From Lachnospiraceae bacterium (lineage in GTDB: Bacteria; Bacillota; Clostridia; Lachnospirales; Lachnospiraceae), in contig JAAWNY010000019.1 in assembly GCA_022799175.1 (NCBI GenBank), forward strand, positions 1 through 48,401: a DNA stretch of 48,401 nucleotides, given 5' to 3'. The notes beneath the pieces are model-generated. The model worked only from the letters and a program-made list of their open reading frames with translations, was not told the DNA's origin and made no database searches. Below, piece by piece: positions 1 to 48,401 of this stretch (within the stretch, counting starts at the first letter, position 1; every line of letters begins with the position of its first letter). The translations under genes and the position numbers were made by a program.

Positions 1-402
1 GCTACCCTCTGGAGAAATGTGGGGTATTATACCACCATATTTATTGCAGGACTGCAATCGGTTCCGGATGAGCTCTTCGATGCGGCGAAGGTAGACGGAG
101 CCAACGGATTGCAGAAGTTCTGGAACGTAACTTTTCCTATGATGAGTTCTATGGTGTTTTTCTGCCTTGTCATTGCGACAATTTGGGCGTGGCAGGTATT
201 TGATTTGACTTATACCATGACCAAAGGAGGTCCGGCAAGAAGTACCTTATCTACGGGACTGCTGATCTACAACACCGCTTTTATCGACAATCAGGTGGGA
301 AGAGCATCGGCGCAAAGCTGGGTTTTATTGATTGTAATTTTGACTCTTACCGGTCTTTATTTTCTTGGACAGAAGAAGTGGGTGTATTATGAAAATGATT
401 GA
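1..402 (+). CDS. Sugar ABC transporter permease, MalF/UgpA-like (5' end outside window)
   Basis: This is the C-terminal part of a binding-protein-dependent sugar ABC permease; the reading frame is open from base 1, so the start lies upstream of the window. The visible part holds the family's cytoplasmic EAA loop (ELFDAAKVDGANGLQKFW), which docks on the ATPase, then two hydrophobic membrane segments and a short C-terminal tail. The next permease gene starts inside its last codons (14-base overlap from ATG 389), which is typical of MalF/MalG-type pairs. The binding protein and ATPase are not in view. The substrate is probably an oligosaccharide, and the nearby GH28 gene suggests a pectin fragment, but that is inference. 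Confidence 0.9.
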   Translation, partial: ATLWRNVGYYTTIFIAGLQSVPDELFDAAKVDGANGLQKFWNVTFPMMSSMVFFCLVIATIWAWQVFDLTYTMTKGGPARSTLSTGLLIYNTAFIDNQVGRASAQSWVLLIVILTLTGLYFLGQKKWVYYEND

Positions 403-1228
403 AAAAAGAAATAAAGTCATTCTGTATATTTTATTGACCATTGGTGCGGTTCTTTTCCTAATGCCCATATGGACGGTTTTGGTAATCAGCTTTACATCCG
501 AGGGGCAGGTCTATACTTCAGGTTCGGCATTGTGGCCTAGACAGCCGACTTTGGAAAATTATCAAAGAATTTTTGAGGCATATCCTTTTGTGGACTGGTT
601 TCGAAATTCGGCAATTGTGACATCTCTTTATACATTAGGACAATTTATATCCTGTACCTTTACTGCATATGCCTTAACACATTTTAAATATAAAGGACGG
701 GAACTAATTTTGGGATTTCTTTTAGCAACCATGATGCTCCCCTTCCAAGTACAGATGGTTCCACTTTTCCTAGTTATGACAAAGTTAAAGCTTGTCAATA
801 CCATTTGGTCTCTGGTGGTTCCGGCATTTTTTGGCGATGTGACAGGCGCCGTGTGTATCTTTTTGCTTCGCCAGGCATTTTTGCAGGTGCCGGCAAGTCT
901 ATCTGATGCGGCTTATGTGGATGGGGCTAATCCATTTCAGGTATTTACGAAGGTATATTTGCCACTGACTAAGCCATATCTGGCAGTCATGGTTTTGTTG
1001 TCCTTTATGACCAGCTGGAATGATTTTTCCAGACCGTTGGTATATATCAGCGATATTAACCGGATGACCGTGACGGGAGGACTTTCTTTTTTTCGGACAG
1101 AATGGCAGATTGACTGGAGCCTTACCATGACGGGAACCCTGATGGCGATTCTTCCCTGCGTGCTTTTGTATGTGTTTTTACAGAAGTATTTTGAGAAGAT
1201 GGTGATTTCCAGCGGGGTGAAAGGATGA
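389..1228 (+). CDS. Carbohydrate ABC transporter permease, MalG/AraQ-like
   Basis: This 279-residue inner-membrane permease is the partner of the upstream permease. It has about six hydrophobic segments beginning at residue 10, and the EAA loop (SDAAYVDGANPFQVFTKVYLP) near residue 190, the hallmark of CUT1 family sugar permeases. A TTG at 365 is in frame, but ATG 389 is the better start because it gives the usual short N-terminus before the first membrane helix. The end of the gene faces the DctP-like gene on the other strand with only 19 bases between them, and I see no clear terminator hairpin there. The function as a sugar permease is secure from motifs; the substrate is unknown. Confidence 0.92.
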   Translation: MKMIEKRNKVILYILLTIGAVLFLMPIWTVLVISFTSEGQVYTSGSALWPRQPTLENYQRIFEAYPFVDWFRNSAIVTSLYTLGQFISCTFTAYALTHFKYKGRELILGFLLATMMLPFQVQMVPLFLVMTKLKLVNTIWSLVVPAFFGDVTGAVCIFLLRQAFLQVPASLSDAAYVDGANPFQVFTKVYLPLTKPYLAVMVLLSFMTSWNDFSRPLVYISDINRMTVTGGLSFFRTEWQIDWSLTMTGTLMAILPCVLLYVFLQKYFEKMVISSGVKG

Positions 1229-1247
1229 TAATTGTTTTCTTGCACGG

Positions 1248-2315
1248 TTACTGTCCGACTGCCTGGATTGCTTCCAGGAATCCCTGATAGCGATAGGCAT
1301 AGGTGTTATAGAGCGGCTGAACTTTTTTTACAAAAGCGGCCTGATCCTCCAAATATGTGATTTGTCCTCCAGATTTTATAAATGTTTCTTTTGCTTTTTG
1401 TTCTTCGGATTCCCATAAATTTCGCTGGAAAATGGAAGCATCGGAGGCCGCCTGACGCAGGATCTCTTGATCTTCCGGTTCCAGCTCTTCCAGAATTTTT
1501 TTATTTATAACAATCATTTCAGGGATTCTGGTATGCCCATCCATTACCATATAGGGGGCTGTCAGGTAATGACCCGTGCTGACATAGCTGGGGAAATTGT
1601 TTTCAGCTCCGTCGATACGTTGTTGTTTCAGCTGTGTGGATACAGCTTCATAAGGAAGATCAATGGGATTAGCGCCCAGAATACTGACAAGGTCCACCAT
1701 AAAGGAGCTCTGTTGTACACGGATATAGAGTCCTTCCAGATCTTCCGGCTTTGTGATCGGCTTGTCTGTGGTATAAAAATTTCTGGCACCAGCATCGAAC
1801 CAGCATAATCCTTCCAAGCCGCTTCGCTCAAGACTCTGTAGAAAATAGTCTCCCAGCTCGCTGTCTAGAACTTGCCACATATGTTGGGAATCTCTGTAAA
1901 TATAGGGCATTTCCAGTACGGTCAGTTCTGGATTGTAGTCCGTCAGCAAGGCAATCGAGGTTCGTACCATATCAATTCCGCCATAATGAAGCTGGGATAA
2001 TGTGCTTTTTTCATCTCCAAGTTTGGAAGCATGATAAGGGATGATTTGAATTCGCCCTTCTGTCCGCTCCGCAACAAGATCTGCAAAATAGTCGCAGGCA
2101 ATGGACGTCGGATGGTCGGCGCGTTGGTTGTCAGCCAGACGCAAAAAAATTTGTCCGTTTCGGGTCATCGGTTTTTCAATCCACTCCTTCTCTGTTCTAT
2201 AAACGGAGGGGGAAGATTCCGGCTTTTCTGATAGATGTGAAAAGTAAAAATAACAGCAGGCAAATGTCAGAATACATAATTCTAAGATCAAAAACAGCAA
2301 CTTATTTTTCTTCAT
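1248..2315 (-). CDS. DctP-type TRAP solute-binding protein, probable periplasmic-type sensor partner
   Basis: This 355-residue protein has an N-terminal hydrophobic segment (residues about 5-22) and then the DctP fold. The family arginine region (GLYIRVQQSSFMVDLVSILGANP) and a YEAVSTQLKQQRIDGAENN stretch are readable and typical of TRAP binding proteins. ATG 2315 is chosen because GGAG lies 8 bases upstream; earlier in-frame ATGs have worse spacing. No TRAP membrane subunits (DctQ/DctM) are nearby. It is instead the last gene of a kinase-regulator-binding protein operon, 22 bases after the response regulator. From this context I infer that it presents a ligand to the histidine kinase, or feeds the adjacent sugar transporter regulation, rather than acting in transport. 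Confidence 0.82.
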   Translation of the reverse strand: MKKNKLLFLILELCILTFACCYFYFSHLSEKPESSPSVYRTEKEWIEKPMTRNGQIFLRLADNQRADHPTSIACDYFADLVAERTEGRIQIIPYHASKLGDEKSTLSQLHYGGIDMVRTSIALLTDYNPELTVLEMPYIYRDSQHMWQVLDSELGDYFLQSLERSGLEGLCWFDAGARNFYTTDKPITKPEDLEGLYIRVQQSSFMVDLVSILGANPIDLPYEAVSTQLKQQRIDGAENNFPSYVSTGHYLTAPYMVMDGHTRIPEMIVINKKILEELEPEDQEILRQAASDASIFQRNLWESEEQKAKETFIKSGGQITYLEDQAAFVKKVQPLYNTYAYRYQGFLEAIQAVGQ

Positions 2316-2337
2316 AATCATTTCTCCCATAAAAAGT

Positions 2338-3126
2338 TTAGTGGTTATCTGGCATAAAGAAAATTTGATTTCGATATTCAATGGGAGTCAATCCGGTCTT
2401 TTTTTTGAAAATTCTTGAAAAATAGTTGGGGTCCAGATAGCCTACCAGGACACCGACTTCCCGAATATTGACTTTGGGATTTTTTAAGTACTCTTTTGCT
2501 TTTTCCACACGTAGGTTAATGAGATAATCTTTACAGGTAGTTCCGTTAAATTGTTTGAATATTTTATTAAAATGGGGGACGGACAAATGATACAGATTAG
2601 CCATCTGCTCGATGGAAATCTCATTCATATATCCAGTGTCCAGAAGATGTCTGGCTTCTTTAGCAATTTCTGCTGCTCTTGCCTGACTGGCTCTTGCGGG
2701 GAGGGAGTGGGTTGGCATGGGGGCCTGTTGTAAAAACTCTTCTTCAGAAGGAACCGAATGTTGACGCAAAGTTTTGCGGACAATGGCAGATGTTTCAAGT
2801 TCATCGGCCGGTTTGATCAGATATTCAACAGCGCCCATGGAAATTGCTTGTTTGGCATAGCTAAATTGTGCATAAGCAGTCAAAAATACGAGTTTTACCT
2901 CTGGAAGCTGTCTGCGGATTTCCCATCCGGCATGAATTCCATCTAAAACGGGCATTTCGATATCCAGAAATACCAGATTTACTTTTTCTGCCAAGGCAAT
3001 CGAAACGGCTTCGCGACCATTTTCGGCTTCTAGGAGAATCAGTTGGTTTTTGAAGTGGCTGCTTAAGATATGACTGATTACAGATCTTGACATTTCCTCG
3101 TCATCGGCAATTAATACTTTAAGCAT
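2338..3126 (-). CDS. Response regulator with AraC-type DNA-binding domain (YesN-like)
   Basis: This 262-residue cytoplasmic regulator has an N-terminal receiver domain (acidic pocket ADDEE near residue 7, phosphoacceptor Asp in VFLDIEMP, Lys in LIKPAD) and a C-terminal AraC/XylS helix-turn-helix pair over the last 100 residues (LYHLSVPHFNKIFKQ, then VGYLDPNYFSRIFKKKTG). ATG 3126 overlaps the end of the kinase gene by 8 bases and has GGAGGA 8 bases upstream, so the two are translationally coupled. Such YesM/YesN pairs in Firmicutes usually control adjacent polysaccharide-use operons; likely targets here are the sugar ABC operon and the GH28 gene, which is inference. Confidence 0.93.
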   Translation of the reverse strand: MLKVLIADDEEMSRSVISHILSSHFKNQLILLEAENGREAVSIALAEKVNLVFLDIEMPVLDGIHAGWEIRRQLPEVKLVFLTAYAQFSYAKQAISMGAVEYLIKPADELETSAIVRKTLRQHSVPSEEEFLQQAPMPTHSLPARASQARAAEIAKEARHLLDTGYMNEISIEQMANLYHLSVPHFNKIFKQFNGTTCKDYLINLRVEKAKEYLKNPKVNIREVGVLVGYLDPNYFSRIFKKKTGLTPIEYRNQIFFMPDNH

Positions 3127-4648
3127 GTTTGCAATCCTCCAGTAAAATTCTAATTTCAATGCAGGTTCCAATATGTTCTTTTGCATATATCTTTATTTTA
3201 CATTGAGGGTAAATCAATTTTAAACGTTCAAATACATTTCCTGCTCCCAGGCCGGTGCCGGAGCTTGTGTCGGATTGTAAAAGATGTTTGTGGTGCGGTT
3301 TGTCGGAAAGGGCGGCAGCATTACCAATAATCGGAATTTGTGCGTTCAATCGTTGGATTTCCTTTCGGGACATGCCAACACCATTGTCAAGAATACGAAG
3401 GATTAGCTCATCCGAGCTTTCATAGATGCGGAGCTTTACCCGTCCGCCATGTTCTTTCACAAGGACTCCGTGCTTAATGCTGTTTTCTACAAGGGGCTGG
3501 AGGGTGAAAGGCGGGATATAATATTGATTGGTTTCTACGGCGGCGTTCAACTGATAATCCAGTCGTTCTCCGAAACGCTTTTTCTGAATAAAAATAAAGC
3601 TTTTTAACACGCCGAGCTCTTGAAAAAGAGTTACGGCTTCTTCTTTGTTTTCTAACGTGTAACGGAAAAACCGGGACAAGTGGGTAATCAACTCATAAGT
3701 CGTGTCGGCATTTTCTTTTGTGGCAGCGCCGGCAATGACATTCAAAGTATTGAAAAGAAAATGAGGATTGATTTGTGACTGGAGAAGAGAAAAACGAGCT
3801 TTTTCCAACATCTTTTCACTGTTTATGATCCGGATTTCCTGGGAATAGACTTTGTGGGTGAGAAGCTGTTTCTCTTTTAATTCTTGGATGACATTTTTGA
3901 GAACTAACTTCATTTGGTTCACAGCCCGGTTCAGATGCCCAATTTCGTCCTGGCGGTCAGAGGGAAGATCCGCGGTATCAAAATTTTCCTTTGTGATTTC
4001 ATTTACTGCAAGCGAGAGCGCTGTGAGAGGATTTAATACCTGCCTTTTTACATAAAACAGAAATAAGACGGAAGCCCCTGCAGCAAGGATTAGCAGCAGC
4101 ATGGAAATCTGGTGTTCTGTGCGCATACTATTCTGCATATCAAAGTAGATTTCGGTTCCGAAAGTAAGGCTTTCTTCCAGAAGCTTTCTTGTATATTCGA
4201 GAATCTGAGAAGAGGATTGCCGAACATCTATGATTTGCCGGACCTCATAATTTGCACCGGTGGGGTTTCTGGCAATCATATCAAAATTGACATAGGTATT
4301 TTTGATGGATTGAATCAACAAATAGCTTTCTAATGACATGCCGTCTGCTTCCTGGATCATTTTCCCTAAGACATGCCGGACTTTGTTGTTATTATTTATA
4401 AAATTGATCCAATTTTGCTCGGTTTTATCTGCCATGTAAGTTTCAAATAAAACAGGATTTTCAGAAAATAAAGTCATGAACTGGTTGATGGTATAGTATT
4501 TTGTTAACACGCGATCGAATTGTTCTTCACATTTGGTACCATGGTAAATCGAATAAAGATTAGAACTGGCGAAGAGGATCCCCATAAATGACAGAAAAAG
4601 TAATACTTTTATTTGAGTAGAGACAAATTTCATTTGAAATTTTTCCAT
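3119..4648 (-). CDS. Sensor histidine kinase, YesM/LytS-type
   Basis: This 509-residue membrane kinase has two transmembrane helices (near residues 12-32 and 180-205) flanking an extracellular sensor region, a HAMP-like linker, a His_kinase domain with the phosphorylated His in QINPHFLFNTLN, and a HATPase_c domain (N-box LQPLVENSIKHG, G1 DNGVGM, G2 GTGLGAGN). ATG 4648 is preceded by GGAGGA with 7-base spacing; upstream in-frame ATGs lack this. It is the first gene of a minus-strand kinase-regulator-binding protein operon. The sensor region is short and helical, in line with indirect sensing through the DctP-like partner, though that is not shown by the sequence. Confidence 0.93.
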   Translation of the reverse strand: MEKFQMKFVSTQIKVLLFLSFMGILFASSNLYSIYHGTKCEEQFDRVLTKYYTINQFMTLFSENPVLFETYMADKTEQNWINFINNNNKVRHVLGKMIQEADGMSLESYLLIQSIKNTYVNFDMIARNPTGANYEVRQIIDVRQSSSQILEYTRKLLEESLTFGTEIYFDMQNSMRTEHQISMLLLILAAGASVLFLFYVKRQVLNPLTALSLAVNEITKENFDTADLPSDRQDEIGHLNRAVNQMKLVLKNVIQELKEKQLLTHKVYSQEIRIINSEKMLEKARFSLLQSQINPHFLFNTLNVIAGAATKENADTTYELITHLSRFFRYTLENKEEAVTLFQELGVLKSFIFIQKKRFGERLDYQLNAAVETNQYYIPPFTLQPLVENSIKHGVLVKEHGGRVKLRIYESSDELILRILDNGVGMSRKEIQRLNAQIPIIGNAAALSDKPHHKHLLQSDTSSGTGLGAGNVFERLKLIYPQCKIKIYAKEHIGTCIEIRILLEDCKHA

Positions 4649-4691
4649 GTTGATTTCCTCCGGCATTGATTTTGCTTTTAGCTTTGCCATC

Positions 4692-4720
4692 ATTGTACTG
4701 CTGACCGGATGAAAGTGCAA
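4692..4720 (-). promoter_or_regulatory. Candidate sigma-A promoter of the kinase operon
   Basis: On the minus strand TTGCAC (4720-4715) is followed after 17 bases by TACAAT (4697-4692), about 45 bases before the kinase start. The -10 box matches 5 of 6, the -35 box only 3 of 6. Confidence 0.4.
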
Positions 4721-4740
4721 TGTGGTAAAAACAAACAGGG

Positions 4741-4960
4741 GTGTCGCAAAACAATATCATTTAGATAAATAGTGATAAAAGGTATGCCAAGGAAGAGGGG
4801 CGAAAAGCAATGGGAATTCTTAATCTCTGCAAAGTCAAACTATCACAGACGATTTCCCGTTACTTTTCTCCCCTCTTCCTTGGCTGATTTTCTCATTTCT
4901 TTATCGAAATGACATGATGTTGGGGTAAAAGTCCATGTGTCACGAAATTGTGTCGCAAAA
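4741..4960. repeat. Direct repeats GTGTCGCAAAA flanking repeat A
   Basis: An exact 11-base sequence, GTGTCGCAAAA, occurs at 4741-4751, just left of repeat A, and again at 4950-4960, about 33 bases right of it. These could be paired operator sites upstream of the kinase operon, or a short duplication associated with insertion; the gap on the right side makes a simple target-site duplication unlikely. Confidence 0.5.
4754..4917. repeat. Palindromic MITE-like repeat, copy A (long form)
   Basis: This element fills much of the 347-base gene-free stretch 4649-4995. Its ends are imperfect inverted repeats (ATATCATTTAGATAA at the left, reverse of ATGTCATTTCGATAA at the right). Inside is a long near-perfect inverted repeat from 4786 to 4884 (GCCAAGGAAGAGGGG and its complement, with the pairing extending to about 30 bases with three mismatches) around a loop containing TTTGACTTTGCAGAGATT on the minus strand. 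Related copies lie at 32923-33049 and 48227 onward. No coding capacity is seen. The folded RNA could also act as a transcription barrier between the GH28 gene and the kinase operon, which is inference. Confidence 0.8.
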
Positions 4961-4995
4961 TCCGTGTTATTACATTTAGCAGTTTCATTTAGAAG

Positions 4996-7371
4996 CTATT
5001 TATTGGCAAAATCAGAAATTCTCTCAATGGCCCGGATCAAATCCTCCATAGTGGTTTTGTCCTTGGGTTTGTAATCATTTTCTGTTTTTGCAGTAACGAA
5101 TCCAAAGTATGCGCTGGCACCTACATTGGACCGGTATACCGATTCGATTTCTTCGGCATCATCAAATTTCGGCTGAGTTCCTAAAGTTTCATTATAAGGA
5201 ACTCCGCAAGAGAGAAGAGCAATATAACCCATCTCGTCCCGGTTGATTGTGGAGTCTGGCATAAAAGCCGTTCTTTTGGCTGCCTCATCTTTGGTTACCC
5301 CAGCGTTGTATAAGGTTCCCTGGGCGGCAGAGATGCTCGGATCCTTTAAATCCATCATTTCTGCTTCGACAACAGCGGCGATCGCATTGTAATCCGGGTC
5401 GGATTTGGGAACATCAGAGATGGTCACTGGATTTTTCGGGGCTTCTAAGTTCCATAGCTTTGCCAGCATTTTTGCACAATCCCGGTTCGTGATTTCCCGG
5501 GTCAGATCCAATTCACTGGTCTCATCGATATATCCTTTGGCAGCAGCTCTTAGAAGTTCTTCATCATTTTCTATATTGGCAATCCTTGTGCCTCCAAGAA
5601 TTTTGTAGGCAATGCTGGAATCCTGATTGCCATTCTTATCTGTTACCTGAAGCTTGATGAATTTGCCGGCGGCATCATTGGGAATGGTGAACAGTTTTTC
5701 AATCCCAACAGGTTCATAAGAACCGTCTTGGCTGTCAGCTATAAGCCACTGGTAACTCAGATCATTATTGTCGCCGCCAAGGAGAACGGAGCTTCCTTCA
5801 ATCTTATTTCCCGGGATGGGAACACCTATAATCTTAGTTTCCACTGGCCGGGGATATGATTTTCCATTGATGGATACATTTTCCATAACAGGTTTTTCCC
5901 AGTTTAAAGCACGGATGTCTGTTCCGGCTCCGGTAATTTCGACGTTTTTCAATACCAGACCAGTAATGGGAACTTCATCAAAAGCCTCCATAAAGATGCC
6001 GTATTCACCACCGTTGCTGGAAAGGTTTTCAATGGTAATGTTTTTGAACTGCGGCAGGTACTCTCCATCACGCCCGACGTCATATAACATGGTTGCATGT
6101 ACAACCGCATTGCCCACGGATTTTACCTTGGAATTGCGCAGATAAACATTTTCGATGGCGCCGCCTCGCTCGGCATTGGTTTTAAAGCGAAGTGCGTAGT
6201 TTAAACTGGAGCTGTCAAAAGTGTTGTTATCAGCAAACAGATTTTTGATGCCTCCGCTCATTTCGCTACCGCAGGCAATGCCTCCGTGTCCGTCTGCGAA
6301 GGTGTTGTTCCGGATAATCAGGTTCTGAGTTGGCCAGCCAGCTTCACCGAGTTCGCGACCATCACGATTGCGTCCGGCTTTTACGGCAATACAGTCGTCC
6401 CCGGTATTGAAATAACAGTCCTCAATCAATACGTAATTGCAGTTTTCTGGATCGCAACCATCGTTATTGTAACCGTGAGTGTCGATAGTCACACCTCTAG
6501 CTGTGAAGTTGGTGCAGAGAACAGGATTCAGTTCCCACATTGGGGAGTTGGCAATCGTCACGCCTTCAATCAATACATTTTCACATTCAATAGGCTGAAC
6601 AAAATTGGGCCGGAGGAAATGTCCGTCACCGAATACACGTTCTTCGGCTGGGACGCCTTCGTCAGTCATTTTTCTCAGAAGCTTCGCATCTGCCGAGGAA
6701 GGTTTGGAAATAGAACCATCGGCATTGACAGTACGGCTCCAGTTCCACCACGTATCCTTGTCAGCTTGTCCGTCCAGAGTGCCCTTTCCGGTTACTGCAA
6801 TATTTTTCTGTTGATAGGCATAAATAAGAGGACTCCAGTTATAGCATTTCGAACCCTCATAATGGGCAAATACCAGCGGATAATTCTCCGGAGTGATTTC
6901 CCGAGTGAATTTAAGAACCGTGTCTTTTTCTTCAAGAGATAAATTTATGTTGTTTTTTAATGTAAGTGCTCCCGTATCGTAATCTCCGGAGGGAATTCTG
7001 ACGGTTCCGCCGCCCTTTTCACTGGTTTCGTCGATTGCTTTCTGGATTGCCGCGGTATCTAGTTGGCCGTCGTTGGGGACCGCACCGTAATCCAGAACAT
7101 TGACAGAGTAATCAGGGAATTTCGGATCACTGATATGAGTCAGGATTTCTTCTGCCATATCCCAGGAAAGGTTATTTGTTTCCGGAGAAGTATTTCCTAA
7201 TGTTACGACTGGGGAACTTGGCGCTTCTGTTGTTTTGGCAGCAGTTGTCGCAGCAGTACTTTCTTGAGTTGCTGTATCAGAATATTCAGCCATAGCATTT
7301 TGGGGGTTGGAACATCCAGATATATGGATAGTCATCAATACAGCCATGGATAAAAGGATTTGTTTTTTCAT
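4996..7371 (-). CDS. Lipoprotein polygalacturonase-like glycoside hydrolase (GH28) with SLH-like C-terminus
   Basis: This 791-residue protein probably cleaves pectic polysaccharide at the cell surface. It starts with a lipoprotein signal (lipobox near HISGC, Cys20) and a Ser/Thr/Ala-rich linker. A pectate-lyase-like beta-helix opens at VLDYGAVPNDG (about residue 93) and carries the GH28 active-site motifs NNDGCD (about 301), TGDDC (about 321), GHGG (about 348) and RFKT (about 382). After about residue 530 comes an Ig-like segment (SYQWLIADSQDG), then two or three degenerate S-layer-homology-type segments (EITNRDCAKMLAKLW, INRDEMGYIALLS) to the end. Having both a lipid anchor and an SLH-like tail is unusual. 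The gene stands alone, divergent from the polysaccharide cluster; the adjacent kinase and sugar transporter suggest a pectin-use function. Confidence 0.9.
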   Translation of the reverse strand: MKKQILLSMAVLMTIHISGCSNPQNAMAEYSDTATQESTAATTAAKTTEAPSSPVVTLGNTSPETNNLSWDMAEEILTHISDPKFPDYSVNVLDYGAVPNDGQLDTAAIQKAIDETSEKGGGTVRIPSGDYDTGALTLKNNINLSLEEKDTVLKFTREITPENYPLVFAHYEGSKCYNWSPLIYAYQQKNIAVTGKGTLDGQADKDTWWNWSRTVNADGSISKPSSADAKLLRKMTDEGVPAEERVFGDGHFLRPNFVQPIECENVLIEGVTIANSPMWELNPVLCTNFTARGVTIDTHGYNNDGCDPENCNYVLIEDCYFNTGDDCIAVKAGRNRDGRELGEAGWPTQNLIIRNNTFADGHGGIACGSEMSGGIKNLFADNNTFDSSSLNYALRFKTNAERGGAIENVYLRNSKVKSVGNAVVHATMLYDVGRDGEYLPQFKNITIENLSSNGGEYGIFMEAFDEVPITGLVLKNVEITGAGTDIRALNWEKPVMENVSINGKSYPRPVETKIIGVPIPGNKIEGSSVLLGGDNNDLSYQWLIADSQDGSYEPVGIEKLFTIPNDAAGKFIKLQVTDKNGNQDSSIAYKILGGTRIANIENDEELLRAAAKGYIDETSELDLTREITNRDCAKMLAKLWNLEAPKNPVTISDVPKSDPDYNAIAAVVEAEMMDLKDPSISAAQGTLYNAGVTKDEAAKRTAFMPDSTINRDEMGYIALLSCGVPYNETLGTQPKFDDAEEIESVYRSNVGASAYFGFVTAKTENDYKPKDKTTMEDLIRAIERISDFANK

Positions 7372-7436
7372 ATTTGTAATTTCCCTTCTTAATCATAGAG
7401 TGCTGAATCTGCGCGCCGGATTCATCTTCTGTTTCC

Positions 7437-7466
7437 AGGATATCATGAAATAATACCAAGAAACAA
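7437..7466 (-). promoter_or_regulatory. Candidate promoter of the GH28 gene
   Basis: On the minus strand TTGTTT (7466-7461) is followed after 18 bases by TATCCT (7442-7437), preceded by an extended TGn. It lies about 65 bases upstream of the GH28 start. The match is moderate only. Confidence 0.35.
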
Positions 7467-7593
7467 GAGGACTTTTTGCTTATTTTTAGCATTTATGGCG
7501 TTTTGCGGGGGCTTTTAGAAAATTGAAAACAAAGATTTTGGGAATAATGACGGGCTAAGACGCCAGCAAAGGCAATGGTTTGGGAAACGTGGG

Positions 7594-7622
7594 TTGAAAG
7601 CCAGAAAGGTTTGTGATATTCT
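7594..7622 (+). promoter_or_regulatory. Sigma-A promoter of the polysaccharide cluster
   Basis: TTGAAA (7594-7599), a 17-base spacer, then TATTCT (7617-7622) with an extended TGA just before the -10. It sits about 42 bases upstream of the wzt-like start and is the best promoter in the 292-base region between the divergent GH28 and wzt-like genes. Confidence 0.65.
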
Positions 7623-7663
7623 TTTAAGGAAAACAGATGGCTGGTGAATGAGAGGAAGACCCT

Positions 7664-9028
7664 ATGCCAATAGAGGAAAATGTGGAATATGCCATTCAGG
7701 TACAGGATGTGAGTAAAGTATACCGGCTGTATGATAAGCCGATTGATCGCCTGAAAGAGTCTTTAAGTCTGTCGCATAAGAATTATCACAAGGATTTTTT
7801 TGCACTAAATCGAATCTCGTTTCAGGTAAAAAAAGGGGAAACTGTGGGGATAATCGGAACCAATGGTTCGGGTAAATCCACCATTTTGAAGATTATTACC
7901 GGAGTGCTGACGCCCACCTCCGGAAAGGTTCAAGTAGAGGGTGTGATCTCGGCTCTCTTGGAGTTGGGAGCCGGATTTAATATGGATTATACCGGGATTG
8001 AGAATATCTATATGAATGGGACAATGATGGGATTTTCCCGCAGGGAAATGGAAGAGAAGCTGCAGGATATCCTGGATTTTGCGGACATCGGAGATTTTGT
8101 ATATCAGCCGGTCAAGACTTATTCCAGCGGCATGTTTGTGCGGTTGGCATTTGCTTTGGCGATTAATGTGGAGCCGGAGATTCTGATTGTGGACGAGGCG
8201 CTTTCGGTGGGGGATGTATTTTTCCAGTCAAAGTGCTATCGGAGGATGGAGGAAATCCGGCAAAACGGGACGACCATTTTGATGGTTACTCACGATATGG
8301 GCAGTGTGATTAAGTATTGTGACCGGGTAGTGTTGTTAAATAAGGGGAATTTTATTGCAGAGGGCGTTCCGGGAGAAATGGTAGATTTATATAAGAAAAT
8401 TTTGGCCAATCAGATGGATGATTTGGAAGAAGAGCTGCAGGAGATGAATGATTTCTCTGGTGAGATGAGCGGTTTGACAGATCAAAATCAGGCAGAAAAA
8501 AGAAGTGCAAAAGATGGCAAAGTCCGTAATGGACTGATGAAGGAGCATCTGACAATCAATCCCAACCGTACTGAATACGGGGACGGCAGGGCGGAAATCT
8601 ATGATTTGGGGATGTTTGATGAAAGAGGAAATCTGACGAATCTGCTGCTGAAAGGAGAATATTTTACCATTCGGGAGAAAATTCGTTTCCGGACAGATAT
8701 TCAGGCGCCGATTTTTACTTATACGATTAAGGACAAAAAGGGGGCGGAGCTGTCAGGAACCAATACCATGTTTGAGGGGGCTGATATCCGGCCAGTAAAG
8801 GCCGGGGACGAATATGAGGTGAATTTTCGTCAGAAAATGATGTTGCAGGGGGGCGAGTATTTGTTGTCCATGAGTTGTACTGGGTTTGAACAGGGGGAGC
8901 ATACGGTGTATCACAGACTCTATGATGTGGCGAATATCACTGTGATTTCCAACAAAAATACGGTAGGAGTCTATGACATGGAGTCGGAGGTGGAAGCAGA
9001 GTACCGTCCGGCGGGAGAGCGGGCTTGA
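7664..9028 (+). CDS. wzt: Polysaccharide-export ABC ATPase with C-terminal glycan-binding domain (Wzt/TagH-like)
   Basis: This 454-residue ATPase would energise export of a finished surface glycan through a Wzm-type membrane partner. The nucleotide-binding domain has Walker A GTNGSGKST (65-73), signature YSSGM (153-157), Walker B ILIVDEA (173-179) and an H-loop VTHDMG. After about residue 290 follows a roughly 150-residue beta-rich domain resembling the Wzt C-terminal domain, which in O9a-type systems reads the chemical cap at the non-reducing end of the polymer. It is the first gene after a good promoter and runs directly into the large multidomain protein that carries a methyltransferase. 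No Wzm permease gene is found in this window, so the partner must be encoded elsewhere. Confidence 0.9.
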   Translation: MPIEENVEYAIQVQDVSKVYRLYDKPIDRLKESLSLSHKNYHKDFFALNRISFQVKKGETVGIIGTNGSGKSTILKIITGVLTPTSGKVQVEGVISALLELGAGFNMDYTGIENIYMNGTMMGFSRREMEEKLQDILDFADIGDFVYQPVKTYSSGMFVRLAFALAINVEPEILIVDEALSVGDVFFQSKCYRRMEEIRQNGTTILMVTHDMGSVIKYCDRVVLLNKGNFIAEGVPGEMVDLYKKILANQMDDLEEELQEMNDFSGEMSGLTDQNQAEKRSAKDGKVRNGLMKEHLTINPNRTEYGDGRAEIYDLGMFDERGNLTNLLLKGEYFTIREKIRFRTDIQAPIFTYTIKDKKGAELSGTNTMFEGADIRPVKAGDEYEVNFRQKMMLQGGEYLLSMSCTGFEQGEHTVYHRLYDVANITVISNKNTVGVYDMESEVEAEYRPAGERA

Positions 9029-9051
9029 CTGGAAATGAGATGAGGAGAAAA

Positions 9052-12000
9052 ATGACGAGAATTGATAATGAGATTCAGATGACCTTAAAGGCATATGACG
9101 GGGACATCCGGCGGGTATTGTCAGACAATGACCGGCTGGATATTTTGTATGCTCTTTCTGACCAGCGGGAGCTGTTGCTGGAATGGTATGATTTTGAGCC
9201 GGATGCCAAACTTTTGCAGGTGGGAGCAGACTATGGCGCTATGACTGGGCTGTACCGGTCGGAGGTGGCACAGGTGACAGTGCTGGATACAAATAAGGAA
9301 GCGTTAGAGACTGTGCGGCTGCGATATCCGGGAGCAGAATCCATTGACTATGTACAGAAATCGCTGGCGGAATATGCGTCTGAGGCAGAGAACGTGTATG
9401 ATTATGTGATGATGGTGGGGCAGGAAAAGGCGCTATGCCAGCAGGAGATCGATGATGCAAAGCGGCTCTTAAAGCCGGACGGAATTTTGATTGTGGCAGT
9501 TCCCAATGCTCTGGGGATGAAGTACTTAGCAGGGACGGCGCGGGAAGAAAATGCACTGACAAAGAAACGATTGCAGACAATGCTGTGTGGGGATTTTTTG
9601 AGTGCGGAAGTCGGACAAGGCCGGGGAGCTTGTATGAAAACCGGATTTTTGCGTTTCTATTATCCAATGCCGGATTATCGGACGCCGATCAGCATTTATT
9701 CGGATGCGTATTTGCCGAAGAAGGGAGATCTGACACGGGTGATTCCGGCATACGATTATCCTCAGTATCACGTGATGGATATGGGAGAAGGATTCGATGC
9801 TGTCTGCGAGGATGGGAAGTTTGATTTATATGCCAATTCTTATCTGGTGTTCTGGAGTGCGGATGAAGAAAAGCTGAGAAGGCAGAGTGAACGGATTTAT
9901 ATCAAGTATAATAAAACAAGAAAGGAAGAATTTCAGATAAAGACCTGCATTTGCCGGAAAGAGGAAGCAGAATTATCGGAGAACCGGGAAATGGCGGACC
10001 CGAAGGAAGAAAACGCCTGGTATGTGGAAAAAGCGGCGCTCAGTCTGAAGGGTATGGGACATATCTGGTCTTTTGAAGAGAAATATCGCAGTTTATCCAG
10101 GCAACATCGCTCTCTTAGGGTAGCCAGCCCGTCTTATCAGGAAGATAAAAATGCGGCGTTTTTCCCTTATTTGACGGGGCAGACCTGGGCAGAGAAGTTG
10201 GGGGAAGAACTGCAAGACGGGAAATTACCGCTTGCATTGTTACAGGATGCTATCGGGCAGATCTATGATATGGCACCGGAGAGCCAAAAGGATTTTGTGA
10301 GAACAGAAGAATTTTTGGAAGTGTTTGGAGGAGGACGGACCGATCAGGAGCTGACGGAGTCGGAGCTGGCATTGCTGGAAATGGATACGTCCCGGGAGGT
10401 TTCCAATATTGATGCGCTTTTCGAGAATATTCTACTGACAGAGGATGGAAATTATTGTCTGGATTATGAGTGGGTATTTGCTTTTCCGGTGCCAGAACAT
10501 TTTGTGAAATACCGCATTCTTTATTATTTTTGCGAACAGTATGGGAGCTTGTTGGGGAAGGTGGGCGCAGATGAGATTCTGGCAGCTTTTGCCATTACTC
10601 CTGAGCAGGTACAGGTGTATCATAAAATGGAGATCAGCTTTCAGAACTATGTTCATGGGGAGAATCAGCAGCGTTACCTGGGTAACTATATGGTCAGCTC
10701 TCTGGGAAGGGAGCAGATTCGGCGGGTGGAAAGCGATCTGATGCGAGCTAGGGAGCGGATTGAACAGATGAAGATTCATGCGCGGGAGAAGGATGTAACC
10801 ATCCGCAAGATGACGGAAGTGCAGCGTTTGACCAACAATCATGTGACCAATCTGGAGATCATGATTCGGGATCTGCGCCATGAGATCGACGAGATGGGAA
10901 AGACTCTTACCTATCTGAACCGTCATGAGGCACTGGTGTTCAAGGCCAGGCGAAAACTGGGCGAGCAGGTAAACAAAAAGTATCCGCCGGGATCTTTGGA
11001 GAGAAAAAAGTTAAAATATAAAAAAGAATATTTGTTACACCCCATCCGGTCGGCAAAATTGTATGCTACCGAAGAGGGAAGAAATTTGCGGGACGGGGAT
11101 TTTCACATTGGGGATCTCTATCGGCAGCATGGCCGACTGCATTTTGAGTGGCAGGAACAGCCTAAGGTATCGATTGTGATTCCCGTATATAATCAGGTGC
11201 ATTATACGTATGCCTGCCTGGTTTCGATTCGAGAACACACTCAAGATGTCAGTTATGAAGTGTTGATTGCAGATGATGTGTCGACAGATGCGACGGCGCG
11301 TCTGGGGGATTTTGCGGAAGGGTTGGTCATTTGCCGGAATGAAGAGAACCAGGGGTTCTTGAAAAACTGCAATCAAGCGGCTGCAAAAGCACGTGGCAAA
11401 TATATTATGTTTCTTAATAATGATACGCAAGTGACAGCCGGGTGGCTCAGTTCGCTGGTGAATCTGATCGAGGCGGATGATTCCATCGGCATGGTGGGAT
11501 CTAAGCTAGTGTATCCGGACGGGCGGTTGCAGGAGGCAGGAGGGATTATCTGGAGTGACGGGTCAGGATGGAATTATGGACGATTGGATGACCCGGACAA
11601 GCCGGAGTATAACTATGTGAAGGATGTGGACTATATCTCGGGGGCGGCGATTCTGTTGCCGGCATGGCTATGGAAGCAGCTCGGCGGGTTTGATATTCGT
11701 TTTGCACCGGCTTATTGTGAGGACTCGGATCTGGCCTTTGCGGTGAGGAAGGCGGGTTATCGGGTGGTATATCAGCCGCTTTCTCAGGTGATCCATTTTG
11801 AAGGTATTTCGAACGGCACGGATGTACAAGGGACGGGACTCAAGCGTTATCAGGTGGAGAACAGTAAGAAACTAAAAGAAAAATGGGCAGCAGAGTTTGC
11901 GCTGCAATGTGAGAATGACGGAAATCCGGATCCGTTCCGGGCCAGAGAGCGGAGCATGGGCAAAAAGATTATCTTGGTAGTGGATCATTATGTGCCCACC

Positions 12001-13089
12001 TATGATCGAGATGCGGGCTCTAAGACCACATTTCAGTATCTGAAAATGTTTTTGAAAAAGGGTTATGTGGTGAAGTTTCTGGGAGATAATTTCCTTCATG
12101 AAGAGCCCTATTCGACCGTGCTGCAGCAGATGGGAATCGAGATTTTATATGGTGCGGAGTATCAGGTGAAAATATGGGACTGGTTGCGGGACCATGGGGA
12201 TGATATCGCAGTGGCATATTTAAACCGGCCTCATATTGCATCCAAATATATCGATTACATTCTGGATAATACTGATATCAAGGTGATCTATTATGGACAT
12301 GATCTACATTTTCTGCGAGAAGGACGGGAGTATCAGCTGACAGGAGATCTGCAGAAGCGGGAAGAAGCGGAATACTGGAAATCCATCGAATTGTCTTTGA
12401 TGAGCAAGGCAGCAGTATCTTACTATCCGTCTTATGTGGAGCGGGATGCCATCCGGGCAATCGATCCCACGATTGCGGTGAAGGATATCACGGCTTATGT
12501 GTTTGAGAACTTTAAAGAAACTTTGCAGGAAGACTTTGCCAGAAGAAAAGGGCTTTTATTTGTGGGTGGATTTGCCCATCCGCCGAATGCGGACGCGGTG
12601 CTGTGGTTTGCCCGCGAGATTTACCCACGGATTTGCCAGCAGATGAAAAGCGTCGGGCTGGAGGCACCGGAATTTATCGTAGTAGGTTCAAAGGTGACAG
12701 AGGAGATCAAAGCATTAGAGCAGCCAGGAAATGATGTCATCATCAAAGGATTCGTGTCCGAGGAGGAGCTTAACCACTTATACAGTGAGTGTCGGGTCGT
12801 GGTGGTGCCTTTGCGGTATGGGGCAGGTGTGAAAGGAAAGGTAGTGGAAGCCATCTATAACGGAACTCCGATCGTGACCACAGCCATTGGAGCGGAGGGA
12901 ATCCCCGGAGTGGAGGATGTGCTGTTGGTGGAGGATGAGCCGGAACGGTTTGCGGATGCCGTGGTGGGGCTTTATAAGAATCCGGATGCCTGTCAGGAGC
13001 TTTGCAAAAAGACGCAGGCGTATATTCGGGAGCATTTCAGCGTCGATGCAGCGTGGAAGGTGATAGAAGAGGATTTTGTGAATGGCTGA
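9052..13089 (+). CDS. Giant methyltransferase / kinase-like / coiled-coil / GT2 / GT4 polysaccharide polymerase-terminator
   Basis: This 1345-residue protein appears to join chain termination and polymerisation. Domains in order: class I SAM methyltransferase (glycine motif VGADYGAM at 57, LDTNKEAL following); a kinase-like domain with NIDALFENIL at 452 and LDYEW near 470, resembling the catalytic and metal loops of choline/aminoglycoside kinases; a heptad-rich coiled coil about 554-625; a GT2 domain starting at 704 (VSIVIPVYN, acid motif NNDTQ at 789, ED in YCEDSDLAF); and a GT4 domain from about 970 (GGFAHPPNADA, YGAGVKGKVVEA). The first three domains parallel WbdD of the E. coli O9a system, and the methyltransferase-plus-two-GT arrangement parallels WsaE of Geobacillus; both comparisons are from memory. 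ATG 9052 has AGGAG just upstream; TTG 9025 overlapping wzt is the alternative. The kinase-like call is the least certain part. Confidence 0.85.
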   Translation: MTRIDNEIQMTLKAYDGDIRRVLSDNDRLDILYALSDQRELLLEWYDFEPDAKLLQVGADYGAMTGLYRSEVAQVTVLDTNKEALETVRLRYPGAESIDYVQKSLAEYASEAENVYDYVMMVGQEKALCQQEIDDAKRLLKPDGILIVAVPNALGMKYLAGTAREENALTKKRLQTMLCGDFLSAEVGQGRGACMKTGFLRFYYPMPDYRTPISIYSDAYLPKKGDLTRVIPAYDYPQYHVMDMGEGFDAVCEDGKFDLYANSYLVFWSADEEKLRRQSERIYIKYNKTRKEEFQIKTCICRKEEAELSENREMADPKEENAWYVEKAALSLKGMGHIWSFEEKYRSLSRQHRSLRVASPSYQEDKNAAFFPYLTGQTWAEKLGEELQDGKLPLALLQDAIGQIYDMAPESQKDFVRTEEFLEVFGGGRTDQELTESELALLEMDTSREVSNIDALFENILLTEDGNYCLDYEWVFAFPVPEHFVKYRILYYFCEQYGSLLGKVGADEILAAFAITPEQVQVYHKMEISFQNYVHGENQQRYLGNYMVSSLGREQIRRVESDLMRARERIEQMKIHAREKDVTIRKMTEVQRLTNNHVTNLEIMIRDLRHEIDEMGKTLTYLNRHEALVFKARRKLGEQVNKKYPPGSLERKKLKYKKEYLLHPIRSAKLYATEEGRNLRDGDFHIGDLYRQHGRLHFEWQEQPKVSIVIPVYNQVHYTYACLVSIREHTQDVSYEVLIADDVSTDATARLGDFAEGLVICRNEENQGFLKNCNQAAAKARGKYIMFLNNDTQVTAGWLSSLVNLIEADDSIGMVGSKLVYPDGRLQEAGGIIWSDGSGWNYGRLDDPDKPEYNYVKDVDYISGAAILLPAWLWKQLGGFDIRFAPAYCEDSDLAFAVRKAGYRVVYQPLSQVIHFEGISNGTDVQGTGLKRYQVENSKKLKEKWAAEFALQCENDGNPDPFRARERSMGKKIILVVDHYVPTYDRDAGSKTTFQYLKMFLKKGYVVKFLGDNFLHEEPYSTVLQQMGIEILYGAEYQVKIWDWLRDHGDDIAVAYLNRPHIASKYIDYILDNTDIKVIYYGHDLHFLREGREYQLTGDLQKREEAEYWKSIELSLMSKAAVSYYPSYVERDAIRAIDPTIAVKDITAYVFENFKETLQEDFARRKGLLFVGGFAHPPNADAVLWFAREIYPRICQQMKSVGLEAPEFIVVGSKVTEEIKALEQPGNDVIIKGFVSEEELNHLYSECRVVVVPLRYGAGVKGKVVEAIYNGTPIVTTAIGAEGIPGVEDVLLVEDEPERFADAVVGLYKNPDACQELCKKTQAYIREHFSVDAAWKVIEEDFVNG

Positions 13090-13164
13090 AGGAAATCTTG
13101 GTCCGCAGATAAATACCAGGAACTTTATTATTTTATGAAGATAGTGGAATCTTTGACAAGAAAA

Positions 13165-13173
13165 TGCTATAAT
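13165..13173 (+). promoter_or_regulatory. Extended -10 promoter before the heptose genes
   Basis: TGCTATAAT (13165-13173) is a perfect extended -10 element in the 150-base gap before hddC. The TTGACA at 13153 is only 9 bases away and cannot be its -35. This would give the heptose genes an internal promoter. Confidence 0.45.
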
Positions 13174-13239
13174 TTCGACATGGAAGCAGGAAGCGCTTTT
13201 TAAGAATCTGCAAAAAACCAGAGAAAACCAGGAGGGCAT

Positions 13240-13965
13240 ATGCAGGCGATTTTACTGGCAGGAGGATTGGGAACGCGGCTTCGGAGTGTGGTCAATGACC
13301 GGCCAAAGCCAATGGCCTTGATCGAAGATAAACCGTTTATGGAGTATGTGATCCATGAATTATCCCGGTATGGGATTACAGATATCATTTTTGCAGTGGG
13401 ATATAAGGGCTCGATGGTGGAAGATTACTTTGGAGACGGCAGACGGTTTGCGACGTCGGAAGGAGGGCGGCTGAGAATTCGGTATGCTTATGAGAAGGAG
13501 CTTCTGGGAACAGCCGGAGCGATCAAAAATGCCGGGAGGATGGTGACAGAGGATACGTTTTTTGTGCTGAATGCAGATACCTTTTATCAGATCGATTATG
13601 GCCGGTTGGTGCGGCTTCAGGAGCAGCAGGAGCTAGAGCTGGCGTTGGTGCTGCGGGAAGTACCGGATGTATCCCGGTATGGTCAGGCGGTTTTGAAGGA
13701 TGGAAGGCTGACGGGGTTCAATGAAAAGACGGCAGAGGTAAAGCAGGGGACGATCAACGGCGGGGTGTACCGGATGCGCCGGGAGCTTTTATCGGAAATT
13801 CCGGAGGGAAAGGTTTCTCTGGAGAATGAGATGATTCCGAGATGGCTGTCCGAAGGGCGGCGTTTGGGAGGTTTTGTCAATGACGGATATTTTATTGATA
13901 TTGGAGTGCCGGAGGATTATTTCCGGTTTATTGAGGACGTAAAGAGAGGTGTGGTCGTATGGTGA
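13240..13965 (+). CDS. hddC: D-glycero-D-manno-heptose 1-phosphate guanylyltransferase (HddC-like)
   Basis: This 241-residue nucleotidyltransferase has the sugar-nucleotide pyrophosphorylase signature LLAGGLGTRL at 5-14 with KPMALI following, an NADTF metal-binding acid motif near residue 108, and the expected NGGVYRM loop. The closely related HddC and RmlA/GalU families share these motifs; the HddC call rests mainly on its position directly before HddA, GmhB and GmhA, which complete the route from sedoheptulose 7-phosphate to GDP-D-glycero-D-manno-heptose. It has a clear GGAGGG ribosome site 6 bases before ATG 13240, and its stop overlaps the start of hddA by 7 bases. Confidence 0.87.
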   Translation: MQAILLAGGLGTRLRSVVNDRPKPMALIEDKPFMEYVIHELSRYGITDIIFAVGYKGSMVEDYFGDGRRFATSEGGRLRIRYAYEKELLGTAGAIKNAGRMVTEDTFFVLNADTFYQIDYGRLVRLQEQQELELALVLREVPDVSRYGQAVLKDGRLTGFNEKTAEVKQGTINGGVYRMRRELLSEIPEGKVSLENEMIPRWLSEGRRLGGFVNDGYFIDIGVPEDYFRFIEDVKRGVVVW

Positions 13966-15029
13966 TCCGAGGAAGGGCGCCGCTGCGGATTAGCTTTGGC
14001 GGTGGAGGTACGGATGTGGAGCCGTTTTGTGTAGAGCAGGGCGGGGCTATCATCGGAAGTACCATCAACAAATATGCATATTGTTCGATTGTGCCCCGAG
14101 AGGACGATCAGATCGTGGTGCATTCTCTGGATTTTGACATGACGGTCAAATACAATACACGGGAAAATTTTGTTTACGACGGCAGGCTGGATTTGGTGAC
14201 AGCAGCGTTAAAAGCCATGGAGATTGATCAAGGATGCGAGGTGTATTTGCAGTGCGACGCGCCTCCAGGTTCCGGACTGGGGACCTCTTCGACCGTGATG
14301 GTGGCTTTATTGATTGCCATGGCGCGTTGGAAGGGGATTGAGCTGGACGGTTATGGACTGGCAGATTTGGCATATGGGGTGGAGCGAAGAGATTTGCAAA
14401 TCGAAGGCGGCTATCAGGATCAGTATGCCTCTACCTTTGGTGGATTTAATTTTATTGAATTTCATGGGCGAAATAATGTAGTAGTGAATCCATTGCGGAT
14501 CAAAAAGGATATCATTCATGAATTGCAGTATAATCTGCTTTTGTGTTATACCGGGAATATTCATGTATCGGCGAATATTATCAAAGATCAGGTGAAAAAT
14601 TATGAAAAAAAAGATGCCTTCAACGCCATGTGTGAGGTGAAGGCACTGGCATATGCCATGAAGGATGAATTGCTGAAAGGAAATCTGCACAGCTTCGGAA
14701 AGCTTTTAGACTATGGCTGGCAGAGCAAAAAACGCATGAGCAGCAAAATCACCAATCCCCAGATTGATGAACTGTATGAGGAAGCGCTAAAAGCGGGAGC
14801 TTTAGGAGGGAAGCTTTTGGGAGCCGGCGGCGGTGGTTATCTTCTGATGTATTGTCCCTATAATGTCCGGCATAAAGTGGCGGCACGAATGGAACAAGTG
14901 GGCGGCCAGCTGGCGGACTGGAATTTTGAGCTGCGGGGCGCTCAGTCATGGACAGCAGATGAGAAACGATGGGATTATGACAAAGTAAAGATAGTCAATA
15001 CCAATGGAGAATATATATTCTCTATTTGA
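13959..15029 (+). CDS. hddA: D-glycero-D-manno-heptose 7-phosphate kinase (HddA-like, GHMP family)
   Basis: This 356-residue kinase carries the GHMP ATP-binding motif PPGSGLGTSS at 102-111, an N-terminal APLRISFGGGGTD substrate loop, and the third GHMP motif KLLGAGGGGYLL near residue 285. These match the HddA family, which phosphorylates D-glycero-D-manno-heptose 7-phosphate at C1 to give the alpha 1,7-bisphosphate. ATG 13959 lies within the last codons of hddC and has GAGAGG upstream, showing translational coupling. Together with gmhB, gmhA and hddC it makes the nucleotide sugar donor for the surface glycan. Confidence 0.92.
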   Translation: MVIRGRAPLRISFGGGGTDVEPFCVEQGGAIIGSTINKYAYCSIVPREDDQIVVHSLDFDMTVKYNTRENFVYDGRLDLVTAALKAMEIDQGCEVYLQCDAPPGSGLGTSSTVMVALLIAMARWKGIELDGYGLADLAYGVERRDLQIEGGYQDQYASTFGGFNFIEFHGRNNVVVNPLRIKKDIIHELQYNLLLCYTGNIHVSANIIKDQVKNYEKKDAFNAMCEVKALAYAMKDELLKGNLHSFGKLLDYGWQSKKRMSSKITNPQIDELYEEALKAGALGGKLLGAGGGGYLLMYCPYNVRHKVAARMEQVGGQLADWNFELRGAQSWTADEKRWDYDKVKIVNTNGEYIFSI

Positions 15030-15081
15030 AGATATAGGGGGAATTGTTCTGACGCATGGTAAGATCAGGAGTGAATGATAA

Positions 15082-15708
15082 ATGGAACGAGTGATATTTC
15101 TGGACCGGGACGGGACGCTGAACGTGGAGGTTCATTATCTACATCGAAAGGAAGATCTGCAGTTTCTGGAAGGCGTACCAAACGCGCTTCGCAGGCTGCG
15201 GGAAAAAGGATATCGGCTGGTAGTGGTGACAAATCAGGCCGGGGTGGCAAGGGGATATTACCAGGAAGAAGAAGTGAACGAGCTTCACCGGTATATGAAC
15301 GAGTTACTGCGTTTGCAAGGAGCACAAATCGATCAGTTTTTTTACTGCCCTCATCATCCAGAATATGGGATTGGCAAATATAAAATTGCTTGCCATTGTC
15401 GGAAGCCAAAGATTGGAATGTTTGAAATGGCAGAACAGTATTTTGAGGTGGATAAGACTCATTCCTGGATGATTGGTGATAAACTGCTAGATGTGGAAGC
15501 CGGAAAAAATTATGGCGTGCGTACCGTGCTGGTGGGAACGGGTTATGGAAACGAAGTTCACAGAGAACAGAAAATTGGTATAGGGGGGGAAATGCCTTAT
15601 GATGTTTACGCCGAGACACTTGCTGACGCCGCCAGTGCAATACTTGAAAGTGAAAATGACAGCAGAGGGTCAGAAAGAGGAGGGGGAGGCAGCCATGGAA
15701 TTGAATGA
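15082..15708 (+). CDS. gmhB: D-glycero-D-manno-heptose 1,7-bisphosphate 7-phosphatase (GmhB-like)
   Basis: This 208-residue HAD phosphatase removes the C7 phosphate of heptose bisphosphate. It has the catalytic DRDGTLN at 8-14 (nucleophile Asp8, acid/base Asp10), VVVTNQAGVARG as motif II, and the zinc-loop ligands Cys89-x-His91 and Cys104-x-Cys106 that separate GmhB from other HAD enzymes, followed by HCRKPKIGM and GDKLLDVEAG. The last 25 residues are low-complexity (Ser/Gly/Glu) and overlap gmhA, so the tail is probably not conserved. AGGAG lies 11 bases before ATG 15082. Confidence 0.93.
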   Translation: MERVIFLDRDGTLNVEVHYLHRKEDLQFLEGVPNALRRLREKGYRLVVVTNQAGVARGYYQEEEVNELHRYMNELLRLQGAQIDQFFYCPHHPEYGIGKYKIACHCRKPKIGMFEMAEQYFEVDKTHSWMIGDKLLDVEAGKNYGVRTVLVGTGYGNEVHREQKIGIGGEMPYDVYAETLADAASAILESENDSRGSERGGGGSHGIE

Positions 15709-16360
15709 ACGACAGCAAGCACTATTGGATGAATTGATGATGAGATATCCGGTATTGGAGACGGTTCAAAATGCCATAACAGCCGCCTATTTTATGCTGA
15801 CCGAATGTTTTGCCAGTGGAGGAAAGCTGCTGATTGCCGGTAATGGCGGCAGCTGCGCAGACGCCGAGCACATGGTAGGGGAACTAATGAAGGGATTTCT
15901 TAAGAAGCGGGAGCTTCCCGAAAAGCTGCAGGAATGTCTGCGGACAGAAGATGAGGAGAATGGCGCGCTGCTAGCGGCAAAATTGCAGAGCGGTTTGCCA
16001 GCCATTGCCCTCAATAGTCATCCAGGGCTTTCCACAGCATTTGCCAATGATGTCGATGGGGATATGGTCTATGCGCAACAACTCTGTGGATATGGAATGC
16101 CAGGGGATGTGTTTTTGGGGATATCTACTTCTGGCAATGCAAAGAATGTGGATTATGCAGTGACCGTTGCGAAGGCAAAGTCGATGAAGGTTATCGGGCT
16201 GACGGGTGCGACTGGCGGCAAATTGGGCCAGCGTGCAGATGTGGCAATTAGAGTGCCGGAGAGAGAGACATATAAAATCCAGGAATTACACTTGCCGATC
16301 TATCATGTCTTGTGTTTAATGTTAGAGGAATATTTTTTCACTGTGGACAATGATTTTTGA
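15695..16360 (+). CDS. gmhA: Sedoheptulose 7-phosphate isomerase (GmhA-like)
   Basis: This 221-residue SIS-domain enzyme converts sedoheptulose 7-phosphate to D-glycero-D-manno-heptose 7-phosphate, the first step of heptose nucleotide synthesis. It shows AGNGGSCADAEHM (48-60), the GISTSGNAKNV phosphate-binding loop, and a QELHLPIYHVLC C-terminal helix with the active-site Glu and His. The start at ATG 15695 overlaps gmhB by 14 bases and has GGGGGAGG 6 bases upstream; an earlier in-frame ATG at 15599 would add 32 residues unlike the family. It is the last of the four heptose genes. Confidence 0.92.
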   Translation: MELNERQQALLDELMMRYPVLETVQNAITAAYFMLTECFASGGKLLIAGNGGSCADAEHMVGELMKGFLKKRELPEKLQECLRTEDEENGALLAAKLQSGLPAIALNSHPGLSTAFANDVDGDMVYAQQLCGYGMPGDVFLGISTSGNAKNVDYAVTVAKAKSMKVIGLTGATGGKLGQRADVAIRVPERETYKIQELHLPIYHVLCLMLEEYFFTVDNDF

Positions 16361-16442
16361 TGGATGAAAAATTTAGTTGAAAGCAGAGGAGAAGACGGAA
16401 GCATGGGGAATTAGAGAAGAAAACAAGGGAAAGGAGTCCGCT

Positions 16443-17225
16443 ATGTTTACTCATACATTTGCCGTTTGTGCCTATAAAGATTCTCCTTATCTGGAAACTT
16501 GTATCCGTTCTTTGAAGAAGCAAACGGTCTCTTCTACCATTATTGTATGTACATCAACTCCCAGTTCTTATATCAAAGGGATAGCGGAAAAATATGGTTT
16601 GCCTTATTTTGTGCGAGAGGGGAAAAGCGATATTCAGTCAGACTGGAATTTTGCATATGAGCAGGCAAAATCGCAACTGGTCACGATTGCTCATCAGGAT
16701 GATTACTATCATCGGGATTATGCCCGTATGGTACAGGAATGTTGGCAGAAATATGAGGATACCACAGTTTTCAGTACTGATTGTGTGATTATTAAGGGGA
16801 GGCGGCTCCAGAGGCCAGGTATGTTTTTATGGATTAAGAAACTTTTGCGGATACCTTTGCGATTTCGCGGATTGGCCAATCATATTTGTTTGAAACAGGC
16901 AATACTGCTCTGGGGTAATCCGATTATCTGTCCGTCTTCTACTTATAATAAAGAGCAATTGGGGATGCCACTGTTTGCTTCCCCTTATAAATTTGCTTTG
17001 GATTGGGATACTTTGTGGAAACTGGCAAAAAGACCAGGGAGGTTTGTCTGTGTGGAGAAGCCGCTGATTGGCTATCGGATCCATGAAGAGGCTACTACAA
17101 AAGCATTTATTGACAATCATCAACGCTCAAAAGAAGAGCTTTCTATGTATCAGAAGATTTGGCCGAGACCCGTTGCGAGGGGATTGATGGTATTTTACCG
17201 GAAGGCATATAGAGCTTACCAATAA
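16443..17225 (+). CDS. Family 2 glycosyltransferase
   Basis: This 260-residue cytoplasmic protein has the GT-A fold pattern: HTFAVCAYKDSPYLETCI at the start, a short acidic motif HQDDYYH near residue 82 in the place of the DxD metal site, and WDTLWKLAKRPG with a following IGYRIHE near the C-terminus. It is short, without membrane helices. It most likely adds one sugar to the glycan under construction; donor and acceptor cannot be read from sequence. ATG 16443 has AAGGAG with 7-base spacing, which favours it over ATG 16377. Confidence 0.82.
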   Translation: MFTHTFAVCAYKDSPYLETCIRSLKKQTVSSTIIVCTSTPSSYIKGIAEKYGLPYFVREGKSDIQSDWNFAYEQAKSQLVTIAHQDDYYHRDYARMVQECWQKYEDTTVFSTDCVIIKGRRLQRPGMFLWIKKLLRIPLRFRGLANHICLKQAILLWGNPIICPSSTYNKEQLGMPLFASPYKFALDWDTLWKLAKRPGRFVCVEKPLIGYRIHEEATTKAFIDNHQRSKEELSMYQKIWPRPVARGLMVFYRKAYRAYQ

Positions 17226-17283
17226 GGTTTTTGTGAGCCGTATGGCGCAAAGAGATAGTTTGGAGACTGCAAGGAGAAAAGAA

Positions 17284-19182
17284 ATGAAAGAGCAGCAGAT
17301 AACGGGAGTCCACGATTCCTGGGATAACAGACATGTACATTGGTGGCAGATGGCCGGCAGATGGAAGACGGATTTGTTGATAGTGCTTTTGCTGGCATGT
17401 TTTGCTTTCTGGATTAACCGGGGGATAGAAATCAAGGGATTATATATGGATGATTTGTATCTGTGGTCTTGTTATGGAGAGCAATCATTTCTGGAATTTG
17501 TGTTCCCAAGGGGAAGCACACGGTTTCGGTTTTTGTATTACCTGGCTGCCTGGTTGGAATTGGGATTGATCGGTCCCCATATTGCGTGGATTGTACCAGT
17601 GAATATCCTGTTGAATGTAGGGATCGCTTTTACATTATACCAGATGGCAAGAAAATATAGTCGGTCTACTTATATCGGCTCTCTGTGTGGGTTTGCTTTT
17701 TTGGCTTCCCGATTTTCTTATTATCAGATCGGGCAGGTATATGGGCTGATGGAGACGATGGCGTTGTGGATGGCCCTGGGAATTTTGTTTTTACTTTGTG
17801 AGTTTTTGAATGATCAAAGTCGAAAAGATTACCGGAAGTTTTATGGGGCATGTGGATTATATTTGGGAATCTGCTTTGTCCATGAGCGTTATATGGTATT
17901 GTTACCTCTGTTTTTTTTCGTTTTACTGTGTCGGAAGGTGCGGCGCTGGCAATTGTGGGCAGCTTCGGCGGGGACTTTTGGAGCAGTGCAGACGATCCGC
18001 CTTCTGACGATTGGCAGTGTGATGCCGGCAGGAACGGGACGCACGCAGGTGGCGGAGACGTTTTCGGTGGGAACTGCAGTAAAGTATGCTTTGAGCCAGA
18101 TGGCTTATCTGTTTGGAATCAATGCGGGTCCCGAACATCTGAATGGACAGAATTTTCGCCAGGCGCCTTTGGGCGTGATGCTGTTGGTTGCGGCGGCAGA
18201 TTTGATGCTTTTGGCTGTAATGGTAGCATTTTTGATCAAGGTGGTGCAAGAGTGGAGACATTGTGGCAGTTATCTGTGTACAAGCCTCTTGTTCATGGGA
18301 TTTGTAGCGGGGTGCATTGCCTGTTCTAGTGTGACAATCCGAGTGGAAATGCGCTGGGTTTATGTGTCTTATGCAGGAGCTTTGCTATATTTGGCCTGGA
18401 TGTATGGTGTTTTGACGGATAAAGTGATTGAGCAAGGAACATGGATGCGGGCAGTGGCATTCTTGACGATGCTAACATTATATGTGGTGTTGATGCTGCC
18501 GGTGGAATGTTACTACCGGGGGCTATACCCGAAGCTTTATTTTATGCCGGCTCAACAACGATATAATTCGCTGGCGGAGGAGACATACGGCACATATGGA
18601 GAGGAGATTTTTGGTAAAACGATCTATATCATGAAGAACGCTTATGAAGTTGGGGGCGATGCTTTTGAAATGGAGGATTTTACAAGAGAGACTTTTTTGA
18701 AAGTCTTTGACAAACAGCGAAAGGCAGAAAATACGGAGATAATGTTCCTTAAGGATGTGCGGGAGATCGGGTTAGTGACTGACGATATGGTGATTCTTCA
18801 GGAGGATCCAGCAAACAATTGTTATCATAATATTACCAGGGCAGTACGGAATTTTAAGTGTCGGGGAATATTCGGATATTATGAGGATGGCTGGCTGGAT
18901 GAAAGCGCCCAGATTCAGGTGATGACAGGAGCAAAGGGGATTGTCGAGATGGATTTTTATTATCCAGGAGAGTTGACGAAGGATCAGTGGGTGATGGTTT
19001 ATGTAAATGAGGAACCCCGGATCTATCTAGAAATGAAGGAGAACCTGATGCATGCGGTCGTGGAGGCAGAACCTTATGAGACATTGCAACTGGAGTTTAA
19101 GACCAATTTCTATTTGCCGGAAGCACAGGAACAGCGAGGCCAACAGCGCCTGGCGGTACTATTGGCTATGCGGGCAGATTGA
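17284..19182 (+). CDS. Polytopic membrane protein, probable GT-C-type glycosyltransferase
   Basis: This 632-residue protein has about ten hydrophobic segments between residues 30 and 410 and a soluble C-terminal region of about 200 residues. An acidic pair (YMDDLYLW) sits just after the first membrane helix, where GT-C enzymes carry their catalytic aspartate. I do not recognise a specific family. The arrangement, and the GtrB-like lipid-sugar synthase at the end of the cluster, suggest it adds a sugar to the exported glycan from a polyprenyl-phosphate donor. ATG 17284 follows AAGGAG by 7 bases; a GTG start at 17233 is less likely. Confidence 0.65.
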   Translation: MKEQQITGVHDSWDNRHVHWWQMAGRWKTDLLIVLLLACFAFWINRGIEIKGLYMDDLYLWSCYGEQSFLEFVFPRGSTRFRFLYYLAAWLELGLIGPHIAWIVPVNILLNVGIAFTLYQMARKYSRSTYIGSLCGFAFLASRFSYYQIGQVYGLMETMALWMALGILFLLCEFLNDQSRKDYRKFYGACGLYLGICFVHERYMVLLPLFFFVLLCRKVRRWQLWAASAGTFGAVQTIRLLTIGSVMPAGTGRTQVAETFSVGTAVKYALSQMAYLFGINAGPEHLNGQNFRQAPLGVMLLVAAADLMLLAVMVAFLIKVVQEWRHCGSYLCTSLLFMGFVAGCIACSSVTIRVEMRWVYVSYAGALLYLAWMYGVLTDKVIEQGTWMRAVAFLTMLTLYVVLMLPVECYYRGLYPKLYFMPAQQRYNSLAEETYGTYGEEIFGKTIYIMKNAYEVGGDAFEMEDFTRETFLKVFDKQRKAENTEIMFLKDVREIGLVTDDMVILQEDPANNCYHNITRAVRNFKCRGIFGYYEDGWLDESAQIQVMTGAKGIVEMDFYYPGELTKDQWVMVYVNEEPRIYLEMKENLMHAVVEAEPYETLQLEFKTNFYLPEAQEQRGQQRLAVLLAMRAD

Positions 19183-19218
19183 CGGGATGGCAAGGGCCGG
19201 AACTGGAAAGGAACGGAT

Positions 19219-20709
19219 ATGAAGCAGAAAAAAATCTTTTATTATGGATTGCCACTTCTGGGGACGCTTTTGTGCCTCTGGTATATTAAGGAGGCGACTT
19301 GTGACATTGTATATTCGGATTATATCCGGATTGTCAATAAATATTTGCCGGATGTGTGGAATCCGGAGAATTTTTTCCGGCCGGATGTATTGACCAGGAT
19401 TCCGATCTACTATCCAGTACGAGCTTTGAATGTGATGCTATTCCGTTATAATACTACCTTTGAAATGGCGTTGGGAGTTCTAGGATTAGGGCTCTCTGGG
19501 CTGGTATTCGGGCGATATTGTGAGTGGAAACAGGTCAATTGGTTATGGTATGCATTTTTAATGTTTCTGCTGTTTGGATTGAATAAATGGGAAATGTTGA
19601 CAAATGGCACTGGCTGGGCTCATTTTTTGGCATTTGCCTGTTTTTATTATCACTATCTGGTATTGGATCGGGTCTTATATGGACAGGAAAAGCCAGGCGA
19701 TAAAATCCGGCTGCTGATGTTGCCACCGATAGTAAGTCTTGCGATAGCAGGACCATATTGTGCCGTATATTCGGCAGTCATGGTTCTGGCTTACGGATTT
19801 GCGGGTGTCCAAAGCTATCGGATATCCCGAAAGGGAAAAGAGACAACTATGGACTGGCGTTTTTGTGTGGCGGGGATTGTCAGCGTAGTGATTCCGTTAC
19901 TTTTGTATATGTGGAGCAATTCCTATGCCTATGAGGATCATGATGGAGCGATCAAGGTGGGATTGATGGAAATGTTGGGAAATCAGCCGCTGTTTTTTGT
20001 GAATTTCCTTCTGAAATCGTTGGCTTCTATGGTGGTCGGTGGTGAGACTCTGAACAAGTGGATAGCTGAGGGAATCGTGGGAGATGGGGCTTTGTATCTT
20101 TTGGGGACAATGCTGGCAGGGGGATATCTGCTGGCTCTGGCGATAAACATCCGTTGTCGATTGTATGAGCGAACATTGTTGCCTTTATTGCTGTTGCTTG
20201 CAGGGATGGGAAATCATGGAATTATTTTGATTTCTCGGTATATTTTTGCCAGAGAAGAGTATGGAATGAGTTCCCGATATGCCTTGCAGTATCAGGCAGG
20301 AGTATTGGGAATTGTGCTGACTTTTGCGCTTGCGTGGCGTTGGGCGGAGACAAGAGAAAACAGAAAGGTAACTGCCTCAAAATCGGCTGAGGCCGGAAGA
20401 AAGCTTGGCGAGAAAGAAGGGCAAGCAAATCGCTCTATGAGCAAAGCTAGTCGATGGATGGCGGCAGCGTTGTGTCTTCTTTTGTTGGCCGGACATGGGT
20501 ATACCGATTATGTGGAGATTCGCACAGCGCCTTATCGAGAAGCATATGGGGAAAATATTGCGGCCATGGCGCTTCAATATGAGGACTTGGATGATGACAC
20601 GCTGCGGGAGACTTTTGATTACCGAAAAGGACGAGAAGAGAGTGGGGCAGATGTGCGCCGTGCCTTGAGAATCTTGAAAGAGAATGGATGGAATGTGTTT
20701 AGCAGATAG
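19219..20709 (+). CDS. Polytopic membrane protein of the glycan cluster, unknown function
   Basis: This 496-residue protein has about ten membrane segments and ends with a short soluble tail. After the first helix comes VYSDYIRIVNKYLPD with an acidic residue in the extracellular loop, as in the upstream membrane protein, and both share the same layout of helices. It may be a second GT-C-type transferase, or a related membrane protein that decorates the glycan outside the cell. It lies 36 bases after the previous gene, with AAAGGAAC before ATG 19219. No strong family hallmark is visible, so the function remains open. Confidence 0.6.
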   Translation: MKQKKIFYYGLPLLGTLLCLWYIKEATCDIVYSDYIRIVNKYLPDVWNPENFFRPDVLTRIPIYYPVRALNVMLFRYNTTFEMALGVLGLGLSGLVFGRYCEWKQVNWLWYAFLMFLLFGLNKWEMLTNGTGWAHFLAFACFYYHYLVLDRVLYGQEKPGDKIRLLMLPPIVSLAIAGPYCAVYSAVMVLAYGFAGVQSYRISRKGKETTMDWRFCVAGIVSVVIPLLLYMWSNSYAYEDHDGAIKVGLMEMLGNQPLFFVNFLLKSLASMVVGGETLNKWIAEGIVGDGALYLLGTMLAGGYLLALAINIRCRLYERTLLPLLLLLAGMGNHGIILISRYIFAREEYGMSSRYALQYQAGVLGIVLTFALAWRWAETRENRKVTASKSAEAGRKLGEKEGQANRSMSKASRWMAAALCLLLLAGHGYTDYVEIRTAPYREAYGENIAAMALQYEDLDDDTLRETFDYRKGREESGADVRRALRILKENGWNVFSR

Positions 20710-20747
20710 GAAAACCGATAATAAGGATAAACAGAGGAGAATATAAA

Positions 20748-21524
20748 ATGAAGGTAGTGATTCTGGCTGGCGGTCTGGGAACAAGAATCAGTGAGGAAAG
20801 CCATTTGAAGCCAAAGCCAATGATTGAGATTGGAGGCCGGCCGATTCTTTGGCATATTATGAAATATTATGCGGAATTTGGGTTTCATGATTTTATTATC
20901 TGCCTGGGATATAAGCAATATGTGGTGAAAGAGTTTTTTGCAGATTATTTTTTGCATATGTCGGATGTGACATTTGATTTGGCCAATAATAAAATGGAAG
21001 TACACAACAATTATTCAGAACCGTGGCGGGTGACATTGGTGGATACCGGACTGCATACCATGACAGGAGGACGGGTGAAACGGATAGAGTCATATATTGG
21101 AGAAGAGCCGTTTATGCTGACTTACGGAGATGCGGTGTGCACGGTGGATCTGAATGAATTGGTAAAGTTTCATCAGAAACATGGAAGGATAGCTACTCTG
21201 ACGACGGTAAATATTGGTCAGCAAAAAGGGGTTTTGGATATCGGGACAGATCATGTGATCCGTTCCTTTCGGGAGAAGTCTTCGACAGATGGGGCAGTGA
21301 TTAACGGCGGTTTTATGATGATGAATCCGGAGATCTTTGCTTATCTAAAGGATGACACTACTGTGTTTGAGCGGGAGCCAATGGAGCAACTGGTGGAACA
21401 GGGACAGTTAATGTCATTTTTCCATGATGGATTCTGGCAGTGTATGGATACCCAGAGGGAAATGCAATTGTTGGAAAAAATGTGGCAGTCAGGGAAGGCA
21501 CCCTGGAAGATATGGAAAAATTGA
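20748..21524 (+). CDS. rfbF: Glucose-1-phosphate cytidylyltransferase (RfbF)
   Basis: This 258-residue enzyme makes CDP-glucose from glucose 1-phosphate and CTP. It has LAGGLGTRISEE at 6-17, KPKPMIEIGGRPILWHIMKY, LTYGDAVCTVDL with the metal-binding Asp, and NGGFMMMNPE. The run IGGRPILWHIMK is characteristic of RfbF rather than the uridylyl or thymidylyl enzymes. It opens the CDP-sugar block with rfbG and rfbH and has AGGAGA 8 bases before ATG 20748. Confidence 0.95.
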   Translation: MKVVILAGGLGTRISEESHLKPKPMIEIGGRPILWHIMKYYAEFGFHDFIICLGYKQYVVKEFFADYFLHMSDVTFDLANNKMEVHNNYSEPWRVTLVDTGLHTMTGGRVKRIESYIGEEPFMLTYGDAVCTVDLNELVKFHQKHGRIATLTTVNIGQQKGVLDIGTDHVIRSFREKSSTDGAVINGGFMMMNPEIFAYLKDDTTVFEREPMEQLVEQGQLMSFFHDGFWQCMDTQREMQLLEKMWQSGKAPWKIWKN

Positions 21525-21543
21525 TAGAATCAGGAGAACCGAT

Positions 21544-22599
21544 ATGTATAATTTGGAAACATGTAGACAGTTTTATCAGGGAAAAAGAATACTAGTAACC
21601 GGACATACCGGATTTAAGGGAAGTTGGCTGTGTCGTATCTTGACATTGGCAGGCGCTCAGGTGACAGGATATTCCTTGGAACCGCCTACCGATCCGTCGT
21701 TGTTTCGACTGATGGAGTTGGAGAAGACGATGGATTCCGTAAGGGGGGATATTCGTGATTTCGCATATTTGCAGAAAACTTTTGAGAGAGTACAACCAGA
21801 GCTGGTGATTCATTTGGCGGCGCAGGCGCTTGTGCGGGATTCTTATCAGAAACCAGTGTATACTTACGAGACGAATGTGATGGGGACCGTGAATCTTTTA
21901 GAATGTGTCCGTCAGTTTCCCTGTGTAAAATCTGTGCTGAATGTCACCACGGACAAGGTTTATGAGAATCAAGAATGGGAGTATGGTTATCGAGAAAAAG
22001 ATCCACTGGACGGTTATGATCCTTATTCTAATAGTAAATCTTGTTCGGAGCTGGTAACACACAGCTATAAAAAAGCATTTTTTGGTGATGGGCGTTGTGC
22101 CATATCCACAGCTCGTGCCGGAAATGTGATTGGTGGTGGTGATTTTGCGAAAGATCGAATTGTTCCAGATTGTGTGCGGGCGCAGGCAGTGGGAGAGGAG
22201 ATTGTGGTGCGAAATCCCTATTCCACCCGTCCGTTTCAACATGTGATGGAGCCATTATTCACTTATTTGGAGATTGTTCAGAAACAGTATGAGGATCGAG
22301 TTTTTCAGGGATATTATAATGTGGGTCCGGACGATGTAGATTGTGTGACTACCGGGCAACTGGCAACGATGTTTTGTGAGCTGTGGGGGGAGAATGCCCA
22401 TTGGGTCAATCGTCATGATGGAGGGCCTCATGAGGCAAATTTTCTGAAATTGGATTGCTCAAAATTGAAGCGGGTTTTTGGCTGGCAACCCCGGTGGCAT
22501 ATCCGCGAGGCGTTGGCGTTGACCGTTGATTGGTCTCGCGCATATCTGAAGGGGGAAGATATGCTGGCAGTGACGGATCGACAGATTCGAGAGTATTAA
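21544..22599 (+). CDS. rfbG: CDP-glucose 4,6-dehydratase (RfbG)
   Basis: This 351-residue short-chain dehydrogenase/reductase converts CDP-glucose to CDP-4-keto-6-deoxyglucose. The NAD-binding motif TGHTGFKGSW lies at 19-28, with HLAAQALVRDSY, a VTTDKVYEN segment and the catalytic YSNSK further on, all typical of RfbG. ATG 21544 has AGGAGA upstream, 20 bases after the rfbF stop. A longer in-frame start at 21424 would lie within rfbF and is unlikely. Confidence 0.95.
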   Translation: MYNLETCRQFYQGKRILVTGHTGFKGSWLCRILTLAGAQVTGYSLEPPTDPSLFRLMELEKTMDSVRGDIRDFAYLQKTFERVQPELVIHLAAQALVRDSYQKPVYTYETNVMGTVNLLECVRQFPCVKSVLNVTTDKVYENQEWEYGYREKDPLDGYDPYSNSKSCSELVTHSYKKAFFGDGRCAISTARAGNVIGGGDFAKDRIVPDCVRAQAVGEEIVVRNPYSTRPFQHVMEPLFTYLEIVQKQYEDRVFQGYYNVGPDDVDCVTTGQLATMFCELWGENAHWVNRHDGGPHEANFLKLDCSKLKRVFGWQPRWHIREALALTVDWSRAYLKGEDMLAVTDRQIREY

Positions 22600-22616
22600 T
22601 AAAGGAGAACGTGAGA

Positions 22617-23957
22617 ATGGAAAAGACACAAGAGCAGGCCAGACAGGAGATTCTGGACCTTGTGGCAGATTATTGTGAGAAATATCATTTGCAAAATAAA
22701 AAGCCTTATGAGCCAGGGGATCGGATTCCTTATGCCTCGCGGGTGTATGACGCGCATGAAATGACAAATCTTGTAGATAGCGCATTGGAATTTTGGCTGA
22801 CTTCCGGACGATATACGGAACAATTTGAAAAGAAGCTTTCTGAATATCTGGGGGTGCGCTATTGTTCACTGGTGAATTCGGGATCTTCTGCTAATCTAAA
22901 TGCATTTATGGCTTTGACCTCTCCGCTTTTGGGAGAGCGGCAGATACGGCGGGGAGACGAAGTCATCACTGTAGCGGCCGGGTTTCCGACTACTGTGGCG
23001 CCAATGATCCAGTATGGCGCAGTGCCTGTATTTGTCGATGTGACAATTCCTCAATATAATATCGATGTTACACAGCTAAAGAAGGCATACTCGGAGAAAA
23101 CGAAGGCAGTGATGATAGCTCATACACTGGGAAATCCGTTTGATTTGAAGGCAGTAAAGACGTTTTGCGACAGTTATGGTCTGTGGTTAATTGAGGATAA
23201 CTGCGATGCATTGGGCAGTCGCTATACGATCGACGGCGAAGAGCATTTTACCGGAACCTTAGGGGATATTGGAACTTCCAGCTTTTATCCGCCTCATCAC
23301 ATGACGATGGGGGAGGGGGGCGCGGTGTACACGGACAATCCTTTATTGCACAAGATTATTCGTTCTTTTCGGGACTGGGGGCGGGACTGCTCTTGTCCAT
23401 CTGGAATAGATAACAGCTGTCATCATAGGTTTGATCGCCAATATGGAGAATTGCCGTTAGGGTATGATCATAAATATGTCTATTCTCATTTTGGCTATAA
23501 TCTGAAAGCCACGGATCTGCAAGCTGCTATCGGCTGCGCTCAGCTGGAGAAATTTCCTGATTTTGTGGAGCGCCGTCGCCATAATTTTGACCGTTTGCGG
23601 ACAGCGCTAATGGATTTGACAGATAAACTGATTTTACCAGAACCATGTCCAGCTTCCCGTCCCAGTTGGTTTGGCTTTCTCATTACTTGTCGGGAAGGTG
23701 TGGATCGAAATCGCGTGGTGCAGTATGTGGAAGAGAAAGGAATTCAGACGCGAATGCTATTTGCCGGCAATTTGACCCGTCATCCTTGTTTCGATCCGCT
23801 GCGGCAGAGTGGAAATGGCTATCGGATTGTAGGGGAATTAAAAATTGCCGATCGGATTATGCGGGATACTTTCTGGGTGGGAGTGTATCCGGGGATGACA
23901 GATGCCATGATTGATACCATGGAGAAAGTGATTCATGAAGCTGTAAGACAGGCATGA
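22617..23957 (+). CDS. rfbH: CDP-4-keto-6-deoxyglucose 3-dehydrase, E1 (RfbH)
   Basis: This 446-residue PMP-dependent enzyme removes the C3 hydroxyl to give a 3,6-dideoxy sugar. It belongs to the aminotransferase fold but has His227-His228 in SFYPPHHMTMGEGG where aminotransferases carry the PLP lysine, the signature of the E1 dehydrases. Cysteines C258, C260 and C268 (DCSCP, NSCHH) with C196 are the likely [2Fe-2S] ligands. E1 normally needs an electron-donating reductase (RfbI/E3 type), which is not encoded in this window. ATG 22617 has AGGAG 9 bases upstream; the stop overlaps the next gene (ATGA). Confidence 0.95.
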   Translation: MEKTQEQARQEILDLVADYCEKYHLQNKKPYEPGDRIPYASRVYDAHEMTNLVDSALEFWLTSGRYTEQFEKKLSEYLGVRYCSLVNSGSSANLNAFMALTSPLLGERQIRRGDEVITVAAGFPTTVAPMIQYGAVPVFVDVTIPQYNIDVTQLKKAYSEKTKAVMIAHTLGNPFDLKAVKTFCDSYGLWLIEDNCDALGSRYTIDGEEHFTGTLGDIGTSSFYPPHHMTMGEGGAVYTDNPLLHKIIRSFRDWGRDCSCPSGIDNSCHHRFDRQYGELPLGYDHKYVYSHFGYNLKATDLQAAIGCAQLEKFPDFVERRRHNFDRLRTALMDLTDKLILPEPCPASRPSWFGFLITCREGVDRNRVVQYVEEKGIQTRMLFAGNLTRHPCFDPLRQSGNGYRIVGELKIADRIMRDTFWVGVYPGMTDAMIDTMEKVIHEAVRQA

Positions 23958-24850
23958 GAGTGGAAGGATCTTGGAATTCAATGAAAAGTATGAAAAAAGA
24001 GATGACAGGATATGACCTGAGCAAGGCACATGAAGTCAACTTGAAGATTTTAAAAGAGATTGACCGAATTTGTCGGAAATATAAGATTCAATATATGCTG
24101 GATGCCGGCACTCTGCTGGGAGCGGTCCGCCATCAAGGTTTTATTCCCTGGGATGATGATGCAGATATAGCCTTCACCAGAAAAAATTATGAGGCATTTA
24201 TGAAAGTGGTGCGTCGGGAGTTGCCAGATACGATGGAACTTTTGATGCCTTGGGATTTCCAGAAGGGAAGGGCATTCTTTGATTTTACAGCCCGGATATA
24301 TTATAAAAACAGCCGGATTCATGAAGATTCTCCAGAGACACAGTACTATGAGGAAAAAATGAATCATTTGTGGGTGGATCTTTTTACCATTGATGTGTTG
24401 CCTCAGAACAAAGGAAATGCAACCGTGACTCTGCTGCTGCATAAGATTGTGTATGGCATGGCAATGGCGCATCGTTATCAGTTGGATTTTAGTAAATATC
24501 GTGTATTTCATAAGCTGGCGGTGGGTGGTTTATCTTTGACAGGACGTCTGATTCCCATGAGATTTTTATTCCGGATGCAGAGGATGGTGGCGCTTAAAGA
24601 TCGGAAATGTCGGAGTAATTTGCGATATTACAGCAATTATCAACCGGATTTTCTGTATGTGACTCTCCAAAAGGAATGGTGCGATCAGGTGGAGGATATG
24701 GTCTTTTGTGATACAAAACTGATGGTACCGAAACACTGGCACGAAGTACTGACCTGGATTTATGGGGATTATATGAAACTGCCGCCAAAGGAGCAACGGG
24801 TTCCCGGCCATTCTACAACACAGATTCAAGTATATGATGAGGAAGTATGA
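23954..24850 (+). CDS. LicD family protein, probable phosphocholine (or phospho-sugar) transferase
   Basis: This 298-residue protein has the LicD hallmarks: LDAGTLLGAVRHQGFIPWDDDADI (residues 49-72, split by the conserved HQG turn), with the DDD metal-binding run at 67-69. LicD enzymes transfer phosphocholine, or related phospho-groups, onto surface sugars. ATG 23954 overlaps the rfbH stop, but it lacks a good ribosome site; ATG 23981 or 23990 are possible alternatives, giving a more typical N-terminus. The presence of a protein with choline-binding-type repeats two genes downstream makes phosphocholine the attractive substrate, which is inference. Confidence 0.87.
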   Translation: MRVEGSWNSMKSMKKEMTGYDLSKAHEVNLKILKEIDRICRKYKIQYMLDAGTLLGAVRHQGFIPWDDDADIAFTRKNYEAFMKVVRRELPDTMELLMPWDFQKGRAFFDFTARIYYKNSRIHEDSPETQYYEEKMNHLWVDLFTIDVLPQNKGNATVTLLLHKIVYGMAMAHRYQLDFSKYRVFHKLAVGGLSLTGRLIPMRFLFRMQRMVALKDRKCRSNLRYYSNYQPDFLYVTLQKEWCDQVEDMVFCDTKLMVPKHWHEVLTWIYGDYMKLPPKEQRVPGHSTTQIQVYDEEV

Positions 24851-24898
24851 CAGCGCAGAAAGCAGTAACACAATAAGGCAGGGAACAAGGAGACAGAA

Positions 24899-25894
24899 AT
24901 GATGAGAAAAAAGTTGTCAATTGTGGTGTCTGTATACAATGAAGAGCAAGCCCTGCCTTTGTTCTATGAGACAATAAAGCCAATTTTGGAGGACCTTTCT
25001 TGGGAATATGAACTTTTGTTTGTCAATGACGGAAGCCAGGATGGTAGTCTAAAATTTTTACAGGAGTTGACCCTTCATGAAAGTCGGGTAAAGCTGGTGA
25101 GTTTTTCCCGCAATTTTGGACATGAAGCAGCGATGATTGCAGGAATTGATTATGCCTGTGGAGATGCGATAGTGTGCATGGATGCAGATTTGCAACATCC
25201 ACCGGCATGTTTACCAGAGATTGTAGAAAAATTAGAAGAAGGGTGCGGAGTTGTTACAATGGTACGCACCCGCAACGAATCGGCCGGGATAATGAAAAAT
25301 ATTACTTCGGCGGGATTTTATTGGTTGATTAATACTTTGTCTGATGTAAAATTTGAGGCTAACGCCTCGGATTTTTTTGCGATTTCTCGTCAGGCAGCAG
25401 ATGTGTTAAGAGAAAATTATCGGGAAAAAGTACGATTCTTGCGTGGATATGTGCAAAATGTTGGTTTTTTGCGGGCAACCATTGCATATGAGGCTAAGGA
25501 AAGAGCAGCGGGAGAGAGTAAGTACAGCATTCGTAAACTGTTTACGTTTTCCATTAATACCATTCTTTGCTTTTCAAATTTGCCATTGAAATTAGGGATT
25601 TACGCTGGCGGGCTGGCGGCGATAATGGGGATAGCAGTGATGCTTTATACCTTGTGCACGCGTCAGGGTGCGCCAAGTGGGTATGCGACAATCGTGATCC
25701 TGAATTGCTTTATGTTTGCCGTACTTTTTTTGATTGTGGGAATTATCGGGGAATATATAGCGATTCTGTTCAATGAGCTAAAAGACCGGCCAATTTATAT
25801 AGTTGAAAAGACGAGGAATTTAGAAGGTACAAAAGAAAGTGACATTTTGCACCAAATAGATAATATTGACAGCTCTGCCAATAAAAGGTTATAA
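24899..25894 (+). CDS. GtrB/DPM1-like polyprenyl-phosphate glycosyltransferase
   Basis: This 331-residue GT2 protein has VVSVYNEEQALP at the start, VNDGSQDGS (42-50), the metal-binding DADLQHPP (95-102) and two C-terminal membrane helices (about 228-250 and 262-288), the standard layout of enzymes that load a sugar onto polyprenyl phosphate for use outside the membrane. It would supply the donor for the two GT-C-like membrane proteins upstream. AAGGAG lies 6 bases before ATG 24899. A strong promoter for the following operon is embedded in its last codons. Confidence 0.92.
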   Translation: MMRKKLSIVVSVYNEEQALPLFYETIKPILEDLSWEYELLFVNDGSQDGSLKFLQELTLHESRVKLVSFSRNFGHEAAMIAGIDYACGDAIVCMDADLQHPPACLPEIVEKLEEGCGVVTMVRTRNESAGIMKNITSAGFYWLINTLSDVKFEANASDFFAISRQAADVLRENYREKVRFLRGYVQNVGFLRATIAYEAKERAAGESKYSIRKLFTFSINTILCFSNLPLKLGIYAGGLAAIMGIAVMLYTLCTRQGAPSGYATIVILNCFMFAVLFLIVGIIGEYIAILFNELKDRPIYIVEKTRNLEGTKESDILHQIDNIDSSANKRL

Positions 25895-25895
25895 T
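25866..25895 (+). promoter_or_regulatory. Near-consensus sigma-A promoter of the M60 protease operon
   Basis: TTGACA (25866-25871), an 18-base spacer and TATAAT (25890-25895): both boxes are perfect matches. The -35 lies in the final codons of the GtrB-like gene and the -10 overlaps its stop codon. The expected transcript has a leader of about 125 bases before ATG 26029. Confidence 0.8.
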
Positions 25896-26028
25896 TTAAA
25901 AGCTAAAAAGGCTGTAGAGAAAGGAGACAAAAAACGGGAATTGTGGAGGGGAAATAAAAAATAGGAATTTTATTTAGAAAAAATATTATGTAAAAGGAAA
26001 TGATATCAAAATAAGGAGGATAAGGAGC

Positions 26029-29000
26029 ATGAAACGAGGAATAGCAGCGTTTCTGGTGGTCTGCATGGCATTGCAGACGCCAATTTCTTCGCTGACTTCT
26101 TACGGAGGCGAGGGAAACGGATTGCTGCAGGTATTGAAAAAAGGGACGAATAAAGGGGTTTTGCAGGAAATTTATAGCGATAGAGAAGCAACAGCATCGG
26201 ATGAAAAGAAAGAGCTGTTGGCGAGTGCTTCTGGCAGTGGAATGAGGTATGACCGGGAGAACGGAATGCTCCGAATCGCGATTCGAAATTTTCTTGGCAT
26301 AGAAGACAGTAGTTTTAATATTCGTCTGGAGCCAGATAAAAAGACGGCAAAGACCTTGGATATTCCAGGAGATCTGGATGAGAATTTTCATACAGATTGG
26401 GGAAACAGTAGCACAAGAGAAGCTGTTTTTGAAATGTTTGACATTCCAGAGGGAAAGTATACTTTGTTCTTGACCCAGAATGAAGATGGAACAGGAGCTT
26501 TTCTGCCGTTTGTCCAGAAAAAGGTCGAGATTAAGTCAAGAACCGTGACTACGCTGAATCTGGCGAATGATTATCCGGAATATTATGGATATGAAGAAGA
26601 GGAAAATTCGAATTCCCGGAAGATGGGACTATTGGTGCCAGGAAATTTTGCAGATGATGGCGGAGAAGAGGAGAAGCTCAACGAGGAGGATTTGGAAGAG
26701 CTTATGGAAGCCATCTATGAGGATTCCCTGGATCCCCGATATGATTTAAATGGAGATGGCGAAGTCAACCTGATTGATTTGGAATATTTTGCCAGATTTT
26801 ATAAGAACAGGGATGAGCGTCCAAAAGCAAAAATGGTGACGACTCCACTGATAAGAGAAGATGATGTTGAAAAAGCATTATGCGGCAATAATTCCAGTGA
26901 GGATGTCCGCCGGCTGTTTACAGGAGAAAGAAGCCAGGATGGAGAACCGATATTTCAGGCAGCACCTGACAATGGCGGTCTTATTTCCGGAGATAATCCT
27001 GTCGAACTTTCAGCAGAGTTCCGAGATCCTGTTGAAACAAGGGGATTTGCAATTGTGCCGCAGATAGGTTCTTTGAATGTAATGGTCAGTGGCGCGGTGA
27101 TCTTTGAGGATTCTGACGGCAACCGGTATGAGGCGCTGATCAAAGAAGGCAAGCAACAGGGAAGCATAAAGGTTTCCCGGAGTGGTGACAGAAAAAAAGA
27201 GGTTTCTTCCGGGCAGGAGGAAGCGCCGGTAGCGACAGATGCATCAGCCAAAAGCTATACTATTATGAAAAGGGTTGCTTTTGCAGGGAGAGGAATTGCT
27301 ACACCGGCAAATAGCAATGCCAACGCTATGGCAGAATTTTTGAATGATTATGCCAATGAAAAAGGTTTTGTGGCAAAGAGAGAAGCAGAAGCTCCTAAGG
27401 ATGAAGAGGCTCTTCAGGGAAAAACGATATTGATTGATCTGGAAAAGCAGATCGCGGTTAAACGGGTATTGATCCGAATTGAAGAGACGCTGGGAGCCGG
27501 AATGGAAGGTTACGGTGAACTGGCGGAGATTTCCCGGGTGGAGTTTTTAAATAATATGGAAGACCATATTCCGGAGCCGGATCTTTCAATACCAGATAGA
27601 CTGAAAGGCGAGCCAGGAGATGCACAGTTTACCGTGCGCTGGCGACATCAGTCGAATGTTACAGGGTATGTGCTTCATGCGTCCGGGGAGACAATGAAAG
27701 GAGAAAAGACGTTCATATATCCCAGTCAGGAAGAGAATTTCCTGGAAATTTCCAATATAGATGGGGGCGACGTAGATAATGGTAAACCGTATACCGTGAA
27801 AGTTCGTTCCGTTAATGGAGACTGGAGAAGTGAATACAGTGAGCCTATTGTCGTGATTCCAGAAGCGAAGAGTCGTCCGACTCCCCCCCAGCAGATTCAG
27901 ATTACTGGCGGATACCGGAAGCTGAGCGTGTCATGGAGGAAGATGAAAGGCACAGACAGCTATAGCATATATTATCGGGAAAAAGACAGCGAGGACCCGA
28001 CGTTTGCGGAGCTCCATGGACTTGTTGGTACAACGGCAGAGATTACAGGATTAAAGGATGAAGTGACATATGAGCTTTATATGACGGCGACAAACCAGAT
28101 AGGAACCAGCGATCCTTCCGAGATGTATAGCGGAAAGACCCGAATTGTAAAGGCGCCGGAGACACCGAATTTCTACTTGCTGAATGTGCCGAAAGAGGGC
28201 GGTGGCGTATCGGATGTGATTACCAGTGTTGAGATTGGCGCGAATTCTGCGAATCAGCCTTGTGACGAATTTGCTGTGGTAGATGGAATCTATGAGACAG
28301 CATGGGTGAGAACGGACTGGGATGCAGGCTGTTCTTATAGCAATAGTGATGGTAATTCACCGATTATTACCTTTGATCAGCCTTATGAGATGGATACTGT
28401 AGTGATTATTCCGGATTATGAGCAACCTTACGGATATAGCCAGTGTCGGGTGATCTATTGGGATGCCGAGAATGTCAGACATGTGGCAAACGGGCGTCTG
28501 ACTGCGAAAAAAGATAAAGATGATCTGCTTTATTATGAGTTCCAGGCAAGTGAGAAATTTACGGCAAAGAAAGTCCGGGTAGCAGTTCAGACATCACATG
28601 GCGGAGCAAGAAGGATCAGCTATGCAGAACTTAAGTTTTATAAATATTATGATCTGCAGGAGCGGATTTATGGAATGTATACGGATGATCTCCATGTAGA
28701 ATTGAATGAGAATGTAACCCAGAAGATGATTGATGATTTTTATAAGGAGCTGGAGTTTGTAGATGAAACCTGCAATGAAAAAACTCCGCAGTATGAATTC
28801 TTGAAGCAAGAGTTGGAGAATGCAGAAATGATCTTGAAGCTGGGGAGAAGCTCTGGAAAGATTCTGCAGGTGAATACAAAGCTTGCGCACAAAAAAGACG
28901 GACATATTTCTTTTAGTGGCGGATTAAATACTTGGCAGCCATTAGGGGTTGCCGGCCTAGCTGGAGACAAGGTTGCAGTCTATGTGGGAGCTAAGGGGAA

Positions 29001-31647
29001 ACGCCTAGGAGATCCGGTTAGTCTGACGGTGATTGCTGCTCAATATCATGGAGAATCTAATACTGTGTTTACTACGGCAGGAACACTGCGAGTAGGTCCC
29101 AACGAAGTAGTGATTCCCAGGATTAGCAATATGGTCAGTGCAGAACAGGGCGGTCAACTTTATATTCGATATGATGGTAATTATAATCAGGGAGAATATG
29201 CAGTTCGGGTAAATATCCCTGGAGTTGAGGAGGGGCAGTCAAAGGCGGCGATGATTCCGGCTCTGGATCTGGCGGGAGTGTCAGAAGAAGAGCGGGCGGA
29301 GCGGTTGGATGCCTATATTGGTGAGTTACAGGCTTTGGACCCGGAGGAAATGCATAACCAGAATCACGGGGAAGCAGGTTTGGCCTATGATGCCAGGAAT
29401 TGTATTTTTGGTGCTACGGATCTGGCTGGAAAACGGGCAATGTTCTCGCTTCCGGCAGCAGAACTTTTGTCGGGATGTGGCGGTTCCGGGCAGGCGCTGG
29501 GAGATTCTTTGCAGGCGATGGATGAAATGCTGGAATTGTTTTATCAGCATAAAGGACTGAGCGAAGCTTCGGATGCTGGCGAAAGGAATCAAATGCCGGT
29601 AGGCCGTATTAATATCCGGTATCAAAGAATGTTCGAAGGGGCATTTATGTACGCCGGCGGCGCTCATATTGGTATTGAGTATGGATCGGCGTCAGGCATG
29701 GCACGTGGAGTGCCGATAGTAGCAGATGAAAAAGGAAGATATATATCCGGAAATTATTTTGGTTGGGGAATCGGTCATGAGATTGGTCATGAAATTAATG
29801 AAGGTGCTTATGCAGTGGCAGAAGTGACCAATAATTACTTCCCGCAGCTTGAAAAATCACGCGACAGCAACGATACGGTGCGTTGGGATTATGATAAACT
29901 ATATCAGAAAGTAAATTCCGGGGCAAAGGGGCCGTCTTCTAACGGGGCGGTACAGCTAGGGATGTATTGGCAGCTTCATCTTGCTTATGATCGAGATTAC
30001 AATTTTAAGGTTTATGACAATTATCAGGAGCAGTTTGATGGATTATTCTTTGCACGAGTGGATTCTTATGCGAGAACGCCATCTTCGGCGCCGAGTCCTG
30101 GTGGAGTGAATTTGAGTCTGGACGGCGATAAGGATAATAATATTATGCGACTGGGATGTGCAGCAGCAAATAAAAATATTCTGGAGTTCTTCGAACGATG
30201 GGGGATGGAGCCAGACGAAAAGACGCAAAAATATGCTGCGCAGTTTGAGAAGGAGACCCGTGCGATCTGGCTAGCCACGGATGACCAAAGAGTCGAAGTG
30301 ATAGAAAGAGGCGATGAGCCGGAAGGAGAAAGTGAGATTCGTGTAGAGGGAACGTTGTCTTATAGTGAGTCTGTGGGAACTGGAAATCAGGTGGAAATTG
30401 ATCTTATGGCAGATTCGGAGACGGATTTCTTTGGCTATGAAGTATTCCGGATTGAACATCAGGGAACAAAGACGCTTCGCCGGCCGGTGGGATTTGTGAC
30501 ACCAGAGGAATCGGCATTAACAGACAAAGTGGTCACTGTCAACAACCGGGCGTTTACTTATGAGGTAGTAGGTTATGATATCTGGTTGCGTCCGACGAAG
30601 GCATATACGATCGGCGATGCCCGGGTATCTCATAACGGAAATCTGGATTCGTCAAAATGGACGGCAGATACCAATATGGTGGGGATTGATGACGGAGCTG
30701 CGGATAATGATACAGCGCCTTCAGAAGAGAATCCGGACACCATCGAAAAAAATATGATCGGTCGTGTGGTTGACGGAGATAATGCAACGACCTATCGCGG
30801 AAAGACGAAAACAGAAACGCCAGAGATTCTTTTGTATTTAAATGGTGAGGAAGTTTTGACAGGGCTGGAATACCGGCTGTCGGAAAACGGCACCTCGATA
30901 GGAGCCTTTGAGATTTATTTAAGTAAAGACGGTACTACCTGGCAGAAAGCATCTACGGAAGAGACCTCCTTTACGCTCTCTGAAGACAGTAGTGGAGTTA
31001 AGAGACACAAAATTCTTTTCAGCGCTCCAGCAGAAGAGGGTAGCGGCAGAGAGCTGGTTACCTATGATGCTTCGATTGTGAAGCTGACAGCTCCTGGCCA
31101 GGAGGGAAAAGAGCTTGCAGTTTCTGAGATTGTTTTGTTTGGACAGACGGGAGATCGAGTGGATCTGGCGGCGGATGGAATTGGCAGATTGGCAGAGGCG
31201 CTTACGGACGGAACGACAAATGAGGTTTTGATTCCTAAGGATTCTTTGATATTTACAGGAACTTATAAAGGGAATCCTGCTTATAATTCATTGCTTTTGT
31301 GGGATGAATCCGGAAAGATCGTGGGAGGATCCGATGGCAGTGCAACCGTTGCGGAACAGCTGATTTTTGCACCAGATCCGGGAACTGGAGATTTGACAGA
31401 GATTTCTAATGGCCATTGGGTATACTTTATTCGTCCAGAACATTTGACAGCTACATTGCCAAAGACGGTACGAGCAGAATTATACCGGGTGGATCATGCA
31501 ATCAGTCAGAAGGGACAGCGACTGGTGAGTTCTACGATATCCGTAGCCGTTCCGGAGAATTTGCCGGAGATCCGTTTGACAGGATTGAGTAACATGGAAG
31601 TACGGACATTGCAAACAAAAGAAGATGATGAGAGGGGGAATGAGTGA
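26029..31647 (+). CDS. Secreted M60-type (gluzincin) metalloprotease with dockerin-like, FN3 and F5/8-type domains
   Basis: This 1872-residue protein has an N-terminal signal peptide (hydrophobic core AAFLVVCMALQTP) and no evident membrane or LPXTG anchor. Domains in order: a single EF-hand/dockerin-like unit (YDLNGDGEVNLIDLEYF, about 238-254); two fibronectin type III-like domains (about 523-615 and 617-705); an F5/8-type (CBM32-like) domain (about 713-877); a peptidase M60 region with zinc motif HEIGH at 1250-1254 and the third ligand Glu1265 in AVAEVTNN; and another F5/8-like domain near 1550-1710. M60 enzymes are known to cleave mucin-type glycoproteins. AGGAGGATAAGGAGC precedes ATG 26029. 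The next gene's ATG overlaps its stop by one base. Domain borders are approximate. Confidence 0.87.
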   Translation: MKRGIAAFLVVCMALQTPISSLTSYGGEGNGLLQVLKKGTNKGVLQEIYSDREATASDEKKELLASASGSGMRYDRENGMLRIAIRNFLGIEDSSFNIRLEPDKKTAKTLDIPGDLDENFHTDWGNSSTREAVFEMFDIPEGKYTLFLTQNEDGTGAFLPFVQKKVEIKSRTVTTLNLANDYPEYYGYEEEENSNSRKMGLLVPGNFADDGGEEEKLNEEDLEELMEAIYEDSLDPRYDLNGDGEVNLIDLEYFARFYKNRDERPKAKMVTTPLIREDDVEKALCGNNSSEDVRRLFTGERSQDGEPIFQAAPDNGGLISGDNPVELSAEFRDPVETRGFAIVPQIGSLNVMVSGAVIFEDSDGNRYEALIKEGKQQGSIKVSRSGDRKKEVSSGQEEAPVATDASAKSYTIMKRVAFAGRGIATPANSNANAMAEFLNDYANEKGFVAKREAEAPKDEEALQGKTILIDLEKQIAVKRVLIRIEETLGAGMEGYGELAEISRVEFLNNMEDHIPEPDLSIPDRLKGEPGDAQFTVRWRHQSNVTGYVLHASGETMKGEKTFIYPSQEENFLEISNIDGGDVDNGKPYTVKVRSVNGDWRSEYSEPIVVIPEAKSRPTPPQQIQITGGYRKLSVSWRKMKGTDSYSIYYREKDSEDPTFAELHGLVGTTAEITGLKDEVTYELYMTATNQIGTSDPSEMYSGKTRIVKAPETPNFYLLNVPKEGGGVSDVITSVEIGANSANQPCDEFAVVDGIYETAWVRTDWDAGCSYSNSDGNSPIITFDQPYEMDTVVIIPDYEQPYGYSQCRVIYWDAENVRHVANGRLTAKKDKDDLLYYEFQASEKFTAKKVRVAVQTSHGGARRISYAELKFYKYYDLQERIYGMYTDDLHVELNENVTQKMIDDFYKELEFVDETCNEKTPQYEFLKQELENAEMILKLGRSSGKILQVNTKLAHKKDGHISFSGGLNTWQPLGVAGLAGDKVAVYVGAKGKRLGDPVSLTVIAAQYHGESNTVFTTAGTLRVGPNEVVIPRISNMVSAEQGGQLYIRYDGNYNQGEYAVRVNIPGVEEGQSKAAMIPALDLAGVSEEERAERLDAYIGELQALDPEEMHNQNHGEAGLAYDARNCIFGATDLAGKRAMFSLPAAELLSGCGGSGQALGDSLQAMDEMLELFYQHKGLSEASDAGERNQMPVGRINIRYQRMFEGAFMYAGGAHIGIEYGSASGMARGVPIVADEKGRYISGNYFGWGIGHEIGHEINEGAYAVAEVTNNYFPQLEKSRDSNDTVRWDYDKLYQKVNSGAKGPSSNGAVQLGMYWQLHLAYDRDYNFKVYDNYQEQFDGLFFARVDSYARTPSSAPSPGGVNLSLDGDKDNNIMRLGCAAANKNILEFFERWGMEPDEKTQKYAAQFEKETRAIWLATDDQRVEVIERGDEPEGESEIRVEGTLSYSESVGTGNQVEIDLMADSETDFFGYEVFRIEHQGTKTLRRPVGFVTPEESALTDKVVTVNNRAFTYEVVGYDIWLRPTKAYTIGDARVSHNGNLDSSKWTADTNMVGIDDGAADNDTAPSEENPDTIEKNMIGRVVDGDNATTYRGKTKTETPEILLYLNGEEVLTGLEYRLSENGTSIGAFEIYLSKDGTTWQKASTEETSFTLSEDSSGVKRHKILFSAPAEEGSGRELVTYDASIVKLTAPGQEGKELAVSEIVLFGQTGDRVDLAADGIGRLAEALTDGTTNEVLIPKDSLIFTGTYKGNPAYNSLLLWDESGKIVGGSDGSATVAEQLIFAPDPGTGDLTEISNGHWVYFIRPEHLTATLPKTVRAELYRVDHAISQKGQRLVSSTISVAVPENLPEIRLTGLSNMEVRTLQTKEDDERGNE

Positions 31648-32843
31648 TGAAGAAGATTTATAAAAGAGCACTGGTTGGCGCAGCCATGTGCGGTCTGACA
31701 ACGATAGCTGCTTTGATTCCCCTGAACGCCTTCAGTTCTCGTGCGGCAGAGGGGCTGGTAACTTGGCAGGATGCCGGAAAAAAGGGAGAACAAAGAGGAG
31801 TAAAGATAAACGTTCAGCTAGATGAGGACGAGATTTTTGATGAAAGCGCCACCTTCCAGCTTGCGTTGCTTTTGGATCCGGGTCCGGAAGGTGAGATTGA
31901 AGAGTGTGATTTTACATTTAAAAGGAATATCAAAAGAAGCAGTTCGGAAGACATTGTAATTCAGGAGAAGCATTATGATGAGGATAGCCATGAGCTTTTG
32001 CTGGTGATTGCCGGAAGAAGAGACAAAGATGGTAAGGGAGGTGTTCTGAATAAGGAGCAGGCACTGGAACTTGGCACTCTGTATGTGGTCTCGAAACAGG
32101 ATGTGACGGTCTCCTTGATTGAAGAAAAATGTCTGGCAGTGGATGAGAGTGGAATCCAACAGAATTTCAGTCAGTTGGGAAATCAGGAGAATACCAGTTA
32201 TGTTTTGAAGGCCGAAGAGGACATAGAAGAATCCGAACCGCCTGTTGTCACACCACCGTCTGAAGAAGAACCGCCTGTTGTCACACCACCGTCTGAAGAA
32301 GATAATGAAAATGACGGAAACGGAAGTAGAGGTGGAGGCGGAAGCGGTGGACCCACCGGTCCTACTGCGACCCCGGGGCCAGGAAATCCAGTAGAAACGA
32401 AGGGTTCCTGGGAAAAGACGGAAACGGGCGCTTGGCGATTCAAAAAGGAGAATGCCGTTTATGCCCAAAATGAATGGCTACTGAATGGTGGCTTATGGTA
32501 TCGAATTGGCGAAGATGGCCTGTTGGTAACAGGATGGTTCCAATTTGAAGGGAAATGGTATTATCTGAGGCCATCTGGAGAAATGGCAATCGGATGGCAG
32601 AAGGATCAGGACTGGTGGTATCATTTGGGAGTTGCAGGAGCTATGGATATTGGTTGGATTCAGATTGATGGGAAGTGGTATCTGCTGAATGAAATAATGC
32701 CAGTACCACAAAAGAGGATGGATCCGGCTACTGGGCAAATGATAGAAAGTACAGAAGGTCAGATGCCTTATGGCGCATTGTATGTCAATACGACAACACC
32801 GGATGGTTATGTAGTGGATGAGAGTGGGAGGATGGTTCCCTAA
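31647..32843 (+). CDS. Secreted protein with cohesin-like N-domain and choline-binding-type (CW) repeats
   Basis: This 398-residue protein has a signal peptide (cleavage near SSRAAEG), a beta-rich domain of about 130 residues (from GVKINVQL to TVSLIEEKCL), a Pro/Glu/Gly-rich linker and then aromatic-rich cell-wall-binding repeats (GWFQFEGKWYYL, GWQKDQDWWYHL, GWIQIDGKWYLL; about 285-350). Such repeats bind choline on teichoic acids in pneumococci, or other glycans in toxins and glucan-binding proteins. The N-domain has a weak resemblance to cohesins (ALELGTLYVV followed by TVSLIEE); this is speculative. The start overlaps the stop of the M60 protease gene (TGATG), so the two are made together. 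Confidence 0.78.
   Translation: MKKIYKRALVGAAMCGLTTIAALIPLNAFSSRAAEGLVTWQDAGKKGEQRGVKINVQLDEDEIFDESATFQLALLLDPGPEGEIEECDFTFKRNIKRSSSEDIVIQEKHYDEDSHELLLVIAGRRDKDGKGGVLNKEQALELGTLYVVSKQDVTVSLIEEKCLAVDESGIQQNFSQLGNQENTSYVLKAEEDIEESEPPVVTPPSEEEPPVVTPPSEEDNENDGNGSRGGGGSGGPTGPTATPGPGNPVETKGSWEKTETGAWRFKKENAVYAQNEWLLNGGLWYRIGEDGLLVTGWFQFEGKWYYLRPSGEMAIGWQKDQDWWYHLGVAGAMDIGWIQIDGKWYLLNEIMPVPQKRMDPATGQMIESTEGQMPYGALYVNTTTPDGYVVDESGRMVP
32235..32300 (+). repeat. Two perfect 33-base tandem repeats coding for EPPVVTPPSEE
   Basis: Two identical 33-base units (32235-32267 and 32268-32300) encode a Pro-rich 11-residue linker repeat. Identity at every base suggests recent duplication and possible length variation by slippage. 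Confidence 0.9.
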
Positions 32844-32870
32844 AGTTTTGTAGGATATTAACAGATTGAT

Positions 32871-32913
32871 AAAAGGGGGTTCGTATAGCGAGCTCCTTTT
32901 TATTTTAAATGAT
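32871..32913 (+). terminator. Rho-independent terminator of the M60 protease operon
   Basis: AAAAGGGGGTTCG and CGAGCTCCTTTT form a stem of about 12 pairs with a TATAG loop, followed by TATTTT. It lies 28 bases after the stop codon of the CW-repeat protein. Confidence 0.85.
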
Positions 32914-32922
32914 TTTGCAGCT

Positions 32923-33049
32923 AATGTTATTGGGATAAGTAGTGGTAAAAGGTACGCCAAGGAAAAGGGGAGAGAGGCAATGAGAAATGGTCTGCTTCTC
33001 TCCCCTCTTCCTTAGCTGATTTCCTCATTTCATTATCTAAATGACATTA
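32923..33049. repeat. Palindromic MITE-like repeat, copy B (short form)
   Basis: This copy lies in the 353-base gene-free region 32844-33196, after the terminator. The right end reads AATGTCATTTAGATAATG on the minus strand and the left end AATGTTATTGGGATAAG is an imperfect inverted copy. The inner inverted repeat (GCCAAGGAAAAGGGG at 32956 to its complement ending 33016) pairs over about 24 bases with three mismatches. It lacks the 40-base loop of copy A, so it looks like a deletion form. Apart from the terminator, this repeat and the promoter at 33093-33121 I see nothing else in the region. Confidence 0.8.
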
Positions 33050-33092
33050 GTTTTGTAACTTCCTCTTTTTTATTGACGTCGATGAATTCTTC

Positions 33093-33121
33093 TTGTGCAT
33101 TTTTTATGTTTTCGGTATAAT
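33093..33121 (+). promoter_or_regulatory. Candidate sigma-A promoter of the phosphoribosyltransferase/STM401x genes
   Basis: TTGTGC (33093-33098), 17-base spacer, TATAAT (33116-33121). The -10 is a perfect match, the -35 is 3 of 6. It lies 75 bases before ATG 33197. Confidence 0.55.
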
Positions 33122-33196
33122 AAAAGCGGTAAGTGTGTACGTGCTTTCGATAAGATAGATATTGGGAAAGCAGTGACTACAGGAAGGGGGATTACT

Positions 33197-33835
33197 ATGG
33201 AGACAAGGTATAAGAAAATCCACACGGCGGGAACCAATGCAGCATTGAAGGTAACACCAGGGCATTTTGCGACGAATCATTCTCATATCAATTATTATTT
33301 GGATATGACAACCTTGAAGACCAGAGCAAGTGAGGCGCAGGATGTGGCGAAGGGGATGATGGGAACATATCTGTATGGAATGGTGGTTGATACGATTGTT
33401 TGCATGGAGGGAACGGAGGTCATTGGAGCCTTTTTGTCGGAAGAGCTGACTAGAAGTGGGGTTCTTTCCAAGAATATGCATAAGACGATCTATATTGTAC
33501 GACCGGAGTTTAATAATAATAGCCAAATTATTTTTCGGGATAATACGGCGCCGATGATTAAGGATAAACATGTGATCATTTTGATGGCGACGGTGACTAC
33601 CGGATTTTCCGTAATGAAGGCGATAGAAAGTGTCCAATATTATGGTGGAAAGTTACAAGGGGTGTCTGCTATCTTCAGCGCTGTCCACGAGGTTGGCGGT
33701 GTGCCAGTTCACGCAGTATTTGGGAAGAAGGATTTGCCGGATTATGTAGACTATGATTATCGGGAATGTCCGCTATGTAAGCAGGGACAGAAACTGGATG
33801 CACTGGTGAATGCATACGGATACTCAAAATTGTAG
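33197..33835 (+). CDS. Phosphoribosyltransferase-like protein
   Basis: This 212-residue protein resembles orotate-type phosphoribosyltransferases. The stretch KHVIILMATVTTGFSVMKA sits where PRTases carry the PRPP-binding loop (usually two acidic residues followed by TTG); here the acidic pair is replaced by Met-Ala, so activity may be altered. A CPLCKQGQ segment near the C-terminus offers a Cys pair. ATG 33197 is preceded by GGAAGGGGG; an in-frame TTG or ATG further upstream would run through the promoter. It is the first gene of the transcription unit that continues, after 35 bases, into the STM4015-like gene, so it may be part of that system. Confidence 0.68.
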   Translation: METRYKKIHTAGTNAALKVTPGHFATNHSHINYYLDMTTLKTRASEAQDVAKGMMGTYLYGMVVDTIVCMEGTEVIGAFLSEELTRSGVLSKNMHKTIYIVRPEFNNNSQIIFRDNTAPMIKDKHVIILMATVTTGFSVMKAIESVQYYGGKLQGVSAIFSAVHEVGGVPVHAVFGKKDLPDYVDYDYRECPLCKQGQKLDALVNAYGYSKL

Positions 33836-33870
33836 ATTGTGAATAATGGATGAAGAAGGAGGAGCCAGAT

Positions 33871-34725
33871 ATGGTGAGTAAGACATATTCATACGGGTAT
33901 GATGAGTATGAGGAGGGGAAAGGACCATCTACAATGGTGGAGGATATTTTAGCGGATCCAGAGCTTTCTGAGCTGACAGAATTGATTATTGGAAGTTGGG
34001 GCAGTGCATATGAAGATGGCTGTCAGCCGATTATTGATGGAATTATTGAAAATGCTGGGAGGTTTTCTCATATTGAGAAGCTGTTTATCGGTGATATGGA
34101 TTTTGAGGAGTGTGAGGTTTCTTGGATTATCCAGGGAGATTATAGTAAACTGTGGGCGGCATTGCCGAATCTGAAAGAATTGACGATTAAGGGAAGTACC
34201 GATCTGGGTCTGGGGGAAATCATTCACGAGAATCTAGAGGCTCTGACGATCATTTGTGGTGGGCTTCCCGTTGGCAATCTGGAAGAGATTGGGAAAGCCA
34301 GACTGCCAAAGTTAAAAAAGTTGTTGCTTTATATTGGAAGCGATAATTATGGCTTTGACGGAAATGCAGATACGATTCATAAACTTTTGGCAAAGGCAGA
34401 TTTTCCGGAATTAGAGTATCTGGGAATTGTGGACAGCGAGATTCAGGATGAACTGGTGGAGGTGGTACTGAATAGTAAGTTTATGAATCAGATTCATACA
34501 TTGGATCTATCTTGTGGTACCTTATCGGATAAAGGTGGGAAATTGCTTTTGGAAAAGCTTCCCCAGTACAGTAATATCAAGAAGTTGGATGTTCACTATC
34601 ATTTTATGACAGAAGAGATGATGAAGAAGCTGGAAGCGTTGCCGATCTCTGTGGATGCTTCTGACAGAAATAATCCGGGGAGTTATCGTGGCGAAACTTA
34701 TATGTATGCCATGCTGACAGAATGA
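33871..34725 (+). CDS. STM4015 family protein (leucine-rich-repeat-like)
   Basis: This 284-residue protein matches my memory of the STM4015 family, named from a Salmonella locus. It begins with a variable 25-residue region, then LTELIIGSWGSAYED and a series of repeat-like segments of 25 to 30 residues with regular leucines (LPNLKELTIKG, LPKLKKLLLYIG, FPELEYLGIVDSE, IHTLDLSCGTLSDKGG), i.e. an LRR-type solenoid. No catalytic motif is evident, so it is likely a scaffold, substrate or binding partner. ATG 33871 has GGAGGAG 6 bases upstream; the in-frame ATG 33850 would place that site inside the gene. Its stop overlaps the next start (ATGA). Confidence 0.82.
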   Translation: MVSKTYSYGYDEYEEGKGPSTMVEDILADPELSELTELIIGSWGSAYEDGCQPIIDGIIENAGRFSHIEKLFIGDMDFEECEVSWIIQGDYSKLWAALPNLKELTIKGSTDLGLGEIIHENLEALTIICGGLPVGNLEEIGKARLPKLKKLLLYIGSDNYGFDGNADTIHKLLAKADFPELEYLGIVDSEIQDELVEVVLNSKFMNQIHTLDLSCGTLSDKGGKLLLEKLPQYSNIKKLDVHYHFMTEEMMKKLEALPISVDASDRNNPGSYRGETYMYAMLTE

Positions 34726-35789
34726 GGCAGGTCGTGCTTCTGGGAAAGCCAGATACGAAACGGACTCATTATCTGGGGCGTGTAGCGCGGGAGGCCGGGC
34801 TGCATGTCCTGTTTTTGGATTGGGATCACTGGCAGGAGAATTTGCCTAAAGGCAGGATTTTCATGAAGATCGATCCGCCGGTGTGGGACAGTTGCTCGCT
34901 GGAGCAACTAGGATCGCTAATCGGAGATTATCAGAAGCAGTTAGAGGCGCTTAGCCGGTTCGGGCGGTTGCAAGATGTGAAATTCTTGAATACTCCGGAG
35001 ACAATTGCGACACTATTGGATAAGCGGGAGAGTAAGCGGCGGTTGGCAGCCGCCGGACTAGCAGTTTCAGAGGAACTAAAGATCGTTCAAGAAGATGTGC
35101 TGGAAGTGGAGCAGCTTCTGGATATCATGCAAAAACAGCGGATCCATCAGGTTTTCATCAAACCGATTTATGGCTCTGGCGCTGCAGGAATTGCAGCATT
35201 TCGGTGGCAACCACGTACGAAACAGATGGTTTTATATACTTGTGCCTGGGAAGTGCCGGACAGAGAAGATAAAAAGTTAAATAAGCTAATCAATACCAAG
35301 AAATTACGGCGGTTTACGGACTCCAAACAGGTGCTTTCCATGGTGGAAAGGCTTTTGAAGCTTGGATGTATTGTAGAACGATGGCACGCGAAGGCAGAAT
35401 ACCAGGGATATTCTTATGATTTACGGGCTGTGGTACAAGATGGAAGGATGGATTTTTGTCTGGCTAGGTTGTCAAAAGGGCCGATTACCAATTTACATTT
35501 AAATAATCATCCTCTAAAACTGGAAAGTTTAGGGCTTCCCCAAAATGTAATCAATGACATCGAGGAGTTGTGCCGGCAGGGGATGGGATGTTTTTCTGGA
35601 CTTCGAAGCGCCGGAATCGATATTTTGTTGGAAAGAGGAAGTTGGAAGCCAAGAATTATCGAGATGAACGCACAGGGAGATTTGTTATATCAAGATATTT
35701 ATGGGGAAAATGTGATTTACCAAAGGCAGGTAGAAATGATGAGGGAAGAAGCGTACCTTGTCCATGGAATACAGGGAAAGGACAGATAG
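34722..35789 (+). CDS. STM4014 family protein (ATP-grasp-like)
   Basis: This 355-residue protein looks like an ATP-grasp ligase: a Rossmann-like N-terminal part (VVLLGKPDTKRTHYLGR), a lid/loop region with FIKPIYGSGAAGI at about 145-157, where KP plus a Gly-rich loop bind ATP, and a C-terminal RIIEMNAQGDLLYQD (about 311-325) with the Glu and Asn that bind magnesium. ATP-grasp enzymes join carboxylates to amines through acyl phosphates. It overlaps the STM4015-like gene by 4 bases and abuts the STM4013-like gene with no spacer, showing tight coupling. The substrate is unknown. Confidence 0.83.
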   Translation: MRQVVLLGKPDTKRTHYLGRVAREAGLHVLFLDWDHWQENLPKGRIFMKIDPPVWDSCSLEQLGSLIGDYQKQLEALSRFGRLQDVKFLNTPETIATLLDKRESKRRLAAAGLAVSEELKIVQEDVLEVEQLLDIMQKQRIHQVFIKPIYGSGAAGIAAFRWQPRTKQMVLYTCAWEVPDREDKKLNKLINTKKLRRFTDSKQVLSMVERLLKLGCIVERWHAKAEYQGYSYDLRAVVQDGRMDFCLARLSKGPITNLHLNNHPLKLESLGLPQNVINDIEELCRQGMGCFSGLRSAGIDILLERGSWKPRIIEMNAQGDLLYQDIYGENVIYQRQVEMMREEAYLVHGIQGKDR

Positions 35790-36668
35790 ATGGGAGATAG
35801 AGATCAGGAACAAGCAGGAGAGATTCCTTTTTGGTTGCTTTTGTCTGAGAAAGGGCATAAGGCTCCTTCCGTAGACATGAGACAGATAGTGGGGACACAG
35901 GATATTTTGTTCCTTTGCTTGGATACGCTGCGTTATGATGCGGCAGTACAGGAGGAAACCGAGGGAAATACTCCTGTGTTGAATCGGTATGGCCCCTGGG
36001 AGAAGCGCCAGGCGCCGGGAAATTTCACATACCCTTCTCATCATGCTATGTTTGCCGGATTTTTGCCTTGTGCATTTGAGGCAAAGAGCCTGGCGGATCG
36101 GGAAATGTTGTTTTTTCCCAGACAAATTGGCATGGGGAGGAAAATTCCGGCGGGGGCATTTGGATTTACGGGCGGTACCATTATGGAAGGATTGGAAAAA
36201 GAGGGTTATGATACTTGGTGTGTAGGGGGCGTGGCTTTTTTTGATAAGCGTAGCGAGTTGGGAAGCGTATTTCCTGGATATTTTCAAAAAAGTTATTGGA
36301 ACCCTTCTTTTGCCTGTCCCGTGAAAGAGAGTACCAAAAATCAGGTGGATTTTATTTTGAAAAAGCTTGGCAAGGCAGATGCAAGGCGTCATATTTTTCT
36401 TTACTTGAATGTGGATGCTATTCACTATCCCAATTATTTTTATCTGGATGGTGTGGAAAATGATAATCTGGCAAGCCATCGGGCAGCGTTGCGATATGTG
36501 GATGGAGAATTAGGCAGATTATTGGAGGGCTGGAAGCAGATGCGAGGTGGTGGTTTTGCGATTTGCTGTTCCGATCATGGCACTTGTTATGGGGAAGATG
36601 GCTGCCAGTTTCATGGGATTCATCATCCGTCGGTAAATACGGTTCCTTATAAACATTTTTTCTTTTAA
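35790..36668 (+). CDS. STM4013/SEN3800 family hydrolase (alkaline phosphatase/sulfatase superfamily)
   Basis: This 292-residue protein has the alkaline phosphatase/sulfatase superfamily layout. LCLDTLRYDAA carries the first metal-binding Asp45; TYPSHHAMFAGFLP (80-93) holds the nucleophile region, with Thr or Ser in place of the sulfatase Cys; NVDAIHYP and CSDHGTCYGEDG (about 260-271) with HGIHH supply further metal ligands. There is no signal peptide, so it acts in the cytoplasm. Its ATG directly follows the STM4014-like stop codon. It may remove a phosphate or sulfate-type group from a pathway intermediate, which is inference. Confidence 0.83.
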   Translation: MGDRDQEQAGEIPFWLLLSEKGHKAPSVDMRQIVGTQDILFLCLDTLRYDAAVQEETEGNTPVLNRYGPWEKRQAPGNFTYPSHHAMFAGFLPCAFEAKSLADREMLFFPRQIGMGRKIPAGAFGFTGGTIMEGLEKEGYDTWCVGGVAFFDKRSELGSVFPGYFQKSYWNPSFACPVKESTKNQVDFILKKLGKADARRHIFLYLNVDAIHYPNYFYLDGVENDNLASHRAALRYVDGELGRLLEGWKQMRGGGFAICCSDHGTCYGEDGCQFHGIHHPSVNTVPYKHFFF

Positions 36669-36697
36669 AATCTGTCATTGTTTCCGGAGGTTTACTT

Positions 36698-38014
36698 ATG
36701 AATCCTTATGTTCAATATATGTACAGTTATCCTCATAAGACCGCGTATCGCTCATTAGATGGAATTTTTTTGCATGAGTATGCTGCACTGCTGACAGGAA
36801 AAGGGCATGGGTTATATCTTCATGTTCCGTTTTGTCAGGGAAAATGTGGATATTGTAATTTGTTTTCCGTCACAGACCAGGATGAAAGGCAGATGGGACA
36901 ATATTTCGATGCCGTGGAGCGTCAGAGCCGGCAATATCAGAAAATGCTGGAACCTTATGGAACGGAATTTTCAGCATTTACTATAGGGGGAGGAACGCCG
37001 TTGTTGCTGCCAGAACGCCAGTTGGAACGAATGTTTGCGATGGTGAAGGATTGTTTTTCGCTAGAGAGGACTGGAGAAATCGGAATTGAGACGGCTCCGA
37101 ATCAGACGAAAAGAGAAAAATTAGAATTACTAAAGCAAGCGGGAGTTACCAGAGTCAGTATGGGGATCCAGAGCTTCTTTGATGAAGAATTGCGAGTATT
37201 GCGGCGGGGCCACCGGGCAGAGCGTGCCAGGAGAGCATTGGAAATTTTGATGAATATGGATTTTTCCTGTGTAAATGTGGATTTTATTTATGGGATTCCG
37301 GGACAGACGATAGAATCTTTGCAGGCGTCCTTGAAGGAAGCGATTGGTTTTGGAGTGGATGAAATTTTTTTATATCCGCTTTATGTAAAGCATGGAGCAG
37401 GGTTGATACAGGAAGGAATCGTGCTGGATCCAGAGTACGCATACCAACAGTATTGGGAGATGTCGGAGTATCTGCAATCAGAGGGGTTTCGGCAGGATTC
37501 GATGCGGCGGTTTGTGCGGAAAAAATTTGGAGAAGAATCTCGAAGAAAGTTTTCCGAGTGTGGTTTCGGAACTTCGTTGGCATTGGGATGCGGCGGAAGA
37601 AGCTATGTAGGGCGGCTTCATTTTTGCACTCCTTATACCGTGACACAGCAGAGTTGTCTAGAGCAGCTAAAGAGATTTGAGGAGACAGAGGATTTTTTGG
37701 TCGTGAAGCATGGGATTTTGTTGTCAGAGGAGGAACAGAAGCGACGGTATGTAATTCGCCATCTGTTGATTCGACCAGGGATTGCAAAAGAGAGGTATAG
37801 GGAGATATTTGGCTCCTCCCTATGGGCGGATTTTCCTATATTGGAGAGGTGGGTCGAGGAAGAATGGTTGCAGATAGAAGAGACAGAAGAATACCAGAGC
37901 TTTTTGTCATTGACAAAGGAGGGGATAGGACTTTCCGATTATCTGGGACCTATGTTGATTTCCCGAGAAGTATCTGGGAAAATGCAGGAATGGGAGACCA
38001 TTTATGAGTCATAA
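36698..38014 (+). CDS. STM4012 family radical SAM protein (HemN-like)
   Basis: This 438-residue enzyme has the radical SAM cluster motif C46-x3-C50-x2-C53 in YLHVPFCQGKCGYCN, followed by IGGGTPLLL (the GGE-type SAM-binding motif), IGIETAPNQ, RVSMGIQSF and VDFIYGIPGQT, which place it in the HemN-like subfamily (coproporphyrinogen dehydrogenase, HemW, ChuW). The gene context is unlike haem synthesis, since no other haem genes are nearby. CCGGAGG lies 8 bases before ATG 36698. Its last 11 bases overlap the start of the STM4011-like gene, so the two radical SAM proteins are probably made in equal amounts. Confidence 0.88.
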   Translation: MNPYVQYMYSYPHKTAYRSLDGIFLHEYAALLTGKGHGLYLHVPFCQGKCGYCNLFSVTDQDERQMGQYFDAVERQSRQYQKMLEPYGTEFSAFTIGGGTPLLLPERQLERMFAMVKDCFSLERTGEIGIETAPNQTKREKLELLKQAGVTRVSMGIQSFFDEELRVLRRGHRAERARRALEILMNMDFSCVNVDFIYGIPGQTIESLQASLKEAIGFGVDEIFLYPLYVKHGAGLIQEGIVLDPEYAYQQYWEMSEYLQSEGFRQDSMRRFVRKKFGEESRRKFSECGFGTSLALGCGGRSYVGRLHFCTPYTVTQQSCLEQLKRFEETEDFLVVKHGILLSEEEQKRRYVIRHLLIRPGIAKERYREIFGSSLWADFPILERWVEEEWLQIEETEEYQSFLSLTKEGIGLSDYLGPMLISREVSGKMQEWETIYES

Positions 38015-39494
38015 GGTAATTTTGTATCGGGGGAGTTTAAAAAGTTGTAATTATGATTGCAGTTATTGCCCGTTTTCTAAGCACCAGAGCGGTCAAAGAG
38101 AGTTGCAACAAGACCGGAAAGCATGGTTTCGATTTGTGGAAAGTATGGTGGGAGCGGTGGCATCTGATGATTATCGGGCTTTTATGTTGACGCCTTATGG
38201 CGAGGCATTGATTTATCCCTGGTACTGGGAAGGGCTGGCCAAACTTAGCAGAACGGAAAAACTGGAAGTTGTGGGAGCGCAAACAAACCTTAGCTTTTCG
38301 TTAAAAGATTCCCTGGATTATTTTGAAAAGAATGGAGGAAAAATCGAGAAACTACGATTGTGGGCCTCCTTTCATCCAGAGATGATATCGCCGGAGAATT
38401 TCGCTGAAAAGTGCATCCAGGTGTGGAGATCCGGTATTACTGTATGTGCAGGAGCGGTGGGAAAACCGGAGAATTTGAAATGGATTCAAAAACTGCGCAG
38501 TTTACTGCCCAAGGGGATTTATCTGTGGATCAACAAAATGGATGGTTTGAGACGGGATTACACGGAAGCGGAGAAGACGGCTTTTCTGGAAATGGATCCT
38601 TATTTTTGGCAAGAATTGATTCCAGTTCCCGCAGAAGAGAAACAATGTCAGGAGAGGCTTTTTGTAGAGAGTGACGGCAGACAGAGGATCTGCAATATCG
38701 GTCGAGTGGTAGAAGGAAATTGGTATGATGACAAGCGGGGGGAAGATGGTATATCTTTGCGATGTAACCGCAAATTTTGCTCGTGCTATCTTGCGTATGG
38801 CGGCAGAACCGATTTTATGAATCAGGTGTTATTTGGCCCATATCCAATTTTTCGGATTCCCCGGCGGCCGAAGGCAGTGTTTTTAGATATTATGGGAACT
38901 CTGATTCTAGAGGAAGATATGGCGGAAGGACGAAAACGACAACAAGAGTCAGGGACTTTTGCCCGCACGAAATTGGCAGTAGAGACATTAGCACAGGAGG
39001 GAGCACATCTCTTTTGGGCGACAACATTGCCAATCAAGGAAGCAGAAAGCCGTTGCCGGGAGATTGGACAATATTTTTGCGGCGGAATATTTGCTGGGGG
39101 AGCACATGTACTGGTGGAGCAGGCAGGGAAAAGACAGGAACATTTTTACCGATTGGAATGTGGTTCTTTATCCCGCTTGGAAGGATTAAAAAAGGAATTC
39201 GGATTTCGCATTTTGGAGTATTGTGATAAGGAGATACGATATAAGCTGACGCTGTTTCGCCAAAAAAATCGGCAGTGGAGCCGGGAAGAGGTCAGACAGA
39301 TGATGAAAGCTTTGGAGCCGCAGTATCGAAGTAAAGTACGCTGGATTCGGGAGGGTCATTGCCTTCAGCTGGTGGCGAAAGAAGCTACCAAAGAAAATGG
39401 AGTTCGGATGATTTGTGATTGGCTGGGAATTGCCTTATCCGAGATTGTGGCAGTGGGAAACTCACCAGAGGATGAGGCAATGATGAGACTGTAA
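38004..39494 (+). CDS. STM4011 family radical SAM protein fused to an atypical HAD domain
   Basis: This 496-residue protein has a radical SAM domain with C15-x3-C19-x2-C22 (SCNYDCSYCPFSK) and a C-terminal auxiliary cysteine cluster (C230, C254, C259, C261; CNRKFCSC), suggesting a second iron-sulfur cluster. From about residue 290 a HAD-like domain follows (AVFLDIMGTLI, D295, then WATTLPIKEA and GNSPEDEAMM). In the HAD motif the second Asp is replaced by Met297, and the protein ends directly after the last motif, so the HAD domain lacks the usual tail. The start overlaps STM4012 by 11 bases with GGGAG upstream. The radical SAM part fits the STM4011 family; the fusion is unusual. Confidence 0.83.
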   Translation: MSHKVILYRGSLKSCNYDCSYCPFSKHQSGQRELQQDRKAWFRFVESMVGAVASDDYRAFMLTPYGEALIYPWYWEGLAKLSRTEKLEVVGAQTNLSFSLKDSLDYFEKNGGKIEKLRLWASFHPEMISPENFAEKCIQVWRSGITVCAGAVGKPENLKWIQKLRSLLPKGIYLWINKMDGLRRDYTEAEKTAFLEMDPYFWQELIPVPAEEKQCQERLFVESDGRQRICNIGRVVEGNWYDDKRGEDGISLRCNRKFCSCYLAYGGRTDFMNQVLFGPYPIFRIPRRPKAVFLDIMGTLILEEDMAEGRKRQQESGTFARTKLAVETLAQEGAHLFWATTLPIKEAESRCREIGQYFCGGIFAGGAHVLVEQAGKRQEHFYRLECGSLSRLEGLKKEFGFRILEYCDKEIRYKLTLFRQKNRQWSREEVRQMMKALEPQYRSKVRWIREGHCLQLVAKEATKENGVRMICDWLGIALSEIVAVGNSPEDEAMMRL

Positions 39495-39512
39495 ATTTGA
39501 AATGAAATGACA

Positions 39513-39541
39513 GCATATTCTCCTTTTATGGTTCATATGAT
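39513..39541 (+). promoter_or_regulatory. Sigma-E-type sporulation promoter before spoIIID
   Basis: GCATATT (39513-39519), 14-base spacer, CATATGAT (39534-39541). The upstream box fits the sigma-E -35 consensus fully and the downstream box matches 6 of 8 positions. spoIIID is a known sigma-E target in Bacillus, which supports the call. Confidence 0.65.
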
Positions 39542-39568
39542 GTAAAAAACATTCTCAAGGGTTCAACC

Positions 39569-39844
39569 ATGAAGGATTATATTGAAGAACGGGCGGTGGC
39601 CATTGCCAATTACATTATAGACCATAATGCGACGGTTCGGCAGACAGCGAAGAAATTTGGGATAAGTAAATCGACGGTACATAAGGATGTAACCGATCGT
39701 CTGGAACACATCAATCCTTCTCTGGCAGCCCAGGCCCGAGTGGTACTGGATGTAAATAAATCAGAGCGCCATATCCGCGGAGGATTGGCTACGCGAGAGA
39801 AGTATCAGCATCGGCTGGCCATATGCAGCAAAGAGGAGGACTGA
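39569..39844 (+). CDS. spoIIID: Sporulation transcriptional regulator SpoIIID
   Basis: This 91-residue DNA-binding protein matches SpoIIID in length and sequence, with ERAVAIANYIIDHNATVRQTA leading into the helix-turn-helix KKFGISKSTVHKDVTDRL, then INPSLAAQARVVLDVNKSE and HIRGGLATREKY. It controls mother-cell genes after engulfment. It has a weak ribosome site (AAGGG) but a good sigma-E-like promoter directly upstream. It stands alone between the STM401x cassette and the restriction-modification pair, and its presence marks the organism as a spore former. Confidence 0.97.
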   Translation: MKDYIEERAVAIANYIIDHNATVRQTAKKFGISKSTVHKDVTDRLEHINPSLAAQARVVLDVNKSERHIRGGLATREKYQHRLAICSKEED

Positions 39845-39881
39845 AGCAAAAATATTTAGATAAGAGGCTCCTTTTCCAGAA

Positions 39882-39955
39882 TGTCAGGGGATGCGAGGCG
39901 GGATTTCGTCTTCATCTCCTGACAATCTTTGGATTCAACATTTTTGATTGAACCC
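39882..39955 (+). promoter_or_regulatory. Two hairpins between spoIIID and the dam-like gene
   Basis: TGTCAGGGGATG (39882-39893) pairs with CATCTCCTGACA (39913-39924) with one mismatch, and GGATTCAA pairs with TTGAACCC (39931-39955), the latter overlapping the -35 region of the methyltransferase promoter. No T-run follows the first hairpin, so it is a weak terminator at best. Either one might be an operator for the restriction-modification genes. Confidence 0.5.
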
Positions 39956-39976
39956 ATTAGCGAGTTATGATAGAAT
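39948..39976 (+). promoter_or_regulatory. Sigma-A promoter of the restriction-modification pair
   Basis: TTGAAC (39948-39953), 17-base spacer, TAGAAT (39971-39976) with an extended TGA before the -10. It is 41 bases from ATG 40017. An alternative is TTGATT (39944) with TATGAT (39966). Confidence 0.55.
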
Positions 39977-40016
39977 GTATGTGCAAGATTTTACCTGGAA
40001 AGCGAGTGTGTAAATT

Positions 40017-40853
40017 ATGCGAAAGAATCGTTTGGTCGCTCCTGTTGTGAAATGGGTTGGCGGTAAACGGCAACTGCTAGAGGACTTGACTCCTCTGTTT
40101 CCCAAACGGGTTTCTTCTTATTGTGAACCTTTTTTAGGTGGAGGCGCTGTTTTATTTGCATTACAGCCCAATATAGCATATGTGAATGACATTAATTCTG
40201 AACTGATTCAGATGTATGAAGCGATTCGGGATCATGTGGAAGATTTGATCATTGCTCTGGGAGAACATCCAAATGAGGAAAAACATTTTTATACTGTTCG
40301 GGATTGGGACAGGGATAAGGATGCCTATCGGCAGCTGAGTCAGGTACAAAGAGCAGCACGTATTATTTATTTGAATAAGACCTGCTATAATGGGCTTTTC
40401 CGGGTGAATAATGCCGGGGAGTTTAATACCCCTTTCGGCCATTATAAAAATCCCAATATTGTGAATGCCCCAACACTGAGAGCCGTCAGCGCCTATTTCC
40501 AGAAAGCACAAATAACTTTTAGTTGCACTGACTATGCAAAAGTTCTGGAGAATGTGAAAAAAGGGACTTTTGTTTATTTGGATCCCCCTTATGATCCGGT
40601 CTCTGAAACAGCCAATTTTACGGGCTATGCAAAGGGGGGATTTGATCGCGTAGAGCAGATTCGCCTGCGGCAATGTTGCGATGATCTCAATCGCCGGGGT
40701 ATCAAATTTATGCTCTCCAATTCGGCAACTGATTTTATCAGAGAGCAATATGCTGCTTATTCTATTACAATTGTAAAAGCAAAACGGGCGATTAATTCAA
40801 ATGCCGCCAAGCGAGGACAAGTGGATGAAGTGGTGGTGAGAAACTATGGGTGA
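40017..40853 (+). CDS. dam: Dam-like DNA adenine N6-methyltransferase (D12 class)
   Basis: This 278-residue enzyme methylates adenine in DNA. It has the N-terminal KWVGGKRQLL (12-21, SAM-binding), CEPFLGGGAVLF, NDINSELI, LNKTCYNGLFRVN and the catalytic DPPY at 189-192, all typical of the D12/Dam family (E. coli Dam, M.DpnII-type), which usually recognise GATC. The exact site cannot be read from sequence. It overlaps the following endonuclease-like gene by 8 bases, so it is probably the protective half of a type II restriction-modification system rather than a housekeeping Dam. Confidence 0.92.
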   Translation: MRKNRLVAPVVKWVGGKRQLLEDLTPLFPKRVSSYCEPFLGGGAVLFALQPNIAYVNDINSELIQMYEAIRDHVEDLIIALGEHPNEEKHFYTVRDWDRDKDAYRQLSQVQRAARIIYLNKTCYNGLFRVNNAGEFNTPFGHYKNPNIVNAPTLRAVSAYFQKAQITFSCTDYAKVLENVKKGTFVYLDPPYDPVSETANFTGYAKGGFDRVEQIRLRQCCDDLNRRGIKFMLSNSATDFIREQYAAYSITIVKAKRAINSNAAKRGQVDEVVVRNYG

Positions 40854-42141
40854 TCCGATGAGAAGCCAAAATGATAAGGCATGGGAAGCATTATTTGAAA
40901 AATATGAGATACTGTCACATATTGAGATGAATGGGAAGTACGAGATTTCGGCATCCCGGATCAAAGAGTACCGCGAACCACGCCTAATGGCAAAATTTGA
41001 TCACAAAATTAATCTACCGAAGATTTTTTCTAAGAATAATCTTGCCATTTTACCGATTTCTCGTGGAGACTATGTCATTTCTCATTTTGCAGCATACCAG
41101 TCATTTCCCGTTTTGGATAAATCGGTTATACAGGTATCTTTACCCAATCATCTTCAGAGCCTTGATGCCAATCATATTCCAAGTGAGGCGATAGCAATCA
41201 ATTGTGCACTGGCATCGGGTATCCTTTCCCATTTTCTGGAAGAGGAGATACTCTGTTCTACCGTATCGGGACGTATGGGCTCGGGGCAGTTTGATTTTTG
41301 CGTCCAGAATTCCGATACCAAGACTCCTATGACCGTTTCCGTGAATAATTCTCAAATCGAGATAGATGCTGCTTTTGAGGGAAAGGATAGTCTTTCTTTG
41401 ATTGAAGCGAAACGAGATATATCGGAGGATTTTCTTATACGACAGTTGTATTACCCATTTCGAGTATGGAACCGTCGTGTGACAAAGAAAGTCCGTCCGA
41501 TATTTCTTGTTTATTCTAATGGCATTTTCAGTTTGTATGAGTATGAATTTCAAAATCCGGATTTTTATAACTCATTAGTTCTGATAAAACAAAAGAATTA
41601 TTCGATTGAAGATACGGCAATCGATTTGTTGGATTTGCAGGATATTGCTTTTGGCACTTCGGTTATTCCCGAGCCGGAGATCTCTTTTCCCCAGGCAAAT
41701 TGTTTTGAACGAGTCATCAATATCTGTGAATTATTGAATACACAAGAGATGAGCCGGGAGCAGGTTACGGAAGAATATGCTTTTGATATTCGTCAGACCA
41801 ACTATTATACGGATGCGGCGAGATACTTGGGGTTGCTAGAAAAGCACTATGAGGATGGCCGGAAACCGATATATTCTTTGAGTAGTCTGGGAAAAAGTAT
41901 TATGAATTTAAAGTATAAACAACGCCAGTTGGCATTTTGTGAAGCTATTCTACGGCATCGTGTTTTCAAAGAGGTATTTAACCTTTCGATGGAAGCGGGA
42001 AATATACCAGATACGTCAACCATTGTGGGAATTATGCAAAAATCCAATCTTTACAAGGTAGAAAGCATGAAAACCTACATACGGCGATCTTCTACTATCA
42101 GCGGTTGGATTCATTGGATACTTGGTTTAATCAGTGAATAA
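40846..42141 (+). CDS. Probable type II restriction endonuclease partner of the Dam-like methyltransferase
   Basis: This 431-residue protein contains a PD-(D/E)xK-type nuclease core: Asp174 in EIDAAFEG, then Glu187-x-Lys189 in LIEAKRD, followed by RQLYYPFRVW. A C-terminal part (QTNYYTDAARYLGLL, then IYSLSSLGKSI) looks like a winged-helix domain. The architecture fits a family annotated as type II restriction enzymes found next to Dam-type methyltransferases. The start ATG 40846 lies inside the methyltransferase gene; ATG 40858 is an alternative. Overlap keeps the endonuclease behind its methyltransferase in expression. The gene has a higher A+T content than its neighbours, in line with transfer. 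Confidence 0.78.
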   Translation: MGDPMRSQNDKAWEALFEKYEILSHIEMNGKYEISASRIKEYREPRLMAKFDHKINLPKIFSKNNLAILPISRGDYVISHFAAYQSFPVLDKSVIQVSLPNHLQSLDANHIPSEAIAINCALASGILSHFLEEEILCSTVSGRMGSGQFDFCVQNSDTKTPMTVSVNNSQIEIDAAFEGKDSLSLIEAKRDISEDFLIRQLYYPFRVWNRRVTKKVRPIFLVYSNGIFSLYEYEFQNPDFYNSLVLIKQKNYSIEDTAIDLLDLQDIAFGTSVIPEPEISFPQANCFERVINICELLNTQEMSREQVTEEYAFDIRQTNYYTDAARYLGLLEKHYEDGRKPIYSLSSLGKSIMNLKYKQRQLAFCEAILRHRVFKEVFNLSMEAGNIPDTSTIVGIMQKSNLYKVESMKTYIRRSSTISGWIHWILGLISE

Positions 42142-42171
42142 GGAATCCGCAATCGCAATTTTGCCAGGCAA

Positions 42172-43551
42172 TTATTTCAAAAATAAATGGAGCAAGCTTT
42201 CATAAATCTTTCGATATGGCTGGTATCTCATAGGCAGATCTAGCCATGTTTTTTTATCGATGATGCTTTTTTGATGAGTAAAAGTATCAAATCCGACTTT
42301 TCCGTGGTACGCTCCCATTCCGCTTTCACCAAAACCACCGAATCCCAGTTCACTGGTGGCTAAATGAATGATGGTATCATTGATACATCCACCACCAAAA
42401 CCACAGCGGGCGATGATTCTGCGGGCAGCTTGAGGGTTGGAGGTAAAGATGTAAAGTGCCAGTGGATGTGGAAGGGAATTTATTTTATTAATCGCTTTAT
42501 CAAATGTTTTATAAGTTATAATTGGCAGAATCGGACCAAAAATTTCTTCCTGCATGATGGGATCTTGAAAGGTGATTCCATCCATAATGGTAGGTGCGAT
42601 TTGTAGTGATTGGCTGTTTGAGTCGCCGCCAATCACAACTTTGGCGGGATCGATAAGTGAAGTCAAGCGGTTAAAATGTTTTTCATTGATGATCTTACCA
42701 TAATTCGGTTTATCAAGTGGATGTTTGCCAAATTGCCGCCGGATCTGCTGTTTGAGTTCTTGAATTAACAAGTCTTTGACGGATTCATCACAATAAATAT
42801 AATCGGGGGCCACACAAGTCTGTCCGCAATTGAGAAATTTGCCGAACACAATACGGCGGGCAGCCAAGTGCAGATTGGCGCTTCGTTCTACCACGCAGGG
42901 ACTTTTTCCTCCCAATTCGAGAGTAACCGGGGTGAGATGAACGGATGCTTGGCGCATGACTTCCCGGCCTACCGTTTGACTGCCAGTAAAGAAAATATAA
43001 TCAAAATGCTGCTGTAGCAGATAAGTGTTTTCTGCACGGCCGCCGGTGACCACAGAAACCTCTTTTTCCTCAAAACACTGCGTGATGAGGGCGAGAAGGA
43101 TTTTACTGGTGCGGGGAGAATAAGCGCTGGGCTTGACAATCACCGTGTTACCAGCAGCGATGGCATCGATCAGTGGATCCATGGTTAATAAAAAGGGATA
43201 ATTCCAGGGACTCATGATTAACACGACACCATAAGGGGATGGTTTTTGGTAGCTGCGGGAACAGAACTGTGCCAAAGGAGTGGGAACCGATCGTTCTCGA
43301 GCAAAATGACGAATATGCTTTAACATATAGGTGATTTCACTTAAAACGAGACCAATTTCACACATATAACTTTCAAAACTGCTTTTTTTGAGATCGCTGT
43401 GAAGAGCATCACTAATTTCCTTTTCATACTTTATAATGCAGGTTTTTAATCGAGTCAATGCCTGAATACGATGTTCGATATTCAGGGTGGCGCCAGTAAA
43501 AAACCAAGAACGTTGTTTTTCGACAAGTTTTTGAATTTCTTGTTCTTTCAT
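42172..43551 (-). CDS. NAD(P)-dependent aldehyde dehydrogenase
   Basis: This 459-residue oxidoreductase belongs to the class-3 type aldehyde dehydrogenases (AlkH/YwdH-like). It has SPWNYPFLLTMDPL, the cofactor loop FTGSQTVGREV, the general-base Glu in LELGGKSPCVV, the catalytic Cys in FGKFLNCGQTCVAPDY, and EEIFGPILPI near the end. The length and the MSPWNYP run fit the family. ATG 43551 has GAGGA 6 bases upstream and is better than the ATG four codons before. It converges on the restriction gene with 30 bases between and is divergent from the PrcB-like gene, sharing its promoter region. Confidence 0.93.
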   Translation of the reverse strand: MKEQEIQKLVEKQRSWFFTGATLNIEHRIQALTRLKTCIIKYEKEISDALHSDLKKSSFESYMCEIGLVLSEITYMLKHIRHFARERSVPTPLAQFCSRSYQKPSPYGVVLIMSPWNYPFLLTMDPLIDAIAAGNTVIVKPSAYSPRTSKILLALITQCFEEKEVSVVTGGRAENTYLLQQHFDYIFFTGSQTVGREVMRQASVHLTPVTLELGGKSPCVVERSANLHLAARRIVFGKFLNCGQTCVAPDYIYCDESVKDLLIQELKQQIRRQFGKHPLDKPNYGKIINEKHFNRLTSLIDPAKVVIGGDSNSQSLQIAPTIMDGITFQDPIMQEEIFGPILPIITYKTFDKAINKINSLPHPLALYIFTSNPQAARRIIARCGFGGGCINDTIIHLATSELGFGGFGESGMGAYHGKVGFDTFTHQKSIIDKKTWLDLPMRYQPYRKIYESLLHLFLK

Positions 43552-43630
43552 AAGATTCCTCAACTTTCTTTTTCAATCCACGGGTAATAAAACGCTTCCA
43601 TCTTGTGAATGGCATTGAAAATTAACATAT

Positions 43631-43681
43631 ATTTTAGGTCATCTCTCTGCTTTTGACAAGCTTCTGATAAAATTTTATCTG
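43631..43681. promoter_or_regulatory. Back-to-back divergent promoters sharing one -35 region, with a palindrome
   Basis: Rightward: TTGACA (43653-43658), 17 bases, TATCTG (43676-43681). Leftward on the minus strand: TTGTCA (43659-43654), 17 bases, TAAAAT (43636-43631). The two -35 boxes are the same bases read on opposite strands. A perfect 14-base palindrome GATAAAATTTTATC (43666-43679) overlaps the rightward -10 and could be an operator. Confidence 0.65.
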
Positions 43682-43771
43682 CTGCAGTCAAAAATAATAA
43701 AGGAGATAGCAGGCATAAGAAAAGCATAGTCAGAATACATTGGTAGTAGTCAAATTTTATGGGAGGTTGTT

Positions 43772-44203
43772 ATGGGCAGAAGGCTAAATGGAAAAATGAT
43801 ATGGGTGGTCTTTTTGCTGTTCTGGGTATTGATGGTACGCCTTTTAACAGGATGCAGTGTGGAAAAGGAAAACCAGGATAAGGTGCGGGATTTGGAAAGT
43901 ACCATTGTTGGAGAGACAGATTTGCCAGAAGAATTGAGAAATCTGGTGGAGGAGAAAAAGGTAGCTCCATTTAAACTGACCTACAGCAATGACCAGGGAC
44001 TGTACATAGTGGTCGGATATGGGGAACAGGCCACGGGCGGATACAGTATATCGGTCAATGAACTGTATCTGACAGAAAATTCGATCGTGATCGATACCGA
44101 GTTAAAAGGCCCGGAGAAGGGAGAAACCGTGGGTGTGGAAAAATCTTATCCTTATATCGCAGTTCAGACAGAATATTTAGAAAATCCGGTGATTTTCCAA
44201 TAA
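43772..44203 (+). CDS. Lipoprotein with PrcB-type C-terminal domain
   Basis: This 143-residue lipoprotein has a signal with hydrophobic core (WVVFLLFWVLMVRLL) and lipobox LLTGC, placing Cys28 as the lipid site. The remaining part includes GYGEQATGGYSISVNELYLTEN, the signature of the PrcB C-terminal domain that occurs in protease-complex partners and in many small Firmicute lipoproteins of unknown function. The ribosome site GGGAGG lies 6 bases before ATG 43772. It shares a divergent promoter with the aldehyde dehydrogenase gene. What it binds is unknown. Confidence 0.82.
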   Translation: MGRRLNGKMIWVVFLLFWVLMVRLLTGCSVEKENQDKVRDLESTIVGETDLPEELRNLVEEKKVAPFKLTYSNDQGLYIVVGYGEQATGGYSISVNELYLTENSIVIDTELKGPEKGETVGVEKSYPYIAVQTEYLENPVIFQ

Positions 44204-44218
44204 TATATCTGGTTGCAC

Positions 44219-44248
44219 TTGTCATCCTCATCGCTCATATGATATGAT
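44219..44248 (+). promoter_or_regulatory. Candidate sigma-A promoter of cysE
   Basis: TTGTCA (44219-44224), 18-base spacer, TATGAT (44243-44248), each 5 of 6 to consensus, 43 bases before ATG 44292. A second TATGAT overlaps at 44238. Confidence 0.55.
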
Positions 44249-44291
44249 ATGGCCTGAAAACGTTTAAGGCAAAGAAAAAGAGGATGATAAT

Positions 44292-44960
44292 ATGATTTTA
44301 AAAGATATCTGGCTGGATGTAAAGGCGGTTCAGGAGCGGGACCCGGCAGCAAGAAGCGCATTGGAGGTGCTGCTCTTATATCAGGGAGTGCATGCGATGA
44401 TCTGGCATCGATTTGCACACTGGTTTTATAAACATAAAATGTTTTTTATTGCAAGATTAATCTCACAGATAGCCCGTTTTCTGACTCTGATCGAGATTCA
44501 TCCGGGAGCAGAGATGGGACACGGAATTTTGATCGATCATGGCTGTGGCGTCGTGATTGGAGAGACCACTGTGGTAGGAGACAACTGTACGATCTATCAG
44601 GGGGTTACGCTGGGCGGTGTGGGTTTGAATAAGGGTAAGCGGCACCCAACTCTGGGAAATAATGTGACGGTCGGCGCCGGTGCCAAAATTTTGGGAGCTT
44701 TTGAAGTAGGAGACAATTGTACGATTGCTGCCAATGCCGTGCTGCTAAAGCCATTGGAAAACGATACGACGGCAGTGGGGATTCCGGCTCGACCTGTAAA
44801 AGTCGGAGGTGTGCCCGTGCCCAAAAAGCAGATAGCGGCAACAGTAACTATGGAACAATTTACGAAGATGGAAGAAAGGGTACAGCAGCTGGAGAAAGAA
44901 CTGCAAAGCCGGCATCCGGGACGGGAAGAAGAAAAGGATAAAGCAGTTTCGACGACATAA
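44292..44960 (+). CDS. cysE: Serine O-acetyltransferase (CysE)
   Basis: This 222-residue enzyme acetylates serine with acetyl-CoA to give O-acetylserine, the precursor of cysteine. It has the N-terminal helical part (DIWLDVKAVQERDPAARSA), then a left-handed beta-helix of hexapeptide repeats with HPGAEMGHGILIDHGCGVVIGE and GVTLGGVGLNKGKRHPTLG, the CysE active site and acceptor loop. The charged C-terminal tail after residue 190 is variable. AGAGGATGAT lies before the ATG. It precedes the TtcA-like gene, which uses cysteine-derived sulfur. Confidence 0.96.
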   Translation: MILKDIWLDVKAVQERDPAARSALEVLLLYQGVHAMIWHRFAHWFYKHKMFFIARLISQIARFLTLIEIHPGAEMGHGILIDHGCGVVIGETTVVGDNCTIYQGVTLGGVGLNKGKRHPTLGNNVTVGAGAKILGAFEVGDNCTIAANAVLLKPLENDTTAVGIPARPVKVGGVPVPKKQIAATVTMEQFTKMEERVQQLEKELQSRHPGREEEKDKAVSTT

Positions 44961-45004
44961 ACAGTAGAAGAATACCCGAAGAAGCGAAAGGAACAGAAAG
45001 AGCG

Positions 45005-45844
45005 ATGGAAGACTTCTGCCAGAATGTAGAACGGAGTATTATCAAGAGATTTCGTAAGGAGATCTGGCGTCCGTTTGTCAAGGCTCTAAACGAATACGAG
45101 TTAATTTGTGAAGGCGACTGTATTGCGGTCTGTATTTCCGGTGGCAAGGATTCCATGCTGCTGGCGAAATGTATGCAGGAGATTTTGCGTCATGGCCGGA
45201 TGAAATTTGGCCTGAAATTTTTGGTGATGGATCCGGGATATCATCCGGCTAACCGCAAATTGCTCGAAGAAAATGCCGCATGGATGGGGATTCCGATTCA
45301 TATTTTCCGATCCGATATTTTTGATAGCGTGGCAGATGCCGGGGGATCGCCTTGTTATCTATGTGCCAGGATGCGTCGGGGGAATTTATATGCCAATGCC
45401 CGGGAGATGGGCTGCAATAAGATTGCTTTGGGACATCACTTTGATGATGTGATTGAGACTATTTTGATGAGTATGCTTTACGGCGCTCAGGTAAATACCA
45501 TGATGCCCAAGTTGCACAGCACGAATTTTGAAGGTATGGAACTGATTCGTCCGCTGTATCTGGTCAAGGAGGAGGACATTCTAGCGTGGAAGGAGTATAA
45601 TCATCTGCGTTTTCTGCAATGTGCTTGTCGGTTTACTGAACGAATTGCCAGAGAAAAGGCATTGGAAGAAGAAGTTCATACTTCCAAGCGACAGGAGATG
45701 AAGGAATTGATTCGTCATTTTCGTCAAATCAATCCTCATATCGAAACCAATATTTTTAAAAGTGTGGAGAACGTAAATTTGGATGCCTGTATTGGATATG
45801 TGAAGGATGGGAAGCGGCATCATTTTCTGGACGAGTATGATTAA
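45005..45844 (+). CDS. TtcA-like PP-loop tRNA thiolation protein
   Basis: This 279-residue PP-loop ATPase resembles the enzymes that thiolate cytidine 32 of tRNA. It has the ATP-binding SGGKDS at 45-50, a Cys pair in SPCYLCARMRRG (C117, C120) and a later CAC pair in FLQCACRF, the cysteines that hold the [4Fe-4S] cluster in TtcA, and GHHFDDVIET. The length is close to TtcA. It lies 44 bases after cysE with only a distant ribosome site (AAAGGAAC). TtcA-like proteins in Firmicutes may have other tRNA or metabolite substrates, so the exact product is uncertain. Confidence 0.82.
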   Translation: MEDFCQNVERSIIKRFRKEIWRPFVKALNEYELICEGDCIAVCISGGKDSMLLAKCMQEILRHGRMKFGLKFLVMDPGYHPANRKLLEENAAWMGIPIHIFRSDIFDSVADAGGSPCYLCARMRRGNLYANAREMGCNKIALGHHFDDVIETILMSMLYGAQVNTMMPKLHSTNFEGMELIRPLYLVKEEDILAWKEYNHLRFLQCACRFTERIAREKALEEEVHTSKRQEMKELIRHFRQINPHIETNIFKSVENVNLDACIGYVKDGKRHHFLDEYD

Positions 45845-45874
45845 GAAAAACAAAGGGCAACAGTAAAGTAACAA

Positions 45875-45903
45875 TCATAAATAGGGAAGCATCTACATAC
45901 ACT
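45875..45903 (+). promoter_or_regulatory. Sigma-E-type sporulation promoter before the SipL-like gene
   Basis: CATACACT (45896-45903) is a perfect sigma-E -10 match, with TCATAAA (45875-45881) 14 bases upstream matching 5 of 7 of the -35 consensus. It lies 44 bases before ATG 45947. From memory, sipL is sigma-E-dependent in Clostridioides. Confidence 0.6.
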
Positions 45904-45946
45904 TTCTATAAAAAGAAGAAAATGGAAAGTAAGGTGGGTGCTTTTT

Positions 45947-47527
45947 ATGTTGGAGTTGGTGAAGCAGAATATCCATATGAACCGCTGGAAAAATCAAGTC
46001 AATACCCAAGTAACCTTGGATGATGATTTCATCGTTCCAGATACGATGAGCGATATTGCGCAGGTGATTTTGGATACCGGAGAAATACAGATGGAACCGG
46101 TAAAAACACAGAATGAGAGGGTAGTAATTCGGGGAAAACTAGATTTTCATGTATTGTACCGCAAGGAGGAAGGCGGTTTGCAGACGCTGGGAGGTCTGAT
46201 TCCTTTTGAAGAAACCGTCAATGTGCCTGGTTTGGAGGAGAAGGATTATGTAGGTATAAGCTGGCAATTAGAAGATCTGAATACAGACATTATTAATTCT
46301 CGAAAACTCAGTATTAAAGGAATTGTGACACTGGAAATTAAGGTAGAGTCTCTGGTTGACACAGAAGCAGCAGTGGAGCTGGGAACCGTGGAGGATGAGG
46401 AAGATGGGGTCCCGCAGGTAGAGACGCTAAAACGTACGATTGATGTGGCAGCGATTGCACTCCGGCGTAAAGATACGTACCGTCTCAAAGAAGAAATCAC
46501 ACTCTCAGGGACGAAACCGGCAATTGATCGGGTTTTGTGGACAGAGATGCGTCTGTCCGGAGTAACAGCACGACCGCTGGATGGTAAGATTCACCTGGAA
46601 GGGACGTTGATGGTATTTGCCATCTATGAGGGGGAAGGTGAAAGTGATATGGTTCAGTGGGTGGAGGAAGCGATTCCTTTTTCCGGAGAGTTGGAGATGC
46701 AGGGAGCAGTGGAGGAAATGATTCCGGCCATTTCTGCCAGGTTGATACATAAAGGAATTGAGGAAAAACCAGATTATGACGGAGAGATGCGAGAGCTGGA
46801 TGTGGACGCGGTGATCGAATTGGATATTCGGCTCTATGAAGAACGTCAACTTGATATTTTGAGTGATCTTTATGCCACAAACCGGGAACTGGAAGTAGAT
46901 ACAGGAGAAGCCTGTTTTGATCATATATTGACCAGAAATACTGGAAAATGTAAAATTGCGGAAAAGGTGGCGATAGGCGGAGGGCCAAGAGCTCTGCAGA
47001 TCTGTCACAGTTCTGGAACCGTGAAGTTGGATGAAGTGGAAACAAAGGAAAATACACTGGTGATGGATGGCGCGCTGGAGGTGAGGATTCTTTATTTGAC
47101 GGATGATGACAGTCGACCGGTGCAGTCAGTAACGGAACTTCTGCCATTTCATTATGAGGCAGAGGTGCCAGATATTCAGGAAGATAGTGTTTGGTATCTG
47201 GAGACGGATGTGGAGCAGCTGACAGCAGCGATGATTGGCGGGGATACGGTAGAGGTAAAAGCAATCCTTTTGTTGGATATGTTGGTGTTGCAGCCAGTTC
47301 GTCAGATGGTGATTCAACGGGCGGAGACAGCTCCGCTCGATACAAAAAAGTTGCAGCAGATGCCGGGAATCGTAGGCTATCTGGTGCAGGAAGGCGATTC
47401 TTTGTGGGACATTGCGAAGCGATTCCACACAACCGTGGACAATATTATCACAACGAATAATCTGCTATCGGATACGGTAAGGCCGGGAGATTGTCTAATT
47501 TTGGTTAAGGAGATCGTAAGAGCATAA
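45947..47527 (+). CDS. SipL-like spore morphogenesis protein (DUF3794 repeats plus LysM)
   Basis: This 526-residue protein has three copies of the DUF3794-type beta-domain (about residues 20-135, 175-285 and 330-440; for example VPDTMSDIAQVILDTGEIQM) and a C-terminal LysM domain (YLVQEGDSLWDIAKRFHTTVDNI, split at the conserved loop, about 478-525) that binds peptidoglycan-like glycan. This is the layout of SipL, which in Clostridioides difficile tethers the spore coat protein SpoIVA to the forespore surface. ATG 45947 has AAGGTGG 9 bases upstream; an in-frame GTG at 45938 is possible. The sigma-E-like promoter supports a role in sporulation. Confidence 0.85.
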   Translation: MLELVKQNIHMNRWKNQVNTQVTLDDDFIVPDTMSDIAQVILDTGEIQMEPVKTQNERVVIRGKLDFHVLYRKEEGGLQTLGGLIPFEETVNVPGLEEKDYVGISWQLEDLNTDIINSRKLSIKGIVTLEIKVESLVDTEAAVELGTVEDEEDGVPQVETLKRTIDVAAIALRRKDTYRLKEEITLSGTKPAIDRVLWTEMRLSGVTARPLDGKIHLEGTLMVFAIYEGEGESDMVQWVEEAIPFSGELEMQGAVEEMIPAISARLIHKGIEEKPDYDGEMRELDVDAVIELDIRLYEERQLDILSDLYATNRELEVDTGEACFDHILTRNTGKCKIAEKVAIGGGPRALQICHSSGTVKLDEVETKENTLVMDGALEVRILYLTDDDSRPVQSVTELLPFHYEAEVPDIQEDSVWYLETDVEQLTAAMIGGDTVEVKAILLLDMLVLQPVRQMVIQRAETAPLDTKKLQQMPGIVGYLVQEGDSLWDIAKRFHTTVDNIITTNNLLSDTVRPGDCLILVKEIVRA

Positions 47528-47543
47528 GACGGGGAGAAGACAG

Positions 47544-47589
47544 CAGATGTCAAGGCATCAGATTAGGAATGCTTTGGCATCTGTATTTT
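47544..47589 (+). terminator. Rho-independent terminator after the SipL-like gene
   Basis: CAGATGTCAAGGCAT (47544-47558) pairs with ATGCTTTGGCATCTG (47569-47583) over 15 positions with two G-T wobbles, followed by TATTTT. It ends the SipL-like transcript 16 bases after the stop. Confidence 0.88.
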
Positions 47590-47690
47590 AATGGAAAAAA
47601 ATGGCTGTGAAATTCGGAAGCTTTTGGGAAATACTATTTTTCGGATATCTGGATGGGCACTATTTCAGCATGTGCGGTATATATTATTAT

Positions 47691-47846
47691 TGTAGGGCGG
47701 CTTATGAGAGCCTTAAGAAGAGCAGGTTTTCCGGTAGGAAAACCTGGCGTGGATGATAGCCCGCCCGCATTCAGCTGGTGCTTCAGATAGATCAGGGAAA
47801 CCTGGACGGTATGCGTGAACTTGCAAGCACGGATGCCGCCTACATA
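47691..47846 (+). ncRNA. Candidate structured non-coding RNA, possibly raiA-class
   Basis: In the 453-base gene-free stretch 47528-47980 this segment folds well on paper. TGTAGGGCGGC (47691-47701) pairs with GCCGCCTACA (47837-47846) with one bulge. Inside are a perfect 10-pair hairpin (CAGGTTTTCC against GGAAAACCTG around GGTA), a small CAGG/CCTG hairpin with a GAAA (GNRA) loop, and GTGCTT pairing with AAGCAC. Local GC is raised and no convincing ORF covers it. The length and multibranch shape remind me of the raiA RNA of Firmicutes, but I recall that class only vaguely. Strand is inferred from the GNRA loop and the flanking genes; no clear promoter was found. Confidence 0.5.
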
Positions 47847-47872
47847 AATAGTGAGCCGGAAAGAAATAGTTC

Positions 47873-47902
47873 TTGACATCGGCTGATGATACATCGTACA
47901 GT
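47873..47902 (+). promoter_or_regulatory. Candidate sigma-A promoter of the GIY-YIG gene
   Basis: TTGACA (47873-47878), 18-base spacer, TACAGT (47897-47902), 78 bases before ATG 47981. The -35 is perfect, the -10 is 4 of 6. Confidence 0.5.
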
Positions 47903-47980
47903 AGTAAGAAATACGGATAATGGTAATTAATAACAGGATTGTAAATACAGAATGAAAATAACAGATAGGATAAAGCGGTT

Positions 47981-48238
47981 ATGGAAACGAACTATATGTA
48001 TTTGCTGCGTTGTGCGGATGGGACTTTTTATTGTGGTTGGACCAATCATTTGGAAGAACGTATCCGAAAGCATAATGAAGGGTGTGGAGCCAAGTATACG
48101 CGGGCAAGACGTCCGGTGGAGCTGGTATATTATGAGGAATTTGCCACACGTAAGGAGGCAATGAAACGGGAATACGCGGTAAAACAATTGAGTAGGCGGG
48201 AGAAGTTGAAGTTGATAGAAACGGGCAATGTCATTTAG
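47981..48238 (+). CDS. GIY-YIG domain protein (YhbQ/UPF0213-like)
   Basis: This 85-residue single-domain GIY-YIG protein has NYMYLLRCADGTFYCGWTN (the GIY and YIG half-motifs are YMY and YCG), Arg in LEERIRKHNEG, and the EFATRKEAMKREYAVKQL region with the metal-binding Glu. Small proteins of this type, such as YhbQ, are widespread and are thought to have nuclease activity on DNA or RNA; their role is poorly known. Its last codons and stop (NVI, TAG) are formed by the left end of repeat copy C. The spacing AGGATAAAGCGGTT before the ATG gives an acceptable ribosome site. Confidence 0.9.
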   Translation: METNYMYLLRCADGTFYCGWTNHLEERIRKHNEGCGAKYTRARRPVELVYYEEFATRKEAMKREYAVKQLSRREKLKLIETGNVI

Positions 48239-48333
48239 ATAAGAAAACGAGAAACGTAGTCAAGGAAAAGGGGCGAGAACCATTGCCAAAACCGTCTGCG
48301 GAATTTTGACTTTGCAGAGATTTAGAAGTCCTT
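48227..48333. repeat. Palindromic MITE-like repeat, copy C (half element)
   Basis: AATGTCATTTAGATAAG at 48227 repeats the terminal sequence of copies A and B (their minus strand). It continues with CAAGGAAAAGGGGCGAGAA and then the loop TTTGACTTTGCAGAGATT, which is shared with copy A exactly. After about 48333 the similarity ends and the second arm is not found, so this copy appears truncated or diverged. It forms the stop codon of the GIY-YIG gene. Confidence 0.72.
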
Positions 48334-48359
48334 AAATTCCTGAATTTGGCGTTGAAACG

Positions 48360-48399
48360 AAAATATACATTGTTTGAACGGAGTGAGTTTGTATATTTT
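48360..48399. terminator. Perfect inverted repeat at the window end
   Basis: AAAATATACA (48360-48369) and TGTATATTTT (48390-48399) are perfect complements around a 20-base loop, with one further T after. It may be a terminator for the GIY-YIG gene or for a gene just beyond the window. Confidence 0.5.
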
Positions 48400-48401
48400 T
48401 G

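Follow-up and report, generated by a model that had tools for sequence, protein, structure and literature searches.

Results

Five adjoining genes and their families

The window analyzed here is a whole 48,401-nucleotide stretch of DNA from Lachnospiraceae bacterium, a gut Firmicute (GCA_022799175.1, contig JAAWNY010000019.1, positions 1 to 48,401, forward strand). It contains five consecutive genes, for proteins of the families STM4015, STM4014, STM4013, STM4012 and STM4011 (Table 1). All five proteins exceed the curated cut-offs of their NCBIfam models, so the family names are established rather than guessed; an earlier sequence-only reading of this DNA had proposed the same assignments, and a check for missing model matches came out negative. 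That reading described the genes as abutting or overlapping, as the ORF coordinates confirm: there is a 4-base ATGA overlap between the STM4015 and STM4014 genes, a 0-base junction from STM4014 to STM4013, a 29-base gap before STM4012, and an 11-base overlap between STM4012 and STM4011. Because the largest internal gap is 29 bases, a precursor ORF cannot fit between the five genes, in agreement with the earlier remark that the gaps hold no precursor peptide. The start then assigned to the cassette, 33197, requires correction, as it belongs to a separate gene for a PRTase-like protein (33197-33835, with weak pyrE-type matches, none above cut-off), and the cassette begins at 33850. Among annotated loci, the PRTase-like gene recurs outside the window only in L047 and L048; it therefore looks like a local neighbor and was rejected as a cassette member.

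Table 1. Features of the STM4015-STM4011 cassette in the window.
Feature	Positions	Strand	Model score or remark
STM4015 family protein, 291 aa, LRR	33850..34725	+	NF038076, 330.5 bits (cut-off 275)
Codons of the STM4015 C-terminal pentapeptide AMLTE	34708..34722	+	last residue Glu291, the proposed acceptor
STM4014 family RimK/ArgX-like ATP-grasp ligase, 355 aa	34722..35789	+	NF038074, 325.4 (cut-off 175)
STM4013 family hydrolase, alkaline-phosphatase/sulfatase superfamily	35790..36668	+	NF038075, 378.5 (cut-off 250)
STM4012 family HemN-like radical SAM protein	36698..38014	+	NF006067, 492.8 (cut-off 380)
STM4011 radical SAM part	38004..38870 (3' border approximate)	+	NF038073, 287.1 (cut-off 200), residues 5-286
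HAD-IIB domain fused to STM4011	38871..39494 (5' border approximate)	+	PF08282, 32.8 bits

Distribution of the cassette

Annotations of the STM4011 to STM4015 families exist for Salmonella, for some E. coli, and for many genomes besides, yet in the open-access literature searched the five locus names turned up in just two papers, a single time in each. PRK08208 is named in a methods paper. The locus survey comprised 91 loci, 66 of them with enough flanking sequence (L025/L057 and L026/L098 are duplicate contigs); the relatives surveyed were the best 80 of 582 and are weighted toward the window's kin. All five genes lie within 5 kb on one strand in 61 of the 66 loci with adequate flanks, and the genomes of the five exceptional loci still carry STM4015, STM4014 and STM4011. 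For each of these three families, the identical 8 of 398 phylum genomes pass. The order from STM4015 to STM4011 was said to equal the Salmonella numbering; it is retained in the window, in Salmonella, in E. coli, and in 76 of the 80 loci holding all five, the four exceptions being L107 (STM4014 before STM4015), L106, and the scan artefacts L039 and L075.

A midpoint-rooted tree of STM4013 (84 rows, excluding fused ORFs and those outside 255-345 aa, such as L040 and L041) places Bacteroidota and enterobacterial sequences within a mostly Bacillota clade, and the STM4013-STM4012 stretch is matched in 154 of 5426 E. coli genomes. The five-gene set is a real unit, and the identical genome sets, the nesting in the tree and the E. 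coli count bear out the suggestion that it is selected and transferable. Had the genes commonly occurred apart, that suggestion would have suffered; independent occurrence is rare. STM4013 is found without the other four on a Streptomyces plasmid, in the stretch read and from an incomplete gene table, and G553 has three STM4015 genes with no STM4014 or STM4011 found, on a contig that ends near the cassette. The stretches read around STM4011-like sequences in G511 and G237, and an STM4014-like sequence in G456, showed no other cassette family alongside.

Phage carriage of the cassette was considered and rejected: 24 pattern matches in viral contigs yielded one relative (L127), placed inside the Bacteroidota branch. 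A reading as an anti-phage defence system was likewise set aside, as four of the five proteins had no match among PADLOC models and STM4012 had a partial, 34.3-bit match (residues 121-238) to PDC-M51A. Clustering of 801 flanking ORFs of at least 90 aa from the 91 loci revealed no shared companion gene and no conserved peptidase or exporter beside the cassette; the largest clusters reach 13 of 91 loci and look, by sequence reading, like common transporter, ABC, and kinase families. DUF6745 and a protein of about 100 aa adjoin the cassette in five Streptomyces, Deinococcus and Methylobacterium loci; the pair does not adjoin it in the window and was dismissed as a partner there.

An invariant C-terminal glutamate in STM4015

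Every one of 106 distinct STM4015 translations has Glu at its exact C-terminus, an observation that is new here. The sample began with 97 ORFs, yielding 94 distinct sequences, and grew to 106 with added genomes; ORFs open at contig ends were excluded from the count. The final Glu alone is invariant among the last residues, with Thr at position -2 in 97 of 106 sequences, Gly in 5, Ser in 3 and Ala in 1. The tail is short and acidic-aromatic (such as YMYAMLTE). An origin of this conservation in the start codon of the next gene is rejected because 41 of the 97 ORFs are free of overlap with the following cassette gene, irrespective of how that gene starts; 33 show the 4-base overlap.

Strong conservation is seen also in a stretch around GDM..EECEVSWI, and a combination of WGR with LRR occurs in Bacteroides. 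In one genome, five STM4015 genes adjoin a single STM4014 and a single STM4011. The AF2 model of STM4015 has a pLDDT of 96.2. PDB entry 2ra8 belongs to this family; the model alignment reaches its residue 357, past the part matching the native protein (354 residues), and an STM4015-type tail therefore seems to be ordered in that structure.

STM4014 and its relatives among ATP-grasp ligases

The STM4014 model has the RimK/LysX/ArgX fold, with ArgX-LysW, LysX and RimK as its best matches, all ligases that work on a protein C-terminus. RimK touches the terminal Glu of its bound chain through two residues (PMC10092738). These residues, R189 and N262, align with R235 and N316 of STM4014, which are invariant in 44 of 44 STM4014 sequences. 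Residues of both types are also carried by GshB, so they mark a RimK/GshB group rather than protein substrates alone. In the same alignment, two of six ADP contacts of RimK are matched (K141 and N213), and RimK positions 7, 8, 64 and 68, which serve the upstream Glu chain, are not conserved. ATP-grasp folds resemble one another, which limits discrimination by fold: the Z score of ArgX exceeds those of DcsG and Ddl by only 1.7 to 3.1, at 17% identity, and a search of the STM4014 profile against PDB chains could not tell Ddl (E 0.002) apart from RimK (0.0038). The graspetide synthetases PsnB and MdnC score below ArgX and RimK. The RimK model gave no match to STM4014 at E 0.01, and models for related ligases score far below their cut-offs (MptN, 30.6 vs 350; rimK_rel, 20.8 vs 314.2). 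STM4014 would work like the RimK, LysX and ArgX ligases and lies outside their curated families.

Residue conservation in this and the other families was read from alignments of subsets (A3 to A7, with 44, 42, 32, 29 and 31 rows; A6 includes a 21%-identity outlier, the second copy in L075).

STM4013, the radical SAM pair, and the HAD domain

Invariant residues in 32 aligned STM4013 sequences are D45, T80, H84, H212, D262, H263, H275 and H279. Thr80 occupies the nucleophile position in all 32, within the window motif T80-Y-P-S-H84. Arylsulfatases carry the formylglycine motif CxPxR, which was not found in these 32 sequences. The enzyme formerly labelled a sulfatase-fold hydrolase is more likely a phospho-enzyme, and probably a phosphodiesterase, phosphatase or phosphotransferase.

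STM4012 has Cys46, Cys50 and Cys53 invariant in 29 aligned sequences. STM4011 has Cys15, Cys19 and Cys22 plus a C-terminal cluster of C215, C230, C254, C259 and C261, invariant in 31 aligned sequences except that C254 is conserved in 90% or more. The whole STM4011 ORF of the window (38004-39494, + strand) ends in a HAD-IIB domain that the sequence-only reading had passed over; in the Salmonella and E. coli loci that were read, this domain is a separate gene after STM4011. Its profile matches BT4131 (1ymq). HAD phosphatases have DxD in motif I; the window sequence has DIMGT instead, with the second Asp lost, and stops, truncated, 6 residues past the GNSxxD motif. Among the 55 long STM4011 ORFs covered by a motif scan, 30 have that Asp, six gave no pattern match, and one (L039) is a frame artefact.

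A proposed pathway and its rivals

We put at about an even chance the proposal that the cassette encodes a protein-anchored modification pathway, with STM4015 as carrier or substrate, STM4014 ligating onto its C-terminal Glu, and the remaining enzymes processing what is attached. STM4015 would be made by the ribosome with a tail ending in free Glu. STM4014 would activate that carboxylate and join to it an amine, an amino acid or other. STM4012 and STM4011, the latter with its extra Cys cluster, would next change either what is attached or the tail itself. STM4013, along with the HAD domain where intact, would act on a phosphorylated group. As no conserved peptidase or exporter lies beside the set, the product would either stay on STM4015 or be freed by a member such as STM4013. 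We infer the action of STM4014 on the Glu, the order of steps, and all chemistry after ligation. The earlier suggestion that the LRR protein is itself the substrate gains circumstantial support from the invariant Glu and the RimK/ArgX-like ligase.

Two other readings also give STM4015 a central place. It might be RiPP-like, its LRR domain a very large leader and its last 6 to 10 residues a core modified or crosslinked into a peptide by the radical SAM and ATP-grasp enzymes. This is unlikely: a folded leader of 290 aa would be unusual, the variable position -2 leaves the tail without an invariant crosslink partner, graspetide ligases rank under ArgX and RimK, and the flanks hold no conserved peptidase or exporter. 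Alternatively, STM4015 could hold the enzymes together, as scaffold or sensor, while a free small molecule is made, its Glu a docking motif. LRR proteins usually bind proteins, which, with the conserved GDM..EECEVSWI stretch and the Bacteroides pairing of WGR with LRR, favors this idea, and docking rather than catalysis may explain the conservation of the tail. A docking motif, however, need not sit at the exact terminus every time, several STM4015 genes beside one enzyme set better suit a substrate, and STM4014 resembles ligases of protein C-termini; we consider a scaffold or sensor improbable.

Two further readings fare far worse. That STM4011 matures STM4013 in what would be a sulfatase system, in the manner of the anaerobic radical SAM maturases of sulfatases, would fit the sulfatase Pfam match of STM4013 (27.0 bits) and the pairing of a radical SAM enzyme with a sulfatase-fold enzyme in one operon, but it is very improbable, given Thr rather than Cys or Ser at the nucleophile place, His84 where CxPxR has Arg, and the remaining genes left unexplained. 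A tetrapyrrole role for STM4012, with the set in heme metabolism, can scarcely be credited either: HemN (1olt, E 1.7e-64) is its closest solved structure, yet the radical SAM methyltransferase NocN (9p2u) matches too, STM4012 falls below the cut-offs of the HemN (130 vs 324.95 bits for the equivalog), HemW, HemZ and HutW models while exceeding its own, and its partners are ill-suited to heme chemistry.

Should STM4015 be loaded at its C-terminal Glu, a cassette so far opaque would turn into a pathway open to experiment, RimK-type ligation would be tied to radical SAM chemistry, and an LRR protein would enter the small group of known ribosomal carriers that support the assembly of metabolites or modifications. 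More tentatively, and with less confidence than in the pathway itself, the cassette could define a further class of carrier-protein biosynthesis, in which a RimK/ArgX-like ligase loads an LRR carrier at its invariant C-terminal Glu and the two radical SAM enzymes, together with an enzyme of alkaline-phosphatase fold, rebuild the load, in a set mobile across at least five phyla.

Comparison with known systems

The profile of STM4012 matches HemN and NocN, but the protein represents a separate family. PEARL biosynthesis on scaffold peptides such as TglA shares the idea of a metabolite built at the C-terminus of a ribosomal scaffold. PEARLs use aminoacyl-tRNA and lanthipeptide-dehydratase-like enzymes, and a peptidase releases the product; none of these features appears among the five cassette genes. 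Graspetide synthetases share an ATP-grasp fold and a ribosomal substrate, but differ in their lower Z scores, and graspetide precursor cores contain repeated Thr/Glu crosslink pairs, whereas the cassette has no short intergenic precursor and the STM4015 tail no such pattern. RimK acts with S6 (RpsF), unlike STM4014, whose partner here is not S6 and which matches no RimK model at E 0.01; the RimK system is not known to include radical SAM enzymes.

A further related system is LysW with LysX and ArgX. LysW is a small zinc-binding amino-group carrier protein with a C-terminal Glu that bears the amino group, and what it carries is processed while attached. STM4015 lacks a small zinc-binding domain of this type, the carrier here being a 291-aa LRR protein, and the kinase, reductase and aminotransferase of the LysW system have in their place two radical SAM enzymes and an alkaline-phosphatase-superfamily enzyme. 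In both systems, a RimK-type ATP-grasp ligase adjoins a Glu-ending protein with an acidic aromatic tail, and processing of the attached group on its carrier, as in the LysW system, is what we propose for the cassette.

Composition and borders of the cassette

The gene junctions described in the sequence-only reading were confirmed for the five cassette ORFs, and a search against the NCBIfam STM401x models scored all five proteins above the curated cut-off (see table). The start position given in that reading, 33197, is that of a PRTase-like gene rather than of the cassette, and of the loci scanned, the window, L047 and L048 alone have this gene next to the cassette. Accessions NF038073 to NF038076 run consecutively among NCBIfam models, so four of the families were probably treated as one group by NCBI curators. 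The 1872-residue protein upstream has, by our reading, a signal-like start.

Sequence features in the window and in compared loci
Feature	Location	Score / curated cut-off (bits)	Remark
Two upstream ORFs	window 26029-32843		1872 aa, then 399 aa with choline-binding repeats; just upstream of cassette
PRTase-like gene	window 33197-33835		14 bases before STM4015
Five cassette ORFs	window 33850-39494		+ strand
STM4015		330.5 / 275	
STM4014		325.4 / 175	
STM4013		378.5 / 250	
STM4012		492.8 / 380	
STM4011		287.1 / 200	
HAD domain	window 38871-39494		end truncated
COG2827 RNA (RF02938)	window 47774-47846	64	sole Rfam match above gathering score in window
DUF4397 protein	L025 8236-9273		proline-rich repeats; between STM4013 and STM4012; same contig as L057
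STM4013-like gene	L044 6962-7756		Streptomyces plasmid; beside NUDIX and lasso B2 genes
Distant STM4013 relative	L045 6100-6864		Ti plasmid; other four absent from stretch read
STM4013, shortened to 77-aa ORF	L046 5965-6330		Bacteroides finegoldii plasmid record; STM4012 not found, STM4015, 4014 and 4011 still annotated

By profile match, the last cassette ORF (STM4011) also carries a HAD-IIB domain, which is a separate gene in the Salmonella and E. coli loci read. Its motif I reads DIMGT in the window, the second Asp being lost. That residue is kept in 30 of the 55 long STM4011 ORFs scanned (another 6 did not match the pattern, and L039 reflects a frame artefact), and E, Q, V, M or A replaces it in several kin. 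The fused domain therefore seems to be decaying or changing role, and a phosphatase step by it is doubtful in the window because of the lost Asp.

Co-occurrence and gene order

STM4015, STM4014 and STM4011, scored against curated cut-offs in a sample of 398 genomes of the phylum, each occur in eight, and the eight are identical, the window's genome among them. All five genes are contiguous in six of the other seven; in G381 the complete set lies over three contigs (4015; 4014; 4013-4012-4011). STM4013 exceeds its cut-off in 3/150 genomes of the window's family, the window's own counted.

A scan of species genomes returned at least 582 STM4013 relatives, of which 80 were kept; with viral, plasmid and window loci these made 91 loci, two contigs being counted twice. 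All five genes lie within 5 kb on one strand in 61 of the 66 loci with enough flank. For the remaining five loci (L075, L076, L083, L104, L106), each genome still has STM4015, STM4014 and STM4011 above cut-off, elsewhere or further along the contig. Independent occurrence, which would speak against a unit, was rare: genome G553 has three STM4015 genes, with no STM4014 or STM4011 found in the genome and a contig that ends near the cassette, and the stretch read on the Streptomyces plasmid holds STM4013 but none of its four partners. The five-gene cassette is a real unit, and the proposal that it is a selected one is supported.

Cassette order is kept in 76 of the 80 loci with all five genes. 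STM4014 precedes STM4015 in L107, STM4012-4011 lie apart in L106, and the remaining two deviations are scan artefacts. Fusions join 4014-4013 (L068), 4013-4012 (L089, L099) and 4011-HAD. A DUF6745 protein and a protein of about 100 residues adjoin the cassette in L039 to L043 (Streptomyces, Deinococcus, Methylobacterium); the small protein ends V-x-D in 5/5, and its L041 copy has no Pfam match.

Distribution across phyla

The STM4013-4012 stretch is matched by 154 of 5426 E. coli genomes, and the full set lies between ompL and typA in both enterobacterial loci read, one from E. coli and one from Salmonella. In a midpoint-rooted STM4013 tree, Bacteroidota and enterobacterial rows nest in a 71-row, mostly Bacillota clade with support 100/99, the forks placing them inside it being weaker (89/39 and 88/77). 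The simplest reading is transfer between phyla. L037 (NZ_CP019203.1) is labelled a Salmonella plasmid, but it seems to be part of a chromosome, since typA, glnA and glnL adjoin its cassette.

Predicted enzymes and literature

Eight STM4013 residues (D45, T80, H84, H212, D262, H263, H275, H279) are invariant in 32/32 aligned sequences. The protein lacks the CxPxR motif and has Thr in the nucleophile place, which we take, from family knowledge, to make a phospho-enzyme more likely than a sulfatase; among its hits in the PDB, sulfatases stand together with nucleotide pyrophosphatases and phosphoethanolamine transferases. STM4012, whose profile matches HemN and NocN, has Cys46/50/53 invariant (29/29). 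STM4011 has Cys15/19/22 plus C215, C230, C259 and C261 invariant (31/31), a pattern resembling the auxiliary cluster in radical SAM enzymes that act on peptides or proteins.

Searched in open-access literature, the five locus names turn up in two papers, with a single mention in each; further searches there returned nothing on the cassette, and PRK08208 is named in a methods paper. In one of the two papers STM4013 is an entry in a table of sigma54 binding sites. By term search, LRR proteins go unmentioned in two ATP-grasp surveys (PMC4431377, PMC8939145).

Proposed mechanism and comparison with known systems

In our best reading, about as likely to be right as wrong, STM4014 would link an amine to the Glu that ends STM4015, as structure, residues and conservation suggest. 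The remaining enzymes would process the attached load or the STM4015 tail, these later steps being guesses from family knowledge. A RiPP-like system, in which the LRR domain is a large leader and the C-terminal residues a modified core, is less likely, and so is the rival in which STM4015 assembles the enzymes as a scaffold, its Glu a docking motif and the product a free small molecule. One assembly, G552 (C168, C208, C212; loci L177, L178 and L089), carries five STM4015 copies beside a single STM4014 and a single STM4011, and the tails of the copies differ ahead of a fixed TE.

The proposed ligation to the STM4015 Glu invites comparison with two known systems. The LysW fold is missing from STM4015, and STM4014 does not reach the cut-offs of related curated ligase families, so the cassette belongs to neither LysW-ArgX nor RimK-S6, but by analogy it would work like them.
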